A stretch of DNA of 64,000 nt, taken from Bacteroidota bacterium. GTDB taxonomy: Bacteria; Bacteroidota; Bacteroidia; Chitinophagales; Chitinophagaceae. Of this stretch, positions 1-64,000 are shown one piece after another. Positions within the stretch are counted from its first letter, which is position 1. The number at the start of each line of letters is the position of its first letter. The stretch spans positions 1-64,000 of the forward strand of contig VGGV01000003.1 in assembly GCA_016868455.1 (NCBI GenBank), in the 5' to 3' direction. The notes under the pieces were generated by a model, which ran no database searches, had not been told where the DNA came from, and saw nothing but the letters and a program-made list of their open reading frames with translations. Made by a program: the position numbers and the translations under genes.

Positions 1-252
1 TACTGGCCCATGCTGGGGCGGCAGAATGCGCAACTGGCACTCTCTTTCGGCGTAGATGATATTGATGGAACCATTGATGATACCACAAAAATCTATAGCA
101 TGGCCGGCTCTGAAGAACAAAACCCGACCATGACAACTGCAGAGCTTGTTACATTAATAAAACAGGCCAAAAGGGAACCGGTGGAGAGGGATACTTTGTA
201 TAATGAGATAAAGGACTATTCAATGGTCAACTTAACTCCTGAGCTTAATTAA
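1..252 (+). CDS. mqnE: Aminofutalosine synthase MqnE, C-terminal end (partial)
   Basis: The reading frame is open from the first base and runs 83 codons to a TAA, so only the C-terminal end is in the window. The segment LSFGVDDIDGTIDDT followed by a PVERDTLYN-type ending is characteristic of the radical SAM enzymes MqnE/MqnC of the futalosine pathway to menaquinone; the end fits MqnE better. MqnE joins a SAM-derived adenosyl group to 3-[(1-carboxyvinyl)oxy]benzoate to make aminodeoxyfutalosine. The iron-sulfur motif lies upstream of the window and is not seen. The presence of mqnA at 18.4-19.1 kb supports the pathway. MqnC remains possible because the two share this C-terminal region. Confidence 0.8.
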   Translation, partial: YWPMLGRQNAQLALSFGVDDIDGTIDDTTKIYSMAGSEEQNPTMTTAELVTLIKQAKREPVERDTLYNEIKDYSMVNLTPELN

Positions 253-280
253 AAAAGCCGCCTTTAACCGGCGGCTTTTA
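251..280. terminator. Bidirectional rho-independent terminator
   Basis: Stem GCCGCC (257-262) pairs with GGCGGC (270-275) around a 7-base loop. It is flanked by A-rich and T-rich arms, so it can serve mqnE on the plus strand and the converging histone-like gene on the minus strand. Confidence 0.85.
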
Positions 281-298
281 AATATCAGAAGTTCCCAT

Positions 299-784
299 TC
301 ACATCAATGTCCCGTTATTATCGTCATTGTTATTGACAACTGCTTCTTCTGCAACAGGGCTTTCCACCGCAGTTTCTGCCTCAGATACAGTTACCGTTTC
401 CACTACCATTGTTTCCTCAGGCGTGCTGTACACTTCTTCAACCCTTTCAACAATTACCGGTGCCGGAGCAGGGGCTGGTTTCGGCGCTTTAGGTTTGGGG
501 GCTGGCTTTTTAACTGCTTTGGGCTTAGGAGCAGGCTTCTTTGCCGCTTTCTTTACAGGTTTACTTGCCGTCTTCTTCTTTGGCTTTGCTCTTTTGGGGG
601 CCGCTTTCCCGGCACGACGAGCAGGTTTCCGTGCAATGGGTTTACGTTTTGGTTTGGCCTTTGCCTTTTTCTTTGGCGCAGCTTTTTTGCGGCTGACTGT
701 TTTCCTTGATGCTTTTTTTCTTGCAGGCTTAGCAGCCTTTCCGCCCCGGCGGGCAGCTTTCTTTGCTTTCTTTTTAGTTGCCAT
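299..784 (-). CDS. Histone H1-like, Lys/Ala/Pro-rich DNA-binding protein
   Basis: The first two thirds of this 161-residue protein are repeats of lysine, alanine, proline and arginine (KKAA, PKPK, RKPARR types), as in histone H1-like bacterial proteins that coat DNA. The last ~50 residues are acidic and rich in valine and glutamate, ending with an Asn/Asp run. I chose the ATG at 784 (MATKKK) because the longer frame starts only with a TTG and adds unrelated residues. No folded domain is visible. It converges on mqnE across a shared terminator. The low-complexity sequence also gives a long open frame on the opposite strand, which I treat as a shadow. The role in nucleoid structure is inferred from composition only. 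Confidence 0.75.
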   Translation of the reverse strand: MATKKKAKKAARRGGKAAKPARKKASRKTVSRKKAAPKKKAKAKPKRKPIARKPARRAGKAAPKRAKPKKKTASKPVKKAAKKPAPKPKAVKKPAPKPKAPKPAPAPAPVIVERVEEVYSTPEETMVVETVTVSEAETAVESPVAEEAVVNNNDDNNGTLM

Positions 785-875
785 GACGATAGCTTTAAGC
801 GTTTTAAATATTTTTGAGGGGGACAATAAAATTACAACTGCTTTTATTTAAAAGCATCAATAACCAAAAAAATAA

Positions 876-2309
876 TCAACATTCAGGCAAACTGAGGGAA
901 ACGTTAACCGCCAGGCCGCCATCTGCCGTTTCCTTGTATTTATGGTTCATGTCAAGGGCTGTGTCCCACATGGTTTTAATAACAGCATCCAGCGAAACTT
1001 TGGCAAAGTCGGGAGTGCTCTGTAAGGCAAGCTGTGAAGCTGTAATAGCCTTTATGGCCCCCATGGTATTGCGTTCAATACAGGGTACCTGTACCAGGCC
1101 GGCTATCGGGTCGCAGGTAAGACCCAGGTGGTGTTCCATAGCTATTTCAGCCGCCATTAATACCTGTCGTTGTGTGCCGCCCATACATTCGGTTAAGCCC
1201 GCCGCAGCCATGGCCGATGACACCCCTATTTCGGCCTGGCATCCGCCCATGGCAGCCGATAAAGTGGCCCCTTTTTTAAAGATGCTGCCTGTTTCAGCAG
1301 CCGTCAGCAGAAACTCAATGATCTTTTCTTCCTTATCGCCGTTACAGAAGGTAATATAATATTGCAGCACAGCGGGTATTACACCTGCCGCTCCGTTGGT
1401 AGGCGCTGTTACCACCCGTCCAAAAGAAGCATTTTCCTCATTTACTGCAAGGGCAAAACAACTTACCCAGTCCAGTATGTACTTAAACCCGTTACCGCCT
1501 GAGCGGATGGCCTCCACCCAGGAGTTATAATCCGTATAATCCCTTCCGCTTATTAGTTTATTATTCAGGTCAGCAGCCCTTCTTTTTACGTTTAGCCCGC
1601 CGGGAAGCATACCGGGAGTATGGCAACCCCGGTAAATGCACTCCTTCATCACCCTCCATATATTCATTATCTCAGCCTTTATTTCCTGCTCTTTTCTCCA
1701 GGCATGTTCATTTTCAAGAACAATTTCATGTATATGCATGCCGGTTTTAATACACCAGTGCAGCAGGTCATCAGCGGTGTTAATGGGAAAAGGCAGCTGT
1801 GCTGTATTTTTTACTGAATCGGCCTCCCCTTCTTTTACCACAAAGCCGCCCCCCACCGAGTAATAGGTTTCGGCATAAGATTCGCCGCTTCTTGATTCAG
1901 CAAGAAAGGTAACAGCATTGGGATGAAAAGGCAGAGATTCGGTTACCAAGAATTCTATATCCTCCCTTGGGTCAAAATCCACCTCATGCAGCCCCAGCAG
2001 CACTATCTTCCTCATGGCGGCTATATCATTGATTTTTGCACTGATTTGTTCTACTGCAAATGTCACCGGGTCATCACCTGCTAGCCCTAACTGCACTGCC
2101 ACATCAGTGCCATGCCCCCTGCCTGTTTTGGCCAGCGAACCATAAAGCAGCGCTTTTACCGCTGTCACATTCTCCAGTTTATTTTCTGATTGCAGCATGC
2201 GGGCAAAACGCTGTGCCGCCCGCCAGGGGCCAAGAGTATGTGAACTGGAAGGCCCCACCCCTATTTTAAAAATATCAAATACAGAAATGGCTTCGTATGA
2301 CAAATGCAA
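876..2309 (-). CDS. sdaA: L-serine ammonia-lyase (serine dehydratase), single-chain iron-sulfur type
   Basis: It deaminates L-serine to pyruvate and ammonia in the cytoplasm with a [4Fe-4S] cluster. The N-terminus carries the family signature [15 protein letters not shown], the middle has [15 protein letters not shown], and the alpha domain contains APTNGAAG and the cysteines near GGCQAEIG and LTCDPIAG expected to bind the cluster. At 477 residues it matches the fused beta-alpha form. No ATG is available: the track start is TTG at 2309, another TTG lies two codons on (2303), and the frame stays open upstream, so the exact start is uncertain. The neighbours on the same strand (FKBP lipoprotein, small membrane protein) are not functionally related. 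Confidence 0.93.
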
Positions 2310-2398
2310 ATGTTTAAAGTCAAAAATACTCAGATGTCGGCGATCCCGTTAATAGTTGGAAAGCCTGAATCAAAAAGTAGTTACCGCTTATTGTGGTT

Positions 2399-2863
2399 TT
2401 ATTGTACATCCACCAGTTCCACTTCGAAATAAAGAATGGAATTGGCGGGGATATTCCCCTGTGATCTGCATCCGTAAGCAAGCGAAGAGGGAATAATCAT
2501 TTTGATGACCCCTCCCTTTTGAATCAGAGGCAAGCCTATCTGCCAGCCAAATATCACCTGTCCCAGCTGAAACTGTACCGGGTTGGTGGTTTGGGAGTCA
2601 AATACTGTCCCGTTCAGCAATTTACCGGTGTACCTGACAGATAACACGGAGGAATAAGACGGCGCATGGCCGCTGCCCGGATTGATGATCTGATAGTACA
2701 TGCCGCTGCTGTGCTTGGTGGCAGCTATGCCATTGGTGGAAGCATAATTCTGCATTTCAGCATCCTCACTTTCCACAGTTCTGTTTTTACAAACTGCATT
2801 TTTCAGGCAGGAGGACAGGGAAAGGGAAAAAAAGATACCCAGGAGAAAAACGATCTTTTTCAT
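2399..2863 (-). CDS. FKBP-type peptidyl-prolyl isomerase, lipoprotein
   Basis: Starting at the ATG at 2863 gives a signal peptide (MKKIVFLLGIF) ending in a lipobox SLSSC, so it should be a lipid-anchored envelope protein. The C-terminal ~90 residues form an FKBP domain: VRYTGKLLNGTVFDS, the FGWQIGLPL segment, GGVIKMIIPSSLAYG and a closing FEVELVDV. It catalyses cis-trans isomerisation of prolyl bonds and probably helps fold exported proteins. An upstream ATG at 2896 would add 11 residues ahead of the signal peptide and seems less likely. The 154-residue length is normal for the single-domain envelope FKBPs of this phylum. Confidence 0.9.
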   Translation of the reverse strand: MKKIVFLLGIFFSLSLSSCLKNAVCKNRTVESEDAEMQNYASTNGIAATKHSSGMYYQIINPGSGHAPSYSSVLSVRYTGKLLNGTVFDSQTTNPVQFQLGQVIFGWQIGLPLIQKGGVIKMIIPSSLAYGCRSQGNIPANSILYFEVELVDVQ

Positions 2864-2924
2864 ATACAGGTTTCTATTTCGAAAAATGTTGTTCATTCAG
2901 GGTTGATTTAATGGTACCGCAAAA

Positions 2925-3245
2925 TCAGGAAGACTGGTCCCGCCGGGCAAGCAACTCCTGGTAGCGTTGTTCATTCAAATCCCAGCGATGCCGGGCTGAA
3001 AATACGACAATGAAAATAACAATGAGCAGCAAACCGGCAAGCACTACCAGTGTGCCGGAGTGGTTCAGGTTAATCAGCATCACAGCCCTTGTATACCAGC
3101 CGGAAAAATAAGTGATAAAAATACCGCCCGATAGTAAAACCGCCAGCGGCAGCCCCGCTGCCAGCTGCCAGATCAGTCTTTTCTTCCGTCCCCGGTTCTG
3201 CTCCCAGTATGCAATAAAGTTTTTTTCTTCTTCTGTCAGCATCAT
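2925..3245 (-). CDS. Small two-TM membrane protein of unknown function
   Basis: This 106-residue protein has a charged N-terminus (about residues 1-25, EEEKNFIAYWEQNRGRKKR), two hydrophobic segments at roughly 26-48 and 64-83, and a charged C-terminal tail ending RRDQSS. I do not recognise a named family. Two adjacent ATG codons (3245 and 3242) could both serve as start. It lies 61 bases upstream of the FKBP lipoprotein on the same strand and may be co-transcribed with it. It probably sits in the inner membrane with both ends in the cytoplasm, by the positive-inside rule; this is inference. Confidence 0.7.
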   Translation of the reverse strand: MMLTEEEKNFIAYWEQNRGRKKRLIWQLAAGLPLAVLLSGGIFITYFSGWYTRAVMLINLNHSGTLVVLAGLLLIVIFIVVFSARHRWDLNEQRYQELLARRDQSS

Positions 3246-3396
3246 CCATGCAAATTTAAAGCCTAAAAGTTGAGTAGCGGGTTAATTTCAAATAAGGAAT
3301 ATAACATTGATTTTACATAGCCCTGTATTGCGGGCCCGCAGCAAAATAGTTATCTTGTACACCAAACCCCTCTGGCTTTTGAAACTGTCTTCACTG

Positions 3397-4305
3397 ATGG
3401 CCGAATTTCTTATCACCAACCATCGCCTCGATCTTCCGGGCATAGGCAGCTTTGTGCCCGGTACGGAAGCGAATCCTGAACCCGATCATGCCAGGTCTGC
3501 AAAAGATATTATTTCTTCCGGTATCAGTTTCGAATCGAATCCCGGCATCAAAGAGGCACCGAAACTGGTGGCATTTATTGCTGCCCGGACGGGGAAGATC
3601 AAGGCCCTTGCTGCTGCCGACCTCGAATCATACCTGGAACTGGCCCGCCAGTTTCTGAATATCGGAAACCCATTTCTTTTTGAGGGTATAGGAACATTAA
3701 CCAAAATGCAGACCGGGGATTTCCGCTTTACTCCCGGCGGCCCCGTTGCTGAAAAAGCCTCTGCTGAAAACGTTAAAAAGATGGCAGAAATATCAGGAAG
3801 TGCTGATGAATCATCAGGCGGTTTTAAGAATATTTTCTATACCCCCCGGGTAAAAACAGATAAGCGAAAAACTCTTTTTATTTTCCTGCTAATAGCAGGT
3901 CTTGGCCTTGCCATCTGGGGCGGATATACTGTTTATAAAAAAACCACCGGCAGTAAAAAGGAACCATTACCGGATAAAAAAAATACGGAGAACCCAGTTT
4001 CAGATAATACTATAAATAATGATACAGGCAGTATAAAACAGGATCCTTCGATTCATGATCCGCTTCCCAAAATACCTGCGGGTAATTACAAATTTGTGGT
4101 GGAAACGGCTGATAAAACAAGGGGACTGATGCGGTATACCCGGTTAAAAAGTTTCGGCCTCGATATCCAAATGGAAACAAGCGACTCCCTGACTTTTAAA
4201 TTATTCTTTTCGTTGCCTGCCGCCCCCGCGGATACTGCCCGGCTGATTGATTCATTACAGCGATTATATTCCCCTGCAGGCAAGAAAGCCTATGTTGAAA
4301 AATAA
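3397..4305 (+). CDS. HU-CCDC81 domain membrane protein (SPOR-like C-terminus)
   Basis: The N-terminus (about residues 5-110) matches the CCDC81-like prokaryotic HU domain pair of Bacteroidota: LPGIGSF early and NPFLFEGIGTL later. One membrane segment follows at about residues 165-185 (LFIFLLIAGLGLAIWGG), then a charged, low-complexity linker and a C-terminal ~70 residues resembling the SPOR repeat seen in its relatives. The domain order suggests a cytoplasmic HU-like domain and a periplasmic peptidoglycan-binding end, so a link between nucleoid or cytoplasm and cell wall is possible; this is inferred. I start at ATG 3397 because the longer frame begins with TTG and adds a segment unlike the family N-terminus. 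Confidence 0.8.
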   Translation: MAEFLITNHRLDLPGIGSFVPGTEANPEPDHARSAKDIISSGISFESNPGIKEAPKLVAFIAARTGKIKALAAADLESYLELARQFLNIGNPFLFEGIGTLTKMQTGDFRFTPGGPVAEKASAENVKKMAEISGSADESSGGFKNIFYTPRVKTDKRKTLFIFLLIAGLGLAIWGGYTVYKKTTGSKKEPLPDKKNTENPVSDNTINNDTGSIKQDPSIHDPLPKIPAGNYKFVVETADKTRGLMRYTRLKSFGLDIQMETSDSLTFKLFFSLPAAPADTARLIDSLQRLYSPAGKKAYVEK

Positions 4306-4336
4306 AAAGCCATCCTGCCCGGATGACTTACTTCAG

Positions 4337-4407
4337 AGGTCCCTAGCGGATTCGAACCGCTGTAGCAGCTTTTGCAGAGCTGAGCCTAACCACTCGGCCA
4401 AAGGACC
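4337..4407 (-). tRNA. tRNA-Cys (GCA)
   Basis: Read on the minus strand it folds as a full cloverleaf: acceptor GGTCCTT with AGGGACC, a 3-bp D stem GCC/GGC, anticodon stem CAGCT/AGCTG enclosing loop CTGCAAA with anticodon GCA, and T arm AGCGG-TTCGAAT-CCGCT. The discriminator base is U, as expected for tRNA-Cys, and CCA is not encoded. Confidence 0.95.
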
Positions 4408-4447
4408 ATACTAATTTATAACTGATAAGAACTGTTTGCTGAGCCTA

Positions 4448-4463
4448 TCCGCCAACCGGCGGA
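4448..4463. repeat. Short GC-rich palindrome
   Basis: TCCGCC and GGCGGA form a 6-bp stem around AACC in the gap between tRNA-Cys and the nucleoside phosphorylase gene. It resembles other short GC-rich palindromes in this window and may be one copy of a dispersed repeat family. Confidence 0.5.
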
Positions 4464-4499
4464 CAAAGCACCAGAGATATTTTCGATTTCAGATTTAAG

Positions 4500-4517
4500 T
4501 CCCGATATTTATCGGGA
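4500..4517. repeat. Palindrome TCCCGATA-TT-TATCGGGA
   Basis: An 8-bp perfect stem with a 2-base loop lies in the intergenic gap before the nucleoside phosphorylase gene. I recall similar TCCCGATA palindromes as dispersed repeats in Bacteroidota genomes; copy number here cannot be checked. Confidence 0.55.
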
Positions 4518-4587
4518 TTAGATTTGAATCTTAAACAGGTGCAAATATAGAGCTTTTGCCTGACTGTCTTTATTAAACGCCAAAGAT

Positions 4588-5469
4588 ATGAGCCGAATAG
4601 CTGAATCAGAATTAATCATAAATGAAAGAGGCGCAGTTTACCATCTTGACCTGCGGCCGGAAGAAATTGCCGGAACGGTGATTACCGTAGGCGACCCGGA
4701 CAGGGTTAAAGAAGTTAGCAAGTATTTCGACCGTATTGAAATAAAAAGACAACACCGGGAATTTATTTCACATACCGGCTCTATCGGCAAGAAAAGGATA
4801 ACTGTACTTTCATCCGGCATCGGCCCGGATAATATTGATATTGTCATCAATGAACTCGATGCATTGGTAAATATTGATTTTGCCACAAGGGAAATCAAAA
4901 AAGAACTCAAAGCCATCAATATCATCCGGATTGGAACGTCGGGCTCGCTGCAGGCGGATATACCTGTGGACAGTTTTGTGGCCTCAACACATGGACTGGG
5001 GGTTGATAACCTGTTGAATTTTTACCGTCATGAGCAAAACGAGCAGGAAAAAGAATTACTGCATTCATTCGTAACGCATACGCAGATTCACACACAAATC
5101 GGCAATCCCTATATATCCGGCGGTGCTGGTTCCCTTCTCAAACATTTTGTGCATGACTTTCACCAGGGCATTACCGTTACCTGTCCCGGTTTTTACGGGC
5201 CGCAGGGAAGAATTTTGCGGCTGGGGATCCGTAATCCCGAATTGGTGAACCGGCTTACCGATTTTCGCTTTGGACGGCACCGCATCACTAATTTTGAAAT
5301 GGAAACTTCAGCTATCTACGGACTGGGCAAACTGCTGGGGCATCATTGCCTCGCTATCAATGCCATTGTGGCCAACCGGGTAAAAAAGGAATTTTCAAAA
5401 GATGGAAAGGCTGCTGTGGAGAACCTTATTAATAAATTTATTCAAATCTTTGCTGATAATATAGGATGA
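4588..5469 (+). CDS. Nucleoside phosphorylase (uridine phosphorylase family)
   Basis: This 293-residue protein belongs to the PNP/UDP family, which cleaves nucleosides with phosphate to a free base and ribose 1-phosphate. Visible family elements are the phosphate-loop VGDPDRV near residue 37, the IGPDNIDI segment, RIGTSGSL near residue 115 and the substrate-binding NFEMETSAIYGL near residue 232. It is longer than bacterial Udp (about 250 residues), as is common for the Bacteroidota branch. The stop codon overlaps the dapF start by 4 bases (ATGA), so the two are almost certainly translated together. Whether the substrate is uridine or another nucleoside cannot be told from the sequence. A role as futalosine hydrolase is unlikely from the motif set. 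Confidence 0.85.
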   Translation: MSRIAESELIINERGAVYHLDLRPEEIAGTVITVGDPDRVKEVSKYFDRIEIKRQHREFISHTGSIGKKRITVLSSGIGPDNIDIVINELDALVNIDFATREIKKELKAINIIRIGTSGSLQADIPVDSFVASTHGLGVDNLLNFYRHEQNEQEKELLHSFVTHTQIHTQIGNPYISGGAGSLLKHFVHDFHQGITVTCPGFYGPQGRILRLGIRNPELVNRLTDFRFGRHRITNFEMETSAIYGLGKLLGHHCLAINAIVANRVKKEFSKDGKAAVENLINKFIQIFADNIG

Positions 5470-6254
5470 AACTGAATTTTTTCAAATACCAGGGCACCGG
5501 CAACGACTTCATTCTTGCAGCCAACAGGAAGAACCAATACTCTTCCCTTTCAAAGCAACAGATAAGGCAGTTATGTGACCGCCGTTTCGGTATCGGCGCC
5601 GATGGTCTCATGCTGCTGAATGAAAAGCCGGGTTTTGATTTTGAAATGAAATATTACAATGCAGATGGCCGGGAAGGCAGTATGTGCGGCAATGGCGGCC
5701 GCTGTATGATAAAATTTGCATACCATCTCGGCATTCACCGGGAGATATACAGGTTCCTGGCTTCAGACGGATCTCATGAAGCAGAAATGGATCCGGACGG
5801 AATTATATCCCTTAAGATGAAAGATGTTAAAAGTGTACGCAAATTTCATAATGATTTTATTCTTGATACCGGATCGCCGCATTATATAAAAATGGTTGCT
5901 AATGTAATGGACTATGATGTGTATAAAAAAGGATACGAAATAAGGCACAGCAAAGAGTTTGAAGAAGAAGGCATTAATGTAAACTTTGTGGAGCAAATGG
6001 ACGAACACGATAAGATTACCGTCCGCACTTTTGAAAGGGGTGTAGAAGATGAAACCTACTCATGCGGAACAGGTGTTACCGCAGCAGCCCTTGTTTGTTA
6101 TCATAATGAAAATGGTTTTAATGATGTGGAAGTAACCACCCTGGGGGGTAAACTCACTGTGGAGTTTGACCGGGTGGATGATAACCGGTATGAGAACATC
6201 TGGCTTTGCGGCCCGGCAGAAAAGGTTTTTGAAGGCGCAGTGGAAATTAAATGA
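5466..6254 (+). CDS. dapF: Diaminopimelate epimerase DapF
   Basis: It converts LL- to meso-diaminopimelate for lysine and peptidoglycan synthesis. The N-terminus has KYQGTGNDFIL and both catalytic cysteines are in their motifs: C74 in MCGNGGRC and C200 in SCGTGVTAA. The NADGREGSM segment before the first cysteine is also typical. Its 262 residues match the family. It overlaps the phosphorylase gene upstream by 4 bases and the DinB-like gene downstream by 4 bases, forming a tightly coupled forward run. Confidence 0.97.
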   Translation: MKLNFFKYQGTGNDFILAANRKNQYSSLSKQQIRQLCDRRFGIGADGLMLLNEKPGFDFEMKYYNADGREGSMCGNGGRCMIKFAYHLGIHREIYRFLASDGSHEAEMDPDGIISLKMKDVKSVRKFHNDFILDTGSPHYIKMVANVMDYDVYKKGYEIRHSKEFEEEGINVNFVEQMDEHDKITVRTFERGVEDETYSCGTGVTAAALVCYHNENGFNDVEVTTLGGKLTVEFDRVDDNRYENIWLCGPAEKVFEGAVEIK

Positions 6255-6823
6255 ACGGTGCCCTTACCATAGAACAAATAAGTACGCAGGTAACAAAAGC
6301 AGCAGCGGATCTTGCGGGCTATTGCCGGTCGCTTACGGATGAACAATTTTTTTACCAGCCTGTCGGTAAATGGTCGCCGGCGCAGCAGGTAAAACACCTG
6401 ATTACCGCCACCCATACGGCAAAACTTGCATTCACACTTCCCAAATTCATCGTCAGGCTGATTGGCGGAAAACCCAACCGTCATTCAAGAACCTATGATG
6501 AGTTAGTGGCAAAATATAAACTGAAGCTGGAACAGGGCGGTAAAGCCAGCAGACCCTATATCCCCAAACCTGTTCCGGCATCGTATGGAAAAGAAAAACT
6601 GCTGATCCGCTATTCACAATCAATGCAAGATTTTGCAGGCGCCGTTGCTAAAAATTGGAAAGAACCACTCCCGGATCATTACCTGGCCCCGCACCCATTG
6701 CTGGGCAGGGTTACTTTGCGGGAGTTGTGCTACTTTACCATTTATCACACTCATCATCATTTAACTGCTATCAGGAATTTGATCAGCAATGAAAAAACCC
6801 GACTACTGACTTCCAACTACTGA
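6251..6823 (+). CDS. DinB-like / YfiT-type putative metal-dependent hydrolase
   Basis: The 190-residue protein resembles the DinB four-helix superfamily. The metal-binding histidines appear as HLITATH near residues 49-55 and HTHHHL near residues 165-170. The segment GKWSPAQQVKHL is the usual DinB_2 opening. Substrate is unknown; some relatives act on low-molecular-weight thiol conjugates, but nothing here shows that. It overlaps dapF by an ATGA, so it is in the same operon. The last residues are encoded in a 14-base tandem repeat, so the C-terminus may have been changed by that repeat. Confidence 0.75.
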   Translation: MNGALTIEQISTQVTKAAADLAGYCRSLTDEQFFYQPVGKWSPAQQVKHLITATHTAKLAFTLPKFIVRLIGGKPNRHSRTYDELVAKYKLKLEQGGKASRPYIPKPVPASYGKEKLLIRYSQSMQDFAGAVAKNWKEPLPDHYLAPHPLLGRVTLRELCYFTIYHTHHHLTAIRNLISNEKTRLLTSNY

Positions 6824-6830
6824 CTTCCAA
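6803..6830 (+). repeat. Tandem duplication of a 14-base unit
   Basis: CTACTGACTTCCAA is present twice in direct succession. The first copy and part of the second form the end of the DinB-like coding sequence, and the second runs into the corA promoter region. Similar sequence (CTACTGACTTC) occurs near 37825, and a related run is at the window end. Confidence 0.8.
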
Positions 6831-6837
6831 CTTCCCT

Positions 6838-6845
6838 TACCTTTG
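6838..6845 (+). promoter_or_regulatory. Promoter -7 element TACCTTTG for corA
   Basis: This matches the Bacteroidota -7 consensus TAnnTTTG. It ends 5 bases before the GTG start of corA, so the transcript would be leaderless or nearly so. No convincing -33 TTTG is seen at the usual distance. Confidence 0.55.
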
Positions 6846-6850
6846 CCGCC

Positions 6851-7804
6851 GTGATTCAGTACTTTAAGAATATCAATCAGCAAACTGTTGCCATTGACAA
6901 ACCTGAAAGCGGGGCATGGGTCAACGTCTCCCCCCCGCTCAGGCAGGAGGAATTTACTGAGCTTTCCGGTCTGCTGGAAATACCGATAGATTTTCTTACC
7001 GACTCGCTGGATATTGACGAAAGAAGCCGTTTTGAAGAAGATGATAATGTAAAACTCATCGTTATTAAAACGCCTACGGAAAACAATTCTTTCAACGAAA
7101 GCGATGCTTATTATATTACCATTCCCATCTGCATCATCCTTACCCATAACCAGATTGTAACGGTTAATTCTTTTGACAACCCGGCCATCAAAAAATTCCT
7201 GAACACCTTCCCCAACCGGGATACGGAAAAGAAGAACATGATGGTGCTGAAGATATTTGAGAAAGTGACCCAGGTCTTTATGCAATACCTGAAGGAGATC
7301 AACCAGCGCCGCAACCTGATGGAGCAAAAATTGTATGCCAGCAGCCGCAACGAAGAGCTGCTGGAACTGATGAAGATCCAGAAAAGCCTGGTGTACTTTG
7401 TTACGGCGCTTAAGTCGAATAAAATGCTCATGATGAAAATTGCCCGGACCAATTTTCTGAACCTGAATGAAGAAGAGAATGAGTTCCTCGAAGACCTGAT
7501 CGTGGATACATCACAGGGCCTTGAGATGGCCAATATCTACACTAATATCCTCAGCAGTACACAGGATGCATTTGCAAGCATTATTGCCAACAACCAAAAC
7601 CAGGTATTAAAGCGTCTTGCCGTTATTATGATCGTACTTACTTTCTCTGTTTTGATAGCCAGTTTATTCGGTATGAATGTGCCGAGCGGTTTTGAACATT
7701 CCAGCTATGCCTTTTATATTGTTGCATTCCTCTCCCTTGGTATCGCTCTGATCATAGGCTGGTATTTCTTCCGGAAAAAATCTTTTGATGCATGTTTAAC
7801 CTGA
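6851..7804 (+). CDS. corA: CorA-family divalent cation (Mg/Co) transporter
   Basis: The 317-residue protein has the CorA layout: a long cytoplasmic N-terminal alpha/beta domain, a long coiled helix, then two closely spaced C-terminal membrane segments (about 260-280 and 290-310). The pore signature GMN follows the first membrane segment at about residue 277, in FGMNVPSGF. It forms pentameric channels for magnesium or cobalt in the inner membrane. The start codon is GTG at 6851, immediately behind a TAnnTTTG promoter element. The 3' end overlaps the Nudix gene by 13 bases. Confidence 0.95.
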   Translation: MIQYFKNINQQTVAIDKPESGAWVNVSPPLRQEEFTELSGLLEIPIDFLTDSLDIDERSRFEEDDNVKLIVIKTPTENNSFNESDAYYITIPICIILTHNQIVTVNSFDNPAIKKFLNTFPNRDTEKKNMMVLKIFEKVTQVFMQYLKEINQRRNLMEQKLYASSRNEELLELMKIQKSLVYFVTALKSNKMLMMKIARTNFLNLNEEENEFLEDLIVDTSQGLEMANIYTNILSSTQDAFASIIANNQNQVLKRLAVIMIVLTFSVLIASLFGMNVPSGFEHSSYAFYIVAFLSLGIALIIGWYFFRKKSFDACLT

Positions 7805-8250
7805 GAGTGTACGGCGTATTGATCAATGACCAGAAGCAGGTGCTGGTAAGCGATGAGCTGATCCGTGGTAATTATTATACCAAATTCCCGGGCGGCGGGC
7901 TCGAATTTGGCGAAGGAACCCGGGAATGCCTTAAACGAGAATTCCTCGAAGAAATGAACCTGAATGTATCGGTAGGAGAACATATTTATACGACAGACTA
8001 CTTCCAGCTATCGGCTTTTAATCCCCAACACCAGATCATTTCTGTATATTACGTTGCCAGCCCGCTGGAAGCAATTAATATCCCCCTCAGGTTAAAACCC
8101 TTTGATTTTGACGAAGAGCAGATGAAAATTTATGAAACAACGAGTGAAACTGAAACATTCCGTTTCATTGACTGGAACGATTTCAGCCCTGAAAGCGTAA
8201 CACTTCCAATTGATAAAATTGTAGCAGCAATCATCAGGCAAAAATTTTAA
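7792..8250 (+). CDS. Nudix hydrolase
   Basis: The 152-residue protein carries a complete Nudix box beginning GGGLEFGEGTRECLKREF and continuing LEEMNL, with the expected glutamates for metal binding (residues ~33-56). These enzymes hydrolyse nucleoside diphosphates linked to another group; the substrate cannot be predicted here. It begins inside the last 13 bases of corA, suggesting co-transcription, and converges by 4 bases on the queuosine-precursor transporter gene. Confidence 0.9.
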   Translation: MFNLRVYGVLINDQKQVLVSDELIRGNYYTKFPGGGLEFGEGTRECLKREFLEEMNLNVSVGEHIYTTDYFQLSAFNPQHQIISVYYVASPLEAINIPLRLKPFDFDEEQMKIYETTSETETFRFIDWNDFSPESVTLPIDKIVAAIIRQKF

Positions 8251-9044
8251 TCATCCCCCATTGCGGCTTTCTTCATTTGGGCTGCCTGGTCATGGCCCAG
8301 GTATCTCTCAATCCAGCCGTGTACCAGGTAAATGACCGGTGTAAGTAACAAAGCTACCATAAACTTATAAATGTAATTAACGATACATATGGCAATCAAC
8401 TGGTCAAATGGCCAGGGTTTGCCTTGTCCTTTCACAAGCATGGGATAGAAATAAAAAGCGATCAGCAGAACCACAAAACTGTCAATCAGCTGGGAGATGA
8501 CGGTTGAACCGGTTGCCCGCAACCATATCTTTTTCTCACCGGTGGCTTTTTTTATTTTGTGAAATACAAAAACATCAACGAGCTGTGCTACAAGAAAGGC
8601 AGTCATCGAAGCAATAATAATACCAAGCCCTTGTCCATATACGCCATTGAAAGCTGTGGCCATATTGTCAATACCAGCCTGCTGTTTACTGGTAACCCAC
8701 CAGGTGTTGGGAACAGTCTGAATAGCGCCGAATACCATCAGAAATCCGAATCCTATCAAACAAATGGTAAGCCAGCTCAGGAACCTCACTCCCCTCATGC
8801 CATAATATTCATTGATGATATCTGTCATTACAAAAACAACAGGCCAAAGCAAAACACCGCAGGTTAGGTTAAAAGAATAAGTGCCGCCGAATAAATGAAT
8901 TTCAACCGGTTTCCATCCAAGGGTTGCTTCCAGTGAAAAAATTTTTACCCCGATAAATTCTGCTATCAGCGCATTGGTAATAAAAATGCCCGCAAGTATC
9001 AGGAACAGCCGGGTAGGTTTGTTATGTATAATAGTCTTTATCAT
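8247..9044 (-). CDS. yhhQ: Queuosine precursor transporter (YhhQ / VUT family)
   Basis: A 265-residue integral membrane protein with about six to seven membrane segments. The family signature VMTDIINEYYG is at about residues 72-82 and a second conserved stretch QLVDVFVFHKIK at about residues 150-161. YhhQ-type proteins import preQ0/preQ1 bases for queuosine synthesis. I start at the ATG at 9044 (MIKTII), preceded by a GGCGGAAAT ribosome-binding-like stretch; the longer open frame upstream overlaps another gene. It overlaps the upstream small membrane protein gene by ATGA, so they are one transcript. Confidence 0.9.
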   Translation of the reverse strand: MIKTIIHNKPTRLFLILAGIFITNALIAEFIGVKIFSLEATLGWKPVEIHLFGGTYSFNLTCGVLLWPVVFVMTDIINEYYGMRGVRFLSWLTICLIGFGFLMVFGAIQTVPNTWWVTSKQQAGIDNMATAFNGVYGQGLGIIIASMTAFLVAQLVDVFVFHKIKKATGEKKIWLRATGSTVISQLIDSFVVLLIAFYFYPMLVKGQGKPWPFDQLIAICIVNYIYKFMVALLLTPVIYLVHGWIERYLGHDQAAQMKKAAMGDD

Positions 9045-9352
9045 ATTTCCGCCTGAGTATACAGGTAATTGATGTAAAAAATATAAGCCAGTAATATAAG
9101 CAGCATAACCACATTCCCAATAATAAGCCAGCGTGGTACAATGGAAGCCGGTTTCTTTTTTACCAGCCACAGGATAAGATAGCAAATCAAAGTCAGCGGT
9201 ACCATAATCATTCCCATAAAAAACCCTATGGTGATGATGGTGGAAACAAGGCTCTCATCCTTTATCCAGTCCCATTTAAGCAACGAGAGGCTCACCAGAA
9301 AAAAGAGTCCGCAGATAAAAGCCAGTCTTGACAAAAATAAAAGCCAGCGCAT
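9041..9352 (-). CDS. Small membrane protein, unknown function
   Basis: A 103-residue hydrophobic protein with three likely membrane segments (about 5-22, 39-65 and 76-97) and a KKK cluster between the second and third. I recognise no family. It is translationally coupled (ATGA overlap) to the queuosine precursor transporter, so it may be an accessory to it, but that is only context. Confidence 0.7.
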   Translation of the reverse strand: MRWLLFLSRLAFICGLFFLVSLSLLKWDWIKDESLVSTIITIGFFMGMIMVPLTLICYLILWLVKKKPASIVPRWLIIGNVVMLLILLAYIFYINYLYTQAEI

Positions 9353-9407
9353 CGGGGATTTTAGTCTAAAATAGCATTATTTTGTCACCTTAATTAATTG
9401 AAACAGA

Positions 9408-11951
9408 ATGAAAAATTCATTGCTGAAAAAAGCTCTTCCGCACCTAATTGCTGTTGTTGTTTTTTTAGTTGTTTCCGTATTTTTCTGCAAGCCGGTGCTG
9501 GATGGAAATGTACTGAACCAGCATGATAATGTTGGCTGGAAGGGCATGGCGCAAAATTCCTTTGAATACAAGGAGAAAAACGGCCTTTATCCTCTCTGGA
9601 ACCCCAATCTTTTCAGCGGAATGCCCAACTACCAGGTGGCCATGGAAGGCAAAACTGTGATGCCTGACATGATTAAGATACTGACGCTGGGAACACCCAA
9701 ACCCATCAACTTTTTCTTTCTGGCCTGTATCTGCTTTTATATTCTGTGCCTCTCATTGCGGATAAAACCGGTTATCGGCATGATGGGTGCCCTGGCCTAT
9801 GCATTCTCCACCTATAATCCTGTAATTATTGCTGCAGGGCATGATACGCAAATGCTGGCAACTGCTTTAATGCCGCTGGTATTGGCCGGCATTGTAAATA
9901 CCTATGAAAAAAATTACTGGCTGGGTTTTGCATTGACAACCTATGGCGCCTACCAGCAAATAGGTTTTAACCATTTACAGGTCAGTTATTATTTCTTCCT
10001 CATCGCTGCGCTGGTCACTATACCATATGTTGTTAAGTGGATCAAAGAAAAAGACTGGAAACATCTCGGTATGGCGGCCAGTATAACGATCGTTGCCGGC
10101 ATTATTGGATTGGCTGGTAATGCTATGATGCTAAAGACAACTTCTGAGTACAGCAAGTATACGATGCGTGGCGGAAAGAATATTGAAATAGTGGGTGATA
10201 CTGTAAAAGCTACCCAAACAAAAGGTCTTGATACGGCGTATGCCTTTGAATACAGTCTTGGCAAAGCTGAAACATTTACACTGATGATGCCCAATGCATT
10301 TGGCGGAGGCAGTTATAATCGGCTTGGCGAAGGTTCAAAGCTTGCAAAAAAAATTACTGAGAAAGGATATAATGGCGAACAAATAGCCCAAAGCGGTGGC
10401 ATGAAATACTGGGGTAGCATATTTACTGCAGGACCTCAATATCTTGGCGTCTTCATTTTCCTGTTAGGCATTTTAGGTTTTGTAATTATAAAAACTCCTT
10501 TGCGATGGGGTTTATTAGCGGCAACCATACTGGGCATACTGATGACATGGGGAAAATATTTTGCCGGGTTCAATGTTTTCCTTTTCGAAAATCTTCCATT
10601 GTATAATAAGTTCAGGGCTCCTTCTTTTGCCCAGGTAATACCGCAGCTTACCATGGGTATCATGGCAGCGCTTACATTACAACAACTATTGTTTGCAGAA
10701 AAGAGCAAAGAGTTCCTGAAAGATAATTTTAAGAAGATCCTCTATACTGTCGGTGCTGTATTTGTTTTGACAGGGCTTGTTTATTTAGGCATGGATTATA
10801 GTACTGCTGATGATAACGGATGGATCAGTTGGTCTGTACAAAACACCAATTCTGACGAATTAGGCAGAGCCATCGTGTCAGGATTAAAAGCGGAAAGAAG
10901 AGCTATGTTCGGTGGACAGTTGTTAAGAGCTTTAGGACTCGCATTAGTAGGTATTGGCATTTTATATACTTATGTAAAGAACTGGCTCAAACCACTTGCT
11001 GCTGCTATTATTTTATTAGTGATAAGCACTGCAGAGATCACATTGACCAGTTATAAATATTTTAATAATGACAATGATCAAAATACGTATAGAGGTGATG
11101 GCTCTTTAAAATCAGATGACGAAAAACTATTTGTATCAAAAGATGATTACTACAACGCTAATTTCAGTCCGTCCCCGATAGATAACCAGATATTAATGGA
11201 CAAGTCGCCCCATTTCCGTGTATACAATATGGCAGGCACAAAAGATGGTGGCACTTTCAGCGAATCAAGAACATCTTACTATCACAAATCGGTAGGAGGC
11301 TATCACCCGGCCAAGCTTCGCATTTACCAGGATATAATAGAAAGGTATTTACCACCCGGAAGACCGAATATATCAATACTGAGAATGCTGAATACAAAGT
11401 ATGTCATCATACCAACAGGCCAGAACCAACCGCCTGCACTTGACAGTCTTCCCGATTCATATGGGTCAGCCTGGCTGGTAAAAAATGTAAGACTGGTAAA
11501 TGATCGTGTAGAAGCCATACAAGCAATCGGCACGGCCAACTTAAAGGACACCGCCATCGTTGAAAAATCATTTGCAAAAATGGTGACACAGCCGCAATGG
11601 GACTCCGGCTCCTCTGTCCGGATGACAAAATTTGATAATGATACTGTGGAATACGAAGCCAGCTGCAACGGGCCGCAATATGCCGTATTCAGCGAAGTGT
11701 ATTATCCCCTTGGCTGGAATGCTTACCTTGATGGTAAGAAAGTGGACTATTGTAATGCCAATTATATATTGCGGGGTATGTCAGTACCCGCAGGTAAACA
11801 CACCATCCGGTTTGTATTTGAGCCGCAGTCGGTAAAAAAGGGAACATCCATTATGTTTATAGCGTCCATTGCCGTTTTATTGTCGCTGCTGGGTGGCCTG
11901 TTCATGCATTTCAGGAAGTATTTCAGGAAACCGGCCGGGGCCGGGTCATAG
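9408..11951 (+). CDS. YfhO family membrane protein (GT-C-like glycosyltransferase)
   Basis: The 847-residue protein has an N-terminal membrane segment, an early loop typical of YfhO (DNVGWKGMAQ and YPLWNPNLFSGMP near residues 40-70), around a dozen membrane segments, a large extracytoplasmic domain (about 560-800) and a final membrane segment with a basic tail. YfhO proteins resemble GT-C transferases that use lipid-linked sugars to modify cell wall or teichoic acids in Firmicutes. In Bacteroidota the acceptor is not known. It lies just upstream of the GT4 gene (6 bases), which suggests a shared role in surface polysaccharide or glycoprotein synthesis. Confidence 0.85.
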   Translation: MKNSLLKKALPHLIAVVVFLVVSVFFCKPVLDGNVLNQHDNVGWKGMAQNSFEYKEKNGLYPLWNPNLFSGMPNYQVAMEGKTVMPDMIKILTLGTPKPINFFFLACICFYILCLSLRIKPVIGMMGALAYAFSTYNPVIIAAGHDTQMLATALMPLVLAGIVNTYEKNYWLGFALTTYGAYQQIGFNHLQVSYYFFLIAALVTIPYVVKWIKEKDWKHLGMAASITIVAGIIGLAGNAMMLKTTSEYSKYTMRGGKNIEIVGDTVKATQTKGLDTAYAFEYSLGKAETFTLMMPNAFGGGSYNRLGEGSKLAKKITEKGYNGEQIAQSGGMKYWGSIFTAGPQYLGVFIFLLGILGFVIIKTPLRWGLLAATILGILMTWGKYFAGFNVFLFENLPLYNKFRAPSFAQVIPQLTMGIMAALTLQQLLFAEKSKEFLKDNFKKILYTVGAVFVLTGLVYLGMDYSTADDNGWISWSVQNTNSDELGRAIVSGLKAERRAMFGGQLLRALGLALVGIGILYTYVKNWLKPLAAAIILLVISTAEITLTSYKYFNNDNDQNTYRGDGSLKSDDEKLFVSKDDYYNANFSPSPIDNQILMDKSPHFRVYNMAGTKDGGTFSESRTSYYHKSVGGYHPAKLRIYQDIIERYLPPGRPNISILRMLNTKYVIIPTGQNQPPALDSLPDSYGSAWLVKNVRLVNDRVEAIQAIGTANLKDTAIVEKSFAKMVTQPQWDSGSSVRMTKFDNDTVEYEASCNGPQYAVFSEVYYPLGWNAYLDGKKVDYCNANYILRGMSVPAGKHTIRFVFEPQSVKKGTSIMFIASIAVLLSLLGGLFMHFRKYFRKPAGAGS

Positions 11952-11957
11952 TGCTGC

Positions 11958-13067
11958 ATGAAAAAGGTTCTTGTAATAGCGCCTTATGCCTATTTGCCGT
12001 ATTATTCAGGCGGACAAAAATTCATTGCCCGATTTCTTCACCACCTTGGGCAGAAAACTGATCTTACGGTAATATCCGTAGCTGAAAGCGATATTTCACT
12101 TGCTTCAACTTATAAGATCATTCCCCTGCTGAAAAAATCTTTTTCCCGTTATTATGACTCCAGCCTGGTAAAAAAGATCACTGCTGTTGTAAAAGAAAGA
12201 GGTATTGATACGGTTATATGGGAACATCCTTACTATGCCTGGCTGGCTTTTCGTATCCGGAAAAGAACAGGCGTAAAAACCATGATCCACACCCATAACA
12301 TCGAATACCGGAGGTTCAAAAGTACCGGACGATGGTGGTGGCCTTTTTTAAAATGGTATGAAAAAAGGTGTTTCAGAAAAGCAGACGGGATTTTTTTTAT
12401 TAGCCCGGAGGATAAGGATTTTGCAATAACCAAATGGGGAATAGCGGCGTCCAGGTGCTTTGACCTCCCATTTGGAGTTGATATAAGTGAATATCCCGGG
12501 GACAGGGCAGAAAGTCGTGTTACGGTTTGCCGGAAGCATGCTATTCCGGAAAATGAAAAGATACTTTTGTTTACCGGCGCATTTAATTACAAACCCAACC
12601 ACGATGCACTGCAGACCATTCTGGAAGAAATTAACCCCCGGTTGTTGAGTGAGAGAGGTCTCAGCTATAAAATAATTATTTGCGGAAAGGGGCTTTCGGA
12701 GAATGTAAAAAACTTGCGGAAATATAGCAGTCAAAATATCATTTATGCCGGTTTTGTCAGCGATATTGAAACTTATTATAAAGCTGCAGATATTGTTTTA
12801 AACCCCGTCATCAGCGGAGGCGGCGTAAAAACAAAAGTGGTGGAGGCGATAGCTTTTGGAACAACGGTAATTTCAACTGAAAGTGGCGCAGCGGGAATGG
12901 ACAGAAATGCTGCAGGAAAAAAGCTAATTGTTGTAAAAGACAGTGATTGGGAAAAATTTGGAGAAGCCATTATCAACAATTCAAATGCTATTTCATCATC
13001 AGCAGCCGGATTTTATAATATATATTCATGGAAGAAAATCATTCAGCGAATAATTATCGTATTGTAA
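11958..13067 (+). CDS. Glycosyltransferase family 4
   Basis: The 369-residue protein has the two-Rossmann GT-B layout. The N-terminal half contains a glycine-rich GGQKF near residue 20 and a THNIEYRR segment near residue 115. The C-terminal half has NPVISGGGVKTKVVEAI followed by FGTTVIST, the usual GT4 nucleotide-sugar binding region with the conserved glutamate. It transfers a sugar from a nucleotide donor to a growing glycan on the cytoplasmic side. It follows YfhO by 6 bases and ends 8 bases before a convergent GT2 gene. Confidence 0.9.
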   Translation: MKKVLVIAPYAYLPYYSGGQKFIARFLHHLGQKTDLTVISVAESDISLASTYKIIPLLKKSFSRYYDSSLVKKITAVVKERGIDTVIWEHPYYAWLAFRIRKRTGVKTMIHTHNIEYRRFKSTGRWWWPFLKWYEKRCFRKADGIFFISPEDKDFAITKWGIAASRCFDLPFGVDISEYPGDRAESRVTVCRKHAIPENEKILLFTGAFNYKPNHDALQTILEEINPRLLSERGLSYKIIICGKGLSENVKNLRKYSSQNIIYAGFVSDIETYYKAADIVLNPVISGGGVKTKVVEAIAFGTTVISTESGAAGMDRNAAGKKLIVVKDSDWEKFGEAIINNSNAISSSAAGFYNIYSWKKIIQRIIIVL

Positions 13068-13075
13068 GCTGCAAT

Positions 13076-13963
13076 CTATATGGTCTTTATTCTGAAGCCA
13101 TCTTTCAATCCCCTGATTAAATCTTTTTTTCTTGCCTTGTTAAACTGCAGCCAGAAAAATATACGGGAAAATATCGTATAAAAAATTGCGAAGATTCGTT
13201 TTATTCCTTTAAAATTTTTCCGGATAAAATAGATCTTATTTCTGTTGGAATAATAAACATAAAAAGCAGAAAGGTCTCCCCCGCCTGATGATGATACCTT
13301 ATGCAGTATGTTTATGGAAGGTTCATAATAAAGCTTAAACCCCGTCTTTGCTGCCCGGTACACAAAATCTGTATCATCATAATAAGCAAAATATTGCTCA
13401 TCCATCATCCCGATTTTATCAAAGACCTGTTTATTGATCAACATGAAACAAGTGGGAGCATATGTAATATGCCTGGGAACATTATATGCCGGTCCATCGG
13501 TTTTTTTATATCCATCATGTACCCCCAATGCTCTCCATGTATCCATGTGCCCGCCTGCCATCCATAACCGGTGGGTATCGAAATAATATATTTTAGGGAC
13601 GACCATCTTTTCTCCTTTCATTTCACAAACAGATAGCATCTTCATCAGTGCATCCCTGCTCTCAATTTCAATATCATTGTTCAATAACAATACATAATCG
13701 CAACCATCCTCCAATGCCTGTTTGATTCCTGCATTATTTCCTGCAGCTACTCCAATATTCCCTTCACTTTTAATGTGGGAGTATTGAGTAACAGGGTATT
13801 CTTTCACCAGCCGCACAATTGATGAATTGGTGAGATCATTGACGGAGTTGTCAACCAGGTACAGAATGTAATCCTTATAAGACTGTTTTGAAATGCTTCT
13901 GAAAAAATCTTCCAGCACATTGTCGCTGTTGTATAAAACTGTAACTAGTCCCGTTTTAGCCAT
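13076..13963 (-). CDS. Glycosyltransferase family 2
   Basis: The 295-residue GT-A protein opens with GLVTVLYNSDNVLEDF and has the metal and nucleotide binding stretch LLLNNDIEI near residue 95, where NND takes the place of DxD as in many rhamnosyltransferase-like GT2s. The FAYYDDTDFVYR segment near residue 190 is the acceptor/catalytic motif. A basic C-terminal region with an amphipathic or membrane-near helix follows. It is the last gene of a minus-strand group with the epimerase and the acyltransferase, separated from the epimerase by 6 bases. Confidence 0.9.
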   Translation of the reverse strand: MAKTGLVTVLYNSDNVLEDFFRSISKQSYKDYILYLVDNSVNDLTNSSIVRLVKEYPVTQYSHIKSEGNIGVAAGNNAGIKQALEDGCDYVLLLNNDIEIESRDALMKMLSVCEMKGEKMVVPKIYYFDTHRLWMAGGHMDTWRALGVHDGYKKTDGPAYNVPRHITYAPTCFMLINKQVFDKIGMMDEQYFAYYDDTDFVYRAAKTGFKLYYEPSINILHKVSSSGGGDLSAFYVYYSNRNKIYFIRKNFKGIKRIFAIFYTIFSRIFFWLQFNKARKKDLIRGLKDGFRIKTI

Positions 13964-13969
13964 AACAGT

Positions 13970-15103
13970 TTACTTCATGAGTCCTTTCTCTTTCATCTCC
14001 TTCACTGATTCATCAAACCGGCTTTCATATATTGATTGTTTATTTACCCAGTCGGTAAATTTCTTTAAGCCCTCAGTAAAGGAGACTGAGGGTTTAAAAC
14101 CAAGCAGCCTTTCAATCTTGCTAATATCAGCATAATTATGCCGGATATCACCGAGGCGGTAATTGCCCGTGACCCGCAATTCACTTTCTATTCCATAACT
14201 TCTAACCAGCGACCGGGCCACTTCCGTTACAGATACAGGAACACCGCTACCTACATTGAATACCTCGTTATTTGCTTCATCCCTTTCTATCCCAAGCACT
14301 GTCGCCCTTACCACATCATCAATAAATACAAAATCACGGCTTTCATTTCCATCTTCAAATATGTTGATTGGCTTTTTATTTTTTATCAGGGAAGTAAAAA
14401 TAGAAAGTATCCCGGTGTAAGGATTGCTCAATGATTGGCCGGGTCCATACACATTCTGATATCGGAAAGTGACTGCAGCAATTCCCAATGATTTGCAGAC
14501 CAGCATCACCATTTGCTCCTGGTTTTGCTTGGTTATACCATAAACGGATGAAGGATGAATTTTTGATTCCTCATCAGTGGCTGCCAGTTGCAATAACGAA
14601 GCACCTGGATAAGTAACTTCAAAATTTCCTTTATCCATGTCTTCTGCTTTGCGGTGAGACGGATAAACAGCCCCAAGTTCAGCAGATAAATATTTTCCTT
14701 CTCCATAAATAGCCCGGGAAGAAGCAACAACAACTTTTTTAATATTGGTTTTTTGATTGGCAAGGATGTCAAGCATGATAGCTGTGCCGCCGATGTTCAC
14801 ATCCACATAACGGCTTACTTCATACATTGATTGACCAGTACCTGTTTCTGCAGCCAAATGAACTATCACATCATTTTCTCCAATTGCTTTTTCCCAATCA
14901 GCCCTGGAAGTAACGGTTCCATTGATGAAATAAACTTTGTCTTTTATTGAAAGATAAAGAGGTGAATTTTTTTCAGGATTGTTGCCGTGGATTTGTCTGG
15001 ATAAATTATCAAGTACAGTCACATCATACCTTTTCTGTAAAAGATTTAAAGCCAGATTGGAACCGATAAAACCTGCACCCCCAGTAATTAAAACTTTTTT
15101 CAT
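13970..15103 (-). CDS. NAD-dependent NDP-sugar epimerase/dehydratase (extended SDR)
   Basis: The protein has the SDR Rossmann motif GGAGFIGSNL at residues 8-17, a serine region VVASSRAIYG at 125-134 and the catalytic pair Y188 and K192 in VYGITKQNQ. Its 377 residues are longer than GalE (about 340), with an insert around residues 140-175. It likely interconverts or dehydrates a nucleotide sugar used by the neighbouring transferases; the exact reaction cannot be fixed. It lies between the acyltransferase (3 bases away) and the GT2 (6 bases away) in one transcription unit. Confidence 0.88.
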   Translation of the reverse strand: MKKVLITGGAGFIGSNLALNLLQKRYDVTVLDNLSRQIHGNNPEKNSPLYLSIKDKVYFINGTVTSRADWEKAIGENDVIVHLAAETGTGQSMYEVSRYVDVNIGGTAIMLDILANQKTNIKKVVVASSRAIYGEGKYLSAELGAVYPSHRKAEDMDKGNFEVTYPGASLLQLAATDEESKIHPSSVYGITKQNQEQMVMLVCKSLGIAAVTFRYQNVYGPGQSLSNPYTGILSIFTSLIKNKKPINIFEDGNESRDFVFIDDVVRATVLGIERDEANNEVFNVGSGVPVSVTEVARSLVRSYGIESELRVTGNYRLGDIRHNYADISKIERLLGFKPSVSFTEGLKKFTDWVNKQSIYESRFDESVKEMKEKGLMK

Positions 15104-15106
15104 GAA

Positions 15107-15703
15107 TTAGTTTATGAATTCACCATTCTCATTTGTCTTTAGCCACTTACTTTTTTCAAATGAATACCGTTTGATGATCCTTGCCGGAGCGCCGACAGCC
15201 ACACAATAATCGGGAATATCCTTCATCACTACGGAATTGGCGCCAACCACACTTTGTTTACCAACACTTGCCCCTATAACGCAAACATTTTCGCCCAGCC
15301 AGGCCCCATCACCGATTACTACTTGGGCTGCTTGCTTCACCGGCTGGTCTATTACCGGCATATTTACATTTTCATATTGATGAAGGTTATCAGCGATATA
15401 CACTTTATCCGCCATCAGCACTTTTTTCCCTATTTCAATTTTTGAAGTTGCATAGAAATGACAAAACCTGCCAACATATGTGCCATCTCCAATGGTTAAT
15501 GAGCAATTATTGTTTCCAGTAAGCGGAAGACAGGCCAGCCACCCTCCATCATTTATATATACACCCGAACCAATATAAATCCTTTTGTGCCCATCCACTT
15601 TTGTATGCATCAGTTTGGAACGGGAACCCAGATTACCCAATGATAACTTATAAAATGGGTATTGAAACAGGTACCAGTTCAGTAAATGAAATAGTTTTCG
15701 CAT
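15107..15703 (-). CDS. Hexapeptide-repeat (LbH) acyltransferase
   Basis: The 198-residue protein has left-handed beta-helix repeats from about residue 65 to 175 (for example IGDGTYVGRFC, IGDGAWLGENVCVIG and VVGANSVVMKDIPDYCVAVG), ending in the usual GAPARIIKRY. Such enzymes acetylate sugars, typically using acetyl-CoA. A relative in capsule or O-antigen loci is likely. It is first in the minus-strand group acyltransferase-epimerase-GT2. Confidence 0.88.
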   Translation of the reverse strand: MRKLFHLLNWYLFQYPFYKLSLGNLGSRSKLMHTKVDGHKRIYIGSGVYINDGGWLACLPLTGNNNCSLTIGDGTYVGRFCHFYATSKIEIGKKVLMADKVYIADNLHQYENVNMPVIDQPVKQAAQVVIGDGAWLGENVCVIGASVGKQSVVGANSVVMKDIPDYCVAVGAPARIIKRYSFEKSKWLKTNENGEFIN

Positions 15704-15765
15704 AAATGGTGAACAAAGTAACGAATTTCCTCTCAGACGGCTTGGCAGAAATAGCTCAAAACTAC

Positions 15766-15773
15766 TACTTTTG
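15766..15773 (+). promoter_or_regulatory. Promoter -7 element TACTTTTG
   Basis: TACTTTTG matches TAnnTTTG and lies 16 bases upstream of the start of the GT9-like gene at 15790. Confidence 0.45.
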
Positions 15774-15789
15774 AAATCATTATCTATTT

Positions 15790-16680
15790 ATGAACGGTCT
15801 CAATATTTTTCAGCGACTCCGTATTGCGGTATTCAAACAGAAAGCCAAAAGAAAGATCTTTACTTCCCGTCTTTCGAAGATGACCCAGCCTGATCTGTTT
15901 CCTGCCACAGCCCCTGATGCTGTTCATTTCAAGCACTTCGGGTTGCTCGGTGATATCATTTATGCCATACCTGCCATGAATGCACTGGCAGGAGATAAAA
16001 AAATCTTTTTGCACCTTCAGGTCAACCAGAAATCACTTTACAAAAGATCAATGAGACATGCCAATAAAGACAAGATATTGACAGAAAAAAATGTTGGGCT
16101 TTTGGCACCGTTATTATTATCTCAACCCGGTTTCGGCTCCTGTGACATTCTCACTGATCAAAAAATTGACTACGACCTGGATGAGTTCAGAAAATTTCCT
16201 TTCGACTATAATAAAAATCATATCTGCCGCTGGTATTTTCATATGTATGGAGTGACGGCAGACCTCAGCAAGCCCTGGTTGATGGTAAAGCCCGATGAAT
16301 CTTTCCGGAACGAGATAGTCATTGCCAGAAGTTTCCGCTACCGGGCGCCGGGTGTCAGTTATGATTTTTTGAACAGCTATCCTAACAGCACTTTTGTAGG
16401 TACAAAAGAAGAATATGATGACATGAAGAAAGCTATTCCCGAATTAAGACATAAACAGGTCAGCAACTTCCTTGAACTGGCGCAGGTAATTGCCGGGTGC
16501 AAATTTTTTATCGGTAACCAATCATTCCCTTTTGCTCTTGCTGAAGCCCTAAAAGTAAAAAGAGCACTGGAACTTTGTTTTGAATGCCCGAATGTGATCC
16601 CCGAAGGTGAGAATGCTTACGACTTTGTTTACCAGCCACAATTTGAAAAAGTGGTGAGGCAGTTGAATGAAATAGGATAA
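15790..16680 (+). CDS. GT9-like (heptosyltransferase-fold) protein, probable glycosyltransferase
   Basis: The 296-residue protein has FKHFGLLGDIIYAIPAM at about residues 46-62, which resembles the GDxIxxxP motif that starts ADP-heptose:LPS heptosyltransferases, and FFIGNQSFPFALAEAL near residue 240, which resembles the second-domain sugar-nucleotide site of the same family. The match is partial, so donor and acceptor are unknown. It stands alone on the plus strand between two minus-strand groups and converges with an FkbM gene 4 bases downstream. Confidence 0.65.
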   Translation: MNGLNIFQRLRIAVFKQKAKRKIFTSRLSKMTQPDLFPATAPDAVHFKHFGLLGDIIYAIPAMNALAGDKKIFLHLQVNQKSLYKRSMRHANKDKILTEKNVGLLAPLLLSQPGFGSCDILTDQKIDYDLDEFRKFPFDYNKNHICRWYFHMYGVTADLSKPWLMVKPDESFRNEIVIARSFRYRAPGVSYDFLNSYPNSTFVGTKEEYDDMKKAIPELRHKQVSNFLELAQVIAGCKFFIGNQSFPFALAEALKVKRALELCFECPNVIPEGENAYDFVYQPQFEKVVRQLNEIG

Positions 16681-16684
16681 CTAT

Positions 16685-17590
16685 TTAAAGATGCTTTCGT
16701 TCTTCACTAAGAAAACTTGCTGCAACATCATTGTCCTGTTCGTGGAAAATGGCGATATCATAATATCCCATCAGGTTCTTTGATGAAGAAATATAATCAT
16801 GGAGAGATGTAATAACTTCTTCATTCTTCATTTCCGTAGCAAGGACAAGGGTGCCTTTATGGTCAAAGAAAACAATCTTATTGTAACCATATCCTGCAAA
16901 TGACATAACTGTGGGAAGCCCGTCTTCATTAATAGCTTTCATATTGGTCCGGTTATACTCAAAGAATAAAACAGGCTTATTTTTTTTAATTGTATCAAAA
17001 GCACCCCGAAGAACGATTGTATCAAAACCCTCAACGTCCACCTTTAGCAGTTTTATATCTACCTTATCATTTTCGCTGAAAGAAACTACTTCATCTAGAG
17101 TCCTGAATGAAACCCGGGTACTTCCCTGTTCATCAGGGATAATCGTAGCATTCCAACCATCTTTATCAAAGTTCACTGTTGTTTCCTGAGGCTTATCACT
17201 GAGAAAGGTCTTGATCAGTGAAACACCAGAAAACTGTTTGGTGTTTTTTTCCAGGAAACTGTAAGAAATCTCGTCGCCTTCTATTGCAATCACCGGAACA
17301 TCCGCAACTGACTTAAGTACAGCAATGGTATCACCAACATTTGCTCCAACATCAATCACTGTCATTCCTGGATACTTCTTGTGAATAGCGATTGCTAATC
17401 TTCCTAATTGAATGTTCAAATCAGGGTAAATAGTATAATTAACAAGTTGGGGATTGTTACCTGGCATCAGTATATCAAACTGACCCACTTTAACTGTTGA
17501 AGGTGTTTTGCTCCTCTTAATATAAGGAACCCCGGTTTTAAAAATATCATAACCCCTTCGGTTCAGAAAATTTATGATAAATTTTTTCAT
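16685..17590 (-). CDS. FkbM family SAM-dependent methyltransferase
   Basis: The 301-residue protein has the SAM motif VIDVGANVGDT near residues 93-103, the following acidic residue in VIAIEGDE, and LLKVDVEGFDTIVLRGA, the FkbM hallmark, near residue 190. FkbM enzymes O-methylate sugars or polyketides; in this polysaccharide setting sugar methylation is likely. I start at ATG 17590 (MKKFIIN) because the longer frame begins with TTG. It is transcribed away from the second FkbM gene, sharing a 66-base intergenic gap. Confidence 0.85.
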   Translation of the reverse strand: MKKFIINFLNRRGYDIFKTGVPYIKRSKTPSTVKVGQFDILMPGNNPQLVNYTIYPDLNIQLGRLAIAIHKKYPGMTVIDVGANVGDTIAVLKSVADVPVIAIEGDEISYSFLEKNTKQFSGVSLIKTFLSDKPQETTVNFDKDGWNATIIPDEQGSTRVSFRTLDEVVSFSENDKVDIKLLKVDVEGFDTIVLRGAFDTIKKNKPVLFFEYNRTNMKAINEDGLPTVMSFAGYGYNKIVFFDHKGTLVLATEMKNEEVITSLHDYISSSKNLMGYYDIAIFHEQDNDVAASFLSEERKHL

Positions 17591-17656
17591 AACGGATGCT
17601 GTCAGAACATAAATCAAAATCCAGATGATGTATCTTCGCCGGAAATAAATTTGTTC

Positions 17657-18394
17657 ATGGGATCTCCTGTAGTGTCAGGTCTTAAAAAGATAATTGCCAA
17701 TACTTTTTTCCCGCATGTGAGGAGAAGCTATTCCCAAAGTGGCGAAGATATAATAATTAGCGATTTATTTGGTCGTCTCGGTATCCAACAGCCCTCGTAT
17801 CTTGACATTGGCGCCAATGCACCCGTTGCTTTAAATAATACTTACCGGCTGTATGCAAGAGGAAGCAATGGCGTTTGCATTGAACCTAATCCTGTTCTTT
17901 ATGAAAAATTAAAACAAAAGAGAAAAAGAGATATTTGCATCAATGCTGGAATTGCTTTTGATGAAAACAGGCAGGCTGATTTTTACCTGTTCACAGGTAA
18001 AGCACATGGACTTAGCACTTTTTCAAAGCAAGAGGCAGATTTTTGGGAAAAAACAGGTAATGAAGAAATTGGCAGGCACAAACCTGCATCCATAATAAAA
18101 ACACAGCTTCTGGATATCAACGAAGTAATGAGAAATTATTTTTTCCCTCATCCCAATCTCATTTCTATTGATGTCGAAGGACTGGATTTACAAATAGCAA
18201 AAACGATCGATTTTGAGCAATATAAGCCTGAAGTGATTTGCGCAGAAACTTTATGGTTTGCAGAAAATAATAAAGAGACTAAGAATTACCAGTTAATCGA
18301 GTTTTATAAAGACAGGGGATATTTTGTATATGCTGACACTTATATCAACAGCATCTTCTGTCGTAAAGATGCTTATAAGAATATCTCCTTCTGA
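17657..18394 (+). CDS. FkbM family SAM-dependent methyltransferase (second copy)
   Basis: This protein of about 245 residues has SYSQSGEDIIISDLF near its start, the SAM motif YLDIGANAPVALNN and the FkbM segment LISIDVEGLDLQIAKTIDF. These show the shorter FkbM branch common in O-antigen loci. ATG at 17657 is preferred over a TTG six bases upstream. It is divergent from the other FkbM gene, and the two proteins differ greatly, so they are not a recent duplication. It converges on mqnA with a 5-base gap. Confidence 0.85.
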   Translation: MGSPVVSGLKKIIANTFFPHVRRSYSQSGEDIIISDLFGRLGIQQPSYLDIGANAPVALNNTYRLYARGSNGVCIEPNPVLYEKLKQKRKRDICINAGIAFDENRQADFYLFTGKAHGLSTFSKQEADFWEKTGNEEIGRHKPASIIKTQLLDINEVMRNYFFPHPNLISIDVEGLDLQIAKTIDFEQYKPEVICAETLWFAENNKETKNYQLIEFYKDRGYFVYADTYINSIFCRKDAYKNISF

Positions 18395-18399
18395 TCCTG

Positions 18400-19143
18400 T
18401 TACAGATTCGGGGCTATCTCCAAAAAATACGCTATACTTCTTCTCTTAATATCGTCAAGCCGGTAGCTCAGATGAAGATTGTAATATTTCTTCAGATCAT
18501 AGGAATCAAATGGGTTTTCTGATACGATCTCATCAATATGCTGAAGCCCTGATGCATTAGCCGCATTAAAAATTTCAATAAACTCTTCGGGCATTTTTTT
18601 TTTACTGGCCCATACAGCAAATACAAAGGGCAGCCCGGTTATCTTTTTCCACTCCGAGCCAAGATCATAAATAAAAGTGGAGATTTTTCTTTGCTCAAAT
18701 GCCCTGTCGCCGATTACCAGGCCGGCTGTAGTGCCGGTAATCTCATCCCGGTAACTTTCATTTTCCGCATGAACCATTTCAGGGTTAATACCCCAGTATT
18801 CCCGCATCAGGAATTTGAGCAACTCAACCGATGTCCGGCTCTGATAATCGAGATACACCTTTTTTATTTCATGAAGAGGAACTTCGCTGAATAAAGCCAC
18901 CGAAGCAATTTCCCCTTCGGTACCTATGCAATAATCACCAACAATGTGAAAGCCGGGTATTTTTTTTAATACTGTCACAGGCACCAGCCCCACATCAACT
19001 TCATCGTTCAGCAGCATATCAGCAATCTTTGCAGGATAACTGCCAACCAGTTCAATCTGTTCGCTGATGGGCGGCCGCTGAAGTCCGTATAAGAGGGGTT
19101 TAGTATTTAAATAATTAACGATCCCGACCTTTATCTTCTTCAA
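18400..19143 (-). CDS. mqnA: Chorismate dehydratase MqnA
   Basis: MqnA removes water from chorismate to make 3-[(1-carboxyvinyl)oxy]benzoate, the first step of the futalosine menaquinone pathway. The protein opens with KVGIVNYLNTKPLLYGL, has DVGLVPVTVLKK near residue 50, a periplasmic-binding-protein-like fold and GLVIGDRAFE near residue 140. Its 247 residues fit the family. The start is TTG at 19143 directly behind an in-frame stop, so no upstream start is possible. With mqnE at the window edge it shows that this organism makes menaquinone by the futalosine route. Confidence 0.93.
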   Translation of the reverse strand: MKKIKVGIVNYLNTKPLLYGLQRPPISEQIELVGSYPAKIADMLLNDEVDVGLVPVTVLKKIPGFHIVGDYCIGTEGEIASVALFSEVPLHEIKKVYLDYQSRTSVELLKFLMREYWGINPEMVHAENESYRDEITGTTAGLVIGDRAFEQRKISTFIYDLGSEWKKITGLPFVFAVWASKKKMPEEFIEIFNAANASGLQHIDEIVSENPFDSYDLKKYYNLHLSYRLDDIKRRSIAYFLEIAPNL

Positions 19144-19149
19144 TTAGGC

Positions 19150-19157
19150 TAATTTTG
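19150..19157 (+). promoter_or_regulatory. Promoter -7 element TAATTTTG for purB
   Basis: TAATTTTG on the plus strand matches TAnnTTTG, 42 bases upstream of the purB ATG. It lies beside an opposing element for mqnA, so the two divergent promoters overlap. Confidence 0.5.
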
Positions 19158-19161
19158 TGTG

Positions 19162-19169
19162 CAAAGGTA
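19162..19169 (-). promoter_or_regulatory. Promoter -7 element TACCTTTG for mqnA
   Basis: On the minus strand TACCTTTG lies 18 bases before the TTG start of mqnA. This predicts a very short 5' leader. Confidence 0.5.
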
Positions 19170-19199
19170 GCAGAACCGGAACCATAAATCAGCAGCAGT

Positions 19200-20543
19200 A
19201 TGGAATTAACAGCACTCACCTCTCTTTCAGCAGTTGACGGCAGATACCGCAAACAGGTGCAGCACCTGGATGAATATTTTTCAGAGTACTCACTGATGAA
19301 ATACAGGATACTGGTGGAAATTGAATACCTGCTTTATTTGGGAAAAAGGAAATTGTTCAAATTGCCTCGTAAATGCATCAAACACCTGCAAAAGCTGGCT
19401 GAGGACTTTGGCCCCGAAGATGCCCAGGAGATCAAACAAATTGAATTCACTACCAACCATGATGTAAAGGCCGTTGAATATTTTTTAAAGAGCGAACTGG
19501 AAAAATGCGGAGGGAAAGATTGCAAAGAATGGGTGCATTTTGGCCTCACTTCTCAGGATATAAATAATACTGCCATTCCGCTCTCCTGGAAACATGCTGT
19601 CGAATATGAATACCTGCCCGCTTTGCTGAACCTGAACACACAACTGAAACTGCTGGCAAAAGAATGGAAAGACATCCCCATGCTGGCACATACACACGGG
19701 CAGCCAGCCAGCCCCACCCGGCTGGGTAAAGAAATCATGGTTTTTGCAGAAAGAATCGAAAACCAGATTGAGCAGTTTATCCGCATACCTTTTACAGCCA
19801 AATTTGGTGGCGCCACCGGCAATTTTAATGCCCACCATGCTGCATTCCCCAAAATTGACTGGGTAAAATGGGCAAATGAGTTGATCTCAGGTCTGGGGTT
19901 AGGCCGGCAGCAGCATACCACACAGATTGAGCACTACGATAACCTCGCTGCTCATTTTGACTGCATGAAGCGAATCAACAATATCCTTGTTGATTTTTGC
20001 CGGGATGTGTGGAGCTATATTTCCATGGAATATTTTACGCAAAAAACAAAAAAAGGCGAAGTGGGGTCGTCGGCCATGCCGCATAAAGTAAATCCCATTG
20101 ATTTTGAAAACGCAGAAGGAAACCTTGGGCTGGCCAATGCAATTTTTGAGTTTCTTGCATCCAAGTTACCTGTATCAAGATTACAGCGGGACTTAACCGA
20201 TTCAACCGTATTGAGGAATATAGGCGTTCCCTTTGCCCACACACTGATAGCCTTTCGCTCCGTCGAAAAAGGACTAGGCAAATTAGTGGTGAATGATGCT
20301 AAAATATATGAGGACCTGGATACTAACTGGGCGGTTGTTGCGGAGGCAATCCAGACAATTTTAAGAAGGGAAAATTATCCAAACCCCTACGAAGCTCTGA
20401 AAAACCTTACCCGGGGCAACAACCGGGTGGATAAAAAAATGATACATCAGTTTATTGAGGGTCTGAAAGTGAAAGAGGATGTAAAAAGGGAGCTGAAAAG
20501 AATAACACCGCATAATTATACCGGCATCCTGGCAAAGTTTTAA
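19200..20543 (+). CDS. purB: Adenylosuccinate lyase
   Basis: PurB cleaves adenylosuccinate to AMP and SAICAR to AICAR, both releasing fumarate, in purine synthesis. The protein opens with ALTSLSAVDGRYRKQV, has the conserved HTHGQPASPTRLGKE near residue 165, and the fumarase/aspartase superfamily signature GSSAMPHKVNPIDFENAEGN near residue 290 with its catalytic serine loop. At 447 residues it matches the E. coli-type enzyme. It stands alone between mqnA (divergent) and a GNAT gene (convergent, 4-base overlap). Confidence 0.97.
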   Translation: MELTALTSLSAVDGRYRKQVQHLDEYFSEYSLMKYRILVEIEYLLYLGKRKLFKLPRKCIKHLQKLAEDFGPEDAQEIKQIEFTTNHDVKAVEYFLKSELEKCGGKDCKEWVHFGLTSQDINNTAIPLSWKHAVEYEYLPALLNLNTQLKLLAKEWKDIPMLAHTHGQPASPTRLGKEIMVFAERIENQIEQFIRIPFTAKFGGATGNFNAHHAAFPKIDWVKWANELISGLGLGRQQHTTQIEHYDNLAAHFDCMKRINNILVDFCRDVWSYISMEYFTQKTKKGEVGSSAMPHKVNPIDFENAEGNLGLANAIFEFLASKLPVSRLQRDLTDSTVLRNIGVPFAHTLIAFRSVEKGLGKLVVNDAKIYEDLDTNWAVVAEAIQTILRRENYPNPYEALKNLTRGNNRVDKKMIHQFIEGLKVKEDVKRELKRITPHNYTGILAKF

Positions 20544-21070
20544 GCATTCCGCTTTACAATAAATATCGTAAGTTCCTTCCCCTCCTCCTCTTTAATGCTG
20601 TGAAAACGAAAACCGGTTTTCTGCAATACTTTCCTGGAAGCAATATTGGCTGTTTCGCTTACTGCATAAATTTCGGGCACACTGGTGTTATCAAGAAAAT
20701 ATTTAAGCCCGGCCTGAGCCAATTCTGTTGCCAGCCCCCTGCCCCAGTATTCCGGGATAAAAGAGTAGCCAAGCTGTGTTTTCTCTGGTTCTGACGGAAT
20801 GGGAATGATAGCAAATGAACCTATAAACCGGCCGGTTGCTTTGTCCTCCACAGCCCAACGTCCATTTTGCGGTGTCGGGTCTCCCATTTCCAATATCTGC
20901 TTTAAATGTTCATCACTTTCTTCCTTTGTTTTTACCGGCCGGATATACCGCATCACCTCTTCGCTGCCATTGAGCAAAAAGAAATTGTCCTGATCCTGTT
21001 CGGTGAGTGCCCGGACAATCAGCCGTTCTGTTTCAAAAGCTATACTGTTTACCCGCATGTTCATATTCAT
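20540..21070 (-). CDS. GNAT N-acetyltransferase (RimJ/RimL type)
   Basis: The 176-residue protein has ETERLIVRALTEQD at the start and the acetyl-CoA loop region QLGYSFIPEYWGRGLATEL near residue 125, followed by SRKVLQKTGFRF, all standard for the RimJ/RimL branch. These enzymes acetylate protein N-termini or small amines; no specific substrate is evident. ATG at 21070 is the most upstream of three in-frame ATGs (21070, 21064, 21058). Its 3' end overlaps purB by 4 bases. Confidence 0.85.
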   Translation of the reverse strand: MNMNMRVNSIAFETERLIVRALTEQDQDNFFLLNGSEEVMRYIRPVKTKEESDEHLKQILEMGDPTPQNGRWAVEDKATGRFIGSFAIIPIPSEPEKTQLGYSFIPEYWGRGLATELAQAGLKYFLDNTSVPEIYAVSETANIASRKVLQKTGFRFHSIKEEEGKELTIFIVKRNA

Positions 21071-21098
21071 AGTTCATTTTGAATATTTGACGTTTCGT

Positions 21099-21128
21099 AA
21101 GTCCCCTTGAGGAGGATTTAGGGGGCTT
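21099..21128. repeat. Palindromic intergenic repeat with terminator-like stem
   Basis: AAGTCCCC pairs with GGGGGCTT (one G.T pair) around a 14-base loop. It overlaps the prfC stop codon and may end prfC transcription. The sequence resembles a palindrome family that I recall from many Bacteroidota genomes. Confidence 0.55.
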
Positions 21129-22713
21129 ATTTATGAATCTCCGATGTAAAATGAAATTCGATATCAGGATTATTTGTCTTTTCTGTGTTAAGGAACCATT
21201 CGCTCTGGGCAAGATAAACCGGATGACCATCCTTATCTTCTCCTGAGTTAACCTGTTTAAAGCGCAGAAAGTCTTCCAGTTTCTTCGGGTCCTTGCTCGT
21301 AAGCCAGCAGGCTTTATAAAACGGCAGAGTATTAAACACTACTGAAGCGCCATACTCATGCAGCAGCCGGTACTGTATCACTTCAAACTGCAGCTCGCCT
21401 ACACAACCGATGATTTTTTTATTGCCCCCAAACTGGGTAAACAACTGCGCCACTCCTTCATCCGTAAGCTGCAACAACCCTTTTTCCAGTTGCTTGGTCT
21501 TCATCGGGTCTTTGTTCACCACTTCTTTAAATATCTCCGGAGAAAAAGAAGGAATGCCGGTAAAATAAAAATCCTCTCCTTCTGTCAGCGTATCGCCGAT
21601 CTTAAAATTGCCCGTATCAAAGAGACCCACCACATCGCCGGCATAAGCATCTTCAATAATGCTTTTATCCCTTGCCATAAAAGAATAAGGATTGCTGAAA
21701 CGGACATCCTTATCCAACCGCACATGATGAAAATATTTATTCCGTTCAAACTTACCCGAGCAAACCCTGAAGAAAGCAATCCTGTCCCTGTGCTTCGGAT
21801 CAAGGTTGGCATGGATCTTAAAAACAAAACCGCTCATGGTATCTTCTTCCACATCCACATCTCTTAACGTTGTATGCCTGCTGCGTGGCGTGGGTGCAAT
21901 ACGGATAAAAGTATCCAGCATTTCCTTTACACCAAAATTGTTGATGGCGCTGCCAAAAAAAACCGGCGCTACTTTTCCGGATAAGTAATCTTCCACTTTC
22001 AATTCACCATGCACCCCATCCACCAGCTCCACATCCTCCCGCAACTGGTTGGCATCTTTTTCACCAAGCTTTTCATTCACCACTGCATCGTTAAGATCAG
22101 AAACTGCTACTGCATTTTCATCTGCTGCTTTGGTGCCAGCAGTAAACAACAATAAATTTTTATCATGCAGATTGTAAACGCCTTTGAATTCCTTGCCGCT
22201 GTTGATGGGCCATGTCATCGGGTGCAGGTGGATGGATAATTCTTTTTCTATTTCTTCCAGCAGGTCAAAGCGGTTCTTGCCATCCCGGTCCATCTTATTG
22301 ATGAAAACGATCACCGGTGTATCCCGCATCCGGCACACTTCCATCAGCCTTCTTGTTTGTTCTTCCACACCATTTACACTGTCCACCACAAGGATTACAC
22401 TGTCAACAGCCGTCAGTGTACGGTAAGTATCTTCAGCAAAATCCTTGTGGCCGGGAGTATCCAGCAGGTTGATCAGGATCTTATTGTACTCAAAACTCAT
22501 TACCGATGTGGCCACAGAAATTCCACGCTGTCTTTCTATCTCCATAAAATCGCTGGTGGCATGTTTTTTTATCTTGTTGCTTTTCACTGCACCCGCCACC
22601 TGTATGGCCCCGCCAAACAGCAGGAATTTTTCCGTCAGTGTCGTTTTCCCCGCATCCGGGTGAGAGATAATCGCAAATGTCTTTCGTCTTTTTATTTCGT
22701 TGTGATATTTCAT
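21127..22713 (-). CDS. prfC: Peptide chain release factor 3
   Basis: RF3 is a GTPase that recycles RF1/RF2 from the ribosome after termination. The protein has the P-loop [13 protein letters not shown] at about residue 16, the switch [18 protein letters not shown] near residue 85 ([10 protein letters not shown] separates RF3 from EF-G), NKMDRDG for guanine specificity near residue 140, and RF3 domains 2 and 3. At 528 residues it is full length. It has its own TAnnTTTG promoter and a ~50-base leader. Confidence 0.97.
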
Positions 22714-22760
22714 TGCTGGTTGATAGTTTCTGGATATAGGTTACTGGTTTTTAGAGGCGG

Positions 22761-22768
22761 CAAAGGTA
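22761..22768 (-). promoter_or_regulatory. Promoter -7 element TACCTTTG for prfC
   Basis: TACCTTTG on the minus strand lies 47 bases upstream of the prfC ATG and matches the TAnnTTTG consensus. Confidence 0.5.
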
Positions 22769-22898
22769 AGGGTTGAGAGGCATTTTTATTGGCTAGCGAT
22801 TGTACCATCATAATCGTCAGTTGTGTCACTCACTTCATCGTTCGGTTCTCTGCATGGCATTTTGGAAACTTACTTTCTCTTTTTGAAGTACCTTTAAT

Positions 22899-24020
22899 TT
22901 GAGCAGTCGTTGGAAAGAAGACATCAACTGTTCGGTAACAATAATCCTGTTATTATTTACTCAGGGTTTATCCGCCCGGGATATTCACTCCAATGCCGAA
23001 AAAAGCATCGCTCTGATCATTGGCAATGCAGATGATGTTAACGGAACCAAACTTAAAAACCCAGTTAACGATGCAAACCTGATGGAGGATAGTCTGAAAA
23101 AAATCGGTTTTGAAATCATTAAAATCACTGATGCTGATAAATCCGGATTTGAAAAAGCCATTTATGACTTCAGTAAAAAATTACCCCGCTACAATATCAC
23201 TATGTTTTTTTATGCCGGGCATGGAGTTCAGGTTGACGGAATTAATTACCTGCTTCCTGTTGATGCGGTTTTAAATGAAAAAAATGATGGCAAATTCCAG
23301 GCCATCTCTGTAAACTTTATTACGGAGGAGTTTGACAAATACCCGGGTAACGTCAGTATAATAATACTGGATGCCTGCAGAAACAATCCGTTTCGTTCAT
23401 GGATGCGGGGGGCTGAAATTGGTTTTAAGAGCATTGCCAACCAACCCGCCGGAAGTATTATCGCCTATGCCACCCGTGAAAAGGCAACCGCATATGATGG
23501 TGATGGCAAAAATGGATTATACACAGAAAGTCTGATAAAGGAAATAATGGAACCCCAATCAATGGACGATGTCTTTATTAATACCCGCAATGCCGTACTG
23601 GAGAAAAGTAAATACAGCCAATGTCCACAGGAATGGAATATGATGACCAGTACATTTTATTTCATAAAGCCAATTAATGAAATTTCAGATACGGATGATC
23701 TCAAAACAAGCAAACTGATCAGTGCCAAATACAGTTTATATTATGCTGATGATGAGAAAAGGGATGTCTGTAAAGTCACTGAGTTTGAAATATTTGATGT
23801 AACTGAATCATCCTTTAGGATCAAAGGTCTTGACCAAACCTGGTGGGGTGTCGGGGTCATTCACAAAGACAATACCACCGGCCGGTATGATTGGGAATTT
23901 GAAAATGGGGCAAAAGGGAGCAGCTATATCTGGTTCAATAGTCACGGCAGCATTAAAGGTAAAGTGAGCGGGTCAAATGTGGATTTGGACTGGATTTATA
24001 TAGCCTACCCTATGAACTAG
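22899..24020 (+). CDS. Secreted caspase-like (peptidase C14) protein
   Basis: After a signal peptide (hydrophobic VTIILLLFTQGLSA, residues 13-26) comes a caspase-like p20 domain: IALIIGNADD at about 37-46, the catalytic histidine H108 in YAGHG, and catalytic cysteine C160 in LDACRNNPF. The YATREKATAYDGDG segment that follows is also typical. About 110 C-terminal residues form an uncharacterised domain rich in aromatic and acidic residues. The only available start is TTG at 22899, because a stop lies five codons upstream and no ATG or GTG precedes the signal peptide. Bacterial caspase homologues usually cleave after Arg or Lys; this one probably acts in the periplasm or outside. It stands alone, without effector or sensor genes beside it. 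Confidence 0.85.
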   Translation: MSSRWKEDINCSVTIILLLFTQGLSARDIHSNAEKSIALIIGNADDVNGTKLKNPVNDANLMEDSLKKIGFEIIKITDADKSGFEKAIYDFSKKLPRYNITMFFYAGHGVQVDGINYLLPVDAVLNEKNDGKFQAISVNFITEEFDKYPGNVSIIILDACRNNPFRSWMRGAEIGFKSIANQPAGSIIAYATREKATAYDGDGKNGLYTESLIKEIMEPQSMDDVFINTRNAVLEKSKYSQCPQEWNMMTSTFYFIKPINEISDTDDLKTSKLISAKYSLYYADDEKRDVCKVTEFEIFDVTESSFRIKGLDQTWWGVGVIHKDNTTGRYDWEFENGAKGSSYIWFNSHGSIKGKVSGSNVDLDWIYIAYPMN

Positions 24021-24051
24021 TCTTCCTTCAATCACATAAACCAAAGTATCA

Positions 24052-24822
24052 TCACCCCGTTTTATATATCCTTACCAGCATTTCAAACAAATCAGGATGA
24101 TTGGCTTTTAATAAAGCCGGTTGCTCAAAGAAATATTCTGAAATAACCGCAAAAAATTCAATGGTATTTGCAGCTCCATACATATCAATATCCGAACCGT
24201 AGGTTTTCATCTTACTGATAGTAGTCTCCATCATATTTTTCCAATGACCGGTATATTTTCTCTCCAAAATTATTTCAGGAATTCCGTCAAAGGTGCCGTC
24301 CATTTTATCAATCAGATGCACAAATTCATGAATGGCCGTGTTGCGGGCACTTGGTTCATTAATAAAATCCTGTCTTAACTGCCATTTGTTTATGATCATG
24401 ACATTTTGCATGGCCCCGCTGCCCACCATGCCTCCGATTGGCCGATCGGAACCTGCCTGGTCGAAATCTTCATTGAATGCCCCGGGATACAACAAAACTT
24501 CATGCAGGTTGATATACTGCCAGTCGGGAATGGCAAAAACAGGAATGATGGCTCCGGATGCAATTAACAGTTTATCAATATCCTCAACAACGGCATTCAC
24601 TCCGGTGATTTTGACTGCAGATAAAAAGTGTTCCATTCTTTTTTCAAACCTTACTTTTCCTTCCTCATTCAGTTGCCGGTAAAATTTTACATAATCGGTA
24701 AGCAGTTCCCTGTAGTTGTCCGGCAGTAAAACAACTTCCTTTACTATGCCTGCCCTAAAGACAAATAGTATTATCAAAACGATCAGCCCAAAACCCAATA
24801 AAACCTCTGAGACAGTGAACAT
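24052..24822 (-). CDS. MtfA-type zinc metallopeptidase (M90 family)
   Basis: The 256-residue protein has one N-terminal membrane segment (about residues 3-23) and a peptidase domain with HEFVH at 165-169 followed by IDKMDGTFDG, the MtfA pattern, and a downstream glutamate in EFFAVISEYFFE likely to complete the zinc site. E. coli MtfA binds the Mlc repressor and is a peptidase; the membrane anchor here is a feature of the Bacteroidota members. The natural substrate is unknown. It converges on the caspase-like gene with a 31-base gap. Confidence 0.88.
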   Translation of the reverse strand: MFTVSEVLLGFGLIVLIILFVFRAGIVKEVVLLPDNYRELLTDYVKFYRQLNEEGKVRFEKRMEHFLSAVKITGVNAVVEDIDKLLIASGAIIPVFAIPDWQYINLHEVLLYPGAFNEDFDQAGSDRPIGGMVGSGAMQNVMIINKWQLRQDFINEPSARNTAIHEFVHLIDKMDGTFDGIPEIILERKYTGHWKNMMETTISKMKTYGSDIDMYGAANTIEFFAVISEYFFEQPALLKANHPDLFEMLVRIYKTG

Positions 24823-24906
24823 AGGAGGGTGAAGTTAAACAGGATTGATTAATCAAAAACAAATTTGGATTGGTAAATAATTTCTTCTCACTAAATCATC
24901 TTGCGG

Positions 24907-24914
24907 TAATTTTG
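24907..24914 (+). promoter_or_regulatory. Promoter -7 element TAATTTTG for the ABC permease gene
   Basis: TAATTTTG ends 4 bases before the ATG at 24919, implying a leaderless or nearly leaderless message. Confidence 0.5.
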
Positions 24915-24918
24915 CTCT

Positions 24919-26175
24919 ATGATCCGCCGGACCTTCGAAATTGTTGGCAGCAGTTTTAAAATGGCGCTGCAGGAATTGTGGAAGAACAAACTCCGCACTT
25001 TTCTTTCGCTGTTCGGCATTACTATTGGCATTTTCTGCATCATTGGTGTGCTGGCCACGGTAAACAGCCTGGAACAAAATATCCAGAACGAAATAAAATC
25101 GCTGGGCACCAATACCATCTATATTGACAAATGGGACTACAGCGCCGGCGGCGGGCCCGACTACCCCTGGTGGAAATACGTAAACCGGCCTTCGCCAAAG
25201 TATCATGAAATGAAGCAGATTAAGGAAAGAACTCCATCTGCAAAATATGCTGCCTTTGAAATAAACGTTAAAGACATTGTTGAATTTGAAGATAACCAGC
25301 TTTCCAATGTAAATATATACGGCATTTCCGAAGATTTTCGTCTGATACAGCCCATTGATGTGGAATCCGGGCGGTTTATGTCGGATGCAGAGTTCAGCCA
25401 GGGCAGTGCGGTAACAGTAATCGGAAATGAAATTGCCGAAAAATTATTTGGTATTCCTGAAAGGGCTGTTGGTAAACTTATCAGCAGCCGCGGAAAGAAA
25501 CTTACCGTGACCGGTGTCATCAAAAAACAGGGGAATACGATGATCGGGGGCTGGCAATTTGATCAGAGCATTGTGATGCCCTATCGCTATGCCCGCAACC
25601 TTATGGATGAGAAAGGGGCCGACCCGGTGATCCTGGTTCAGGGGCAGGATAATTTGAACAGCAAAGCGCTGAAAGATGATTTGGCAGGAACCATGCGGGC
25701 ATTGCATAAACTCCCGCCTTCCAGAGAGGAAGATTTTGCGCTGAATGATGTGAATGATTTCAGCCAGGCTGTGAGCAATATTTTCGGCCCTGTTAATATC
25801 GGAGGCTGGATAATAGCGGGTATTTCTTTACTGGTAGGTATGTTTGGTGTGGCCAATATTATGTTTGTTTCTGTAAAGGAGCGAACCAGCCAGATAGGTT
25901 TAAAAAAAGCTGTGGGTGCCAAAAACAGGGTGATACTGGCTGAATTTCTTTTGGAGTCCGCCTTTCTCTGCATTATCGGGGGGATGATGGGGCTCACATT
26001 GGTTTTCCTGCTTACCCTTTTGCTTACTGAGGCGCTTAATTTTCCTGTTTTTATTTCTACGGGTTATATGATGCTCGCTATTGTTATCTGCATCATAACA
26101 GGTGTGCTGGCCGGCATTATTCCTGCCCGGCAGGCTGCCAGAATGGACCCCGTGGAGGCAATAAGAAGTAAATAG
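24919..26175 (+). CDS. MacB/FtsX-type ABC transporter permease
   Basis: The 418-residue protein has an N-terminal membrane segment (about 28-50, LFGITIGIFCIIGVLATV), a large periplasmic MacB-PCD domain (about 55-280), and three C-terminal membrane segments with the FtsX motif, ending IPARQAARMDPVEAIR. Such permeases pair with a separate ATPase and often an HlyD-like protein to export peptides or lipids, or to transmit mechanical force. No ATPase gene is adjacent, so the partner must be elsewhere. The gene starts right behind a promoter element. Confidence 0.9.
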   Translation: MIRRTFEIVGSSFKMALQELWKNKLRTFLSLFGITIGIFCIIGVLATVNSLEQNIQNEIKSLGTNTIYIDKWDYSAGGGPDYPWWKYVNRPSPKYHEMKQIKERTPSAKYAAFEINVKDIVEFEDNQLSNVNIYGISEDFRLIQPIDVESGRFMSDAEFSQGSAVTVIGNEIAEKLFGIPERAVGKLISSRGKKLTVTGVIKKQGNTMIGGWQFDQSIVMPYRYARNLMDEKGADPVILVQGQDNLNSKALKDDLAGTMRALHKLPPSREEDFALNDVNDFSQAVSNIFGPVNIGGWIIAGISLLVGMFGVANIMFVSVKERTSQIGLKKAVGAKNRVILAEFLLESAFLCIIGGMMGLTLVFLLTLLLTEALNFPVFISTGYMMLAIVICIITGVLAGIIPARQAARMDPVEAIRSK

Positions 26176-26257
26176 TCAAATGAGTCATGCAGGTCATATT
26201 AGTCAGTAAGTTTGTGTTCCGGTTGGTTTATTTGACCCCCCATTTGACTCATTTGAC
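26175..26257. repeat. 13-bp inverted repeat flanking the intergenic gap before tsaD
   Basis: GTCAAATGAGTCA at 26175-26187 is exactly complementary to TGACTCATTTGAC at 26245-26257. The left arm starts at the last base of the permease stop codon and the right arm ends 3 bases before the tsaD ATG. Further GTCA-containing degenerate units lie between the arms. Confidence 0.8.
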
Positions 26258-26260
26258 CTT

Positions 26261-27322
26261 ATGACTGTAATTCTTGCAATAGAGTCTTCTTGCGATGAAA
26301 CCTCTGCAGCCATTTGTGCTGATGGAAAAATTCTTTCCAACTTTATTGCCAACCAGACCATTCATGAAAAGTACGGCGGCGTGGTGCCTGAACTTGCCAG
26401 CAGGGCGCATATACAACATATAGTGCCGGTGGTTGATACAGCGCTGAAAACCGCTGGCTGCAAGCTGACTGATATCAACGCTGTAGCATTTACACAGTCT
26501 CCGGGATTAATAGGTTCCCTGCTGGTGGGCAGCCAGTTTGCCAAATCACTGGCACAGTCACTCAATGTACCGTTGATTGCCGTTCACCACATGCAGGCCC
26601 ATGTTCTGGCCAACCTGATTCCCGCCTCTGCGCCGGGCAGGGATGACCCCAAACCATCCTTCCCGTTCCTGTGCTTAACTGTAAGCGGAGGACATACGCA
26701 AATTGTACAGTGTGATTCGCCGACTCAAATGAAAGTGATTGGCGAAACAATTGACGATGCTGCCGGCGAGGCATTTGATAAATCAGCCAAACAGTTGGGG
26801 CTTCCCTACCCCGGCGGGCCGCTGATTGACAAATATGCCAAAGAAGGCGACCCCGGACGTTTTAAATTTCCCGAACCACAAATACCCGGTTTGAATTTTA
26901 GTTTCAGCGGACTGAAAACTTCCATTCTTTATTTTTTACAAAATGCTGGGAAAAGCCACCTGTACAAAGAAGAATTTACGGCTACGCCGGAAGAAAGAGA
27001 TGAATTCATAAAAAACAACCTGGCTGATATTTGTGCGTCGATCCAGCACCGCATCATCACCATTTTGCTGAATAAACTGAAGAAAGCATCATGGATTACC
27101 GGAATCAAAGACATCTGCCTTGCAGGAGGCGTTTCTGCCAACAGCGGACTCCGAAAAGCATTTGAACAAATGGGGGAAAAATATCACTGGAACACTTTTA
27201 TTCCTGATTTTCAATATTGCACTGATAATGCAGGCATGATTGCCATTACAGGATACTATAAATACCTTGCAGGACAATTTTCTGATTTATCCGTCAGCGC
27301 TTCGGCAAGAGCCGGATGGTAG
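26261..27322 (+). CDS. tsaD: tRNA N6-adenosine threonylcarbamoyltransferase TsaD
   Basis: TsaD, with TsaB and TsaE, transfers the threonylcarbamoyl group to A37 of tRNAs that read ANN codons. The ASKHA-fold protein opens with ILAIESSCDETSAAI, has the metal-binding HHMQAHVLAN at about residues 110-119, LTVSGGHTQIV near residue 145, and the glycoprotease-type signature ending in CTDNAGMIA near residue 320. Its 353 residues match the family. It is followed by trmN6 8 bases downstream, so two tRNA-modification genes share a transcript. Confidence 0.96.
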   Translation: MTVILAIESSCDETSAAICADGKILSNFIANQTIHEKYGGVVPELASRAHIQHIVPVVDTALKTAGCKLTDINAVAFTQSPGLIGSLLVGSQFAKSLAQSLNVPLIAVHHMQAHVLANLIPASAPGRDDPKPSFPFLCLTVSGGHTQIVQCDSPTQMKVIGETIDDAAGEAFDKSAKQLGLPYPGGPLIDKYAKEGDPGRFKFPEPQIPGLNFSFSGLKTSILYFLQNAGKSHLYKEEFTATPEERDEFIKNNLADICASIQHRIITILLNKLKKASWITGIKDICLAGGVSANSGLRKAFEQMGEKYHWNTFIPDFQYCTDNAGMIAITGYYKYLAGQFSDLSVSASARAGW

Positions 27323-27330
27323 CTTAACAA

Positions 27331-28068
27331 ATGATGCCTAATTCTTTTTTTCAGTTTAAACAATTTACTGTTCACCAGGATAAATGCGCCATGAAGGTGA
27401 CTACGGATGCCTGTTTATTCGGGGCATGGGTAGCAAATGAAGTCAGAAGTATGAGCTCAGAGGTTCGAAATGCACTTGATATTGGCACTGGCACAGGAGT
27501 ACTGGCCCTTATGCTTGCGCAAAAAAATGCGGCTGCAGTCATTGATGCAATTGAAATAGATGAAGACGCTGCGGCTCAGGCTGAAAAAAACATTGCCGGT
27601 TCTCCGTGGAACGGAAGAATTCATGTCATCCGGGGCGATGCCAGGGCGCATGAGTATAACAGGAAATATGACATTATCATCAGCAATCCTCCTTTTTATG
27701 AAAGGGAACCGAAAGGAAGTGACATGCGGAAAAATATGGCTCATCATAATGAGGGGCTTCTTCTGCCCGAATTACTGCATATTATTAAGAAGAGCCTGAA
27801 ACCCGGCGGAAATTTTTTCCTGCTCCTTCCTTATAAGCGAAATGATGAAATAAGAAGCATGCTGACCCGGCCTGAGTTCTCTGTCAGGCAGATCATCCTT
27901 GTAAGACCGTCAGTAAATCATGATTACTTCAGAATTGTTTTAAGCGGAGCAAAAGAATACGGCGGTGAAAATGAAACAATCATGGAAGACATTTCCATAA
28001 AAGATGAATATGACAGGTATACCCCCGAATTTGTAAACCTTCTCAAAGATTATTACCTGTATCTGTAG
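27331..28068 (+). CDS. trmN6: tRNA1(Val) A37 N6-methyltransferase TrmN6 (YfiC)
   Basis: The 245-residue protein starts with FQFKQFTVHQDKCAMKV, typical of YfiC/TrmN6, then has the SAM loop LDIGTGTGVLALMLAQ near residue 52 and the adenine N6-methyltransferase motif NPPFYE near residue 125. It methylates A37 of tRNA1(Val) with SAM. Two start codons (ATG ATG at 27331 and 27334) are equally possible. It directly follows tsaD, another tRNA position-37 enzyme. Confidence 0.9.
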   Translation: MMPNSFFQFKQFTVHQDKCAMKVTTDACLFGAWVANEVRSMSSEVRNALDIGTGTGVLALMLAQKNAAAVIDAIEIDEDAAAQAEKNIAGSPWNGRIHVIRGDARAHEYNRKYDIIISNPPFYEREPKGSDMRKNMAHHNEGLLLPELLHIIKKSLKPGGNFFLLLPYKRNDEIRSMLTRPEFSVRQIILVRPSVNHDYFRIVLSGAKEYGGENETIMEDISIKDEYDRYTPEFVNLLKDYYLYL

Positions 28069-28080
28069 ATAACTGCCGGC

Positions 28081-29289
28081 TCAGGTCAATCTCCCTGCAG
28101 CATAATCTTTTAAATATTCGAATTCTTTTGTAAGGACGCCGTCTTTCGTCATGGTAGCCCGCCTGATAATATCTGAGCCATGGCCCACCAGGTCTTCCAG
28201 CACATGTTTTATCAGTTGCTCACCGAAATAGCGGCTGGCATCCCTCGGCAGTTCATTGGGCAGGTTTCCCACTGCCATGATGTCAATAGAACCGGGCAGG
28301 TAAGGCCGGGTCTTTTCTAATGTATGGCGGTTGATGCCATAAACAGGGTCTTCAATAGTTTGATCGCCGCTGTTAATGGGTACCGAGCCGTTCACATCAT
28401 CTGTAATATCGGCAATAGTCTGGATGATGAAACTCTCTGTCTTCACATCTTCCTTTTCAAACAGCCGGGGCACATTCTTGTCCCAGTACACTCCATTCAT
28501 CAGTATATCTGTCTGCGCTGCATAAGGCAAAAATTTACATTCATAATTTTCAGGATGGTGGTGAAAATCCTCTCTGCCGTATTTTCCCGTCTGCCTGTTC
28601 TGGTAAAGCTCAGCTCCCTTTAATTGGGTATAAACAGGGTAGGCAAACCTTCTTTTCAGGTAATCATCCGGCTCTACTTCATGAATACCCATCAGGTTCA
28701 TTATTTCAAGTACTCCATGTGCCACTCTGCCCGATCCGGTAACGGCAATCTTTACATTGGGCAGCCGGAGACCAAAATAATTATGAATCAGTTCTCTGAA
28801 ACTGCGCTGCTTATACACCCTGTCTAATGAAAATAATCCGGTTCGGTTCCCATAGGCCATCATGCCATTATGAGCGCCTACTACCCCTGCAAAAAATCCA
28901 AATCCTATGATACGTTGCCCGTCCTCATGCTCCAGGCATTCAAAATCAATCAGGCTTATTTTTTTATCCAGTATTGCCTGCAGCAGGTTTTGGTTGCGGG
29001 GTTGCTTCTTTTTGGTATGTGAGAAAAAAAGATAAGTTTTCCCGGGTATCAATTGTTCCACCGGTACTTCCTTGATGCCGATAAGAATATCGCAGAGGTC
29101 TACATTTTCCCTCACCTCCACTCCCGCCGAAACATATTCCTTGTCCGTGAAACAACGGGTTGAGGAAGATTGGGCAATAATCTGCACATCCGTGCTGTTC
29201 TTATGTACCCATTTACATTGTGCCGGGGTGAGCGCTACTCTGTTATCAGCAGGAATTTTCCCCTCTCTTATAAGTCCAATCCTTGTCAT
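28081..29289 (-). CDS. Alanine dehydrogenase/PNT family oxidoreductase (saccharopine-dehydrogenase-like)
   Basis: The 402-residue protein opens with RIGLIREGKIPADNRVALTP, the N-terminal catalytic domain signature of the alanine dehydrogenase / PNT / lysine-forming saccharopine dehydrogenase group. The NAD-binding motif appears as KIAVTGSGRVAHGVLEIM near residue 180. It has long insertions (about 205-260) absent from bacterial alanine dehydrogenases, which suggests a different amino-acid substrate. I cannot decide between saccharopine cleavage and another function. It converges on trmN6 with a 12-base gap. Confidence 0.75.
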   Translation of the reverse strand: MTRIGLIREGKIPADNRVALTPAQCKWVHKNSTDVQIIAQSSSTRCFTDKEYVSAGVEVRENVDLCDILIGIKEVPVEQLIPGKTYLFFSHTKKKQPRNQNLLQAILDKKISLIDFECLEHEDGQRIIGFGFFAGVVGAHNGMMAYGNRTGLFSLDRVYKQRSFRELIHNYFGLRLPNVKIAVTGSGRVAHGVLEIMNLMGIHEVEPDDYLKRRFAYPVYTQLKGAELYQNRQTGKYGREDFHHHPENYECKFLPYAAQTDILMNGVYWDKNVPRLFEKEDVKTESFIIQTIADITDDVNGSVPINSGDQTIEDPVYGINRHTLEKTRPYLPGSIDIMAVGNLPNELPRDASRYFGEQLIKHVLEDLVGHGSDIIRRATMTKDGVLTKEFEYLKDYAAGRLT

Positions 29290-29497
29290 ACAGACGTTTA
29301 TCGCTTATAGTTTTTAACTGCCCGTTTTAACCGAAGCTGGCAAGCGCAAAGTTGCCGTTTCTGTCTTTTCTGAACAAACTGATTTAAATCACAAAACCGG
29401 CATGATAAGTGTTGTAACTTTAATCATTCTTTAAAGAATCTGTTGCCCGGATGGTTACACCTTCAGGTTTTGGATGTACACAAGAAAAAGACCCGGG

Positions 29498-30075
29498 ATG
29501 AGAAAAATTCGCATTTCTGTTGCGGCGGTTACAGTCGTATCGCTCAGCTGGTTATCCTGCAGTAAGCCTGTTGATGACCCCACTGTTAATACTCCTTACC
29601 AGCTTAGTTACGGGATTCTATAATCTACCTGAAACCTGTTGCCGGGGATTATATTGTATTGCCGGTTAAACAGAGCCCCGGTACCTACTCCGGTTTCCCG
29701 GAAGGAATTGAAATTAATGAAGCCACCGGGGCCATTAATGTTTCCAAAAGCGAGACAGGTCTTCGTTACCGCATTACCCATATTTCGGCAAAAGGCGATA
29801 CGAGCCAAACCATTGTGGTGCTTTCAGGCATTACCTATACCGATCATTTTTACATACTGGCACAGGGCGACTCCGTTGCTCATCCCGTGTACAATGCTAA
29901 TTCCGGCAGGGTTCTGCCTCTAAATGGATCTTCATTTGATGAGGGTAACCTGGCAAATGGGGGTGGCTGTGCTGTACGAACAGATAATGGCAAAATCAAC
30001 CTGGCAGAAAGCATCCGCAAAGGTGTATTTGGCGCCAATCCGCAAAACGACGACAAGAAAGAGTTTGAAATCAGG
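29498..30075 (+). pseudogene. Broken lipoprotein gene (frameshift and lost 3' end)
   Basis: The ATG at 29498 starts a lipoprotein signal peptide (VTVVSLSWLSC) but the frame hits TAA at 29621. Reading continues sensibly in the next frame (SIIYLKPVAGDYIVLPV onward) if one base is added to the G run at 29612-29614, giving SYGDS. The second frame runs through GIEINEATGAINVSKSETG, a putative beta-rich domain, up to KKEFEIR near 30075. After that point the frame enters sequence that reads as a signal peptide on the opposite strand, so the natural C-terminus seems lost. The product would be a secreted lipoprotein of unknown function. A sequencing error could explain the frameshift but not the 3' junction. 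Confidence 0.65.
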
Positions 30076-30166
30076 TGGAATTGCCGGAAATATCCTTCTG
30101 GCAGGAATAAACGAGTGCAGCCAGGCCAAGCAAGGCTGCTGCTGCAAGTTCATAGGTTTTTTTCAT
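30071..30166 (-). pseudogene. Lipoprotein signal-peptide remnant
   Basis: On the minus strand an ATG at 30166 starts 31 codons with a complete lipoprotein signal: MKKTYELAAAALLGLAALV then a YSC lipobox and QKDISG, ending in TGA at 30071-30073. A mature part is missing. It meets the truncated end of the forward lipoprotein gene at the same point, so a deletion that removed the 3' ends of two convergent genes is the simplest reading. It is too short to be a functional protein unless it is a lipopeptide. Confidence 0.55.
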
Positions 30167-30237
30167 AAAGAAAGTTTTCATTTTACAATCATGTTGTCTG
30201 TAATAAGTAAACACAGAAACTCAGATTGTAACCGGGC

Positions 30238-30282
30238 AAAAAAACCTCCCCAATCCCGGTTTAAAGCAGAAGGACGGGGAGG
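30238..30282 (-). terminator. Terminator-like hairpin, minus strand
   Basis: On the minus strand CCTCCCC (30276-30282) and GGGGAGG (30245-30251) form a 7-bp stem with a 24-base loop, followed by seven Ts (30238-30244). The loop is longer than usual. No protein gene of normal size lies upstream of it on this strand. Confidence 0.5.
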
Positions 30283-30497
30283 CCACCATTAACCACTGGC
30301 AAGCTCTATCTCCATTTAAGCATCTTTACTTTCCGGATTAACCGGGCTGTAACAATGCTGTGATATTTATGTTCGGGGGGCGTCTTTTATTTTCCGAAGC
30401 AAGGGAAGTGCAAAGTCATAGTCCTTATTGCGGATATAGCTTCGGGGAAGTTTCTGATGATTTCCATGCTTATTCCTTTATTTGTACTCAAACAGGC

Positions 30498-30505
30498 TAA
30501 TTTTG
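30498..30505 (+). promoter_or_regulatory. Promoter -7 element TAATTTTG for hscB
   Basis: TAATTTTG lies about 54 bases upstream of the hscB ATG. A TTTG at 30481-30484 is nearby but closer than the usual -33 spacing. Confidence 0.45.
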
Positions 30506-30559
30506 TAACCAAACTAAGGCATTTTTGTTAAGAAAAGACCTGACTAAAGTAACGGCGGC

Positions 30560-31063
30560 ATGACCTATTTTGAACTCTTTGAAATACCACTACAGCTGAA
30601 AGTGGATAAAACCGGCCTTCCGCTTAAGTATTTTGAACTAAGCCGGAAATATCACCCCGATTTTTTTACCAATGCCAGTGCTGAAGAACAGGCAGAGGCC
30701 CTTGAAAAATCAGCTTTACTGAACAAAGCCTTCCGCACCTTTCAAAACCCGGATGAAACAATTAAATATGTGCTGCAACTGAAAGGGCTGCTGGAAGAAG
30801 AGGAAAAATATGAACTTCCGCCGGCTTTTTTAATGGAGGTACTGACAATTAACGAGGCTATGATGGATGCAGAAGATGAAACTGTGAAAGGCAAGCTAAA
30901 ACTGGCCATTGATAAAATTCAACTTGAAATTTATGAGCCTGTTCAGAAAATGGTGGAGCATTATCAGGAGGGTATTACTACCGAAAAAGAATTGCTGCAG
31001 GTAAAGGAGTATTATTACAAAAAGAAATACATTGACCGTATCAGGCAGCAACTCACTGTTTAG
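30560..31063 (+). CDS. hscB: Fe-S cluster co-chaperone HscB
   Basis: HscB is a J-domain protein that delivers the IscU scaffold to the HscA chaperone for cluster transfer. The N-terminal J domain has the HPD motif at residues 32-34 (YHPDFF) in the usual YFELSRKYHPDFF context, and the C-terminal ~85 residues are the predicted three-helix IscU-binding domain (YELPPAFLMEVLTINE). Length of 167 residues matches. HscA or IscU genes are not adjacent. It is followed 58 bases later by tRNA-Leu. Confidence 0.93.
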   Translation: MTYFELFEIPLQLKVDKTGLPLKYFELSRKYHPDFFTNASAEEQAEALEKSALLNKAFRTFQNPDETIKYVLQLKGLLEEEEKYELPPAFLMEVLTINEAMMDAEDETVKGKLKLAIDKIQLEIYEPVQKMVEHYQEGITTEKELLQVKEYYYKKKYIDRIRQQLTV

Positions 31064-31121
31064 GCAGTACGGTTTTAAATTTCACACTTTACCATTTCCA
31101 TTTTACATTTGCAGCCCTGCC

Positions 31122-31205
31122 GCCCGGGTGGCGGAACTGGTAGACGCACTGGACTCAAAATCCAGCGGTAGCAATACTGTATCGGTTCGATTCCGATCCC
31201 GGGCA
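31122..31205 (+). tRNA. tRNA-Leu (CAA)
   Basis: Acceptor GCCCGGG pairs with CCCGGGC, the anticodon stem CTGGA/TCCAG encloses loop CTCAAAA with anticodon CAA, and a long class II variable arm (CGGTAGCAATACTG) fits leucine. Discriminator is A and CCA is not encoded. Confidence 0.96.
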
Positions 31206-31220
31206 CTTTATTAGACTGAA

Positions 31221-31247
31221 GCCGATTCTTTGATGAATCGCCTTTTT
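31221..31247 (+). terminator. Terminator after tRNA-Leu
   Basis: CGATTC (31223-31228) pairs with GAATCG (31235-31240), followed by CC and five Ts. A wider pairing AGCCGA with TCGGCT surrounds it. Confidence 0.6.
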
Positions 31248-31353
31248 CTTTTTCGGCTAGATGACTTACCAGTAAAGGGATTTCATTGAATATGAAATTT
31301 ATTGGTAAAAAGACCGACAAAAAGAATAATTTTGAATTTTACAAAGTGAAAAT

Positions 31354-31833
31354 ATGAAACTAAGAACATACAGCTTTTGGATTTTGGCATTGAGTAGCCT
31401 TATGCTACTTTCGTTTACCTACAATAACAGCACTTATCAAACTGAGTGTGTGACTTTGGGTACCGATGGCTATGTCTCCATAAAAATATGGGACACAAAA
31501 AAAGGAGCTAAGTACAAACCTGAACAAGCACGAAGAGATGCCATTCATGCAATTTTATATTCAGGTATTTCTGGTGGGTCTAGTTGTACAACGCAGCCAC
31601 CAATATTAAAAAAATCAGAAGAACAAGAAAGTTTTAAAGTTATTGAAAAAAGTTTCTTTTCAAAAAAAGGTAAATGGTCAATGTTTACAAGAAGTTCAGC
31701 AACTGAAACAACATTGCCAGCCAACATTGGAATAAAGAATTGGAAAGTTTATCAAGTTGCAATATCAAAAAACGAACTTCGAAAATTCTTAGAAGATCAA
31801 AAAATAATCAAATCACTAACCAATGGATTCTAA
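31354..31833 (+). CDS. Secreted protein of unknown function, upstream partner of DUF6175 gene
   Basis: The 159-residue protein begins with a signal peptide (YSFWILALSSLMLLSFTY) and shows no family I recognise. Residues 30-60 contain CVTLGTDGYVSIKIWDTKKG and a conserved-looking pattern of Lys/Ala in KYKPEQARRDAIHAILYSG. Codons are AT-rich compared with the flanking genes, and it lies with the DUF6175 gene as a pair just downstream of tRNA-Leu, so it may have been gained by transfer. It overlaps the next gene's alternative start, with its stop TAA at 31831-31833 just before the chosen ATG. Confidence 0.75.
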   Translation: MKLRTYSFWILALSSLMLLSFTYNNSTYQTECVTLGTDGYVSIKIWDTKKGAKYKPEQARRDAIHAILYSGISGGSSCTTQPPILKKSEEQESFKVIEKSFFSKKGKWSMFTRSSATETTLPANIGIKNWKVYQVAISKNELRKFLEDQKIIKSLTNGF

Positions 31834-31834
31834 T

Positions 31835-32521
31835 ATGAAAAAATTACACCTTTTTATAATAGCTTTTGGTCTGCTTGTTTCAACAAATACAATTTTTGGT
31901 CAAGCTAAAAAGCCAACTTTAATGGTTTTGCCTAGTGATAACTGGTGCGAGCAGCGTTACTTCATGGTTGAGTTTGACAATCAAGGTACTAAACAGAAAG
32001 TACCGAACTATAAACAAGCATTTCAAGAAGATGGAGAGCTAGGCCAGGTAATTAGTAAAATAGGCTCTCTTATGATAGACAGAAGTTTTCCTCTTAAAGA
32101 TGCTGAGCAAGAGTTAAAAAACATAGAAGCACGATCAGCAGAGGACAACATGACTTCCAGTGTCGCAACCGGATCGGGCCTTTCCGAGAGCCCTTTAGAT
32201 AAACTTAAGAACAAAGCTAAAGCGGACATCTTACTACAGATCTGGTGGAAAGTAACTAAGACAGACAACGGGAAGGTGGTGTCTTTTGTCTTAGAGGCAT
32301 TTGATGCCTATACAAGTAAAAGAGTTGCATCATCAACCGGAAATAGCACACCCAACAATAATGACATTGTTCCAGTCATGCTGCAACAGGCGATTGTATC
32401 CAACATTGACCCCTTTGTGTTACAGCTTCAGGCGCATTTTGACGATATGCAGCAAAACGGGCGAGAAATACGCCTGACAGTCAGAAAATGGAATAAGAGC
32501 AATTGGAAAAATTTGGATTGA
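31835..32521 (+). CDS. DUF6175 family secreted protein
   Basis: The 228-residue protein has a signal peptide (MKKLHLFIIAFGLLVSTNT) and a mature part with TLMVLPSDNWCEQRY, EFDNQGTKQKVPNYKQAF and RSAEDNMTSS, which I recognise as DUF6175, a Bacteroidota family of unknown function often found beside other small secreted proteins. I choose ATG 31835 because it gives a clean signal peptide; an ATG at 31823 would add four residues and overlap the upstream gene. The AT-rich codon use is shared with the upstream gene and differs from the phospholipase gene that follows. Confidence 0.78.
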   Translation: MKKLHLFIIAFGLLVSTNTIFGQAKKPTLMVLPSDNWCEQRYFMVEFDNQGTKQKVPNYKQAFQEDGELGQVISKIGSLMIDRSFPLKDAEQELKNIEARSAEDNMTSSVATGSGLSESPLDKLKNKAKADILLQIWWKVTKTDNGKVVSFVLEAFDAYTSKRVASSTGNSTPNNNDIVPVMLQQAIVSNIDPFVLQLQAHFDDMQQNGREIRLTVRKWNKSNWKNLD

Positions 32522-32537
32522 TCAGTAACTTTCAGCA

Positions 32538-33698
32538 ATGACATCCGACGGCTATTCCCTTCGAAACCGGGTTAAACTGGTAAGGGGCGGAGATGAATAT
32601 TTTACCCTGCTGCATGAACTCGTCAGCAAGGCCCGCCGCACCATTCATCTTCAGTTCTACATTTTTGATGATGATGAAACAGGCACACAGTTGAAGGAAG
32701 CTCTTATAAATGCATCCCGAAGAGGTGTGGACGTTTTTCTGCATGCAGATGGCTATGCTTCACAGGTTCTATCCAGGCAGTTTATTGCAGGGATGAAAGA
32801 GTCCGGGATCCGCTTTAAGTGGTTTGAACCTCTTTTTAAAAGCAGGAAGTTTTATTTCGGCCGGCGGATGCACCATAAAGTGGTAGTGGTAGATGGTATT
32901 TATTCCATGACAGGAGGAATCAATATAAGTAACCGGTATAATGATATGTCCGACAACCCCGCCTGGATGGATCTTGCAATATTTTGCGAAGGTGAGGCCT
33001 CGCTGCAGCTTCATAATCTTTGCAGAAACATGTGGGGTAAACCCTATAAGGACAAACTTGATTTGCAGGCTGCAGAGGAGTTCTTCCGGCAGATTCCCGC
33101 CAAAGATTATCATTCGGTAAGAGTGCGCCGCAATGACTGGGTGAAGCGCAAAAATGAGGTAACGAGAAGTTATTTCTATATGTTTCACCATGCAGAAAAA
33201 GAGATTATCATCATGTGCAGTTATTTTTTACCGGGCAGAGCTTTCCGCAGAGCTATGAGCAAAGCGGTAAAAAGAGGGGTAAAAATTAAAACCATCCTGG
33301 CAGGTCCCTCCGATGTAATGATAGCCAAACATGCCGAACGATACCTGTACGACTGGCTGTTGAAGAATAATATTGAAATCTATGAATACCAGAAAACGGT
33401 ACTTCATGCCAAAACTGCCGTGTATGACAGCCGTTGGGTTACTGCAGGGTCATATAACGTAAATAACATCAGCGCCTATGCCAGCCTGGAAATCAACCTG
33501 GACATCCGGAACAAACCATTTGCCCTGCACATCAAAACAGAACTGGAAAAGATCATCCGGCAGGATTGCAGAAAAATAACTCCTGACAATTATATTTCAA
33601 GTACCCGTTTCTTCCGGAGGTTATGGCAGAGATTATGCTTCAGTTTCATCAACACGATGCTTTCGCTGTTTACTTTTTATTTTAAGCAGGAAGAATAA
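32538..33698 (+). CDS. Phospholipase D family protein (cardiolipin synthase-like)
   Basis: The 386-residue protein has two HKD motifs: HHKVVVVDGIYSMTGG (H112, K114, D119) and a second HAKTAVYDSRWVTAGSYN near residue 290. This pattern fits cardiolipin synthase and other phosphatidyltransferases. No N-terminal membrane segment is seen, unlike bacterial ClsA, so it resembles the soluble ClsB-type. It acts on phospholipid head groups, probably at the membrane surface. It converges with the next gene by a 3-base gap. Confidence 0.9.
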   Translation: MTSDGYSLRNRVKLVRGGDEYFTLLHELVSKARRTIHLQFYIFDDDETGTQLKEALINASRRGVDVFLHADGYASQVLSRQFIAGMKESGIRFKWFEPLFKSRKFYFGRRMHHKVVVVDGIYSMTGGINISNRYNDMSDNPAWMDLAIFCEGEASLQLHNLCRNMWGKPYKDKLDLQAAEEFFRQIPAKDYHSVRVRRNDWVKRKNEVTRSYFYMFHHAEKEIIIMCSYFLPGRAFRRAMSKAVKRGVKIKTILAGPSDVMIAKHAERYLYDWLLKNNIEIYEYQKTVLHAKTAVYDSRWVTAGSYNVNNISAYASLEINLDIRNKPFALHIKTELEKIIRQDCRKITPDNYISSTRFFRRLWQRLCFSFINTMLSLFTFYFKQEE

Positions 33699-33701
33699 CT
33701 G

Positions 33702-34712
33702 TCAATTCCCCTTAATCCGCCTGAGCAGTGATCTGAAAGTTTCTTTGTTCCACCGGGCAAACCTGCCCCGCTGTACCACAAAATCATTTTCTGAAGGATG
33801 CTGCAAATAATAGTAGAATACAAAGGGAGCCCCGGCATCATGCCATCCGGCCATCTGCCCGAAACGAAGATCATTAAAAATCAACGTATCGTTTATGTTC
33901 TGAACAGTATAATAACCTTTTGAAAAGCGCAGCAGTTTTTGCATGTCTTCATGGTCGCTTACAGTCCTGAGCAATGAATCATTACGTGGTACAAACCGGA
34001 AATCAATTTTTCTCTCTTTGTCAAATAGGGAACGATAACCAATGTGGAAACCTGAATCGTTGGAAGATACAACATACCAAAGCCAGTTGTTCAGCGGCGT
34101 GGGTGTGGTAAAATAACTGTTGTAAGCAATCTGCTGCCTCTTAAACACATCCCTTACATCACTGTCAATTTTGATTTTGTTAAGCCCGCAGTATAACAAA
34201 TAGATACTGCTGAGCCCAACGCCAAACCTCCTCCACCAGCCGCGGCGGGGATGATCTTTTCTTAAAACAAGCAGGATTATAAAAGCTATCCCCAGCCAGA
34301 CTGAATAAAAAGGATCGGCCACAAATATCCAGTTATAAGATACCCTGTAATGACTGAAGGGTTCAAACCACCCCACACCGTATACATTCATTCCGTCAAT
34401 CAACAGGTGAATAAAGGCCTGTACTCCGAAGAAAAGAATCCATCGTTTGAGAGAAATGTCATGAGGCCGGTGCCATCTTTCAGCCAGAAGGGCGAGCAGC
34501 GGTGTTATCATCACCACAAAAAGAATGGAATGGGTAAAACCACGATGGGCCAGCAGATTTTCAGAGGTGTTGAGCCAGAAGGAGGCAATAAAGTCAATAT
34601 CCGGAACACTTTGTGCCACTGCGCCAAGAAACATGGCTCTTTTACCCAATTGTTTACCGGCAAATGCATCACCCATGCAGGCGCCAAGGGCTATATGTGT
34701 CAGGGAATCCAG
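33702..34712 (-). CDS. Membrane-bound metal-dependent hydrolase, YdjM family, with possible CTG start
   Basis: The protein has several membrane segments and metal-binding residues in HRGFTHS and PDIDFIASFW, typical of the LexA-regulated YdjM family (membrane-bound hydrolase). The first ATG at 34676 (MGDAFAGK) would cut off DSLTHIALGAC, the conserved N-terminus that contains a predicted metal-binding histidine. This segment is encoded in frame upstream, preceded by CTG at 34712 with no ATG, GTG or TTG available, 11 bases after the end of the DUF6941 gene. So I give the start as CTG. Enzyme activity in the family is poorly known. If the start is really ATG 34676 the protein has 324 residues. 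Confidence 0.72.
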   Translation of the reverse strand: MDSLTHIALGACMGDAFAGKQLGKRAMFLGAVAQSVPDIDFIASFWLNTSENLLAHRGFTHSILFVVMITPLLALLAERWHRPHDISLKRWILFFGVQAFIHLLIDGMNVYGVGWFEPFSHYRVSYNWIFVADPFYSVWLGIAFIILLVLRKDHPRRGWWRRFGVGLSSIYLLYCGLNKIKIDSDVRDVFKRQQIAYNSYFTTPTPLNNWLWYVVSSNDSGFHIGYRSLFDKERKIDFRFVPRNDSLLRTVSDHEDMQKLLRFSKGYYTVQNINDTLIFNDLRFGQMAGWHDAGAPFVFYYYLQHPSENDFVVQRGRFARWNKETFRSLLRRIKGN

Positions 34713-34723
34713 AAGAAATAATT

Positions 34724-35119
34724 TTACTTCTTCGCATGATGCAGAAACAAAGGCAGCCCGGATTTCCAGTCGCCATCAATGTATAGCTCAAACGAATACC
34801 GTCCTGTTTTTTCGAACCTGAGCTGATTAAAGTTAATAACAAAATTAACAGAAGCAAACTGCCCATTAGGCGGAATTCCAATATTGATATTTCCCTCAAC
34901 AGGTTGTATAATTTCTTTTCCATCTGCATCAATCAGCCGGAGCCTGAATGAATGATCGCCTGCTTCTTTGGAAGCAAAACGAAGCCGGCAGGCAATACTG
35001 CAGGCAGGATGCTGGGCCGGAAACTGCTGGGCATATATACTGTCAAAAGTTCCTACTACGGTAAGTTTGGAATTGTTGTCCTGGGCAAAATCGGCGAGGG
35101 TGAAAATTTCTATTTCCAT
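34724..35119 (-). CDS. DUF6941 family protein
   Basis: The 131-residue protein opens with EIEIFTLADFAQDNNSKLTVVGTFD, which I recognise as the DUF6941 start, and continues as a predicted beta-sandwich of alternating strands (FRLRLIDADG, FASVNFVINFNQLRF, YSFELYIDGDW). Function is unknown. It lies directly upstream of the YdjM-like gene and is probably co-transcribed. It has no signal peptide and is likely cytoplasmic. Confidence 0.72.
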   Translation of the reverse strand: MEIEIFTLADFAQDNNSKLTVVGTFDSIYAQQFPAQHPACSIACRLRFASKEAGDHSFRLRLIDADGKEIIQPVEGNINIGIPPNGQFASVNFVINFNQLRFEKTGRYSFELYIDGDWKSGLPLFLHHAKK

Positions 35120-35223
35120 GATAGCTTGTTTAAGGTATCACAAGTACGGACAAAATAAGAGCCAGTTTAACCGGGCTGCCAAAAAGCCGGGAAAATACTC
35201 ATTTCAGCTATGGTAATGCGTCA

Positions 35224-35871
35224 TTAAGGCATCTTCTTGTTCATTTTTGAAATCAGGTACTTCAGCGACCTTTCTTCATATAAGGTATTATCCAGTATGT
35301 ACTGCATTCTTTTATCCTCCGAGAAATCATAGTAAGCCGCCAGCAATCCCTTAAATTCATCCCTGATTTCAAACCGCCTGCCTCTTTCATAATCAAACAT
35401 CCGCTCGGTACGGGTCAGGTACCTGTATTTCTGCACCAGCTGAAACATATTCATGCCATCATAAACAAAATAAAAAGGGGAATTATCAAAAAAAAGATAC
35501 AGCGAAAGCTTCCCGCCTTCCATCAGGGGAGTTAAAGGAATGGCCTGCACAATTACACTGTCCTTAAGCTGGATAATATAATCATGATCTATATACTCAA
35601 GATGTCGTTTTACCGTGCATATTTTCAGCATTTGGTCCGATTCACTGTTATACGCTTCTTTTAAATCGTCCCAAAAGAATTTCTGCTCATTTTCTGATTC
35701 TGTTTTTTTATACAACAGTCCGCCAAGCCCGGGCCTGCTTTTGTTCCAGGCTACAAGCCCTGCCAGTGTATCACCTCCTTTTATAATAATATAGCCATGC
35801 TGAAAATTTGATTTCTGTGCATTAACAGCGAGTGCGGAAAGAAACAGGCTGAACAGGAATATAGTACGCAT
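35224..35871 (-). CDS. Secreted protein of unknown function
   Basis: The 215-residue protein has a signal peptide (MRTIFLFSLFLSALAVNAQ) and a mature part with GYIIIKGGDTLAGLVAW near its start and a hydrophobic-plus-charged C-terminal half (KRMQYILDNTLYEERSLKYL). I do not recognise a family; the pattern GDTLxGxV at the start is shared by several Bacteroidota secreted proteins of unknown role. It is a single gene between the terminator at 35994-36020 and the DUF6941 gene. Confidence 0.75.
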   Translation of the reverse strand: MRTIFLFSLFLSALAVNAQKSNFQHGYIIIKGGDTLAGLVAWNKSRPGLGGLLYKKTESENEQKFFWDDLKEAYNSESDQMLKICTVKRHLEYIDHDYIIQLKDSVIVQAIPLTPLMEGGKLSLYLFFDNSPFYFVYDGMNMFQLVQKYRYLTRTERMFDYERGRRFEIRDEFKGLLAAYYDFSEDKRMQYILDNTLYEERSLKYLISKMNKKMP

Positions 35872-35993
35872 GGTAAAGCATTTATGGTTTAGCTCCCCTC
35901 CAAAACAGGTAAATACAATTTACAAACATCCGGAGCAAATTGTTTGGTGAAACAAATAAAAACGAAAAAGAAGCCGGATGGTTGCCTGGGAAT

Positions 35994-36020
35994 GAAAAAT
36001 GCCCTTTACGGGCCTTTTTC
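35994..36020 (-). terminator. Rho-independent terminator for the 65-residue protein gene
   Basis: GCCC (36001-36004) pairs with GGGC (36010-36013), extended by a GAAAAA/TTTTTC arm pair, giving a T-run on the minus strand. It lies directly behind the stop codon at 36023. Confidence 0.7.
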
Positions 36021-36022
36021 AT

Positions 36023-36220
36023 TTAATTAAGGTCCCATTTCCGTATCATATCGCTGGCCGACCTGCCGTTACGGTGCAGGCGCCATATATCGGCTGCGGT
36101 AAGTTTTTTTGACCCGATAACACAAGCCTGGTCAGCCGGTGTTTCTTTTACTTCTGCGGGCAGTTGCTGCTTTGTTTCTTCGCTCAACTGCACGGTTTTG
36201 GGCATAACAGCGTTCTTCAT
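36023..36220 (-). CDS. Small protein of 65 residues, unknown function
   Basis: The frame is preceded by a strong AAGGAG ribosome-binding site 7 bases before ATG 36220 and followed by a terminator at once, so it is very likely real. Residues 1-32 are rich in Lys, Gln and Glu; residues 33-65 contain GSKKLTAADIWRLHRNGRSA and end MIRKWDLN, which looks like a short helical, perhaps nucleic-acid-associated domain. No family is recognised. A TAnnTTTG element lies about 135 bases upstream. Confidence 0.75.
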   Translation of the reverse strand: MKNAVMPKTVQLSEETKQQLPAEVKETPADQACVIGSKKLTAADIWRLHRNGRSASDMIRKWDLN

Positions 36221-36356
36221 AAACTCTCCTTTTTTAATCTGTAGTTTAATAATCGTCTGAGCGTCCTTCAGTAGTAAGAGAATCAGGCGGCAAGCGGTTA
36301 AGCCGGTATCAGATACATTCTTTGTAGTTGAGTATGGTGCTCAGTTTTTTGCACTG

Positions 36357-36364
36357 CAAAGATA
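36357..36364 (-). promoter_or_regulatory. Promoter -7 element TATCTTTG
   Basis: Matches TAnnTTTG on the minus strand. It is the best candidate promoter of the 65-residue protein gene and would give a leader of about 130 bases. Confidence 0.4.
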
Positions 36365-36512
36365 CAACAGTTATTCTTTTATTCAAAGCCATTCCAATAA
36401 GAAAGTGTTAAAGGGGAATAATAAATGTACAGATACTGCCATTCGGTATTTCAGGTTTTTTTGGCGGATATCATTTCCATTTTCTCCCGGCAGCCCCACT
36501 GCCGATTATTGC

Positions 36513-36520
36513 TACCTTTG
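36513..36520 (+). promoter_or_regulatory. Promoter -7 element TACCTTTG for msrC
   Basis: TACCTTTG ends only 4 bases before the msrC ATG at 36525, so transcription should start at or inside the start codon region. Confidence 0.5.
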
Positions 36521-36524
36521 CCGC

Positions 36525-37055
36525 ATGGCTGAAGATTTACATATTGTTGCCGGAACCAAAGCGGATCAGTACGAATCATTGCTGCCCCAGATAAAGGGAT
36601 TACTGCACGGTGAAAACGACCTTGTAGCTAACCTTGCCAACATTGCTGCTGCTTTAAAAGAGCAGTTTGGCTGGTTATGGGTGGGATTTTACCTTGTAAA
36701 GCCCTCCTTCGCTCATTTATCCAACGAAGCTTTAGCGAAGTTGAAAGCTTCAGAAGACAAGGATGAACTGGTGCTGGGTCCTTTTCAGGGCCCGGTGGCA
36801 TGTACCCGCATCAAAAAAGGAAGGGGTGTATGCGGCGCCAGCTGGCAGGAAGCCAGAACCCTGGTTGTGCCTGATGTGGGAAAATTTCCTGGTCATATTG
36901 CGTGCAGCAGTCTCTCCAGGTCCGAAATCGTAATACCTGTTATCCGGAACAATCATGTGGTAGCCGTACTTGATGTTGACAGCAGTGAGTATAACCAGTT
37001 TGACAGTACTGACCAGCATTACCTGGAACAAATTGTGAGTTTAGTCCCGTTCTGA
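36525..37055 (+). CDS. msrC: Free methionine-(R)-sulfoxide reductase (GAF domain, MsrC)
   Basis: MsrC reduces free methionine-R-sulfoxide in the cytoplasm. The GAF-fold protein of 176 residues has the three conserved cysteines: C93 in GPVACTRI, C103 in GRGVCGAS and C127 in GHIACSS, with the VLDVDSSEYNQFD ending. Compared with the family it carries an extra ~20 residues at about 60-80, between FYLV and LVLGPFQGP. That segment is encoded by DNA with an inverted repeat (CTTCGCT/AGCGAAG, 36707-36740), which suggests an inserted palindromic element. I start at ATG 36525 because the longer frame lacks family similarity and a promoter element sits just before the ATG. Confidence 0.92.
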   Translation: MAEDLHIVAGTKADQYESLLPQIKGLLHGENDLVANLANIAAALKEQFGWLWVGFYLVKPSFAHLSNEALAKLKASEDKDELVLGPFQGPVACTRIKKGRGVCGASWQEARTLVVPDVGKFPGHIACSSLSRSEIVIPVIRNNHVVAVLDVDSSEYNQFDSTDQHYLEQIVSLVPF

Positions 37056-37059
37056 CAGC

Positions 37060-37335
37060 ATGATCCAAACCATTTCTATCACAGTTAGAGGTAAAGTGCA
37101 GGGTGTTTTTTTTCGGCAAAGCAGCCGTGACAAAGCACTGCAACTGGGAATAACGGGTTGGGTGAAAAACTTGTCTGACGGTTCAGTATCTATTCTGGCC
37201 AGCGGCAACCAGCAACAACTTGATGAATTTCTGGCCTGGTGCAGGCAAGGACCTCCCAAAGCAGCGGTTGCCGGTATTGACGTACAGCCGCATACCGCAG
37301 AAAGCTTTAAAGGTTTTGTCATTTTACGTTTTTAA
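37060..37335 (+). CDS. acyP: Acylphosphatase
   Basis: The 91-residue protein matches acylphosphatase, which hydrolyses acyl phosphates such as carbamoyl phosphate. The catalytic arginine R19 is in GVFFRQSS and the catalytic asparagine N37 in WVKNLSDGS. It starts 4 bases after msrC and is probably in the same operon. The protein is cytoplasmic. Confidence 0.95.
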   Translation: MIQTISITVRGKVQGVFFRQSSRDKALQLGITGWVKNLSDGSVSILASGNQQQLDEFLAWCRQGPPKAAVAGIDVQPHTAESFKGFVILRF

Positions 37336-37650
37336 TGAATGGCATGCAGGTAGCCGATTACGAGTATGGAAAGGTGGCATAGCGCCAGTACCAGCTTGCT
37401 CAGCAACCAGTATTTGCCATGGTGCCTTTTTATTTTTTTCATCCGCTCTTTGTGAAACTTATGAATATGCGGCACTTCATCAAAATGGGGAGCTTTTACT
37501 TTGCCATGATCCTGCGGTGCCCGATGGTGGGCATCATTACTTACAGGTGCCTGTTTGCCCTGGGCTGAATAGTCTTTATGGTAACTTTTATGTACAGGTT
37601 GCTGTGTACCGGGGTATATCCCATAATCTGCACTCCAATATCCTGAAAGA
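37332..37650 (-). pseudogene. Minus-strand remnant lacking its start; His-rich protein with C-terminal TM
   Basis: The minus-strand frame is open from 37679 to the TAA at 37332-37334. It reads GYWSADYGIYPGTQQP and PQDHGKVKAPHFDEVP, then a basic stretch ERMKKIKRHHGKYW and a single hydrophobic C-terminal segment LVLALCHLSILVIGYL. Composition looks coding, but no ATG occurs before KERMKK and an in-frame TAA sits at 37680-37682. I think the 5' end is lost at about 37645, where a plus-strand remnant begins. A shorter gene from the GTG or ATG near 37440-37460 is the alternative. Confidence 0.4.
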
Positions 37651-37790
37651 GTTCGGCCGAAATTGCCAAAGAGATATTCTTAAGCCCCCGCTCTGTTGAA
37701 GGCATCCGTCGGCGGTTGATTGAAAAAGTAGGGGTACGCAACTCAGCCGGACTTGTAATGTTTGCGGTAAAAAACGGGTTAGTAGATTAA
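37647..37790 (+). pseudogene. C-terminal remnant of a LuxR/NarL-type response regulator
   Basis: After an in-frame TGA at 37644-37646, the plus strand reads SSAEIAKEIFLSPRSVEG and then RRRLIEKVGVRNSAGLVM and FAVKNGLVD before TAA at 37788. This is the second half of a LuxR-type helix-turn-helix domain, including the recognition helix and the usual ending. The receiver domain and the first HTH helix are missing, so the gene is a truncated fragment. It lies head to head with the decapitated minus-strand remnant. Confidence 0.7.
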
Positions 37791-37816
37791 ACGGCCCGCT
37801 GCGGTGTCCCATCCGG

Positions 37817-38773
37817 TTAACGACTACTGACTTCTTCTAAATTCTCCAGCATATCTTTTGTCATCGCCGCCAAATCATATTCCTCTTTCCATCCCCAGTC
37901 TTTTCTTGCCACACTGTCGTCAATGCTTTGCGGCCAGCTCTCAGCAATGGTCTGGCGGTAGTCAGGCTTGTATGAAACAGTAAAATCAGGGATATGTTTT
38001 TTGATGGCAGCCGCAATTTCATTTGGCGAGAAACTCATGGAAGAGATATTATAAGAAGTACGGACAGAAATTTTCTCCGCCGGGGCTTCCATCAGCTCAA
38101 TGGTTGCCCGGATGGCATCGGGCATATACATCATCGGCAGATAGGTGTTTTCTTGCAAGAAACACTCATACTTTTTTTCTTCGATTGCTTCATGAAAAAT
38201 TTCCACTGCATAGTCCGTAGTGCCGCCACCGGGTGGTGATTTATAAGAAATCAGTCCGGGATAGCGAAGACTTCTTACATCCACACCGAAACGGTGGTGA
38301 AAATAGTTGCCCCAGAATTCCCCCGCATATTTGCTGATACCATACACCGTGGTGGGCTCAATAATCGTTTGTTGAGGACAATTCTGTTTTGGTGAAGTGG
38401 GGCCAAAAACAGCAATAGATGAAGGCCAGTAAACTTTCCGCAGTTTTTCCTCCCTTGCTATGTCAAGTACGTTCAGCAGCCCCTGCATGTTCAGGTTCCA
38501 GGCCAGGCCGGGATTTTTTTCGCCGGTGGCTGAAAGTATTGCCGCCAATAAATATATCTGCGTGATATTTTGCCTTACCACCTGCACATGCAGCATACCT
38601 TTGTTCAGCACATCCAGTGGTACATAAGGTCCTGTACCTTCCAGCAAAGGGTTTTGCTCCCGAAGATCAGAAGCCACCACATTACTGTTTCCATAGATTT
38701 TTCGCAGGGCAAGTGTCAGTTCCACTCCAATCTGGCCACTGGCGCCGATGACGAGGATTTTTTCTTTTACCAT
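37817..38773 (-). CDS. Extended SDR, L-threonine 3-dehydrogenase-like, in Kdo8N operon
   Basis: The 318-residue protein has GASGQIGVELTLAL near residue 10, SSIAVFGP near residue 118 and the catalytic Y and K in YGISKYAGE near residue 145. The overall pattern, including LRYPGLISYKSPPGGGTTDY, matches the SDR-type L-threonine 3-dehydrogenase, which oxidises threonine to 2-amino-3-ketobutyrate. It is the last gene of the Kdo8N minus-strand operon, 15 bases after kdsB. A link to LPS is not obvious, so it may be a passenger, or it may act on another substrate. Confidence 0.75.
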   Translation of the reverse strand: MVKEKILVIGASGQIGVELTLALRKIYGNSNVVASDLREQNPLLEGTGPYVPLDVLNKGMLHVQVVRQNITQIYLLAAILSATGEKNPGLAWNLNMQGLLNVLDIAREEKLRKVYWPSSIAVFGPTSPKQNCPQQTIIEPTTVYGISKYAGEFWGNYFHHRFGVDVRSLRYPGLISYKSPPGGGTTDYAVEIFHEAIEEKKYECFLQENTYLPMMYMPDAIRATIELMEAPAEKISVRTSYNISSMSFSPNEIAAAIKKHIPDFTVSYKPDYRQTIAESWPQSIDDSVARKDWGWKEEYDLAAMTKDMLENLEEVSSR

Positions 38774-38788
38774 AGCAGTCGTTGGTAT

Positions 38789-39529
38789 TTACTTCTTTAT
38801 TAAAGTTAGCACCTTCTCCACATCTTCGGGGCTGTCAATACAATGACTCTCATGTTTTGTCTCCACACATTTAATCCTGAAACCGTGTTCCAGCCAGCGA
38901 AGCTGTTCCAATGATTCAGCTTTCTCCAGTGCAGAAACAGGTAACTGGCAAATTTTTTCCAGAATATCCCTCCGGTAAGCATACATACCCACATGCCGGT
39001 AATAAACATGGTGAAGGTGCCATTTTTCTACTTCCGCTCCCTTTATAAACGGAATTGCCATGCGGCTGAAATAAAGGGCTTCCTTGTCTTGATTCAAAAC
39101 AATCTTAACCTCTCCCTTATCAAACAGTGTTTCATAACTGTTCACCCTGATCATTTGAGTGGCCAGTTCAGTGTTTCCATCCTGTAACACTGCTGCCAGT
39201 TCATCGATTTGAGCAGGTTCTATAAATGGTTCATCGCCCTGGATATTGATAACGTATTGATATTCCCCGTTTAGTTGCTGCAAAGCATCCCAGCAACGGT
39301 CAGTGCCGCTGGCATGATGCGTTGCTGTCATCAGCACTTTTCCGCCAAAGGAATCCACATGCTGATAAATCCTTTGATCATCTGTCGCCACTACTACAGT
39401 ACTGAGCGATTTTGCCTGCGCTGCCTGCTCATATACCCGCCCGATCATTGTCTTCCCTGCTATATCAATCAGTGGCTTACCCGGGAAACGGGTGGAAGCA
39501 TAACGGGCTGGTATGATACCGGCAATCAT
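38789..39529 (-). CDS. kdsB: CMP-Kdo synthetase KdsB (3-deoxy-manno-octulosonate cytidylyltransferase)
   Basis: KdsB activates Kdo with CTP to CMP-Kdo. The 246-residue protein has the nucleotide-binding start IPARYASTRFPGKPL, ATHHASGTDRC near residue 68 and YVINIQGDEPFIEP near residue 90. In this operon, with kdnA and kdnB, the likely substrate is Kdo8N; in Shewanella the corresponding KdsB prefers the 8-amino sugar. It overlaps kdsC by 4 bases. Confidence 0.94.
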   Translation of the reverse strand: MIAGIIPARYASTRFPGKPLIDIAGKTMIGRVYEQAAQAKSLSTVVVATDDQRIYQHVDSFGGKVLMTATHHASGTDRCWDALQQLNGEYQYVINIQGDEPFIEPAQIDELAAVLQDGNTELATQMIRVNSYETLFDKGEVKIVLNQDKEALYFSRMAIPFIKGAEVEKWHLHHVYYRHVGMYAYRRDILEKICQLPVSALEKAESLEQLRWLEHGFRIKCVETKHESHCIDSPEDVEKVLTLIKK

Positions 39530-40236
39530 AATGTAGCTGCTTGAACCGAGTTTTTGGGATCAACTGTATAAAAAGAAGTGCTCACTGAATTCCTTTGTGC
39601 AAGGTAAACCTGGTATACCGGCGAGAACTCCATCCGGCTGGTAATGGCAGCATCATAATTACCCCCCAGGTAAATCATCAATTCCGCAGCTTCTCTTACG
39701 GCATGGTTACGGCCGTCTGCAAAACTGATATAGTCAGCAAGATTGTTTCGGATACAAAAATCAGTAAGCGCCGGTGTGGCCGCATGCGGCACCATGATAC
39801 GAAGCCCCGCCAGCTTTGCCGCGGATAAATCCAATACATCATCAAAGACAAAAGCGATTTCTTCCTGTTTCAAACCATACGTTGCAGACAAATGCTGCAA
39901 CGCATCGGCCTTATGTTTCACCCGGAAATAAACAACATGAAAATTTTCCCGCTGTGCCAGGGTAAAAGCAGCCGTGTTTTTTTCGCCGGAGATGACTGCA
40001 AAAACCGGATTGGACTTTGTGCGCAGGTAATGACTGAAACGAAGCAAATTGGTTCCCATCGAATCCACTTCACTGAAGGGGCTTGAACCATCATCATTTT
40101 TAAAGCCGTCGTTGAACACACCATCCCAGTCAAACACATAGGCTTTGATACCCGCCAGTTTTTTTTGTAAAGCTTCAAAGCCGGTGATGAACCGGCCTTT
40201 GAACAATGAAGTAATATCGGGAGAAGAATTACTCAT
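39526..40236 (-). CDS. kdsC: Kdo 8-phosphate phosphatase KdsC (HAD superfamily)
   Basis: KdsC removes phosphate from Kdo 8-phosphate. The HAD motif I appears as VFDWDGVFNDG (D at both key positions), motif II near VISGEKNTAA and the metal site as VFDDVLDLSAA. Its 236 residues exceed the usual 170-190 through extensions at both ends (about 30 residues before motif I and 50 after the core). Only ATG 40236 (MSNSSPD) is a standard start. It sits between the transaldolase-CBS fusion and kdsB. Confidence 0.88.
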   Translation of the reverse strand: MSNSSPDITSLFKGRFITGFEALQKKLAGIKAYVFDWDGVFNDGFKNDDGSSPFSEVDSMGTNLLRFSHYLRTKSNPVFAVISGEKNTAAFTLAQRENFHVVYFRVKHKADALQHLSATYGLKQEEIAFVFDDVLDLSAAKLAGLRIMVPHAATPALTDFCIRNNLADYISFADGRNHAVREAAELMIYLGGNYDAAITSRMEFSPVYQVYLAQRNSVSTSFYTVDPKNSVQAATL

Positions 40237-40282
40237 ATATTTCAATCATTCAATCTATGTGTTTTTCTATGTACCTATGATT

Positions 40283-40309
40283 CTATGTGGTGAATTTTTA
40301 ACCACATAG
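40283..40309. repeat. Intergenic hairpin, CTATGTGGT/ACCACATAG
   Basis: CTATGTGGT pairs with ACCACATAG (9 bp) in the gap between the transaldolase-CBS gene and kdsC. The surrounding ~60 bases contain more copies of CTATGTG and CACATAG, so this is a degenerate repeat cluster. Confidence 0.7.
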
Positions 40310-40344
40310 TAAGATAGAACACATAGGGTTCACATAGGATTGTT

Positions 40345-41358
40345 TTATTCTTCTTTCAAATCCTGTATGTCAAGCATCCCCACCGGCTTTCCGTTCTCTG
40401 TTACCAGTATGGTATCCACATTGGTCTTTTTAAAAACGCCGGCCGCTTCATTCAGCAAGGCATCCGAGTCGATACTTATGGGTGATTTGTATTCAAGACT
40501 ACCGATCTTTTTGTCCAGTATGTGCTCGCCTTCTTTCTGCAGCAATCTCCGCAGGTCACCGTCGGTGAATACACCTTTTAATGTACCGTCGCTGTTGGTA
40601 ACGGTAACGGCTCCAAATCCGTATTCCGTCATTTTGATAATAGCATCTTTCAGGCTGGTCTCACCTTTCACTAAGGGGTTAATACCGTTCATGGCATCTT
40701 TTACCCTAACCGTCATCAGCCGGGTATCCCTTACAAACTGTTCTGTACCTACCGAGGTAAGATTGTTTTCCGTGAGCCCTTTTAATACCTTCAGCGGCAC
40801 CGTAATCGTATGCACCCCGATATTGATAGCATTGCGGACATGTTCGGCATGCCGGACAGAGCTGAACATGATCTTTGTATCATACCTGTAATGATTCACT
40901 GCTTTTACACACTGATCAATCAGCGCCAGCGCATCATGACCCTGATCCTGCAGGCGGCCCACCAGCGGGCACACATAGGTAGCTCCGGCATGCATGGCCA
41001 TATAAGCCTGCTGCAAAGTATACACCAGGTGAACATTTACCAGCAGGCCTGCATGGCGCAGCATTTTACAGGCCCTCACCCCTTCCAGCGAAACGGGGAT
41101 CTTAAAAACAGTTTTCTTCGGATCAAGGCCAAGCGCCAGTTGCCTTTTGGCCTCTGCCATCACTTCTTCTGCCGTATTTCCCAATGCTTCTATCTGCAGC
41201 ACCGGCACCATTTTCGAAAGCTTGATAATCGTTCCGTCAATATCAGTAATACCCTCCCGTTGCATAAAAGTGGGAGTGGTGGTTAGCCCGTCAAGAAAGC
41301 CCAGCTTAAATCCTTCTTCTATTTCCTTCAGGTTGGCTGAGTCAAGATATAGTTCCAT
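40345..41358 (-). CDS. Transaldolase/FSA-like enzyme fused to KdsD-like CBS pair
   Basis: Residues 1-210 form a transaldolase-like TIM barrel: LDSANLKEIEEGF start, TTTPT near 27, the Schiff-base lysine K86 in KTVFKIPVSLEG, and YVCPLVGRLQDQG near 128. Residues 215-337 form two CBS domains: VKDAMNGINPL, GVFTDGDLRRLL (264-271) and LVTENGKPVGMLDIQDL. The FTDGDLRR stretch closely resembles the CBS part of KdsD, the arabinose-5-phosphate isomerase, whose usual SIS domain is absent here. The gene lies in the Kdo8N operon between kdsA and kdsC. Fructose-6-phosphate aldolases of this fold can make arabinose 5-phosphate from glycolaldehyde and glyceraldehyde 3-phosphate, so it may take the place of KdsD. 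That function is inference. Confidence 0.8.
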   Translation of the reverse strand: MELYLDSANLKEIEEGFKLGFLDGLTTTPTFMQREGITDIDGTIIKLSKMVPVLQIEALGNTAEEVMAEAKRQLALGLDPKKTVFKIPVSLEGVRACKMLRHAGLLVNVHLVYTLQQAYMAMHAGATYVCPLVGRLQDQGHDALALIDQCVKAVNHYRYDTKIMFSSVRHAEHVRNAINIGVHTITVPLKVLKGLTENNLTSVGTEQFVRDTRLMTVRVKDAMNGINPLVKGETSLKDAIIKMTEYGFGAVTVTNSDGTLKGVFTDGDLRRLLQKEGEHILDKKIGSLEYKSPISIDSDALLNEAAGVFKKTNVDTILVTENGKPVGMLDIQDLKEE

Positions 41359-41393
41359 GTGTATTGCTGAATTATGATTAAAAGTAAGCTTTA

Positions 41394-42227
41394 TTATTTT
41401 CTGTATTTCACCTCCACCTGATGCAGTTCTATAACCGGTTTCAGGAACTCTTCGAGGTCATATACACATAACTGGCTGGCTGCATCACATAATGCTTTCT
41501 CCGGTTCGGGGTGGGTTTCAATAAATACACCATCCACTCCTGCTGCAACTCCTGCCCTGCTGAGTACGGGTAAAAATTCCCTTGCACCGCCTTTCGCATC
41601 GGCACTGGGAATACCATACTTGCGGATGGAATGCGTAATATCAAAAACAACCGGGTAACCCAGTTGGCCAATATGGTAAAAACTGCGGGGGTCCACCACC
41701 AGGTCATTGTAGCCCATGGTATAGCCTCTTTCGGTAAGAATAATCTGATCATTGCCCGCATCCACACATTTGCCTACAGGGTGTTTCATATTTTCAGGAG
41801 CCAGAAACTGTCCATGTTTGATATTGATAACCCTGCCTGTTTTGGCAGCAGCCATCATCAATCCTGTCTGCATACAGAGATAAGCGGGTATCTGCAGCAC
41901 ATCACAAACTTCGGCTGCAGGAGCTGCCTGGTCGGGGTAATGAATATCGGTGAGTACCGGAAAACCAAACTGTTCTTTGATCTTGCCCAGCAATTTTATT
42001 CCGGCTGCCAAACCGGGGCCATTATAATATTGCAGGCTGCTGCGGTTGTCTTTGCTAAAAGATGATTTGTAAATCACCGGCACCTTCATCCGCTCACTCA
42101 CTTGTTTCAGCTTCTCCGCAGTGTTCATCATGACTATCTCCTCCTCTATTACACATGGCCCGGAGATCAGGAATAACTGATCTTCCCCGCATGAGATATT
42201 GCCCACCTTGATTTTCTTTATGCTCAT
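41394..42227 (-). CDS. kdsA: Kdo 8-phosphate synthase KdsA, metal-dependent type
   Basis: KdsA condenses arabinose 5-phosphate with PEP to Kdo 8-phosphate. The 277-residue protein has FLISGPCVIEEE (C25 is the metal ligand that marks the metal-dependent class; E. coli KdsA has Asn there), YKSSFSKDNRSS near residue 55, LTDIHYPDQAAP near residue 95 and IKHGQFLAPENM near residue 140. Its start ATG overlaps the kdnB stop by 1 base. Confidence 0.95.
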   Translation of the reverse strand: MSIKKIKVGNISCGEDQLFLISGPCVIEEEIVMMNTAEKLKQVSERMKVPVIYKSSFSKDNRSSLQYYNGPGLAAGIKLLGKIKEQFGFPVLTDIHYPDQAAPAAEVCDVLQIPAYLCMQTGLMMAAAKTGRVINIKHGQFLAPENMKHPVGKCVDAGNDQIILTERGYTMGYNDLVVDPRSFYHIGQLGYPVVFDITHSIRKYGIPSADAKGGAREFLPVLSRAGVAAGVDGVFIETHPEPEKALCDAASQLCVYDLEEFLKPVIELHQVEVKYRK

Positions 42228-43306
42228 TACATTCTTTTATATAGCTCTTTGATCGAATCTACAGTTACCTTCTCTCTCCAGTCGGGGCCGATAGCATGGT
42301 TCCACATATGGGGGAGGTTATAGGCCACTTCTGCCATGGCCGTTATTTGCTCATCGGTCCAGTTCTTACTCAATCCCTGCGGCAAACTGATTTGGTGCTT
42401 ATTCAACATCTTCCGGAATTCATTCAATCCTTCGCCATAAAAATCCTCCAGGTGCTGAAAGGCCAGACAGTTGGCATAACAATGCTTCTCACCCAAAATT
42501 TTTGATAACCCATAACTCAAAGCATGGCAAACTCCCACTTCTGAATAAGTAAGACTTAAACCGCCCATCAGCGAAGCCACCATCAGCTTATCATCGTTTT
42601 CCGGGTTTTGGCCGGCATTATCGCCAAGATACACATCCCTGCAAAGTTTCAACGCCTGCTCGGCATAAGCATGGCTGAATGTATTGTTCAAAGTACCTGT
42701 TTCGGATTCTATGCAATGAATATAGGTATCCATGCCGGTATAGAACCATTTATCTTCTGGCACAGTTGCTATCAATTCCGGATCAAGAATCACCTGGTTA
42801 AAAACCGTCCACTCACATTTCAGTCCCAATTTTTTTGTTGGCCCTGTAAGCACTGCCGTTGTAGAACACTCTGCACCCGTACCGGAAATGGTTGGCACAC
42901 CCAAATGATAAATGCCGGGCTTCTTAATCAGGTTCAGCCCCTGGTACAACGTGGAAGAACCCCCGTTGGTAAACATCAGCGATACGGCTTTGGCAATATC
43001 CAAAATGCTGCCGCCACCGATACCCACCACACCGGCCGGTAACCCGTTTGCCTTCATTACTTCATCCCGCAACGAATCTATTTGCCCCGTTGTAGGTTCA
43101 TAAGGGTCTACGTCAATGAACTTTATTATATCTTCCGGCTTTGCCGGAATTTTTTTTCCCAGTTCTTTTCCTTTGAAATAATGATCCACCACAAAAAGAA
43201 AAAACCTGTTGTTCTCATTTCTTTTTTCAGCCAGGATGCTTTCCATCATGCTGAAACTGCCGCGGCCGAAAACTACCTTTTCTATGTTCTTAAAATTCTT
43301 ATGCAT
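42227..43306 (-). CDS. kdnB: Kdo 8-oxidase KdnB-like iron-containing alcohol dehydrogenase
   Basis: In Shewanella, KdnB oxidises C8 of Kdo to an aldehyde before KdnA adds an amino group. This 359-residue protein has the iron-ADH layout: GIGGGSILDIAKAVSLM for NAD near residue 95, TISGTGAECSTTA near residue 140, and likely metal-binding histidines in MDTYIHCIES, VCHALSYGLS and HMWNHAIGPDW. ATG at 43306 (MHKNFKN) is chosen over a TTG 12 bases upstream. It overlaps kdnA by 8 bases and kdsA by 1. The gene name rests on the operon context and family resemblance. Confidence 0.85.
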   Translation of the reverse strand: MHKNFKNIEKVVFGRGSFSMMESILAEKRNENNRFFLFVVDHYFKGKELGKKIPAKPEDIIKFIDVDPYEPTTGQIDSLRDEVMKANGLPAGVVGIGGGSILDIAKAVSLMFTNGGSSTLYQGLNLIKKPGIYHLGVPTISGTGAECSTTAVLTGPTKKLGLKCEWTVFNQVILDPELIATVPEDKWFYTGMDTYIHCIESETGTLNNTFSHAYAEQALKLCRDVYLGDNAGQNPENDDKLMVASLMGGLSLTYSEVGVCHALSYGLSKILGEKHCYANCLAFQHLEDFYGEGLNEFRKMLNKHQISLPQGLSKNWTDEQITAMAEVAYNLPHMWNHAIGPDWREKVTVDSIKELYKRM

Positions 43307-44507
43307 GAACCGGGGCAAGGGCTTTTGTTACACAGTCTGTAATTTTCCCGGCCAGCTTACGAACATCATCTTCTGTCCAGGTGCAGCGGATGCCAAAGGA
43401 AATCAGGCGGCCAATCACTTCCTGCGATTTGGGTAAATGCAGGTTTTTATAATCCTGCGGAGCACCAAGAATTTCAATCGGCAGCTTAGAAGCCGTACGC
43501 ATTTCTTTGATATGATCCCACTGGTTGATGAAATGGTACATATTGGTGTACCAGTAATTAAAACCTCCCTCTCCGGCCTTATTCAGTTCAGCCACTGTTC
43601 TTCCGGCCGCTTCTGTATCCGGTAAAAATATATTCAGAAATGTGGCGGAGTCGCCATCCGGATCGGCAAGGGTGGCAAAAGAAATTCCCTGTACTTCTCC
43701 CAGCAATTGCATCAGCAATTTTTTGTTTGCATTATTTACTGTACGGATATGCGGCACTTTCCTGGTTTGCGCTCCACCCACAGCTGCATGCAGTTCACTA
43801 ATGCGGTAGTTGAAACCAAGAACAGGGTGTTGTTCCATTCCCCGGTTGTTGCCAATATGGTCATGACCGTGATCGGCATAGGAATCAGCCAGTTTATAGG
43901 CTGCTTCATCATTGGTCACCAGTACTCCTCCTTCGCCGGCTGTAGCGATTTTGAAGAAATCAAAAGAATAACAGCCTGTTTTGCCAAACAACCCGGTGGC
44001 CGTCCCTTTATACGAAGCAGCAAAAGCCTGTCCTGCATCTTCCACCAGAATAAGATAATGTTTTTTTATAACGGGCATGATGGCATCCATATCGGCCATA
44101 CCGCCGCACATATGCACAAGGCATACGGCTTTTGTTTTAGATGTTACGGCTTTTTCAATACCCGCAGCGCTCAGGCAAAGCGTTTCATCTATCTCGGCAA
44201 ATACAGGCAGGGCGCCGACGAATAATACAGCTTCAATAGTGGCGATATAGGTAAATGGCGGAACGATCACTTCATCGCCTGCACCAATACCCGCAGCAGC
44301 AAGCGCAGTAGCCACTGCAGTGGAACCGCTTGAAACAGCATGTGCATATCGGGCACCGGTTATCTTCTTTACTTCACTTTCAAAATCTCTTGCTTTCCAG
44401 ACACCTTTGCGGGGTTCATCATGATTATAGCGGAAAAGGATGCCCGTTTCAAGTACATCATTGATCTCCTTTCGTTCTTCAACGCCAAATAATTCAGTAC
44501 CCGGCAT
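43299..44507 (-). CDS. kdnA: 8-amino-Kdo transaminase KdnA-like (DegT/DnrJ/EryC1 family)
   Basis: The 402-residue PLP enzyme has AVSSGSTAVATALAAAGI near residue 60, VEDAGQAFAASYKG near residue 160 and the lysine of FDFFKIATAGEGGVLVTN near residue 188 that binds PLP. KdnA aminates the C8 aldehyde made by KdnB using glutamate, giving 8-amino-3,8-dideoxy-manno-octulosonate. It is the first gene of the operon, behind a TATCTTTG promoter element. Without kdnB, kdsA and kdsB beside it one could only say sugar aminotransferase, so the naming depends on context. Confidence 0.85.
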   Translation of the reverse strand: MPGTELFGVEERKEINDVLETGILFRYNHDEPRKGVWKARDFESEVKKITGARYAHAVSSGSTAVATALAAAGIGAGDEVIVPPFTYIATIEAVLFVGALPVFAEIDETLCLSAAGIEKAVTSKTKAVCLVHMCGGMADMDAIMPVIKKHYLILVEDAGQAFAASYKGTATGLFGKTGCYSFDFFKIATAGEGGVLVTNDEAAYKLADSYADHGHDHIGNNRGMEQHPVLGFNYRISELHAAVGGAQTRKVPHIRTVNNANKKLLMQLLGEVQGISFATLADPDGDSATFLNIFLPDTEAAGRTVAELNKAGEGGFNYWYTNMYHFINQWDHIKEMRTASKLPIEILGAPQDYKNLHLPKSQEVIGRLISFGIRCTWTEDDVRKLAGKITDCVTKALAPVHA

Positions 44508-44528
44508 ACAAATTAAATTTTAAGGGGG

Positions 44529-44536
44529 CAAAGATA
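44529..44536 (-). promoter_or_regulatory. Promoter -7 element TATCTTTG for the Kdo8N operon
   Basis: On the minus strand TATCTTTG lies 21 bases before the kdnA ATG. It is the likely promoter of the whole kdnA-kdnB-kdsA-tal/CBS-kdsC-kdsB-SDR run. Confidence 0.55.
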
Positions 44537-44635
44537 CAGCTTCGGGGATAAACAGCAGAAGCTGGATGGCAACAAAGAGTACAAAATAAGCTGGTCAATT
44601 CAGCCTGTCGAACATTAACGATTGGAGAGTTTAGT

Positions 44636-45289
44636 TTACCTCAAATCAATCTCCTCCACCCCCGGATACTTCTTCTTGTCAAAGATAAAAATATTATCGG
44701 ACAGGGCAGCATTTGTTTTCAGGCTGGTCACGGTATAGGTGTAGTGGTTGCCGGCATTCTCCAGCACCTTGGTGCTGTAAATGGTCTTGGCAGCCTTGTC
44801 CACCTGCACATACACTTTGTGGAAGGGTTTGTTTTTGTCAACCGGGGTCATTTCAATTTCCTGCAGGGTTTTATTACCCATTTTTTTCTCACCATTGAGC
44901 ATATACAAAAAATCCCGGTTGTAAAAATCTGTGAAAAGCTTTTGCGGAGTAATCATACCGCCGGAAGCATCCAGTTTGGAAATGGTTACTTCGTTGGCAG
45001 CCTTATCATAATTCCATACAGTGGTGCCGTTGCAGAAGATTTCCTGCCCGCTGAACACAATATAATACTTCGTTCCCTTCATTTTAATGGTACCTGTCTT
45101 GGAAGAAAGCACTTTGCCGGAAGCATTTTCAACTTTATAAGTAAAGGAGGCCTGCACCGTGGTAAAAGTTTTGAATTTGGCGCTTACACCATCGAGGATG
45201 GATTTGGCTGCCGGGTCATTCTTTGTTTGCGCTGCTGCAAATAATGCAATGGCGGAAAAAAGTATTGAGCAATATAAATTCTTCATCAT
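44636..45289 (-). CDS. LolA-like outer membrane lipoprotein carrier protein
   Basis: The 217-residue protein has a signal peptide (MKNLYCSILFSAIALFAAAQ) and a LolA-type beta-barrel domain: FKTFTTVQASFTYKVEN, KMKGTKYYIVFSGQEIFCNG and the YTYTVTSLKTNAALSDNIF closing segment. It would ferry lipoproteins across the periplasm. It stands alone with its own promoter element. Bacteroidota often have several LolA-like proteins, so the exact cargo is uncertain. Confidence 0.88.
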   Translation of the reverse strand: MMKNLYCSILFSAIALFAAAQTKNDPAAKSILDGVSAKFKTFTTVQASFTYKVENASGKVLSSKTGTIKMKGTKYYIVFSGQEIFCNGTTVWNYDKAANEVTISKLDASGGMITPQKLFTDFYNRDFLYMLNGEKKMGNKTLQEIEMTPVDKNKPFHKVYVQVDKAAKTIYSTKVLENAGNHYTYTVTSLKTNAALSDNIFIFDKKKYPGVEEIDLR

Positions 45290-45321
45290 CCTGGTTTGTG
45301 ATGGCAGCTTTAAAAGTCCCG

Positions 45322-45329
45322 CAAAGATA
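45322..45329 (-). promoter_or_regulatory. Promoter -7 element TATCTTTG for lolA
   Basis: TATCTTTG on the minus strand, 32 bases before the lolA ATG. Confidence 0.5.
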
Positions 45330-45441
45330 GAAGAATAAAGAAATCCCTCTTTGATTAAACTGTGCAGGGAATGAAAGACTTACAATCACTATATCGGGTT
45401 GCCAGCCCGCATTTTTCTTAACAAGCCTCTAACGGGATTCA

Positions 45442-47982
45442 TCAGCCAAGGGAGCTGAGGTGCTGCAGAAGGTCCATTTCTGTTTTAATGAGAACATCCC
45501 TGGCCTTACTTCCCTGATTGGGGCCAACAATACCGGCTGCTTCCAGTTGGTCCATCAGGCGGCCGGCCCGGTTGTAACCCAGTTTCATCCGCCGCTGCAG
45601 CAGCGAGGTGGAGCCTATCTGGTTTTGTACAATCAGCCGGGCTGCATCTTCAAAAAGTGAGTCCCTGTCGGCCAGGTCAAAATCCTTTCCCTCCAGTTCC
45701 TTTTCATCCACATACTCAGGCAGCATAAACGCCACCGGGTAGCCCTGCTGGCTGCCGATGAAATCAACTATCTGCTCCACTTCCGGAGTGTCAACAAAGG
45801 CACATTGCAGCCGGGTCAGTTCGCCGTTGTGGGAAATAAGCATATCCCCCTTTCCGATCAATTGCTCAGAATCGCCGGAATCCAGAATGGTTCTTGAGTC
45901 AATTTTAGATGATACTTTAAAGGCAATGCGTGACGGGAAGTTGGCCTTAATAGTACCGGTAATGATGTTAACAGACGGCCGTTGTGTGGCAATAATAAGG
46001 TGGATACCTACCGCACGGGCCAGCTGCGCCAGCCGGGCAATCGGCATTTCAATCTCCTTGCCAGCCGTCATAATAAGGTCGGCAAATTCATCAATCACCA
46101 GCACAATAAACGGCAGGTACTGGTGGCCCTTCTGCGGGTTTAGTTTCCGCCTGATGAATTTTTCATTATACTCTTTAATATTTCTGGCACCCGCTTCTTT
46201 CAGCAGATCGTAGCGGTTATCCATTTCAATACACAATGCATTGAGGGTGTACACCACTTTTTTGTTATCGGTGATGATGGCATCTTCTTCCCCGGGAAGT
46301 TTTGCCAAAAAATGTTTTTCGATATTCCGGTAAATGCTCAGTTCCACTTTCTTGGTGTCAATCAGCACAAGTTTCAGCTGCGAAGGATGTTTCTTGTAGA
46401 GCAGAGAAACAAGAATGGCATTCAGCCCGACTGATTTACCCTGGCCGGTGGCGCCGGCCATCAGCAGGTGCGGCATGGTGGTAAGGTCAACAATATAATT
46501 TTCATTGTCAATTTTCTTCCCGATGGCTATTGGCAGGCTGTAATTATTGTGCTGGAATTTTTCGGATGACAGCAGTGTTTTCATGCTTACCACCGTCTTT
46601 CTCACATTCGGCACTTCTATACCTATTGTTCCTTTACCGGGTATCGGTGCGATGATACGGATGCCCAGCGCTGCAAGACTCAATGCAATATCATCTTCTA
46701 AATTTTTTATTTTGGAAATTCTTACCCCCGGCGCCGGAACTATTTCATACAGCGTAACTGTTGGCCCCACCGTAGCGCTTATCTTCTGTATTTCGATGGC
46801 ATAATTGCGAAGTGTGGCGATAATCTGGTTTTTGTTATTCTCAAGTTCATTGGCATCTTGTATTATTTTTTCACTGCCGTGTGTTTCAAGTAATGAAAGC
46901 GTCGGGTATTTATAGTTGCTTAAGTCAAGCGTTGGTTCATAAGGCGGCAGGTTTTCGGGCAGCAGTTCGTCTTCCGCTTCTTCTGAGCCTGTTTTTATTT
47001 CCAGTTCCAGCGCCTTATCAGTTTTTGAAGCAGGTTTTTCTTTTACAGGAGGCGGAATGTCTGCCGGTTTTATTTCATCATGAATATGCATGATTTCGCT
47101 GACAATCTCATTTTCCACAGTAGGCTGATTTTCTTCAATTCTTTCAATTTGCTTTTCCAGTGGCTCATCTTTTTCAATCAGCTGAAATTCCTGTACCTTT
47201 TTTTCATCCGGAAAATTTATCACAATGCCATCGGCTGTGGTCATGCTGTTGCCGTCCTTTTGCCTGGTTTCGCCGTTGTGAACAGGCAATGCTTCTTCGT
47301 CTGCTGTACTTTCTTCCTCTGCAATTGCTTCTTTTTTCTGCGGCCAGTTAAAAGAAGGGTTGAACTGCCAGATGAAGTAGCCGGTTGCCAGCAACAGCAA
47401 TACCGCCGCTGTACCTATGGTTCCCAGCGCACCGGTGAGTTTCCCGCTGATCATATTGCCTACTGCCCCGCCAAAAGGAAACTCACTTGTACCGAAAAGA
47501 AAAGCCATGGACACTGACAATACGATCAAACCCAATGTAACATATTTTAAGTTTCTCCATATGGAGAATACCCTGCGGCGAAAAAGCAGGTTGATACCGA
47601 CCACAAAAAAGAAAGTGCATATAAGAAAAGAGGCTATGCCAAAACCATAATTGATGAAAAAATGGGATACCAGGGCGCCGAGCCTTCCCAGCAGGTTCCG
47701 GGCGGTTAAGGAATTATCAAACAAAGCAGATAAGCCCTGTCGTGCCACATTCTGGTCGTCCTTCCAGGTAAACAGGTAAGAAATAAAAGAGATAAACAGG
47801 AAAATAGCGATCAGAATGAAAATGGTGCCAACAATTTTCCAGGTACGTTCATCACGGGCCAGCTGCTTCCAGTCAACCTTTTCCTGCTTTTCCGCAGCGA
47901 AAGCTTTCGATCGGGACCCTGCAGCTGACGGGTTGGAAGGTTTTTTCGAAAGATTTTTTTTCTTTTTCAGCCTGGTAGCCAT
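45442..47982 (-). CDS. ftsK: DNA translocase FtsK/SpoIIIE
   Basis: FtsK couples chromosome segregation to division. The 846-residue protein has a basic N-terminus, four membrane segments in the first ~210 residues, a Pro/Glu-rich linker to about residue 350, the RecA-like motor with Walker A GATGQGKSVGLN and the Walker-B-like FIVLVIDEFADLIM, and a C-terminal winged-helix gamma domain (TSLLQRRMKLGYNRAGRLMDQLE) that reads chromosome polarity sequences. The linker is short compared with E. coli FtsK. A TATCTTTG promoter lies just before its ATG. Confidence 0.97.
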   Translation of the reverse strand: MATRLKKKKNLSKKPSNPSAAGSRSKAFAAEKQEKVDWKQLARDERTWKIVGTIFILIAIFLFISFISYLFTWKDDQNVARQGLSALFDNSLTARNLLGRLGALVSHFFINYGFGIASFLICTFFFVVGINLLFRRRVFSIWRNLKYVTLGLIVLSVSMAFLFGTSEFPFGGAVGNMISGKLTGALGTIGTAAVLLLLATGYFIWQFNPSFNWPQKKEAIAEEESTADEEALPVHNGETRQKDGNSMTTADGIVINFPDEKKVQEFQLIEKDEPLEKQIERIEENQPTVENEIVSEIMHIHDEIKPADIPPPVKEKPASKTDKALELEIKTGSEEAEDELLPENLPPYEPTLDLSNYKYPTLSLLETHGSEKIIQDANELENNKNQIIATLRNYAIEIQKISATVGPTVTLYEIVPAPGVRISKIKNLEDDIALSLAALGIRIIAPIPGKGTIGIEVPNVRKTVVSMKTLLSSEKFQHNNYSLPIAIGKKIDNENYIVDLTTMPHLLMAGATGQGKSVGLNAILVSLLYKKHPSQLKLVLIDTKKVELSIYRNIEKHFLAKLPGEEDAIITDNKKVVYTLNALCIEMDNRYDLLKEAGARNIKEYNEKFIRRKLNPQKGHQYLPFIVLVIDEFADLIMTAGKEIEMPIARLAQLARAVGIHLIIATQRPSVNIITGTIKANFPSRIAFKVSSKIDSRTILDSGDSEQLIGKGDMLISHNGELTRLQCAFVDTPEVEQIVDFIGSQQGYPVAFMLPEYVDEKELEGKDFDLADRDSLFEDAARLIVQNQIGSTSLLQRRMKLGYNRAGRLMDQLEAAGIVGPNQGSKARDVLIKTEMDLLQHLSSLG

Positions 47983-47987
47983 GGCAG

Positions 47988-47995
47988 CAAAGATA
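47988..47995 (-). promoter_or_regulatory. Promoter -7 element TATCTTTG for ftsK
   Basis: The element ends 5 bases before the ftsK ATG at 47982, implying a very short leader. Confidence 0.5.
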
Positions 47996-48064
47996 AACAG
48001 TTTGACCTGAAAAGATTACCTGAAAGTGGTAGTCGCCGGGCTATAAAAACCAAAACTGAATGAT

Positions 48065-48072
48065 TACATTTG
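48065..48072 (+). promoter_or_regulatory. Promoter -7 element TACATTTG for the sensor kinase
   Basis: TACATTTG lies 19 bases before the ATG of the histidine kinase gene and matches TAnnTTTG. Confidence 0.45.
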
Positions 48073-48091
48073 ACAGATTAGCTGTACAAGC

Positions 48092-49996
48092 ATGAAAAGA
48101 ACTGTTCAGTTTTTTTGGGCCGGAGTACTCGCTATTTTTGGGGCTACTCTTCAAATTTCTGCTCAACAAAATAATAACAGGATTCCGGTTGATATCAGTA
48201 GTATTTCCCTTTCAAAGGAAATCAGGCCTTTTATCAGCACCGTTTACATTAACAAACAGCAGGATCCCATTACCGTTTATGCATCTCTTCAGTTTACAGA
48301 AGGAACAATCCATAAAGGCACTGTACCTGATAACCATGTGCCGAAAAAAGCGCTGGTACGATTTGTTGTATTCAACAGTTCCGATACGGCTATGTCGGTT
48401 TATTTCTTTCCCGGGTTCTATTTCACTGATATCCGTCTTTACAGCGAACAACAGAACCGGCTTCGGCACTTGCCCGATATACAGCCGGAGAATAAAGAAA
48501 AAGCAGGTTACCGGCTTTTAAAGGTTCCTGCCGGAGACTCACTGACGGTGGTTGCCGAGCTGCGATTTTTGAAAACCTATATAAATAAAATAAGACCCCG
48601 GCTGGTAAAACCTGAACACCTGGATATTTTTATAGCAAGCCTGCATGCTATCAGTTATCAAAGCGACCTGGTTACCTACGTTTTTTGCGGTCTTCTTCTG
48701 ATGATGATCCTTTATTCTCTTTCCGTATTCTTCCAGGGGGCCAATCCTGAATTCCTGTTCTATTCCGGTTATGCATTTTTCATTGGCGGTATGTTGTTTA
48801 CAAAAGCTCTGTTTAATTATCATACAGAACCGGTTAATTTTTTCCTCGAGGAATACCTTGATTTTATGATGCAGTGCCTCGGGATTATTTTTTATATGGT
48901 CTTTATGCAGAAATTCCTTGGTACCAGGTTATGGCATAAATTCCTGCATTGGCTTTACAACACAGGCATACTGCTGCTGGGGTTCACCCTGCTTACTTTT
49001 ACCTTTCTTCATTATGCAACAGACAACTATCCCCTGGAAAACCTGGTCGAAAACGGTACAAAGGTTTTACTGCTGCTGATGATCATTATTTTTCTTTTTT
49101 ACAGTCTGCAACACTGGAAGGATAAATTGTTCCGCTACCTGTTCTGGGGCAATCTTGTTTATTTGCTTTTCTCCCTGGTTTCACTAGGACTTATAGTAGC
49201 CCCGGGATTGTTCCCGGTATCAGGCCTGGCGGCCAATTCCCTTATTTATTATGAAGCCGGTTTGTTCTTTGAACTTGTTCTTTTCCTGGCAGGTTTAAAT
49301 TACAAAAACAGGCGGTGCCTTATTGAGGAAACCCGTGAAAGAGAGACACTGAAAGCGCAAAACATGCTGAAAGAATATGAAAAAGGAATTGCAGTGTATA
49401 AAGCCCAGCAGGAAGAAAGACAGCGCATTTCAGCAGACATGCATGACGAACTGGGCTCGGGCATGACTGCCATCCGGCTAATGAGTGAAATTGCCCGGAA
49501 CAAGATGAAGGAAAACACACCGGCCGAGATCGAAAAAATATCCAAATCAGCCGACGAGGTGCTGAACAAGATGAATGTCATCATCTGGAGTATGAACAGC
49601 AGTAATGACACTCTGGACAATCTCATTTCCTATATCCGGGCCTGGTCACTCGAATACTTTGAAAACACTCCTGTACTGTGCAAAGTCAGCACTCCGTCTG
49701 AAATTCCTGAAAAGGAAATTACCGGTGACAAACGCAGGAATATTTTTTTATGTGTAAAGGAAACCCTCAATAATGTGCTGAAGCACTCCGGCGCCTCAGA
49801 GATCTATCTGGATATAAGTATCAGCCACCAGCTTATTATCCGCATTGCAGACAACGGAAAGGGAATTAATATGGAAAACCTGCGGCGGTTTGGCAATGGT
49901 CTGAAGAATATAAACCGCAGAATGGAAAGTATTGGCGGCCGTTTTACTATTGAAAATAATCATGGCGCTGTAACCCTGCTCACCCTGCCCTTATGA
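48092..49996 (+). CDS. Sensor histidine kinase, 7TM-DISM type with NarL-class (HisKA_3) core
   Basis: The 634-residue protein has a signal peptide, a periplasmic beta-rich domain (about 30-190), seven hydrophobic segments (about 195-400) of the 7TM-DISM type, a coiled coil (about 410-445), then the HisKA_3 phospho-acceptor box ISADMHDELGSGMTAIRL and an ATPase domain with NVLKHSGASEIYLDIS, IADNGKGI and FGNGLKNINRRMESIGG. Such kinases normally phosphorylate LuxR/NarL-type regulators encoded next door. Here the next gene (DUF423) runs the other way and no regulator is adjacent. It overlaps that gene's 3' end by 6 bases. Confidence 0.9.
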   Translation: MKRTVQFFWAGVLAIFGATLQISAQQNNNRIPVDISSISLSKEIRPFISTVYINKQQDPITVYASLQFTEGTIHKGTVPDNHVPKKALVRFVVFNSSDTAMSVYFFPGFYFTDIRLYSEQQNRLRHLPDIQPENKEKAGYRLLKVPAGDSLTVVAELRFLKTYINKIRPRLVKPEHLDIFIASLHAISYQSDLVTYVFCGLLLMMILYSLSVFFQGANPEFLFYSGYAFFIGGMLFTKALFNYHTEPVNFFLEEYLDFMMQCLGIIFYMVFMQKFLGTRLWHKFLHWLYNTGILLLGFTLLTFTFLHYATDNYPLENLVENGTKVLLLLMIIIFLFYSLQHWKDKLFRYLFWGNLVYLLFSLVSLGLIVAPGLFPVSGLAANSLIYYEAGLFFELVLFLAGLNYKNRRCLIEETRERETLKAQNMLKEYEKGIAVYKAQQEERQRISADMHDELGSGMTAIRLMSEIARNKMKENTPAEIEKISKSADEVLNKMNVIIWSMNSSNDTLDNLISYIRAWSLEYFENTPVLCKVSTPSEIPEKEITGDKRRNIFLCVKETLNNVLKHSGASEIYLDISISHQLIIRIADNGKGINMENLRRFGNGLKNINRRMESIGGRFTIENNHGAVTLLTLPL

Positions 49997-50392
49997 GGCC
50001 TTTTTCTTCAGCAGCGCTATTACCAATATCAGCCAGCCAAGTATAAAAAATAGCCCGCCAACAGGTGTTACAGGCCCTGCTATTTTTACAACGGGGCTTT
50101 CCTGTATTTTTAAAAAACCAAGCAGGTACAGAGAACCCGAGAACAGGAATATCCCTGTTATAAAACAGATTGCCGCCCATCGGAGCAGTCTTGGCGAAAA
50201 CGCACCGCTGTACAACACCCCGGTCAACATCAAAGCAAATGAATGCCAAAGCTGGTACTGAACTGCTGTCTGAAAACCCTGTACTATTTTTTCTTCGCTG
50301 GTAATCTTCTGTAACCCATGAGCACCAAATGCACCCAGGATGACGGCAATACCGCTCAGCAATGCGCCGGTAACAAGAAAATTTCTATGCAT
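49991..50392 (-). CDS. DUF423 family membrane protein
   Basis: The 133-residue protein has four membrane segments and the DUF423 signature AFGAHGLQKI near residue 22, with FQTAVQYQLWHSFALM near residue 40. Function is unknown; the family is widespread in bacteria and is related to TMEM256. The only ATG start is 50392; the longer frame begins with TTG. It overlaps aroK by 8 bases and is probably translated with it. Confidence 0.9.
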   Translation of the reverse strand: MHRNFLVTGALLSGIAVILGAFGAHGLQKITSEEKIVQGFQTAVQYQLWHSFALMLTGVLYSGAFSPRLLRWAAICFITGIFLFSGSLYLLGFLKIQESPVVKIAGPVTPVGGLFFILGWLILVIALLKKKAS

Positions 50393-50891
50393 GGAATATC
50401 TTTTCAATAAGGCTGTCTAAATGAACAGGTTCCTCGTCAACCGTAATGGCAGCCTGTTCGTAATAAATTTTACGGTCGGCGAATTTGCGGGAGATAAAAC
50501 TTCTGAGCTGGTCATCAGAAAGATCTTTAATAAGCGGCCGGCCTGGTTTCTCCTTCACCAGCCTTTCAAATAAAATATCTGCAGGAGTATTGATCCATAC
50601 CGTGGTGCCGGACTGGTTCATGTATTCAATATTGTTAAAGAAACAGGGCGATCCGCCCCCGCAGGCCATTACAAAACTGTCATGGCTTTCTGTTATCATA
50701 TACAATACCTCTTTCTCCAGCAGCCTGAAATGCTCTTCTCCGTCTGCAGCAAAAATTTCAGGAATGGGTTTGCCTGCATGTGCACTTACCTGTTCATCCA
50801 GGTCAAAAAAAGGAATACCCAGTTTCTGGCTCAGCAAACGGCCCCAGTGTGTTTTACCGGAGCCCATAAACCCGATGAGGAAAATTTTCAT
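50385..50891 (-). CDS. aroK: Shikimate kinase
   Basis: AroK phosphorylates shikimate with ATP in the aromatic amino acid pathway. The 168-residue protein has the P-loop IGFMGSGKTHWGR near residue 6, FFDLDEQVSAH near residue 29, and VMACGGGSPCFF near residue 75, all family features, plus the RPLIKDL lid region near residue 115. ATG 50891 is used because the longer frame extends into a repeat region. It overlaps the DUF423 gene by 8 bases. Confidence 0.95.
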   Translation of the reverse strand: MKIFLIGFMGSGKTHWGRLLSQKLGIPFFDLDEQVSAHAGKPIPEIFAADGEEHFRLLEKEVLYMITESHDSFVMACGGGSPCFFNNIEYMNQSGTTVWINTPADILFERLVKEKPGRPLIKDLSDDQLRSFISRKFADRKIYYEQAAITVDEEPVHLDSLIEKIFHA

Positions 50892-50907
50892 AGAAGCCCA
50901 TCCCAAT

Positions 50908-50922
50908 CTCCCCTGAAGGGAG
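50908..50922. repeat. Short palindrome CTCCC-CTGAA-GGGAG
   Basis: A 5-bp stem with CTGAA loop, followed by GGCTTTG, upstream of the aroK start. I recall similar sequences as common intergenic repeats in Bacteroidota. Confidence 0.5.
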
Positions 50923-50980
50923 GCTTTGTAAAGTTGTTAATAAAAGAATTTTTCTTCATTGAAAAGGCATCGTAAGCCCT

Positions 50981-51009
50981 CCCGCCGGTAAAGTTAGCCT
51001 GCCGGCGGG
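50981..51009. repeat. GC-rich hairpin CCCGCCGG/CCGGCGGG
   Basis: An 8-bp stem with a 13-base loop between aroK and the acyl-CoA dehydrogenase gene. The right arm contains GCCTGCCGGCGGGC, related to the 16-base palindrome inside yggS at 58144-58159. Confidence 0.65.
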
Positions 51010-51025
51010 CTGGCAGGGGTTGGCT

Positions 51026-52210
51026 TCACTTAAACGCATTGAACCCCGTCACATCCATTCCTGTTATCAGCAAATGAATATCATGGGTGCCTTCATAAGT
51101 AATCACACTTTCCAGGTTCATCATATGGCGCATTACAGGATACTCACCGGTGATACCCATGCCGCCGAGCATTTGTCTTGCATCGCGGCAAATATTGGCG
51201 GCCACTTCACAGGCATTGCGCTTGGCCATGCTCACTTGCTGGGGGGTGGCTTTCCCTTCATTCATCAACACCCCCAGCCGCCAGTTCAGTAATTGTGCTT
51301 TGGTTATTTCCGTCAGCATCTCAGCCAGTTTTTTTTGCTGCAACTGGAAACTGCCAATAGGTTTGCCAAACTGTTCCCTTTCTTTTGAATAGCGCAATGC
51401 AGTGTCATAACAATCCATGGCTGCGCCGATTGTTCCCCATGCAATTCCATAACGGGCTTTTGTCAGGCAACCCAGCGGGCCTTTCAGCCCAATTATATTC
51501 GGGAAGATGTTTTCTTTTGGCACTTTTACATTATCAAATACCAGTTCACCGGTGGCTGAAGCCCTTAAACTCCATTTACCATGGGTTGTGGGTGTTGAAA
51601 ACCCTTCCATACCCCTTTCAAGGATCAATCCATGTATCTCCCCCGCTTCATTTTTGGCCCATACCACGGCCACCTGTGAATAAGGCGCATTGCTGATCCA
51701 CATCTTTGCACCGTTTAATATTACATGATCACCTGCATCTTTAAAATTGGAAAGCATGCCGGAAGGGTCACTTCCGTGATTGGGCTCTGTAAGCCCAAAA
51801 CAACCCAGCCATTCACCACTGGCAAGCCTGGGTAAATATTTTTTCCGCTGCTCTTCACTTCCGTACTGATAAATGGGGAACATGACCAGGGAACCCTGCA
51901 CAGACGCAGTGGAACGAACTCCGCTGTCGCCTCTTTCCAGTTCCTGCATCATCAGACCATAAGCAATATAATCCAAACCGCCACCGCCATATTCTGCCGG
52001 TATAGTCGGGCCAAAACATCCGAGATCGCCTAATTGTTTTATAATCTGCTGAGGAAATTCGGCCCGCTGTGCATACCCTTCAATAATGGGAGATATCTCT
52101 TTCTTTACGTAGTTGCGGACAGATTCACGGATCAGTTTATGTTCTTCGGTCAATAATTCATCCACAGCAAAATAATCAGGGCTGGTAAAGAGGTCTGTAC
52201 GGGCTGCCAT
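51026..52210 (-). CDS. Glutaryl-CoA dehydrogenase-like acyl-CoA dehydrogenase
   Basis: The 394-residue flavoprotein resembles glutaryl-CoA dehydrogenase: RSTASVQGSLVMFPIYQYG near residue 95 contains the arginine that binds the distal carboxylate, CFGLTEPNHGSDPSGM follows, and the catalytic glutamate is in VITYEGTHDIHLL near residue 375. It would oxidise and decarboxylate glutaryl-CoA to crotonyl-CoA in lysine and tryptophan breakdown. ATG at 52210 is used; the longer frame begins within the next gene's region. Other acyl-CoA dehydrogenases of similar type cannot be excluded without alignment. Confidence 0.88.
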   Translation of the reverse strand: MAARTDLFTSPDYFAVDELLTEEHKLIRESVRNYVKKEISPIIEGYAQRAEFPQQIIKQLGDLGCFGPTIPAEYGGGGLDYIAYGLMMQELERGDSGVRSTASVQGSLVMFPIYQYGSEEQRKKYLPRLASGEWLGCFGLTEPNHGSDPSGMLSNFKDAGDHVILNGAKMWISNAPYSQVAVVWAKNEAGEIHGLILERGMEGFSTPTTHGKWSLRASATGELVFDNVKVPKENIFPNIIGLKGPLGCLTKARYGIAWGTIGAAMDCYDTALRYSKEREQFGKPIGSFQLQQKKLAEMLTEITKAQLLNWRLGVLMNEGKATPQQVSMAKRNACEVAANICRDARQMLGGMGITGEYPVMRHMMNLESVITYEGTHDIHLLITGMDVTGFNAFK

Positions 52211-52238
52211 CGTTTTGTGTAAATTTAAAAAGATGGCG

Positions 52239-52246
52239 CAAAGGTA
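52239..52246 (-). promoter_or_regulatory. Promoter -7 element TACCTTTG for the glutaryl-CoA dehydrogenase-like gene
   Basis: TACCTTTG on the minus strand, 28 bases before the ATG at 52210. Confidence 0.5.
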
Positions 52247-52335
52247 AGCGAAAGTTAAGTAGCCGGGAGTTCCGGTCAAAGATGAAACAGACCTGTTATT
52301 CATTTTACCTATCTTGCAATACTGAAACAGGTATT

Positions 52336-52830
52336 ATGCCCGCCCCTGCAAAAACAGGTAATTACAGCCTGCTCATTTTTGTTTTTTCATTCACAACTTA
52401 CTTTGCATTACCGCTGTCTGCACAAAACTCCGGCAGTCCTTCAAAAGATACTCTTCAGCTGAATGAGGAAGATTCCAAAGTGTTTGAAAAGGTAGAGGTT
52501 GAAGCATCATTTCCGGGAGGTGAAACGGCCTGGCGCAGATTTCTTGAACAAAACCTGAATGCGGCAGTGCTTGCTAATAAAAGAGCGCCGGCCGGCACTT
52601 ACACCGTGGTGGTTCAGTTTGTAGTTGACAAGGAAGGAAAAGTTTCCGATATAACACCGCTTACCGAACATGGATATGGTATGGAAGAAGAAGTAGTACG
52701 GATTTTACGAAAGGCGCCCCGGTGGAAACCGGCAGTTCAGGAGGGAAGAACGGTTAAGGCGTACCGCAAACAACCGGTGACCTTTGTGGTGATGGAAGAA
52801 GAAAAAAAGAAACGGAAGAACAAAGATTAG
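52336..52830 (+). CDS. Secreted protein with TonB C-terminal domain
   Basis: From ATG 52336 there is a signal peptide (YSLLIFVFSFTTYFALPLSAQ), then about residues 55-155 form a TonB-C-like domain: FPGGETAWRRFLEQNLN, GTYTVVVQFVVDKEGKVSDI and RILRKAPRWKPAVQEGR. This domain usually binds TonB boxes of outer-membrane receptors, but a TonB without an N-terminal anchor and Pro-rich spacer is more likely a periplasmic relative. The C-terminus is a Lys/Glu-rich tail. An upstream ATG at 52282 gives an 18-residue longer N-terminus and cannot be ruled out. Confidence 0.8.
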   Translation: MPAPAKTGNYSLLIFVFSFTTYFALPLSAQNSGSPSKDTLQLNEEDSKVFEKVEVEASFPGGETAWRRFLEQNLNAAVLANKRAPAGTYTVVVQFVVDKEGKVSDITPLTEHGYGMEEEVVRILRKAPRWKPAVQEGRTVKAYRKQPVTFVVMEEEKKKRKNKD

Positions 52831-52901
52831 ATCATTGTACAATTTTTTTTATGACCTGCACGGGTTTGCTTCTTTTAATCATTCCCGGCTGCTTCATCCG
52901 G

Positions 52902-53225
52902 TCAGCCGCCCAGCCGGTCGCCGGAATAGTTATTACCCATATAAAACATCAACGACCAGCCGATATGATAATCATTGCGGTAACTGAGCGATCCGTTTTG
53001 TGAAGTGATATAATCAAGATACCATTCTGAGTTGAGTTTATAGCCCAGCCTGATGCGAAACTGGCCGCCGATCCCCTTGCCTGTCGCATCATCTTCATTA
53101 AACGTGCTTAAAGTATTACGGGTACCAACGCTGAAAGCGCCGGCAGGTTCATCATCACTAAGGCGATTTTGTGAAGAACGCAAAAATGCCTGCAGTGAAG
53201 CTGCAACAATAAAAAGATGTTTCAA
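52902..53225 (-). pseudogene. Truncated outer-membrane beta-barrel protein
   Basis: The frame has a hydrophobic N-terminal segment, then AFSVGTRNTLSTFNEDD, GKGIGGQFRIRLGYKLNSEW and DYHIGWSLMFYMGNN, which I recall from Bacteroidota secreted beta-barrel proteins of about 200 residues. It ends early with GDRLGG, where the family continues with more strands, so the C-terminal half is missing. The start is TTG with no ATG available. Whether the loss is a true deletion or a frameshift just before the stop cannot be settled here. Confidence 0.5.
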
Positions 53226-53269
53226 ACCGGAAGATTTTACATAAAGTTTTACCGGAACGGAATTTTCGT

Positions 53270-53797
53270 ATGAACGAAGCAGCGCCCGGCCTTATTGCCT
53301 TGTCACCCGCAGGAAAACTGCGATACTGCATGAGACAGCCATCCATTTTGCGGCCGGTTATTACAGCAGGGCTTACTGCCGGCACACTGGACATTGTTGG
53401 CGCTTCCCTGCAGTATTATATCAAAACCGGTAAAGGCCCTGGAAATATGTTACGTTTTATTGCCAGCGGGGTGTTTGGTACAAAAGCATTTTCCGGAGGG
53501 GCCGAAATGGCCGGACTCGGGTTGCTGTTTCATTACATTATCACATTTCTGTTTACCATCTTTTTCTTCTGGCTTTATCCACGGACAGGTATTCTCCAAA
53601 AAAATGCAATCCTTACCGGGCTGCTGTATGGCCGCTTTATATGGGCAGTTATGAATCTGGTGGTATTTCCGCTGAGTTCGGCCCCGGTCATCCCGTTTGT
53701 TTTAAAAAAGGCTGTGATTGCAATGCTGATTTTTATGTGCTGTGCCGGGCTCCCCATAGCGCTTATTGCCGATAAATATTATCTTTATAAAAAATAA
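53270..53797 (+). CDS. Four-TM membrane protein of unknown function
   Basis: The 175-residue protein has a basic N-terminus, hydrophobic segments at about 28-47, 82-103, 111-133 and 142-165, and glycine-rich connecting parts (GNMLRFIASGVFGTKAFSGG). I recognise no named domain, though similar sequences with SGVFGxxAFSGG occur in Bacteroidota and Proteobacteria as uncharacterised membrane proteins. An ATG at 53330 would drop the first 20 residues and is a reasonable alternative start. It runs divergently from the truncated barrel gene. Confidence 0.75.
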   Translation: MNEAAPGLIALSPAGKLRYCMRQPSILRPVITAGLTAGTLDIVGASLQYYIKTGKGPGNMLRFIASGVFGTKAFSGGAEMAGLGLLFHYIITFLFTIFFFWLYPRTGILQKNAILTGLLYGRFIWAVMNLVVFPLSSAPVIPFVLKKAVIAMLIFMCCAGLPIALIADKYYLYKK

Positions 53798-53804
53798 AAC
53801 CCCT

Positions 53805-53951
53805 ATGTCCCTGCTCAATCAAAAAAACCCAAAAGGGAAGGGTAATAAAAAGAATAAACCGCAACCGTCCCAGGGTTCTAAATTCATCCAGAAGCCCAAA
53901 TCAGGTTTTGTCAGCAAACAGCAAAATACCGGGTCGCAGCGGGGCAGTTAG
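53805..53951 (+). CDS. Small basic protein of 48 residues
   Basis: Starting at ATG 53805, 7 bases after the membrane-protein stop, this frame gives a 48-residue protein rich in lysine, glutamine, asparagine and glycine (SLLNQKNPKGKGNKKNKP and PQPSQGSKFIQKPKSGFV). I recall similar short basic proteins in Bacteroidota, but no function is known. It may bind nucleic acid. It overlaps the transglutaminase-like gene's 3' end by 4 bases. Confidence 0.6.
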   Translation: MSLLNQKNPKGKGNKKNKPQPSQGSKFIQKPKSGFVSKQQNTGSQRGS

Positions 53952-54916
53952 TGATGCTGTTGTGATTTTACATTTATTTTATAACGCATTACCACATCAT
54001 CATTGTACAGAAGATAAAGCCAGCGGACATTGGCACCGGCCACCGTATAGGTGTATTGTTGCCGGGGAGATGTTTCAGCCTGGGGCAAGCTGCGATCGGG
54101 TTTAAGAAATACCCATGACGATGAGTGACTGAAAAAAGAAGAATCGATATTGAGTGTGGGGGAAATGGTTCCTGCGCCGGTTCTGCCTGTTTCCAGTTGC
54201 AGTACGATGGTATCGCCAACAGCCGCTTCTATAATTCCCTTTCCAGGATAAAAAGAAGTGAAGGAGTATTTGGCAAAAGCCTTTTGCCGGAAAGGGGAAT
54301 GCCGGAACTCATCCGGTACTTTATCATCAGGCAATAATGTCCAGCGGGGATCATCAGGATAATGATCCTTGATGAACACTTCAGGAGCAGTGAGGAAATA
54401 CCTGTCATTGTAATCCCGCACAAACTCCCCGTCCCTCAGGTTGATATAGCCGCTGGCCCAGGTAACATCCAGCAATTGCCATTTATCTTCAAGAAAAACC
54501 GCATTCCAGTTATGATTAACTCCGAATTTTAAACCACCCCGGCCAAAAGCCCCCCTGGCATAGCCACTTATTATTTCAGAACGGATACCGGCATGACCAC
54601 ACAATACCTTGAATAATTTTGCATACCCGTCACAAAAAGCAGTCCGTCTTCTTAACACGGTTTCAGCCACCCTTTCATTCAGCGGTTTCAGCGGACCCTC
54701 ATCATCAGGTTCGGGTACGGGATACTTATTTTTACGCTGATGTTTTGTAAAAGTGGTATAAGCGATATTATCTGTTATCCACTGAAAAATGGCTTTGACC
54801 TTCTGGTGATCTGAGTTCAAACCGGCAGTAAGCTTTTTTGCCAGCGTGGCTGCATCTGTTTGGGCTGCCAGCGATGTAAAATCGAAAAGTATTGTCAGCA
54901 GCAATAATTTTTTCAT
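53948..54916 (-). CDS. Secreted transglutaminase-like (cysteine protease fold) protein
   Basis: After a signal peptide (MKKLLLLTILFDFTSLAAQ) comes a transglutaminase-like domain with the catalytic triad: cysteine in RRTAFCDGYAKLF near residue 95, histidine in GVNHNWNAVFLED near residue 135 and aspartate in LLDVTWASG near residue 150. The C-terminal ~150 residues are beta-rich and of unknown role. In Bacteroidota such proteins are often thought to act as proteases or deamidases in the periplasm. ATG 54916 is used; a GTG lies 9 bases upstream. Confidence 0.88.
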   Translation of the reverse strand: MKKLLLLTILFDFTSLAAQTDAATLAKKLTAGLNSDHQKVKAIFQWITDNIAYTTFTKHQRKNKYPVPEPDDEGPLKPLNERVAETVLRRRTAFCDGYAKLFKVLCGHAGIRSEIISGYARGAFGRGGLKFGVNHNWNAVFLEDKWQLLDVTWASGYINLRDGEFVRDYNDRYFLTAPEVFIKDHYPDDPRWTLLPDDKVPDEFRHSPFRQKAFAKYSFTSFYPGKGIIEAAVGDTIVLQLETGRTGAGTISPTLNIDSSFFSHSSSWVFLKPDRSLPQAETSPRQQYTYTVAGANVRWLYLLYNDDVVMRYKINVKSQQHH

Positions 54917-54952
54917 AAGCTGCACCTTCTGTATAAAATTAGAACAATATTT

Positions 54953-55666
54953 TCAGCGTTTCAAAAACCGGTTCTTCAGCAGTTTTTCCATCACTTCATC
55001 CTTCTGGTTGCGGCTGATGGGAATATGGTGCTGGCCGATGCGGATATCATTGGTCTCAATACTGTCAATTTTTGAGGCAGCGACGATATAAGACTTGTGC
55101 ACTTTCAGGAATTTGTCAGCCGGCAGGTAATCTTCCACCGCCCGCAAGGTAAGGTAGGTCATGTATTTTTTCCCGGGGGTGTGTATGGTAACATAGTTCT
55201 GTAAAGCTTCCGCAAAAAGTATTTCATCGTACTGAATTTTCACCAGCCTGTTATCGGCCTTGATGAAAAAGAAATCAGACGCAGCTTCCTGACTGTTGGT
55301 TTCCCTAATCTCATAATACTCTTTTGCCTTGAGGGTCGCTTTCAAAAAGCGGTCAAAAGAAAAAGGCTTTACCAGGTAGTCCAGCGCATTCACCTCAAAA
55401 CCCTCCAGGGCAAACTGGGGATAGGCGGTTGTAAAAATTACCGGCGGGGGATGCCGGAGCGATTTAAAAAAATCAAGCCCGGTAATGCGGGGCATCTGTA
55501 TATCGAGGAACAGCAGTTGTACGTTTCCGCTGCTTACCAGTTCTGTGGCGGCCAGTGCAGAATCAAACTCGCCCAGCAGGGTCAGGAAGCCGGCATCTGC
55601 TACATATTCCCTAAGCCCTTTACGGGCCAATGGTTCGTCGTCTATTATGATACAATTGATATTCAT
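54953..55666 (-). CDS. LytTR-type response regulator
   Basis: The 237-residue protein has a receiver domain (IIDDEPLARKGLREY with the acidic pocket near residue 8, phosphorylated aspartate in LLFLDIQMPRITG near residue 55, and VNALDYLVKPFSFDRF near residue 100) and a C-terminal LytTR DNA-binding domain (FFIKADNRLVKIQYDEILF and FLKVHKSYIVAASKID). It is the partner of the LytS-like kinase just upstream, which it overlaps by an ATGA. Its target genes are unknown; the nearby secreted genes are candidates. Confidence 0.94.
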   Translation of the reverse strand: MNINCIIIDDEPLARKGLREYVADAGFLTLLGEFDSALAATELVSSGNVQLLFLDIQMPRITGLDFFKSLRHPPPVIFTTAYPQFALEGFEVNALDYLVKPFSFDRFLKATLKAKEYYEIRETNSQEAASDFFFIKADNRLVKIQYDEILFAEALQNYVTIHTPGKKYMTYLTLRAVEDYLPADKFLKVHKSYIVAASKIDSIETNDIRIGQHHIPISRNQKDEVMEKLLKNRFLKR

Positions 55667-56688
55667 GATAAGCGGATATTCAGGCTGACTGTAAAAACAA
55701 CAGCGGTTTCACTCACTTTGAAATCATGTTTTCCGGGGTACAAAAGTTCCAGCCTCCTTTTCACATTCTGCAGTCCGATACCTCCATGCGATTCCGTGGT
55801 AGGCTGATGTTCCTTTGAATTTTTTACTGTGAACAGAAACTGGCCGTTCTCCCTTTGCATTTTTACTTCCACATAATTCCTGCCGTTGCGGTGATGCGAA
55901 ATATGTTTGAATGCATTCTCCACCAGCGGTATCAGAAGCAGCGGCTCAATAGAGAATCCCTTTACTGAATCAGCGCAATGGAACTCCACGGCATATTTAT
56001 CGTCTTTTCGTAATTGCTGCAGGTCCATATAATCTTTCAGGTACCTGATCTCTTTTTCCACAGGCACTTTTTCCCCGTTCATCTCATAAAGCTGGTATCG
56101 CAGTATTTCAGAAAACTTATGCAATGCATTTCTAGCATCAGAATTATCTTTATTAATGAGGAAATAAACTGAATTAAGTGAATTGAAAACGAAATGCGGG
56201 TTGATCTGGGATTTGAGGAAATTAAGTTCCGCTTCTGCTTTCTCTTTTGCCGTTTCGGCCATCCGCTGCTGCAGTTGCCGGTAATCAAACACCAGTTTTA
56301 CCGCCGCACCCGCAATAACAAGGAAAAAATGCGGAAGGATATTGTCATACACCCTTCTTTTAATATCTGATGACCAGTCGTAAAGGGCGGGATTATGGGT
56401 TACCCGGCCAAGAATGTACATCTTGATAATACTGCTGGTCAGTATAAGCAGGACAAAGCCAAGAGCAAACCATCCGTATTTCTTTTTATACAGCAGCCGG
56501 GGTATCAGCACATAGTTGGTGATATAGATCATCAGCGCCAGGTCGGCCACTTTGATAGCGGTTACTTTAAAGGCGGTTGACTGGCGGGAGTACTCATCTG
56601 CCCTTAGAAAAAACCATACGCCAAATACCAGCATCCAAAATACGAGATGATGCAACCTGTACTTTAAAAAAAAGGGAGCGTTGTGCAT
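55663..56688 (-). CDS. LytS-like sensor histidine kinase
   Basis: The 341-residue protein has four membrane segments in the first ~130 residues, a short coiled coil, and the His_kinase domain with LKSQINPHFVFNSLNSVYFL (phospho-acceptor H near residue 170), then an ATPase domain with PLLLIPLVENAFKHISHH and GGIGLQNVKRRLELLYPG. No extracytoplasmic sensing domain is present, so the membrane segments themselves may sense. It forms a two-component system with the LytTR regulator downstream, overlapping it by 4 bases. Confidence 0.94.
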   Translation of the reverse strand: MHNAPFFLKYRLHHLVFWMLVFGVWFFLRADEYSRQSTAFKVTAIKVADLALMIYITNYVLIPRLLYKKKYGWFALGFVLLILTSSIIKMYILGRVTHNPALYDWSSDIKRRVYDNILPHFFLVIAGAAVKLVFDYRQLQQRMAETAKEKAEAELNFLKSQINPHFVFNSLNSVYFLINKDNSDARNALHKFSEILRYQLYEMNGEKVPVEKEIRYLKDYMDLQQLRKDDKYAVEFHCADSVKGFSIEPLLLIPLVENAFKHISHHRNGRNYVEVKMQRENGQFLFTVKNSKEHQPTTESHGGIGLQNVKRRLELLYPGKHDFKVSETAVVFTVSLNIRLS

Positions 56689-56857
56689 GATGCGAAATAA
56701 AGTTACAAATAAGCAATGTCATCACCCATTACACCACCGGGGCTATTTACCTGACGTATTGCAATATTCCATTTCATCAGGCAGATGCTGCCGTTGATGT
56801 AAGTTTTTTGTTTTACCCACTTTCAGAACTGAATTTCACCCTTCTAAACCCAGCTAT

Positions 56858-57484
56858 ATGAAATATTTTCTGCTACTCGGTTTCCTGTCTGCATTTTCCT
56901 GCAACAGCCGTTCCCAGAATAATAACCCGGCCGGCAAGATTGGTGGCCCCTGCGAGGGTTGTGAAGCAATTTATGAAAGCCCGGTTCCTTTTGAAAAATT
57001 AAACAATATGTGCTGGCTGCCGGACTGGAACGATAAGGGACCCCGGCTTGCTGTTAATGGTATAGTTTATAATGCTGACGGTACGCCTGCTGCCGGAGTA
57101 ATCATTTACATTTATCACACTGATCAGTCAGGAGTTTATCCGAAAAAAGGAGATGAAAAAGGCTGGGGCAAACGTCATGGTTACCTGCGGGGCTGGATGA
57201 AGACCAATGAAAAAGGCGAGTACAAGTTTTTTACTTTAAAACCCGGTTCCTATCCGCAGGGAAGAAACCCGGCGCATATTCATGTTACGGTAAAAGAACC
57301 GGACAAAAACGAATATTGGATTGATGAATATCTTTTCGATGATGACCGATACCTGACAGATGATGAAAGAAAAAAAATACAAAACCGGGGTGGCGACGGG
57401 ATACTGAAAACAAAGGATGTGGGCCCTCTGCTGAAGGCGGAAAGACATATTTACCTTGGGAAAAACATACCTGATTACCTGTAA
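56858..57484 (+). CDS. Intradiol-dioxygenase-like lipoprotein
   Basis: The 208-residue protein has a lipoprotein signal (FLLLGFLSAFSC) and a beta-sandwich domain related to protocatechuate 3,4-dioxygenase: ADGTPAAGVIIYIYHTDQSG, then GYLRGWMKTNEKGEYKFFTL and a PGSYPQGRNPAHIHVTV stretch. The latter contains tyrosine and two histidines at the usual iron-ligand positions (with Y in YHTDQSGVYP a possible second). So the iron site looks intact. Secreted members of this family occur in many bacteria and their substrate is unknown. The gene stands alone and converges on the frameshifted gene downstream. Confidence 0.82.
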   Translation: MKYFLLLGFLSAFSCNSRSQNNNPAGKIGGPCEGCEAIYESPVPFEKLNNMCWLPDWNDKGPRLAVNGIVYNADGTPAAGVIIYIYHTDQSGVYPKKGDEKGWGKRHGYLRGWMKTNEKGEYKFFTLKPGSYPQGRNPAHIHVTVKEPDKNEYWIDEYLFDDDRYLTDDERKKIQNRGGDGILKTKDVGPLLKAERHIYLGKNIPDYL

Positions 57485-57489
57485 AAAAA

Positions 57490-57965
57490 TTATTTAACCC
57501 ATAACTCCGCCCTTGCCCGGTAATAAGTGAGGGTCCGGTCTGACATATTTGTGCTGATGCCGCTTACCTTTACCTTCCACATTTTTTTCTCTTTATCAAA
57601 ACTGCTTTCAACTTTCCCGTCGGAGACATTGATGAAAGCTACCTGGTCGCCGGATTTGAACGAATAGGCCCCTTCTACCTCTCCCCTTCCCTTGGAACCG
57701 GGCTGAATATCATACGTGGTATTCCTAAGCCTCTTTTCATGAAAAAAAGTGAGAAGAACTGCTCTCTTTGTTCAATCACAATGGTGAGATCACCCCGAAC
57801 CCGGTATACTTTTAAGGTAGCCGGCCGGGCTTCAATAAAAAAATTATTAACGCTTACAGTATCTGTAATAAATACAGGGCAGCGGCTAAGCATTGTATCC
57901 CGGCTTACCTGTGAAATACCGGAAACGGATAAGAAAATGCAAATAACCAACAGAAGATGTCGCAT
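57490..57965 (-). pseudogene. Secreted protein gene with frameshift in an A7/T7 run
   Basis: From ATG 57965 the frame has a signal peptide (MRHLLLVICIFLSVSGIS) and continues to FFSLFF. It then goes out of frame at the run of seven As at 57742-57748 (Ts on the coding strand). The other frame continues with HEKRLRNTTYDIQPGS and ends RARAELWVK at TAA 57490-57492. One extra base in the homopolymer would restore a single 160-residue protein. I recognise no family. The fault could be a true mutation or a sequencing error. Confidence 0.6.
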
Positions 57966-58017
57966 TGTCAACAATTAGAAACCGAAAAAATACGAATAAA
58001 CACTGAAACCCGGTTAT

Positions 58018-58716
58018 TCATTTTGTTGTATCATTTTTTGGTCTTTCCCCAAATAACAGGCTTCCGATCCTTACCAGGTTGCTTCCTTCTTCTACAGCCA
58101 CCCTGTAATCGCTGCTCATACCCATGGAGAGGGTTGTGAACCTTGCCTGCCGGCAGGCAGGTTGTGAGTTGTAAGTCCGGAGCTTGTCGAAAATTACTTT
58201 AAGATTTCTAAACTCAGTTCTTACTGCATCTATATCCTCTGTAAAACTTGCCATGCCCATCAGCCCGCAAATCCTGACATTTTTCAATCCGGCTGCCGGA
58301 ATTTTTTTTATTAAAGCATCCAGTTCCGCTTCATCCAGCCCAAACTTGGTTTCCTCCCTTGCAATATGAACCTGTAACAGACAATCAATAACCCTTCCGG
58401 CTTTCTCCGCCTGTTTATTAATTTCTTTTAAAAGCTTCAGACTGTCTACCCCGTGAATGAGTTGCACAAAGGGCGCTATTAACTTTACTTTATTTGTTTG
58501 CAGGTGGCCGATGAAATGCCAGCGGGTGTCCCCGGGCAATATATTGGCTTTTTCAACCATCTCCTGTACATAGTTCTCACCAAAATCACGGTGGCCCAGG
58601 CCATACAGCTCCCGTATTTCTTTAATGGGTTTGGTTTTGGAAACAGCCACCAGCCCAACTGAATTGGCATCCAGTTCCTTTCTGATTTGTCTGTATGCTT
58701 CTACATTAACGGGCAT
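58018..58716 (-). CDS. yggS: YggS family PLP homeostasis protein
   Basis: The 232-residue alanine-racemase-fold protein binds PLP and helps balance cellular vitamin B6. It has VGLVAVSKTKPIKEI with the PLP lysine near residue 27, RDFGENYVQEM near residue 44, WHFIGHLQTNK near residue 66, and SMGMSSDYRVAVEEGSNLVR near the end. Residues just before the SMGMSSDY motif contain QPACRQAR, encoded by a perfect 16-base palindrome (58144-58159), which looks like a small inserted element absent from the family. The reading frame is kept. Confidence 0.93.
   Translation of the reverse strand: MPVNVEAYRQIRKELDANSVGLVAVSKTKPIKEIRELYGLGHRDFGENYVQEMVEKANILPGDTRWHFIGHLQTNKVKLIAPFVQLIHGVDSLKLLKEINKQAEKAGRVIDCLLQVHIAREETKFGLDEAELDALIKKIPAAGLKNVRICGLMGMASFTEDIDAVRTEFRNLKVIFDKLRTYNSQPACRQARFTTLSMGMSSDYRVAVEEGSNLVRIGSLLFGERPKNDTTK
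58144..58159. repeat. Perfect 16-base palindrome inside yggS
   Basis: TGCCTGCC followed at once by GGCAGGCA. It encodes part of a short segment that interrupts the conserved C-terminal region of yggS without breaking the frame. A related sequence lies at 50998-51009. Confidence 0.7.
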
Positions 58717-58784
58717 ACCCTAAAATTAAAATGTGCAGAAATTTTCTATCCGCACACCAAAAGCAAAGAGGAATAACAGGTTGA

Positions 58785-59939
58785 CTATTTTAATATACTC
58801 CGGCTTATCACAATCCGCTGCACTTCGCTGGTGCCTTCATAAATCTGGGTGATCTTGGCGTCCCGCATCAGTCTTTCCACATGATATTCTTTTACAAATC
58901 CGTAGCCTCCATGTATCTGCACCGCTTCCACGGTGATCCACATGGCTGTTTCAGAAGCGTAGACCTTGGCCATGGAAGAGCTTAGCCCATAATCAAGGTG
59001 ATTGTCTTTTTCCCATGCAGCCTTTAAACAAAGCAGCTTTGATGCTTCAATGCGGGTTGCCATATCAGCCAGTTTGAAAGCAATGGCCTGGTGGTTCATA
59101 ATCTCTGTACCGAAAGCCTTTCTTGTTTTTGAGTAAGCTTTGGCCAGTTCATAAGCGCCGCTGGCAATTCCCAATGCCTGTGAAGCAATGCCAATGCGGC
59201 CACCTGCCAGTGTTTCCATGGCAAATTTGAACCCGAACCCGTCAGCCCCGATGCGGTTGGCCTTCGGGACTTTTACATCGTTAAACATCACGGTATGCGT
59301 ATCGCTTCCACGGATGCCCAGTTTGTTTTCCTTGGCAGCCACCACCACGCCGGGCCAGTCTTTTTCAACTATCAGTGTGTTTATCCCCCTCGAAGCTTTT
59401 GATGCGTCCGTTTGCGCCATTACTAAATATACCGAAGCAGTGCCGCCGTTCGTAATCCAGTTCTTTGTTCCGTTCAGCAAATAATAATCCCCTTTATCTT
59501 CTGCAGTAGTACGCTGCGAGGTAGCATCACTGCCCGCTTCGGGCTCACTCAGCATAAACGCACCAATGTATAATTCCCCGTCTTTTTTTCCCTGTGCCAG
59601 GGGCGCCAGGTATTTTTGTTTTTGCTCTTCCGTGCCGTATTCCTGCAGTCCATAACAAACAAGGCTGTTGTTTACACTCATTACCACGCTTACACTCGCA
59701 TCCACTTTACTTATTTCTTCCATTGCCAGCACATAGCTGACGGTGTCCATACCAGCCCCTCCATATTGCGGATCCACCATCATACCCAAAAAGCCCAGTT
59801 CGGCCAGTTTCATTACCTGTTCCCGCGGAAACAGTTGCTTTTCATCCCGTTCAATTACCCCAGGCAGGCATTCATTTTGTGCAAAATCCCGTGCCGCCTG
59901 CTGTATCATCTGCTGTTCTTCTGTAAGCTGGAATAACAT
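58785..59939 (-). CDS. Acyl-CoA dehydrogenase, short/medium-chain type
   Basis: The 384-residue flavoprotein has LGFLGMMVDPQYGGAGMDT near residue 50, FMLSEPEAGSDATSQ near residue 130, ITNGGTASVYLVMAQTD near residue 160 and a catalytic glutamate in QIYEGTSEVQRIVISRS near residue 370. It catalyses the first oxidation step of fatty acyl-CoA beta-oxidation or butyryl-CoA metabolism; the pattern is closest to butyryl-CoA dehydrogenase. It stands alone behind a TATCTTTG element about 50 bases upstream. Electron-transfer flavoprotein genes are not adjacent. Confidence 0.93.
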   Translation of the reverse strand: MLFQLTEEQQMIQQAARDFAQNECLPGVIERDEKQLFPREQVMKLAELGFLGMMVDPQYGGAGMDTVSYVLAMEEISKVDASVSVVMSVNNSLVCYGLQEYGTEEQKQKYLAPLAQGKKDGELYIGAFMLSEPEAGSDATSQRTTAEDKGDYYLLNGTKNWITNGGTASVYLVMAQTDASKASRGINTLIVEKDWPGVVVAAKENKLGIRGSDTHTVMFNDVKVPKANRIGADGFGFKFAMETLAGGRIGIASQALGIASGAYELAKAYSKTRKAFGTEIMNHQAIAFKLADMATRIEASKLLCLKAAWEKDNHLDYGLSSSMAKVYASETAMWITVEAVQIHGGYGFVKEYHVERLMRDAKITQIYEGTSEVQRIVISRSILK

Positions 59940-59988
59940 GTGGTGTGGAAATTTGCGGTTAACCTGCCGAAGCCCGGCGAAGGCATGG

Positions 59989-59996
59989 CAAAGATA
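59989..59996 (-). promoter_or_regulatory. Promoter -7 element TATCTTTG for the acyl-CoA dehydrogenase gene
   Basis: TATCTTTG on the minus strand, 49 bases before the ATG at 59939. Confidence 0.45.
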
Positions 59997-60087
59997 AGGG
60001 CAAAGAAAACAGCCCTGAGAAACAGGAAGATTTTCAACTAATTACATAGCTGGTATCAAACTCTCTTCAGGCATGGCAATTTTGACC

Positions 60088-60095
60088 TAATTTTG
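60088..60095 (+). promoter_or_regulatory. Promoter -7 element TAATTTTG for ccmE-ccmF
   Basis: TAATTTTG lies 17 bases before the ccmE ATG and matches TAnnTTTG. Confidence 0.5.
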
Positions 60096-60112
60096 CCAGC
60101 ACATTTTCAATT

Positions 60113-60520
60113 ATGAAGAAGATACATATTGTGTTCCTGGTGCTGATTGCTGCGGCTATTGCGGTACTGATTTCCTTTTGGGAAAATACCAGCACATTTG
60201 ACTCTATCAGTGATGCGAAAGCAAATCCCGGCAAACTGGTGTACCTGACTGCCAGGCTGGACAAAAGCGCCCCGGTGGTTTTTAATCCGATGAACCCTAA
60301 TTATCTGGAATTTACCGCCAGAGATTCAACCGGTACTGTAAAAGTGGTTTACCACAACACCAAGCCGGATAATTTTGAAATGAGTTCAAGCTTAGTAATG
60401 CAAGGAAGATATGAGAACGGGCATTTTGCATGCAAAAGCATATTACCAAAATGTCCTTCCAAATACAAGGAAGAACAGGCAAGGGGTGAAAAACATCCTG
60501 ACTCAATCAAAATCAATTAA
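60113..60520 (+). CDS. ccmE: Cytochrome c maturation heme chaperone CcmE, CXXXY type
   Basis: CcmE holds heme in the periplasm before CcmF attaches it to apocytochrome c. The 135-residue protein has one N-terminal membrane segment and an OB-fold domain (LVYLTARLDKSAPVVF, FTARDSTGTVKVVYHN). In place of the usual heme-binding histidine of the HxxxY motif it has C114 in LPKCPSKY, with Y118 kept, so it belongs to the cysteine variant known from Desulfovibrio and archaea. It is directly upstream of ccmF (33 bases), as expected for the maturation pathway. Confidence 0.88.
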   Translation: MKKIHIVFLVLIAAAIAVLISFWENTSTFDSISDAKANPGKLVYLTARLDKSAPVVFNPMNPNYLEFTARDSTGTVKVVYHNTKPDNFEMSSSLVMQGRYENGHFACKSILPKCPSKYKEEQARGEKHPDSIKIN

Positions 60521-60553
60521 ACCAACACCCCCCCTGGGTTTGATAACTGAAAT

Positions 60554-63070
60554 ATGGATTACACAGGCGAACACTTACTCCCCGGTCAGTTAGGTCACTT
60601 CTTTATTGTGCTTTCGCTGGTGTCATCACTTATTGCAACATTTGCTTATTTCAAATCAACAACAGAATCGGGGGTTCTTGCACCCGGCAGCCGTGATGAA
60701 GGACTCCTGTTTGGCATTAAAAGCCAGGTGACCGGTTATTACTGGAAGAAACTGGCCCGGTGGGCATTTATCATTGAATGCATTTCAGTATTTGCCATTT
60801 TCGGCATACTTGTTTACATCGTTACCAACCATCTTTTTGAATACAAATATGCCTGGCAGCACAGCAGCCGATCACTGGAAATGAAATACCTGCTGGCCGC
60901 CATCTGGGAAGGCCAGGAAGGCAGTTTTCTTCTCTGGAGCATCTGGCATTGTGTGCTGGGCCTGGTGCTTATCAGATCAGGTCAAAAATGGGAAAGCCCT
61001 GTGATGACGGTAATCAGTTTTGCCCAGTTTTGCCTTGCCACAATGATTGCCGGGCTTTATCTCTTTGGATGGAAAATGGGATCAAATCCGTTCATCCTGC
61101 TCCGGGACTCAGGTGTGCTGGATAATGCAGCCGGCCTGCATATTGATTTTGATGTGAGCCAGCCGCTGCGGGCTGATTATATGTCATCCATCAAAGACGG
61201 CAACGATCTGAATCCCCTTTTACAAAACAGGTGGATGGTCATTCACCCCCCCGTTCTTTTTATGGGCTTTGCTTCCACCATCGTACCTTTTGCCTTTGCC
61301 ATAGCCGGCCTTTGGAAGAAGGATTACGGGGAGAGCCTGAAACAGGCATTGCCCTGGTCTCTTTTTTCTGCAGCAGTGCTGGGTGTGGGTATCATGATGG
61401 GGGCCTGGTGGGCTTACGAGTCGCTAACATTCGGCGGGTACTGGGCATGGGATCCGGTGGAGAATGCTTCGCTGGTACCCTGGATGATACTGATTGCAGG
61501 CATACATACGCTGCTTATTTACAAACACAGCGGCCACTCCTTAAAGGCAGCTTACCTTTTCTTTATCCTTGCATTTGGTTTTATCCTCTATTCCACTTTT
61601 CTTACCCGCAGCGGTATTTTGGGCGAAGCTTCCGTGCATGCCTTTACTGACCTTGGAATGAATTTTCAGCTGCTCGCCTTTTTACTGGTATTTGTGCTCC
61701 CCTCCCTGTATTTATTTGCAAAAAACTATAATCAAATACCCTCGGTGAAAAAGGAAGAGAGCGGCTCGTCCAGAGAGTTTTGGATGTTTATCGGCTCACT
61801 GGTCTTTTTCCTCTCGGCCATGGTTATTATTGGTAAAACATCGCTCCCGGTTTTCAATAAAATATTCGGCACCAAAACAGCCCCGCCGGAAGATGCCGAA
61901 TTTGCATACAACAGCATTCAAATCTATGTAGCCATCATTGTTGCCCTGCTGACAGCCATTACCCAATACCTGAAATACAAATCAACCCCCGGCTCATTTT
62001 TCCGCAAAAAGATACTTCTGCCAACCGTTTTGTCCGCCATAATTGCCTCGCTGGTACTGGCATTTGGCGATATCAATTATATTAAAAAGGGGCCTGTTTT
62101 CCAGGCTTCCATCTGGCTGGCCGTAGCCTGCAGTATTTATGCTGTTATTGCCAACGTCGGTTATATCTGGCTTGGATTAAAAGGCAGGTTGAAACTTTCC
62201 GGCGGCTCCATTGCCCATGCAGGCTTTGGCATGGTGCTGCTGGGGATACTTATTTCTTCTTCAAAAAAAGAAGTGTTGTCCAATAATGTCAACGGTATTC
62301 CGGCCCCGCTGGGTGAAAATGAGGACCCGGGGGAAAATCTTACGCTGGTAAAAGGGCTTACCGTGGATATGGGCAAATACCTGCTGACTTATGAAGGCGA
62401 CTCGGCCCATCCTAAAAAACAACTCTGGTTTTATAAAGTACGTTTTAAAAGTAAGGACGGTAAGGAAGAATTTGTGCTGAAGCCGAATGCCTTTGTAAAC
62501 TACAAAGGCAATGAAGGGCTGATGGCCAATCCGGCATCCAAACACTACTGGGATCATGATGTGTTTACTTATATCACTTCCCTGCCGAACCCCGACAGGC
62601 AAAAAGATACGGCTGCCTTTCAGCCAAGGCCAATGAAACCCGGCGATTCTGTTTTTTACTCGGGCGGATACATAGTGCTGCAGAATGTGAAGACCAGGGA
62701 CAGTCTGCCTGAAGAACTGTTTGGAAAAGACGGTATATTGTTTGAAACACCTTTGAAAGTTTATGCAAAAACCGGCTCGGTTTATTCCGTTACCCCAAGG
62801 CTGGCTATTGTCAAAGGCGAGCCGCTGGCCTTACCGGATACCATTACAGCCGAAAACCTCATCCTTCAATTACAGCGGGTGAATGCCGACAAAAGCATTG
62901 AACTGGGAATTAAAGAATCAAACTCCCTGTTGAATTATGTAACCCTGAAAGCCTATAAGTTTCCCTTCATTTACCTTCTCTGGCTGGGTGTTGGTATTAC
63001 CGCCATTGGAATATTCATCAGTATGGTGCACCGCATCCGGTTAAACCGCGACAGCGCCTCAGCATCATAA
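60554..63070 (+). CDS. ccmF: Cytochrome c heme lyase CcmF
   Basis: CcmF joins heme to the CXXCH of apocytochromes c. The 838-residue protein has about 15 membrane segments. The WWD-type heme-handling motif is MGAWWAYESLTFGGYWAWD followed by PVENASLVPW near residue 290, and further conserved histidines lie in EGSFLLWSIWH and MVIHPPVLFMGF. A large periplasmic region (about 570-800) precedes the last membrane segment. It follows ccmE. The other ccm genes (ccmA-D, G, H) are not in the window. Confidence 0.96.
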   Translation: MDYTGEHLLPGQLGHFFIVLSLVSSLIATFAYFKSTTESGVLAPGSRDEGLLFGIKSQVTGYYWKKLARWAFIIECISVFAIFGILVYIVTNHLFEYKYAWQHSSRSLEMKYLLAAIWEGQEGSFLLWSIWHCVLGLVLIRSGQKWESPVMTVISFAQFCLATMIAGLYLFGWKMGSNPFILLRDSGVLDNAAGLHIDFDVSQPLRADYMSSIKDGNDLNPLLQNRWMVIHPPVLFMGFASTIVPFAFAIAGLWKKDYGESLKQALPWSLFSAAVLGVGIMMGAWWAYESLTFGGYWAWDPVENASLVPWMILIAGIHTLLIYKHSGHSLKAAYLFFILAFGFILYSTFLTRSGILGEASVHAFTDLGMNFQLLAFLLVFVLPSLYLFAKNYNQIPSVKKEESGSSREFWMFIGSLVFFLSAMVIIGKTSLPVFNKIFGTKTAPPEDAEFAYNSIQIYVAIIVALLTAITQYLKYKSTPGSFFRKKILLPTVLSAIIASLVLAFGDINYIKKGPVFQASIWLAVACSIYAVIANVGYIWLGLKGRLKLSGGSIAHAGFGMVLLGILISSSKKEVLSNNVNGIPAPLGENEDPGENLTLVKGLTVDMGKYLLTYEGDSAHPKKQLWFYKVRFKSKDGKEEFVLKPNAFVNYKGNEGLMANPASKHYWDHDVFTYITSLPNPDRQKDTAAFQPRPMKPGDSVFYSGGYIVLQNVKTRDSLPEELFGKDGILFETPLKVYAKTGSVYSVTPRLAIVKGEPLALPDTITAENLILQLQRVNADKSIELGIKESNSLLNYVTLKAYKFPFIYLLWLGVGITAIGIFISMVHRIRLNRDSASAS

Positions 63071-63175
63071 TTTTAGCATTTTATTCCGAAGAAGCGCTAT
63101 GGGGCAAACAGCGGCCTGGTTAGTTTTGTTGTCTGGCTGGCTAATCCCGCAACTGTTTTTTAGCTTTGGGTTGGA

Positions 63176-63886
63176 ATGTTTTACCGGATTTTCAATAGCA
63201 AATTGTTTTGGCTGGCGTTTATTGCGACCTTTTTGTCAGCCGCTCCATTATCTGCCCAAATTGACACATTGCAATATGCCCCGGACTCATCAGCCTATGC
63301 CCTTCAATTCATGAAAGAACAGCGAAAAAAATGGGGGCCAAACGATACCATTGTTATCCCTGCCGTTTGGTATCATGGCGAAATAGTGGGGTATAAAGAA
63401 ATGGAAATGGCCTGGGTGGGAAACATGTCGCCGGATAAACTAAAAAAATATATTGAGGAGTGGACAAGGCTCCGCAATGCCGTATATGTAACGTATCCTT
63501 ATGCCAGGGTGGCCGGCAGCACCATCAATGACATTAATGCAAAACTTGCCGCGGTTTCAGCGAAAAAAGAAAGAAAAGAATACATCAAGACCCGTGAGAA
63601 AGAACTACGGAAACAATTTGAAGAGCCGCTGAGAAACCTGTCGGTATACCAGGGAAAAATACTGATGAAACTCATTAACCGGCAGACAGGCAATAATTGC
63701 TACGAGATCATCAAGGAATACAAAGGCGGGTTTAATGCCCGGTTTTACCAAACAGTTGCCTGGTTTGTGGGCGGCAACCTGAAACAGGACTGGAACCTGA
63801 AGGAAAACAAACTGGACCGCCAGATTGAAAATATTGTGAAAGAAATTGACGGAAGCTGGTATAATAATACGTACAGGGTAAACTGA
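63176..63886 (+). CDS. DUF4294 family secreted protein
   Basis: The 236-residue protein has a signal peptide (FWLAFIATFLSAAPLSAQ) and a mature part with NDTIVIPAVWYHGEIV, WTRLRNAVYVTYPYARVAG and LINRQTGNNCYEIIKEYKGG, which I recognise as DUF4294, a Bacteroidota family of unknown function with much predicted helix. It is downstream of ccmF by about 100 bases and may share its transcript, but no role in cytochrome maturation is shown. Confidence 0.82.
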   Translation: MFYRIFNSKLFWLAFIATFLSAAPLSAQIDTLQYAPDSSAYALQFMKEQRKKWGPNDTIVIPAVWYHGEIVGYKEMEMAWVGNMSPDKLKKYIEEWTRLRNAVYVTYPYARVAGSTINDINAKLAAVSAKKERKEYIKTREKELRKQFEEPLRNLSVYQGKILMKLINRQTGNNCYEIIKEYKGGFNARFYQTVAWFVGGNLKQDWNLKENKLDRQIENIVKEIDGSWYNNTYRVN

Positions 63887-64000
63887 TGATGGAGGCAGGA
63901 GGCGGTAACTTTGATAATTATAGGGGCTTATCTCAGCCCTTGTCTTCAGATTTCTGACCTCCGGCTTCAGACTTCCGTCTTTTTTGCTGCTGTATATCTT

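Follow-up and report, generated by a model that had tools for sequence, protein, structure and literature searches.

Many Bacteroidota appear to have lost KdsD, the arabinose 5-phosphate (A5P) isomerase that usually opens the synthesis of Kdo, a core sugar of the outer membrane. In its stead they seem to have a protein of aldolase type that is unrelated to it yet bears a sensor domain of the same sort. This protein, a transaldolase-like barrel fused to a pair of CBS domains (TAL-CBS), is encoded within the window, the whole stretch of 64,000 nucleotides of DNA that was analysed. The replacement of KdsD by TAL-CBS is well supported, and we think it probable that the fusion is an A5P-forming enzyme that takes over the entry step of Kdo/Kdo8N synthesis, with a Schiff base at Lys86 and end-product sensing by the CBS domains. 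Kdo is indispensable to the LPS of Gram-negative bacteria, and the A5P that it is made from has been attributed to SIS-type isomerases. The data presented here point to an undescribed way of making A5P in Bacteroidota. Among the titles and abstract openings listed in searches of the open-licence PubMed Central literature, none describes a transaldolase-CBS protein in Kdo synthesis, and no open-licence paper there combines arabinose 5-phosphate, transaldolase and CBS domain. A second, non-homologous A5P source across many Bacteroidota would, if true, change the annotation of the Kdo pathway, explain genomes that seem unable to make A5P, and show the sensor module of KdsD joined to a different catalytic engine.

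The fusion gene lies in a cassette with the order kdnA-kdnB-kdsA-fusion-kdsC-like-kdsB, all on the minus strand. The features of the region are as follows.

37817..38773, minus strand: flanking gene of the NAD epimerase/dehydratase family, presumably a TDH; it also flanks the ordinary kdsA of the same-genus genome G115 (L191)
38789..39529, minus strand: kdsB, CMP-Kdo synthetase (TIGR00466, 215.1 bits; cut-off 155.2)
39526..40245, minus strand: divergent KdsC-like HAD phosphatase (NF007019, 46.6 bits; cut-off 208)
40345..41358, minus strand: TAL-CBS fusion protein, 337 amino acids (Pfam, NCBIfam and PDB matches; AlphaFold2 model, mean pLDDT 87.5)
40345..40722, minus strand: CBS pair of the fusion, residues 213-337, with FTDGDLRR at 264-271 (Pfam, profile search, model, Foldseek)
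40726..41358, minus strand: transaldolase/FSA-type barrel of the fusion, residues 1-211 (Pfam TAL_FSA, Foldseek, residue table); putative active site E57, K86, H110 and L132
41394..42227, minus strand: kdsA of a variant group marked by D60, Y116, M119, H138, R202 and Y204 (TIGR01362, 327.1 bits; cut-off 314)
42227..43318, minus strand: kdnB, Kdo 8-oxidase (best match PDB 5k8c, E 6.3e-127)
43299..44507, minus strand: kdnA, Kdo8N transaminase (best match PDB 5k8b, E 2.6e-126)
44636..45289, minus strand: flanking lolA, which likewise flanks the ordinary kdsA of G115 (L191)

The fusion open reading frame fills 40345-41358 exactly, and plus-strand frame 1 over the same interval is broken by stops. 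An earlier note on this DNA had read the protein as a transaldolase-like barrel with Schiff-base lysine K86, joined to a KdsD-type CBS pair with the motif FTDGDLRR, and had placed it in an operon with kdsA, kdsB and kdsC. Both readings were borne out, with the gene on the minus strand. KdsA and KdsB pass the equivalog cut-offs of NCBIfam, so that KdsA is a member of its family; the KdsC assignment is the weak one, and the protein gave no Pfam match at E ≤ 0.001. In the fusion itself, the Pfam matches are TAL_FSA over residues 3-202 (E 1.3e-34) and, in the C-terminal third, two CBS segments (best at 219-274, E 3.8e-17), with no SIS domain. Foldseek placed the barrel with the transaldolases of B. 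subtilis, T. maritima and T. acidophilum (structures 3r8r, 1vpx and 3s0c) at TM scores by target of 0.83-0.89. A weak spot of the AlphaFold2 model is at residues 198-204, between barrel and linker.

The CBS pair is of the KdsD type. The kpsF/KdsD model TIGR00393 aligns to fusion residues 215-329 through its C-terminal positions 153-267 only, at 65.7 bits against a cut-off of 203.7, and the KdsD model PRK10892 gave 55.6 bits against 505; scores far below whole-protein cut-offs are expected, since the fusion has no SIS domain. The best PDB chain for the CBS part was KdsD 4o9k (E 2.8e-16), which we take to be KdsD in complex with CMP-Kdo. With a profile of 30 CBS parts, 4o9k came first (E 3.4e-18) and 3k2v second (1.4e-13), followed by a non-KdsD CBS protein, 2yzq (9.3e-13). 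When the pair was modelled alone (mean pLDDT 90.4), the closest structures in Foldseek were the KdsD CBS pairs of 4o9k and 3k2v. The fusion is like KdsD/KpsF/GutQ (SIS-CBS-CBS) in its CBS pair, and also in its genomic role alongside KdsA, but where those enzymes carry an N-terminal SIS domain it has a non-homologous TIM barrel.

The earlier note had suggested that the fusion stands in for a missing isomerase, and no KdsD family member over the cut-off was found in the window's genome (2.64 Mb, 64 contigs, listed as 100% complete). Four SIS matches there exceed the Pfam cut-off, two of them in one 616-residue open reading frame read as GlmS, the others in MurQ and GmhA (both confirmed by NCBIfam); two further weak SIS matches, at 15.8 and 14 bits, fall under it. 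Our survey covered 296 genomes of the phylum, each at least 90% complete, with thresholds of E ≤ 1e-25 for KdsD and E ≤ 1e-40 for KdsA; at its threshold, the KdsD search was also positive in four of 14 control genomes, including E. coli. KdsD was present in 211 of the 296 genomes (208 over the cut-off) and KdsA in 219 (217 over the cut-off). A full-length fusion was found in five, the window's own and four at 71-78% identity, the remaining matches listed being barrel only at about 32-40% identity. Among KdsA-positive genomes, KdsD was present in 210 of the 214 without the fusion and in none of the five with it (Fisher p 3e-8, for genomes that are not phylogenetically independent), so the co-occurrence of fusion and kdsD loss on which the proposed replacement turned was recovered. 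Within the window's class, the 72 KdsA-positive genomes divide without overlap into 67 with KdsD and five with the fusion. G023, G200, G268 and G284 have KdsA with neither KdsD nor fusion, and KdsD without KdsA occurs in G114.

When named genomes were scanned with the query by tblastn (E ≤ 1e-3), 491 stretches coding for related proteins came up, some of which may not be fusions. The best 80 of the 491 are all full length, at 79-85% identity to the query, and have Bacteroidota titles save for the unplaced bacterium L103 and L059, which is titled "Azovibrio" and is probably a mislabelled bin. KdsD was checked in the genomes of 50 of these 80 loci, chosen non-randomly and mostly metagenome-assembled genomes (MAGs) of unstated completeness, on account of which its absence from any one of them is weak evidence. 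It was over the cut-off in two (G308 and G340) and lacking in 48; KdsA was found at E ≤ 1e-40 in 49 (48 over the cut-off), the sole KdsA-negative being a 2.2 Mb bin.

The loss of kdsD can be followed at its site. In the same-genus G115, kdsD lies between recQ and manC (mannose-1-phosphate guanylyltransferase, below the family cut-off), whereas in the window's genome and in two other fusion genomes, G292 and G091, recQ and manC flank a gap without kdsD. Likewise, in the fusion genome G146 of family f8, recQ stands beside a manC-like gene (44%). Both enzymes are present in G308, which retains recQ-kdsD-manC. Within family f10, G249 keeps recQ-kdsD and the fusion genome G190 has recQ without kdsD. 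Searching beside recQ in five fusion genomes for kdsD remnants gave nothing better than E 0.099. The cassette of the window occupies the interval between lolA and the TDH-like gene in which G115 has one ordinary kdsA (L191). Between the window's genome and G146, identity is 52% for RecQ as against 76% for the fusion and 81% for KdsA; between the window's genome and G115 it is 85% for RecQ and 45% for KdsA. Judged from these identities, the contrast between RecQ and the cassette proteins makes it probable that the cassette has moved horizontally.

In the window the cassette is of the Kdo8N kind, since the best matches of KdnA and KdnB are the solved 5k8b and 5k8c, presumably Shewanella oneidensis enzymes. 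Compared with that closely related system, it adds the TAL-CBS fusion and the variant KdsA. In the best 80 of the 491 stretches, the genes found no more than 6 kb from the fusion were the kdsC-like gene (61 loci), kdsB (55), kdsA (50), and kdnA and kdnB (43 each); nine of the 80 had no kds or kdn gene on the stretch examined, one such stretch being only 3.2 kb. KdnA at 72% identity or more was found in 52 of the 55 fusion genomes and in G249, as against 13 other KdsD-bearing relatives, of which five have a match of only 45-48% and eight none at E ≤ 1e-100. A strict tie of the fusion to 8-amination was nevertheless rejected: G292 and G322 (L079, CP075895) have the fusion and KdsA with no KdnA match at E ≤ 1e-100, and the 2.2 Mb bin G333 has the fusion with neither KdnA nor KdsA. 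The Kdo8N setting proposed in the earlier note thus holds for the window and is not obligatory for the fusion; in G292 and G322 the sugar may be Kdo rather than Kdo8N.

The KdsA encoded next to the fusion bears on the identity of the product. Of the 48 fusion-locus KdsA proteins, 45 were aligned; the fusion set, of 58 rows, holds 51 distinct sequences, on which counts are given. It was compared with ordinary KdsA, for which 14 of 20 stretches gave a usable open reading frame; L155, L156, L157 and L159, in which no match was long enough, and L170 and L172, which cover KdsD rather than KdsA, were left out. D60, Y116, M119, H138, R202, Y204 and an extra I206 occur in 49 of the 51 distinct sequences and in none of the 14 ordinary ones. 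The remaining two, from G297 and G303 (L141, L142), are ordinary KdsA present as a second copy beside a variant one. K59, N61, R62, S63, K137, R167 and H199, which we take for catalytic or substrate-binding residues, are kept in the variant. By numbering offset, Y116 presumably occupies the position of Phe112 of N. meningitidis KdsA. This phenylalanine is described as part of the A5P pocket (PMC6650799), and the changes on the acceptor side of the variant could mean that the product of the fusion is another phosphorylated aldose, one suited to an altered pocket, with the cassette leading to an unusual octulosonate rather than ordinary Kdo. We regard this as unlikely, although it is the strongest of the alternatives. 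The residues taken for PEP and phosphate binding are kept, and one genome of the survey separates the variant KdsA from the fusion. A search with the window's KdsA found the variant (at least 75% identity) in six of the 296 genomes, the five with the fusion and G249, the next match being at 50%. The cassette of G249 (one contig of 7.0 Mb, listed as 99% complete) is arranged as follows.

L181, 6144-11103: kdnA-kdnB-kdsA(variant)-kdsC-kdsB, without the fusion

G249 has a classical KdsD, and its KdsA is identical to that of the window at all 18 positions displayed. The idea that the KdsA variant implies a new substrate is weakened by this pairing. As the variant KdsA would be fed by KdsD in G249 and by the fusion elsewhere, the natural swap is the best evidence, from one genome, that the fusion delivers A5P, which is its likely product. 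The arrangement in G249 is possibly the state before entry of the fusion.

To compare the putative active site with those of known enzymes of this fold, we aligned 85 fusion rows (83 distinct sequences) with 25 TalC proteins, which are the best-scoring matches rather than a random sample and share 33-40% identity with the fusion. The Schiff-base lysine and phosphate pocket (K86, R135, S167 and R169) are present in all 85 rows and all 25 TalC; D6, E57 and N108 are likewise in 85 of 85 rows and common also to the TalC set, E57 aligning to E60 of the T. acidophilum transaldolase. Fold, lysine and pocket are therefore shared with TalC or archaeal-type transaldolases (3r8r, 1vpx, 3s0c). The fusion differs from them in its CBS domains and in four substitutions, N28T, T110H, S130C and F132L: T28, H110, C130 and L132 are found in 85 of 85 rows, against N, T, S and F in 25 of 25 TalC, so the N28, T110 and F132 that stand with E57 in transaldolases are all replaced. 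The changed residues presumably sit where transaldolases bind the catalytic water, the hydroxyl at C1 and the one that follows it, and L132 we take to correspond to F178 of TalB. Tyr131 is half of the hallmark pair of FSA, Gln59/Tyr131, with which the PDB titles 4rxg (FSA Q59E) and 4xz9 (TAL E60Q/F132Y) agree. FsaA and FsaB share the fold and have this pair, whereas the fusion has Glu57 and Leu132 in 85 of 85 rows; against TIGR00875 (fsa_talC_mipB) it scored 165.2 bits, below the cut-off of 245.95. The remodelled site, to judge from the alignment, fits neither transaldolase nor FSA, and with the ordinary catalytic-water residues altered any enzymatic activity is a prediction. Of the interpretation offered in the earlier note, an aldolase-fold protein with KdsD-like CBS domains in place of the absent SIS isomerase stands, but the Gln/Tyr pair expected of a fructose-6-phosphate aldolase is missing.

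The fusion lacks both the FSA pair and N28, T110 and F132, and so the condensation of glycolaldehyde with glyceraldehyde 3-phosphate (G3P) in an aldol reaction is one chemistry among several to consider. We propose that the barrel would form a Schiff base between Lys86 and an aldopentose 5-phosphate, R135, S167 and R169 binding the phosphate, and that the KdsD-type CBS pair would sense the end product, predicted to be CMP-Kdo or CMP-Kdo8N. An imine at C1 of such a sugar has the same spacing to the phosphate as in C2-bound fructose 6-phosphate, so the pocket would fit A5P or ribose 5-phosphate. Two routes to A5P might pass through the same C1-imine/enamine: 2-epimerization of ribose 5-phosphate with no release of free glycolaldehyde, which we slightly favour, and glycolaldehyde addition to G3P. 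For FsaA and FsaB, glycolaldehyde is the reported preferred donor and G3P the preferred acceptor, the product being A5P (PMC6298115; for FsaA also PMC9947464), and cleavage of A5P by FsaA is described (PMC6900487). TalB F178Y gives both A5P and ribose 5-phosphate, FsaA A5P only (PMC9947464). The supply of free glycolaldehyde is doubtful. According to PMC6298115 a glycolaldehyde-based A5P shunt was estimated to be workable probably only above 1 mM, and E. coli, which possesses FsaA and FsaB, is still an A5P auxotroph when KdsD and GutQ are missing (PMC11301363); these two points account for our slight lean towards epimerization. Taken to its full extent, this reading would make TAL-CBS a ribose-5-phosphate 2-epimerase under feedback control that has replaced the non-homologous KdsD and spread from one family of Bacteroidota to another; in that form it is tentative. 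Glu57 and the newly gained His110 might shift the C2 proton of ribose 5-phosphate held as a C1 imine on Lys86; alternatively, a bound glycolaldehyde enamine might be cleaved off and re-added, A5P then leaving for KdsA. A ribose-5-phosphate 2-epimerase would, if true, be a new enzymatic reaction. If instead the aldol route holds, the TAL-CBS family would be a natural candidate for what synthetic biology is looking for, an A5P aldolase that binds glycolaldehyde very tightly (PMC9947464).

His110, which every fusion has and none of the 25 TalC shares, would also suit an isomerase converting ribulose 5-phosphate to A5P with a TIM-like set of Lys86, His110 and Glu57 and no Schiff base. Such an enzyme would perform exactly the reaction of KdsD. 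We hold it to be improbable, because the distance from C2 to the phosphate is shorter by one carbon in ribulose 5-phosphate than in fructose 6-phosphate, which would leave it one carbon short for the kept lysine and phosphate pocket; we know of no precedent for an isomerase of this kind in the fold. A ribulose-5-phosphate isomerase working through a Schiff base at C2 was disfavoured on chemical grounds.

By its fold and catalytic lysine, the fusion could also be an ordinary pentose-phosphate transaldolase or FSA that acquired its CBS pair for regulation and has no part in A5P supply. This is very unlikely, given the replacement of conserved transaldolase residues in 85 of 85 rows and the association with kdsD loss. 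A housekeeping transaldolase role was rejected, as 52 of the 55 fusion genomes, the window's own among them (G000:C41:7032-7673), encode a further PF00923 protein; only G314, G333 and G340 have a single PF00923 match.

Equally hard to sustain is a source of A5P in another enzyme, such as the double-SIS protein of the window's genome read as GlmS, with the fusion only regulating or scavenging: GlmS-type enzymes are to our knowledge near universal, E. coli has its own GlmS and is nonetheless the A5P auxotroph described above, and it would be left unexplained why kdsD loss tracks the fusion. In favour of such a source, human and yeast GFAT complement the E. coli A5P-isomerase mutant, but TcGFAT failed to do so (PMC11301363).

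Two minor observations concern the neighbourhood of the fusion. The KdsC-like HAD protein is only 43-59% identical across the loci where it was found, compared with 76-91% for KdsA. In L099 (8743-9936), L111 (8030-9223) and L114 (8712-9905), the fusion directly follows a phosphoglycerate kinase gene (that of L099 being confirmed by NCBIfam) rather than sitting in the Kdo cassette.
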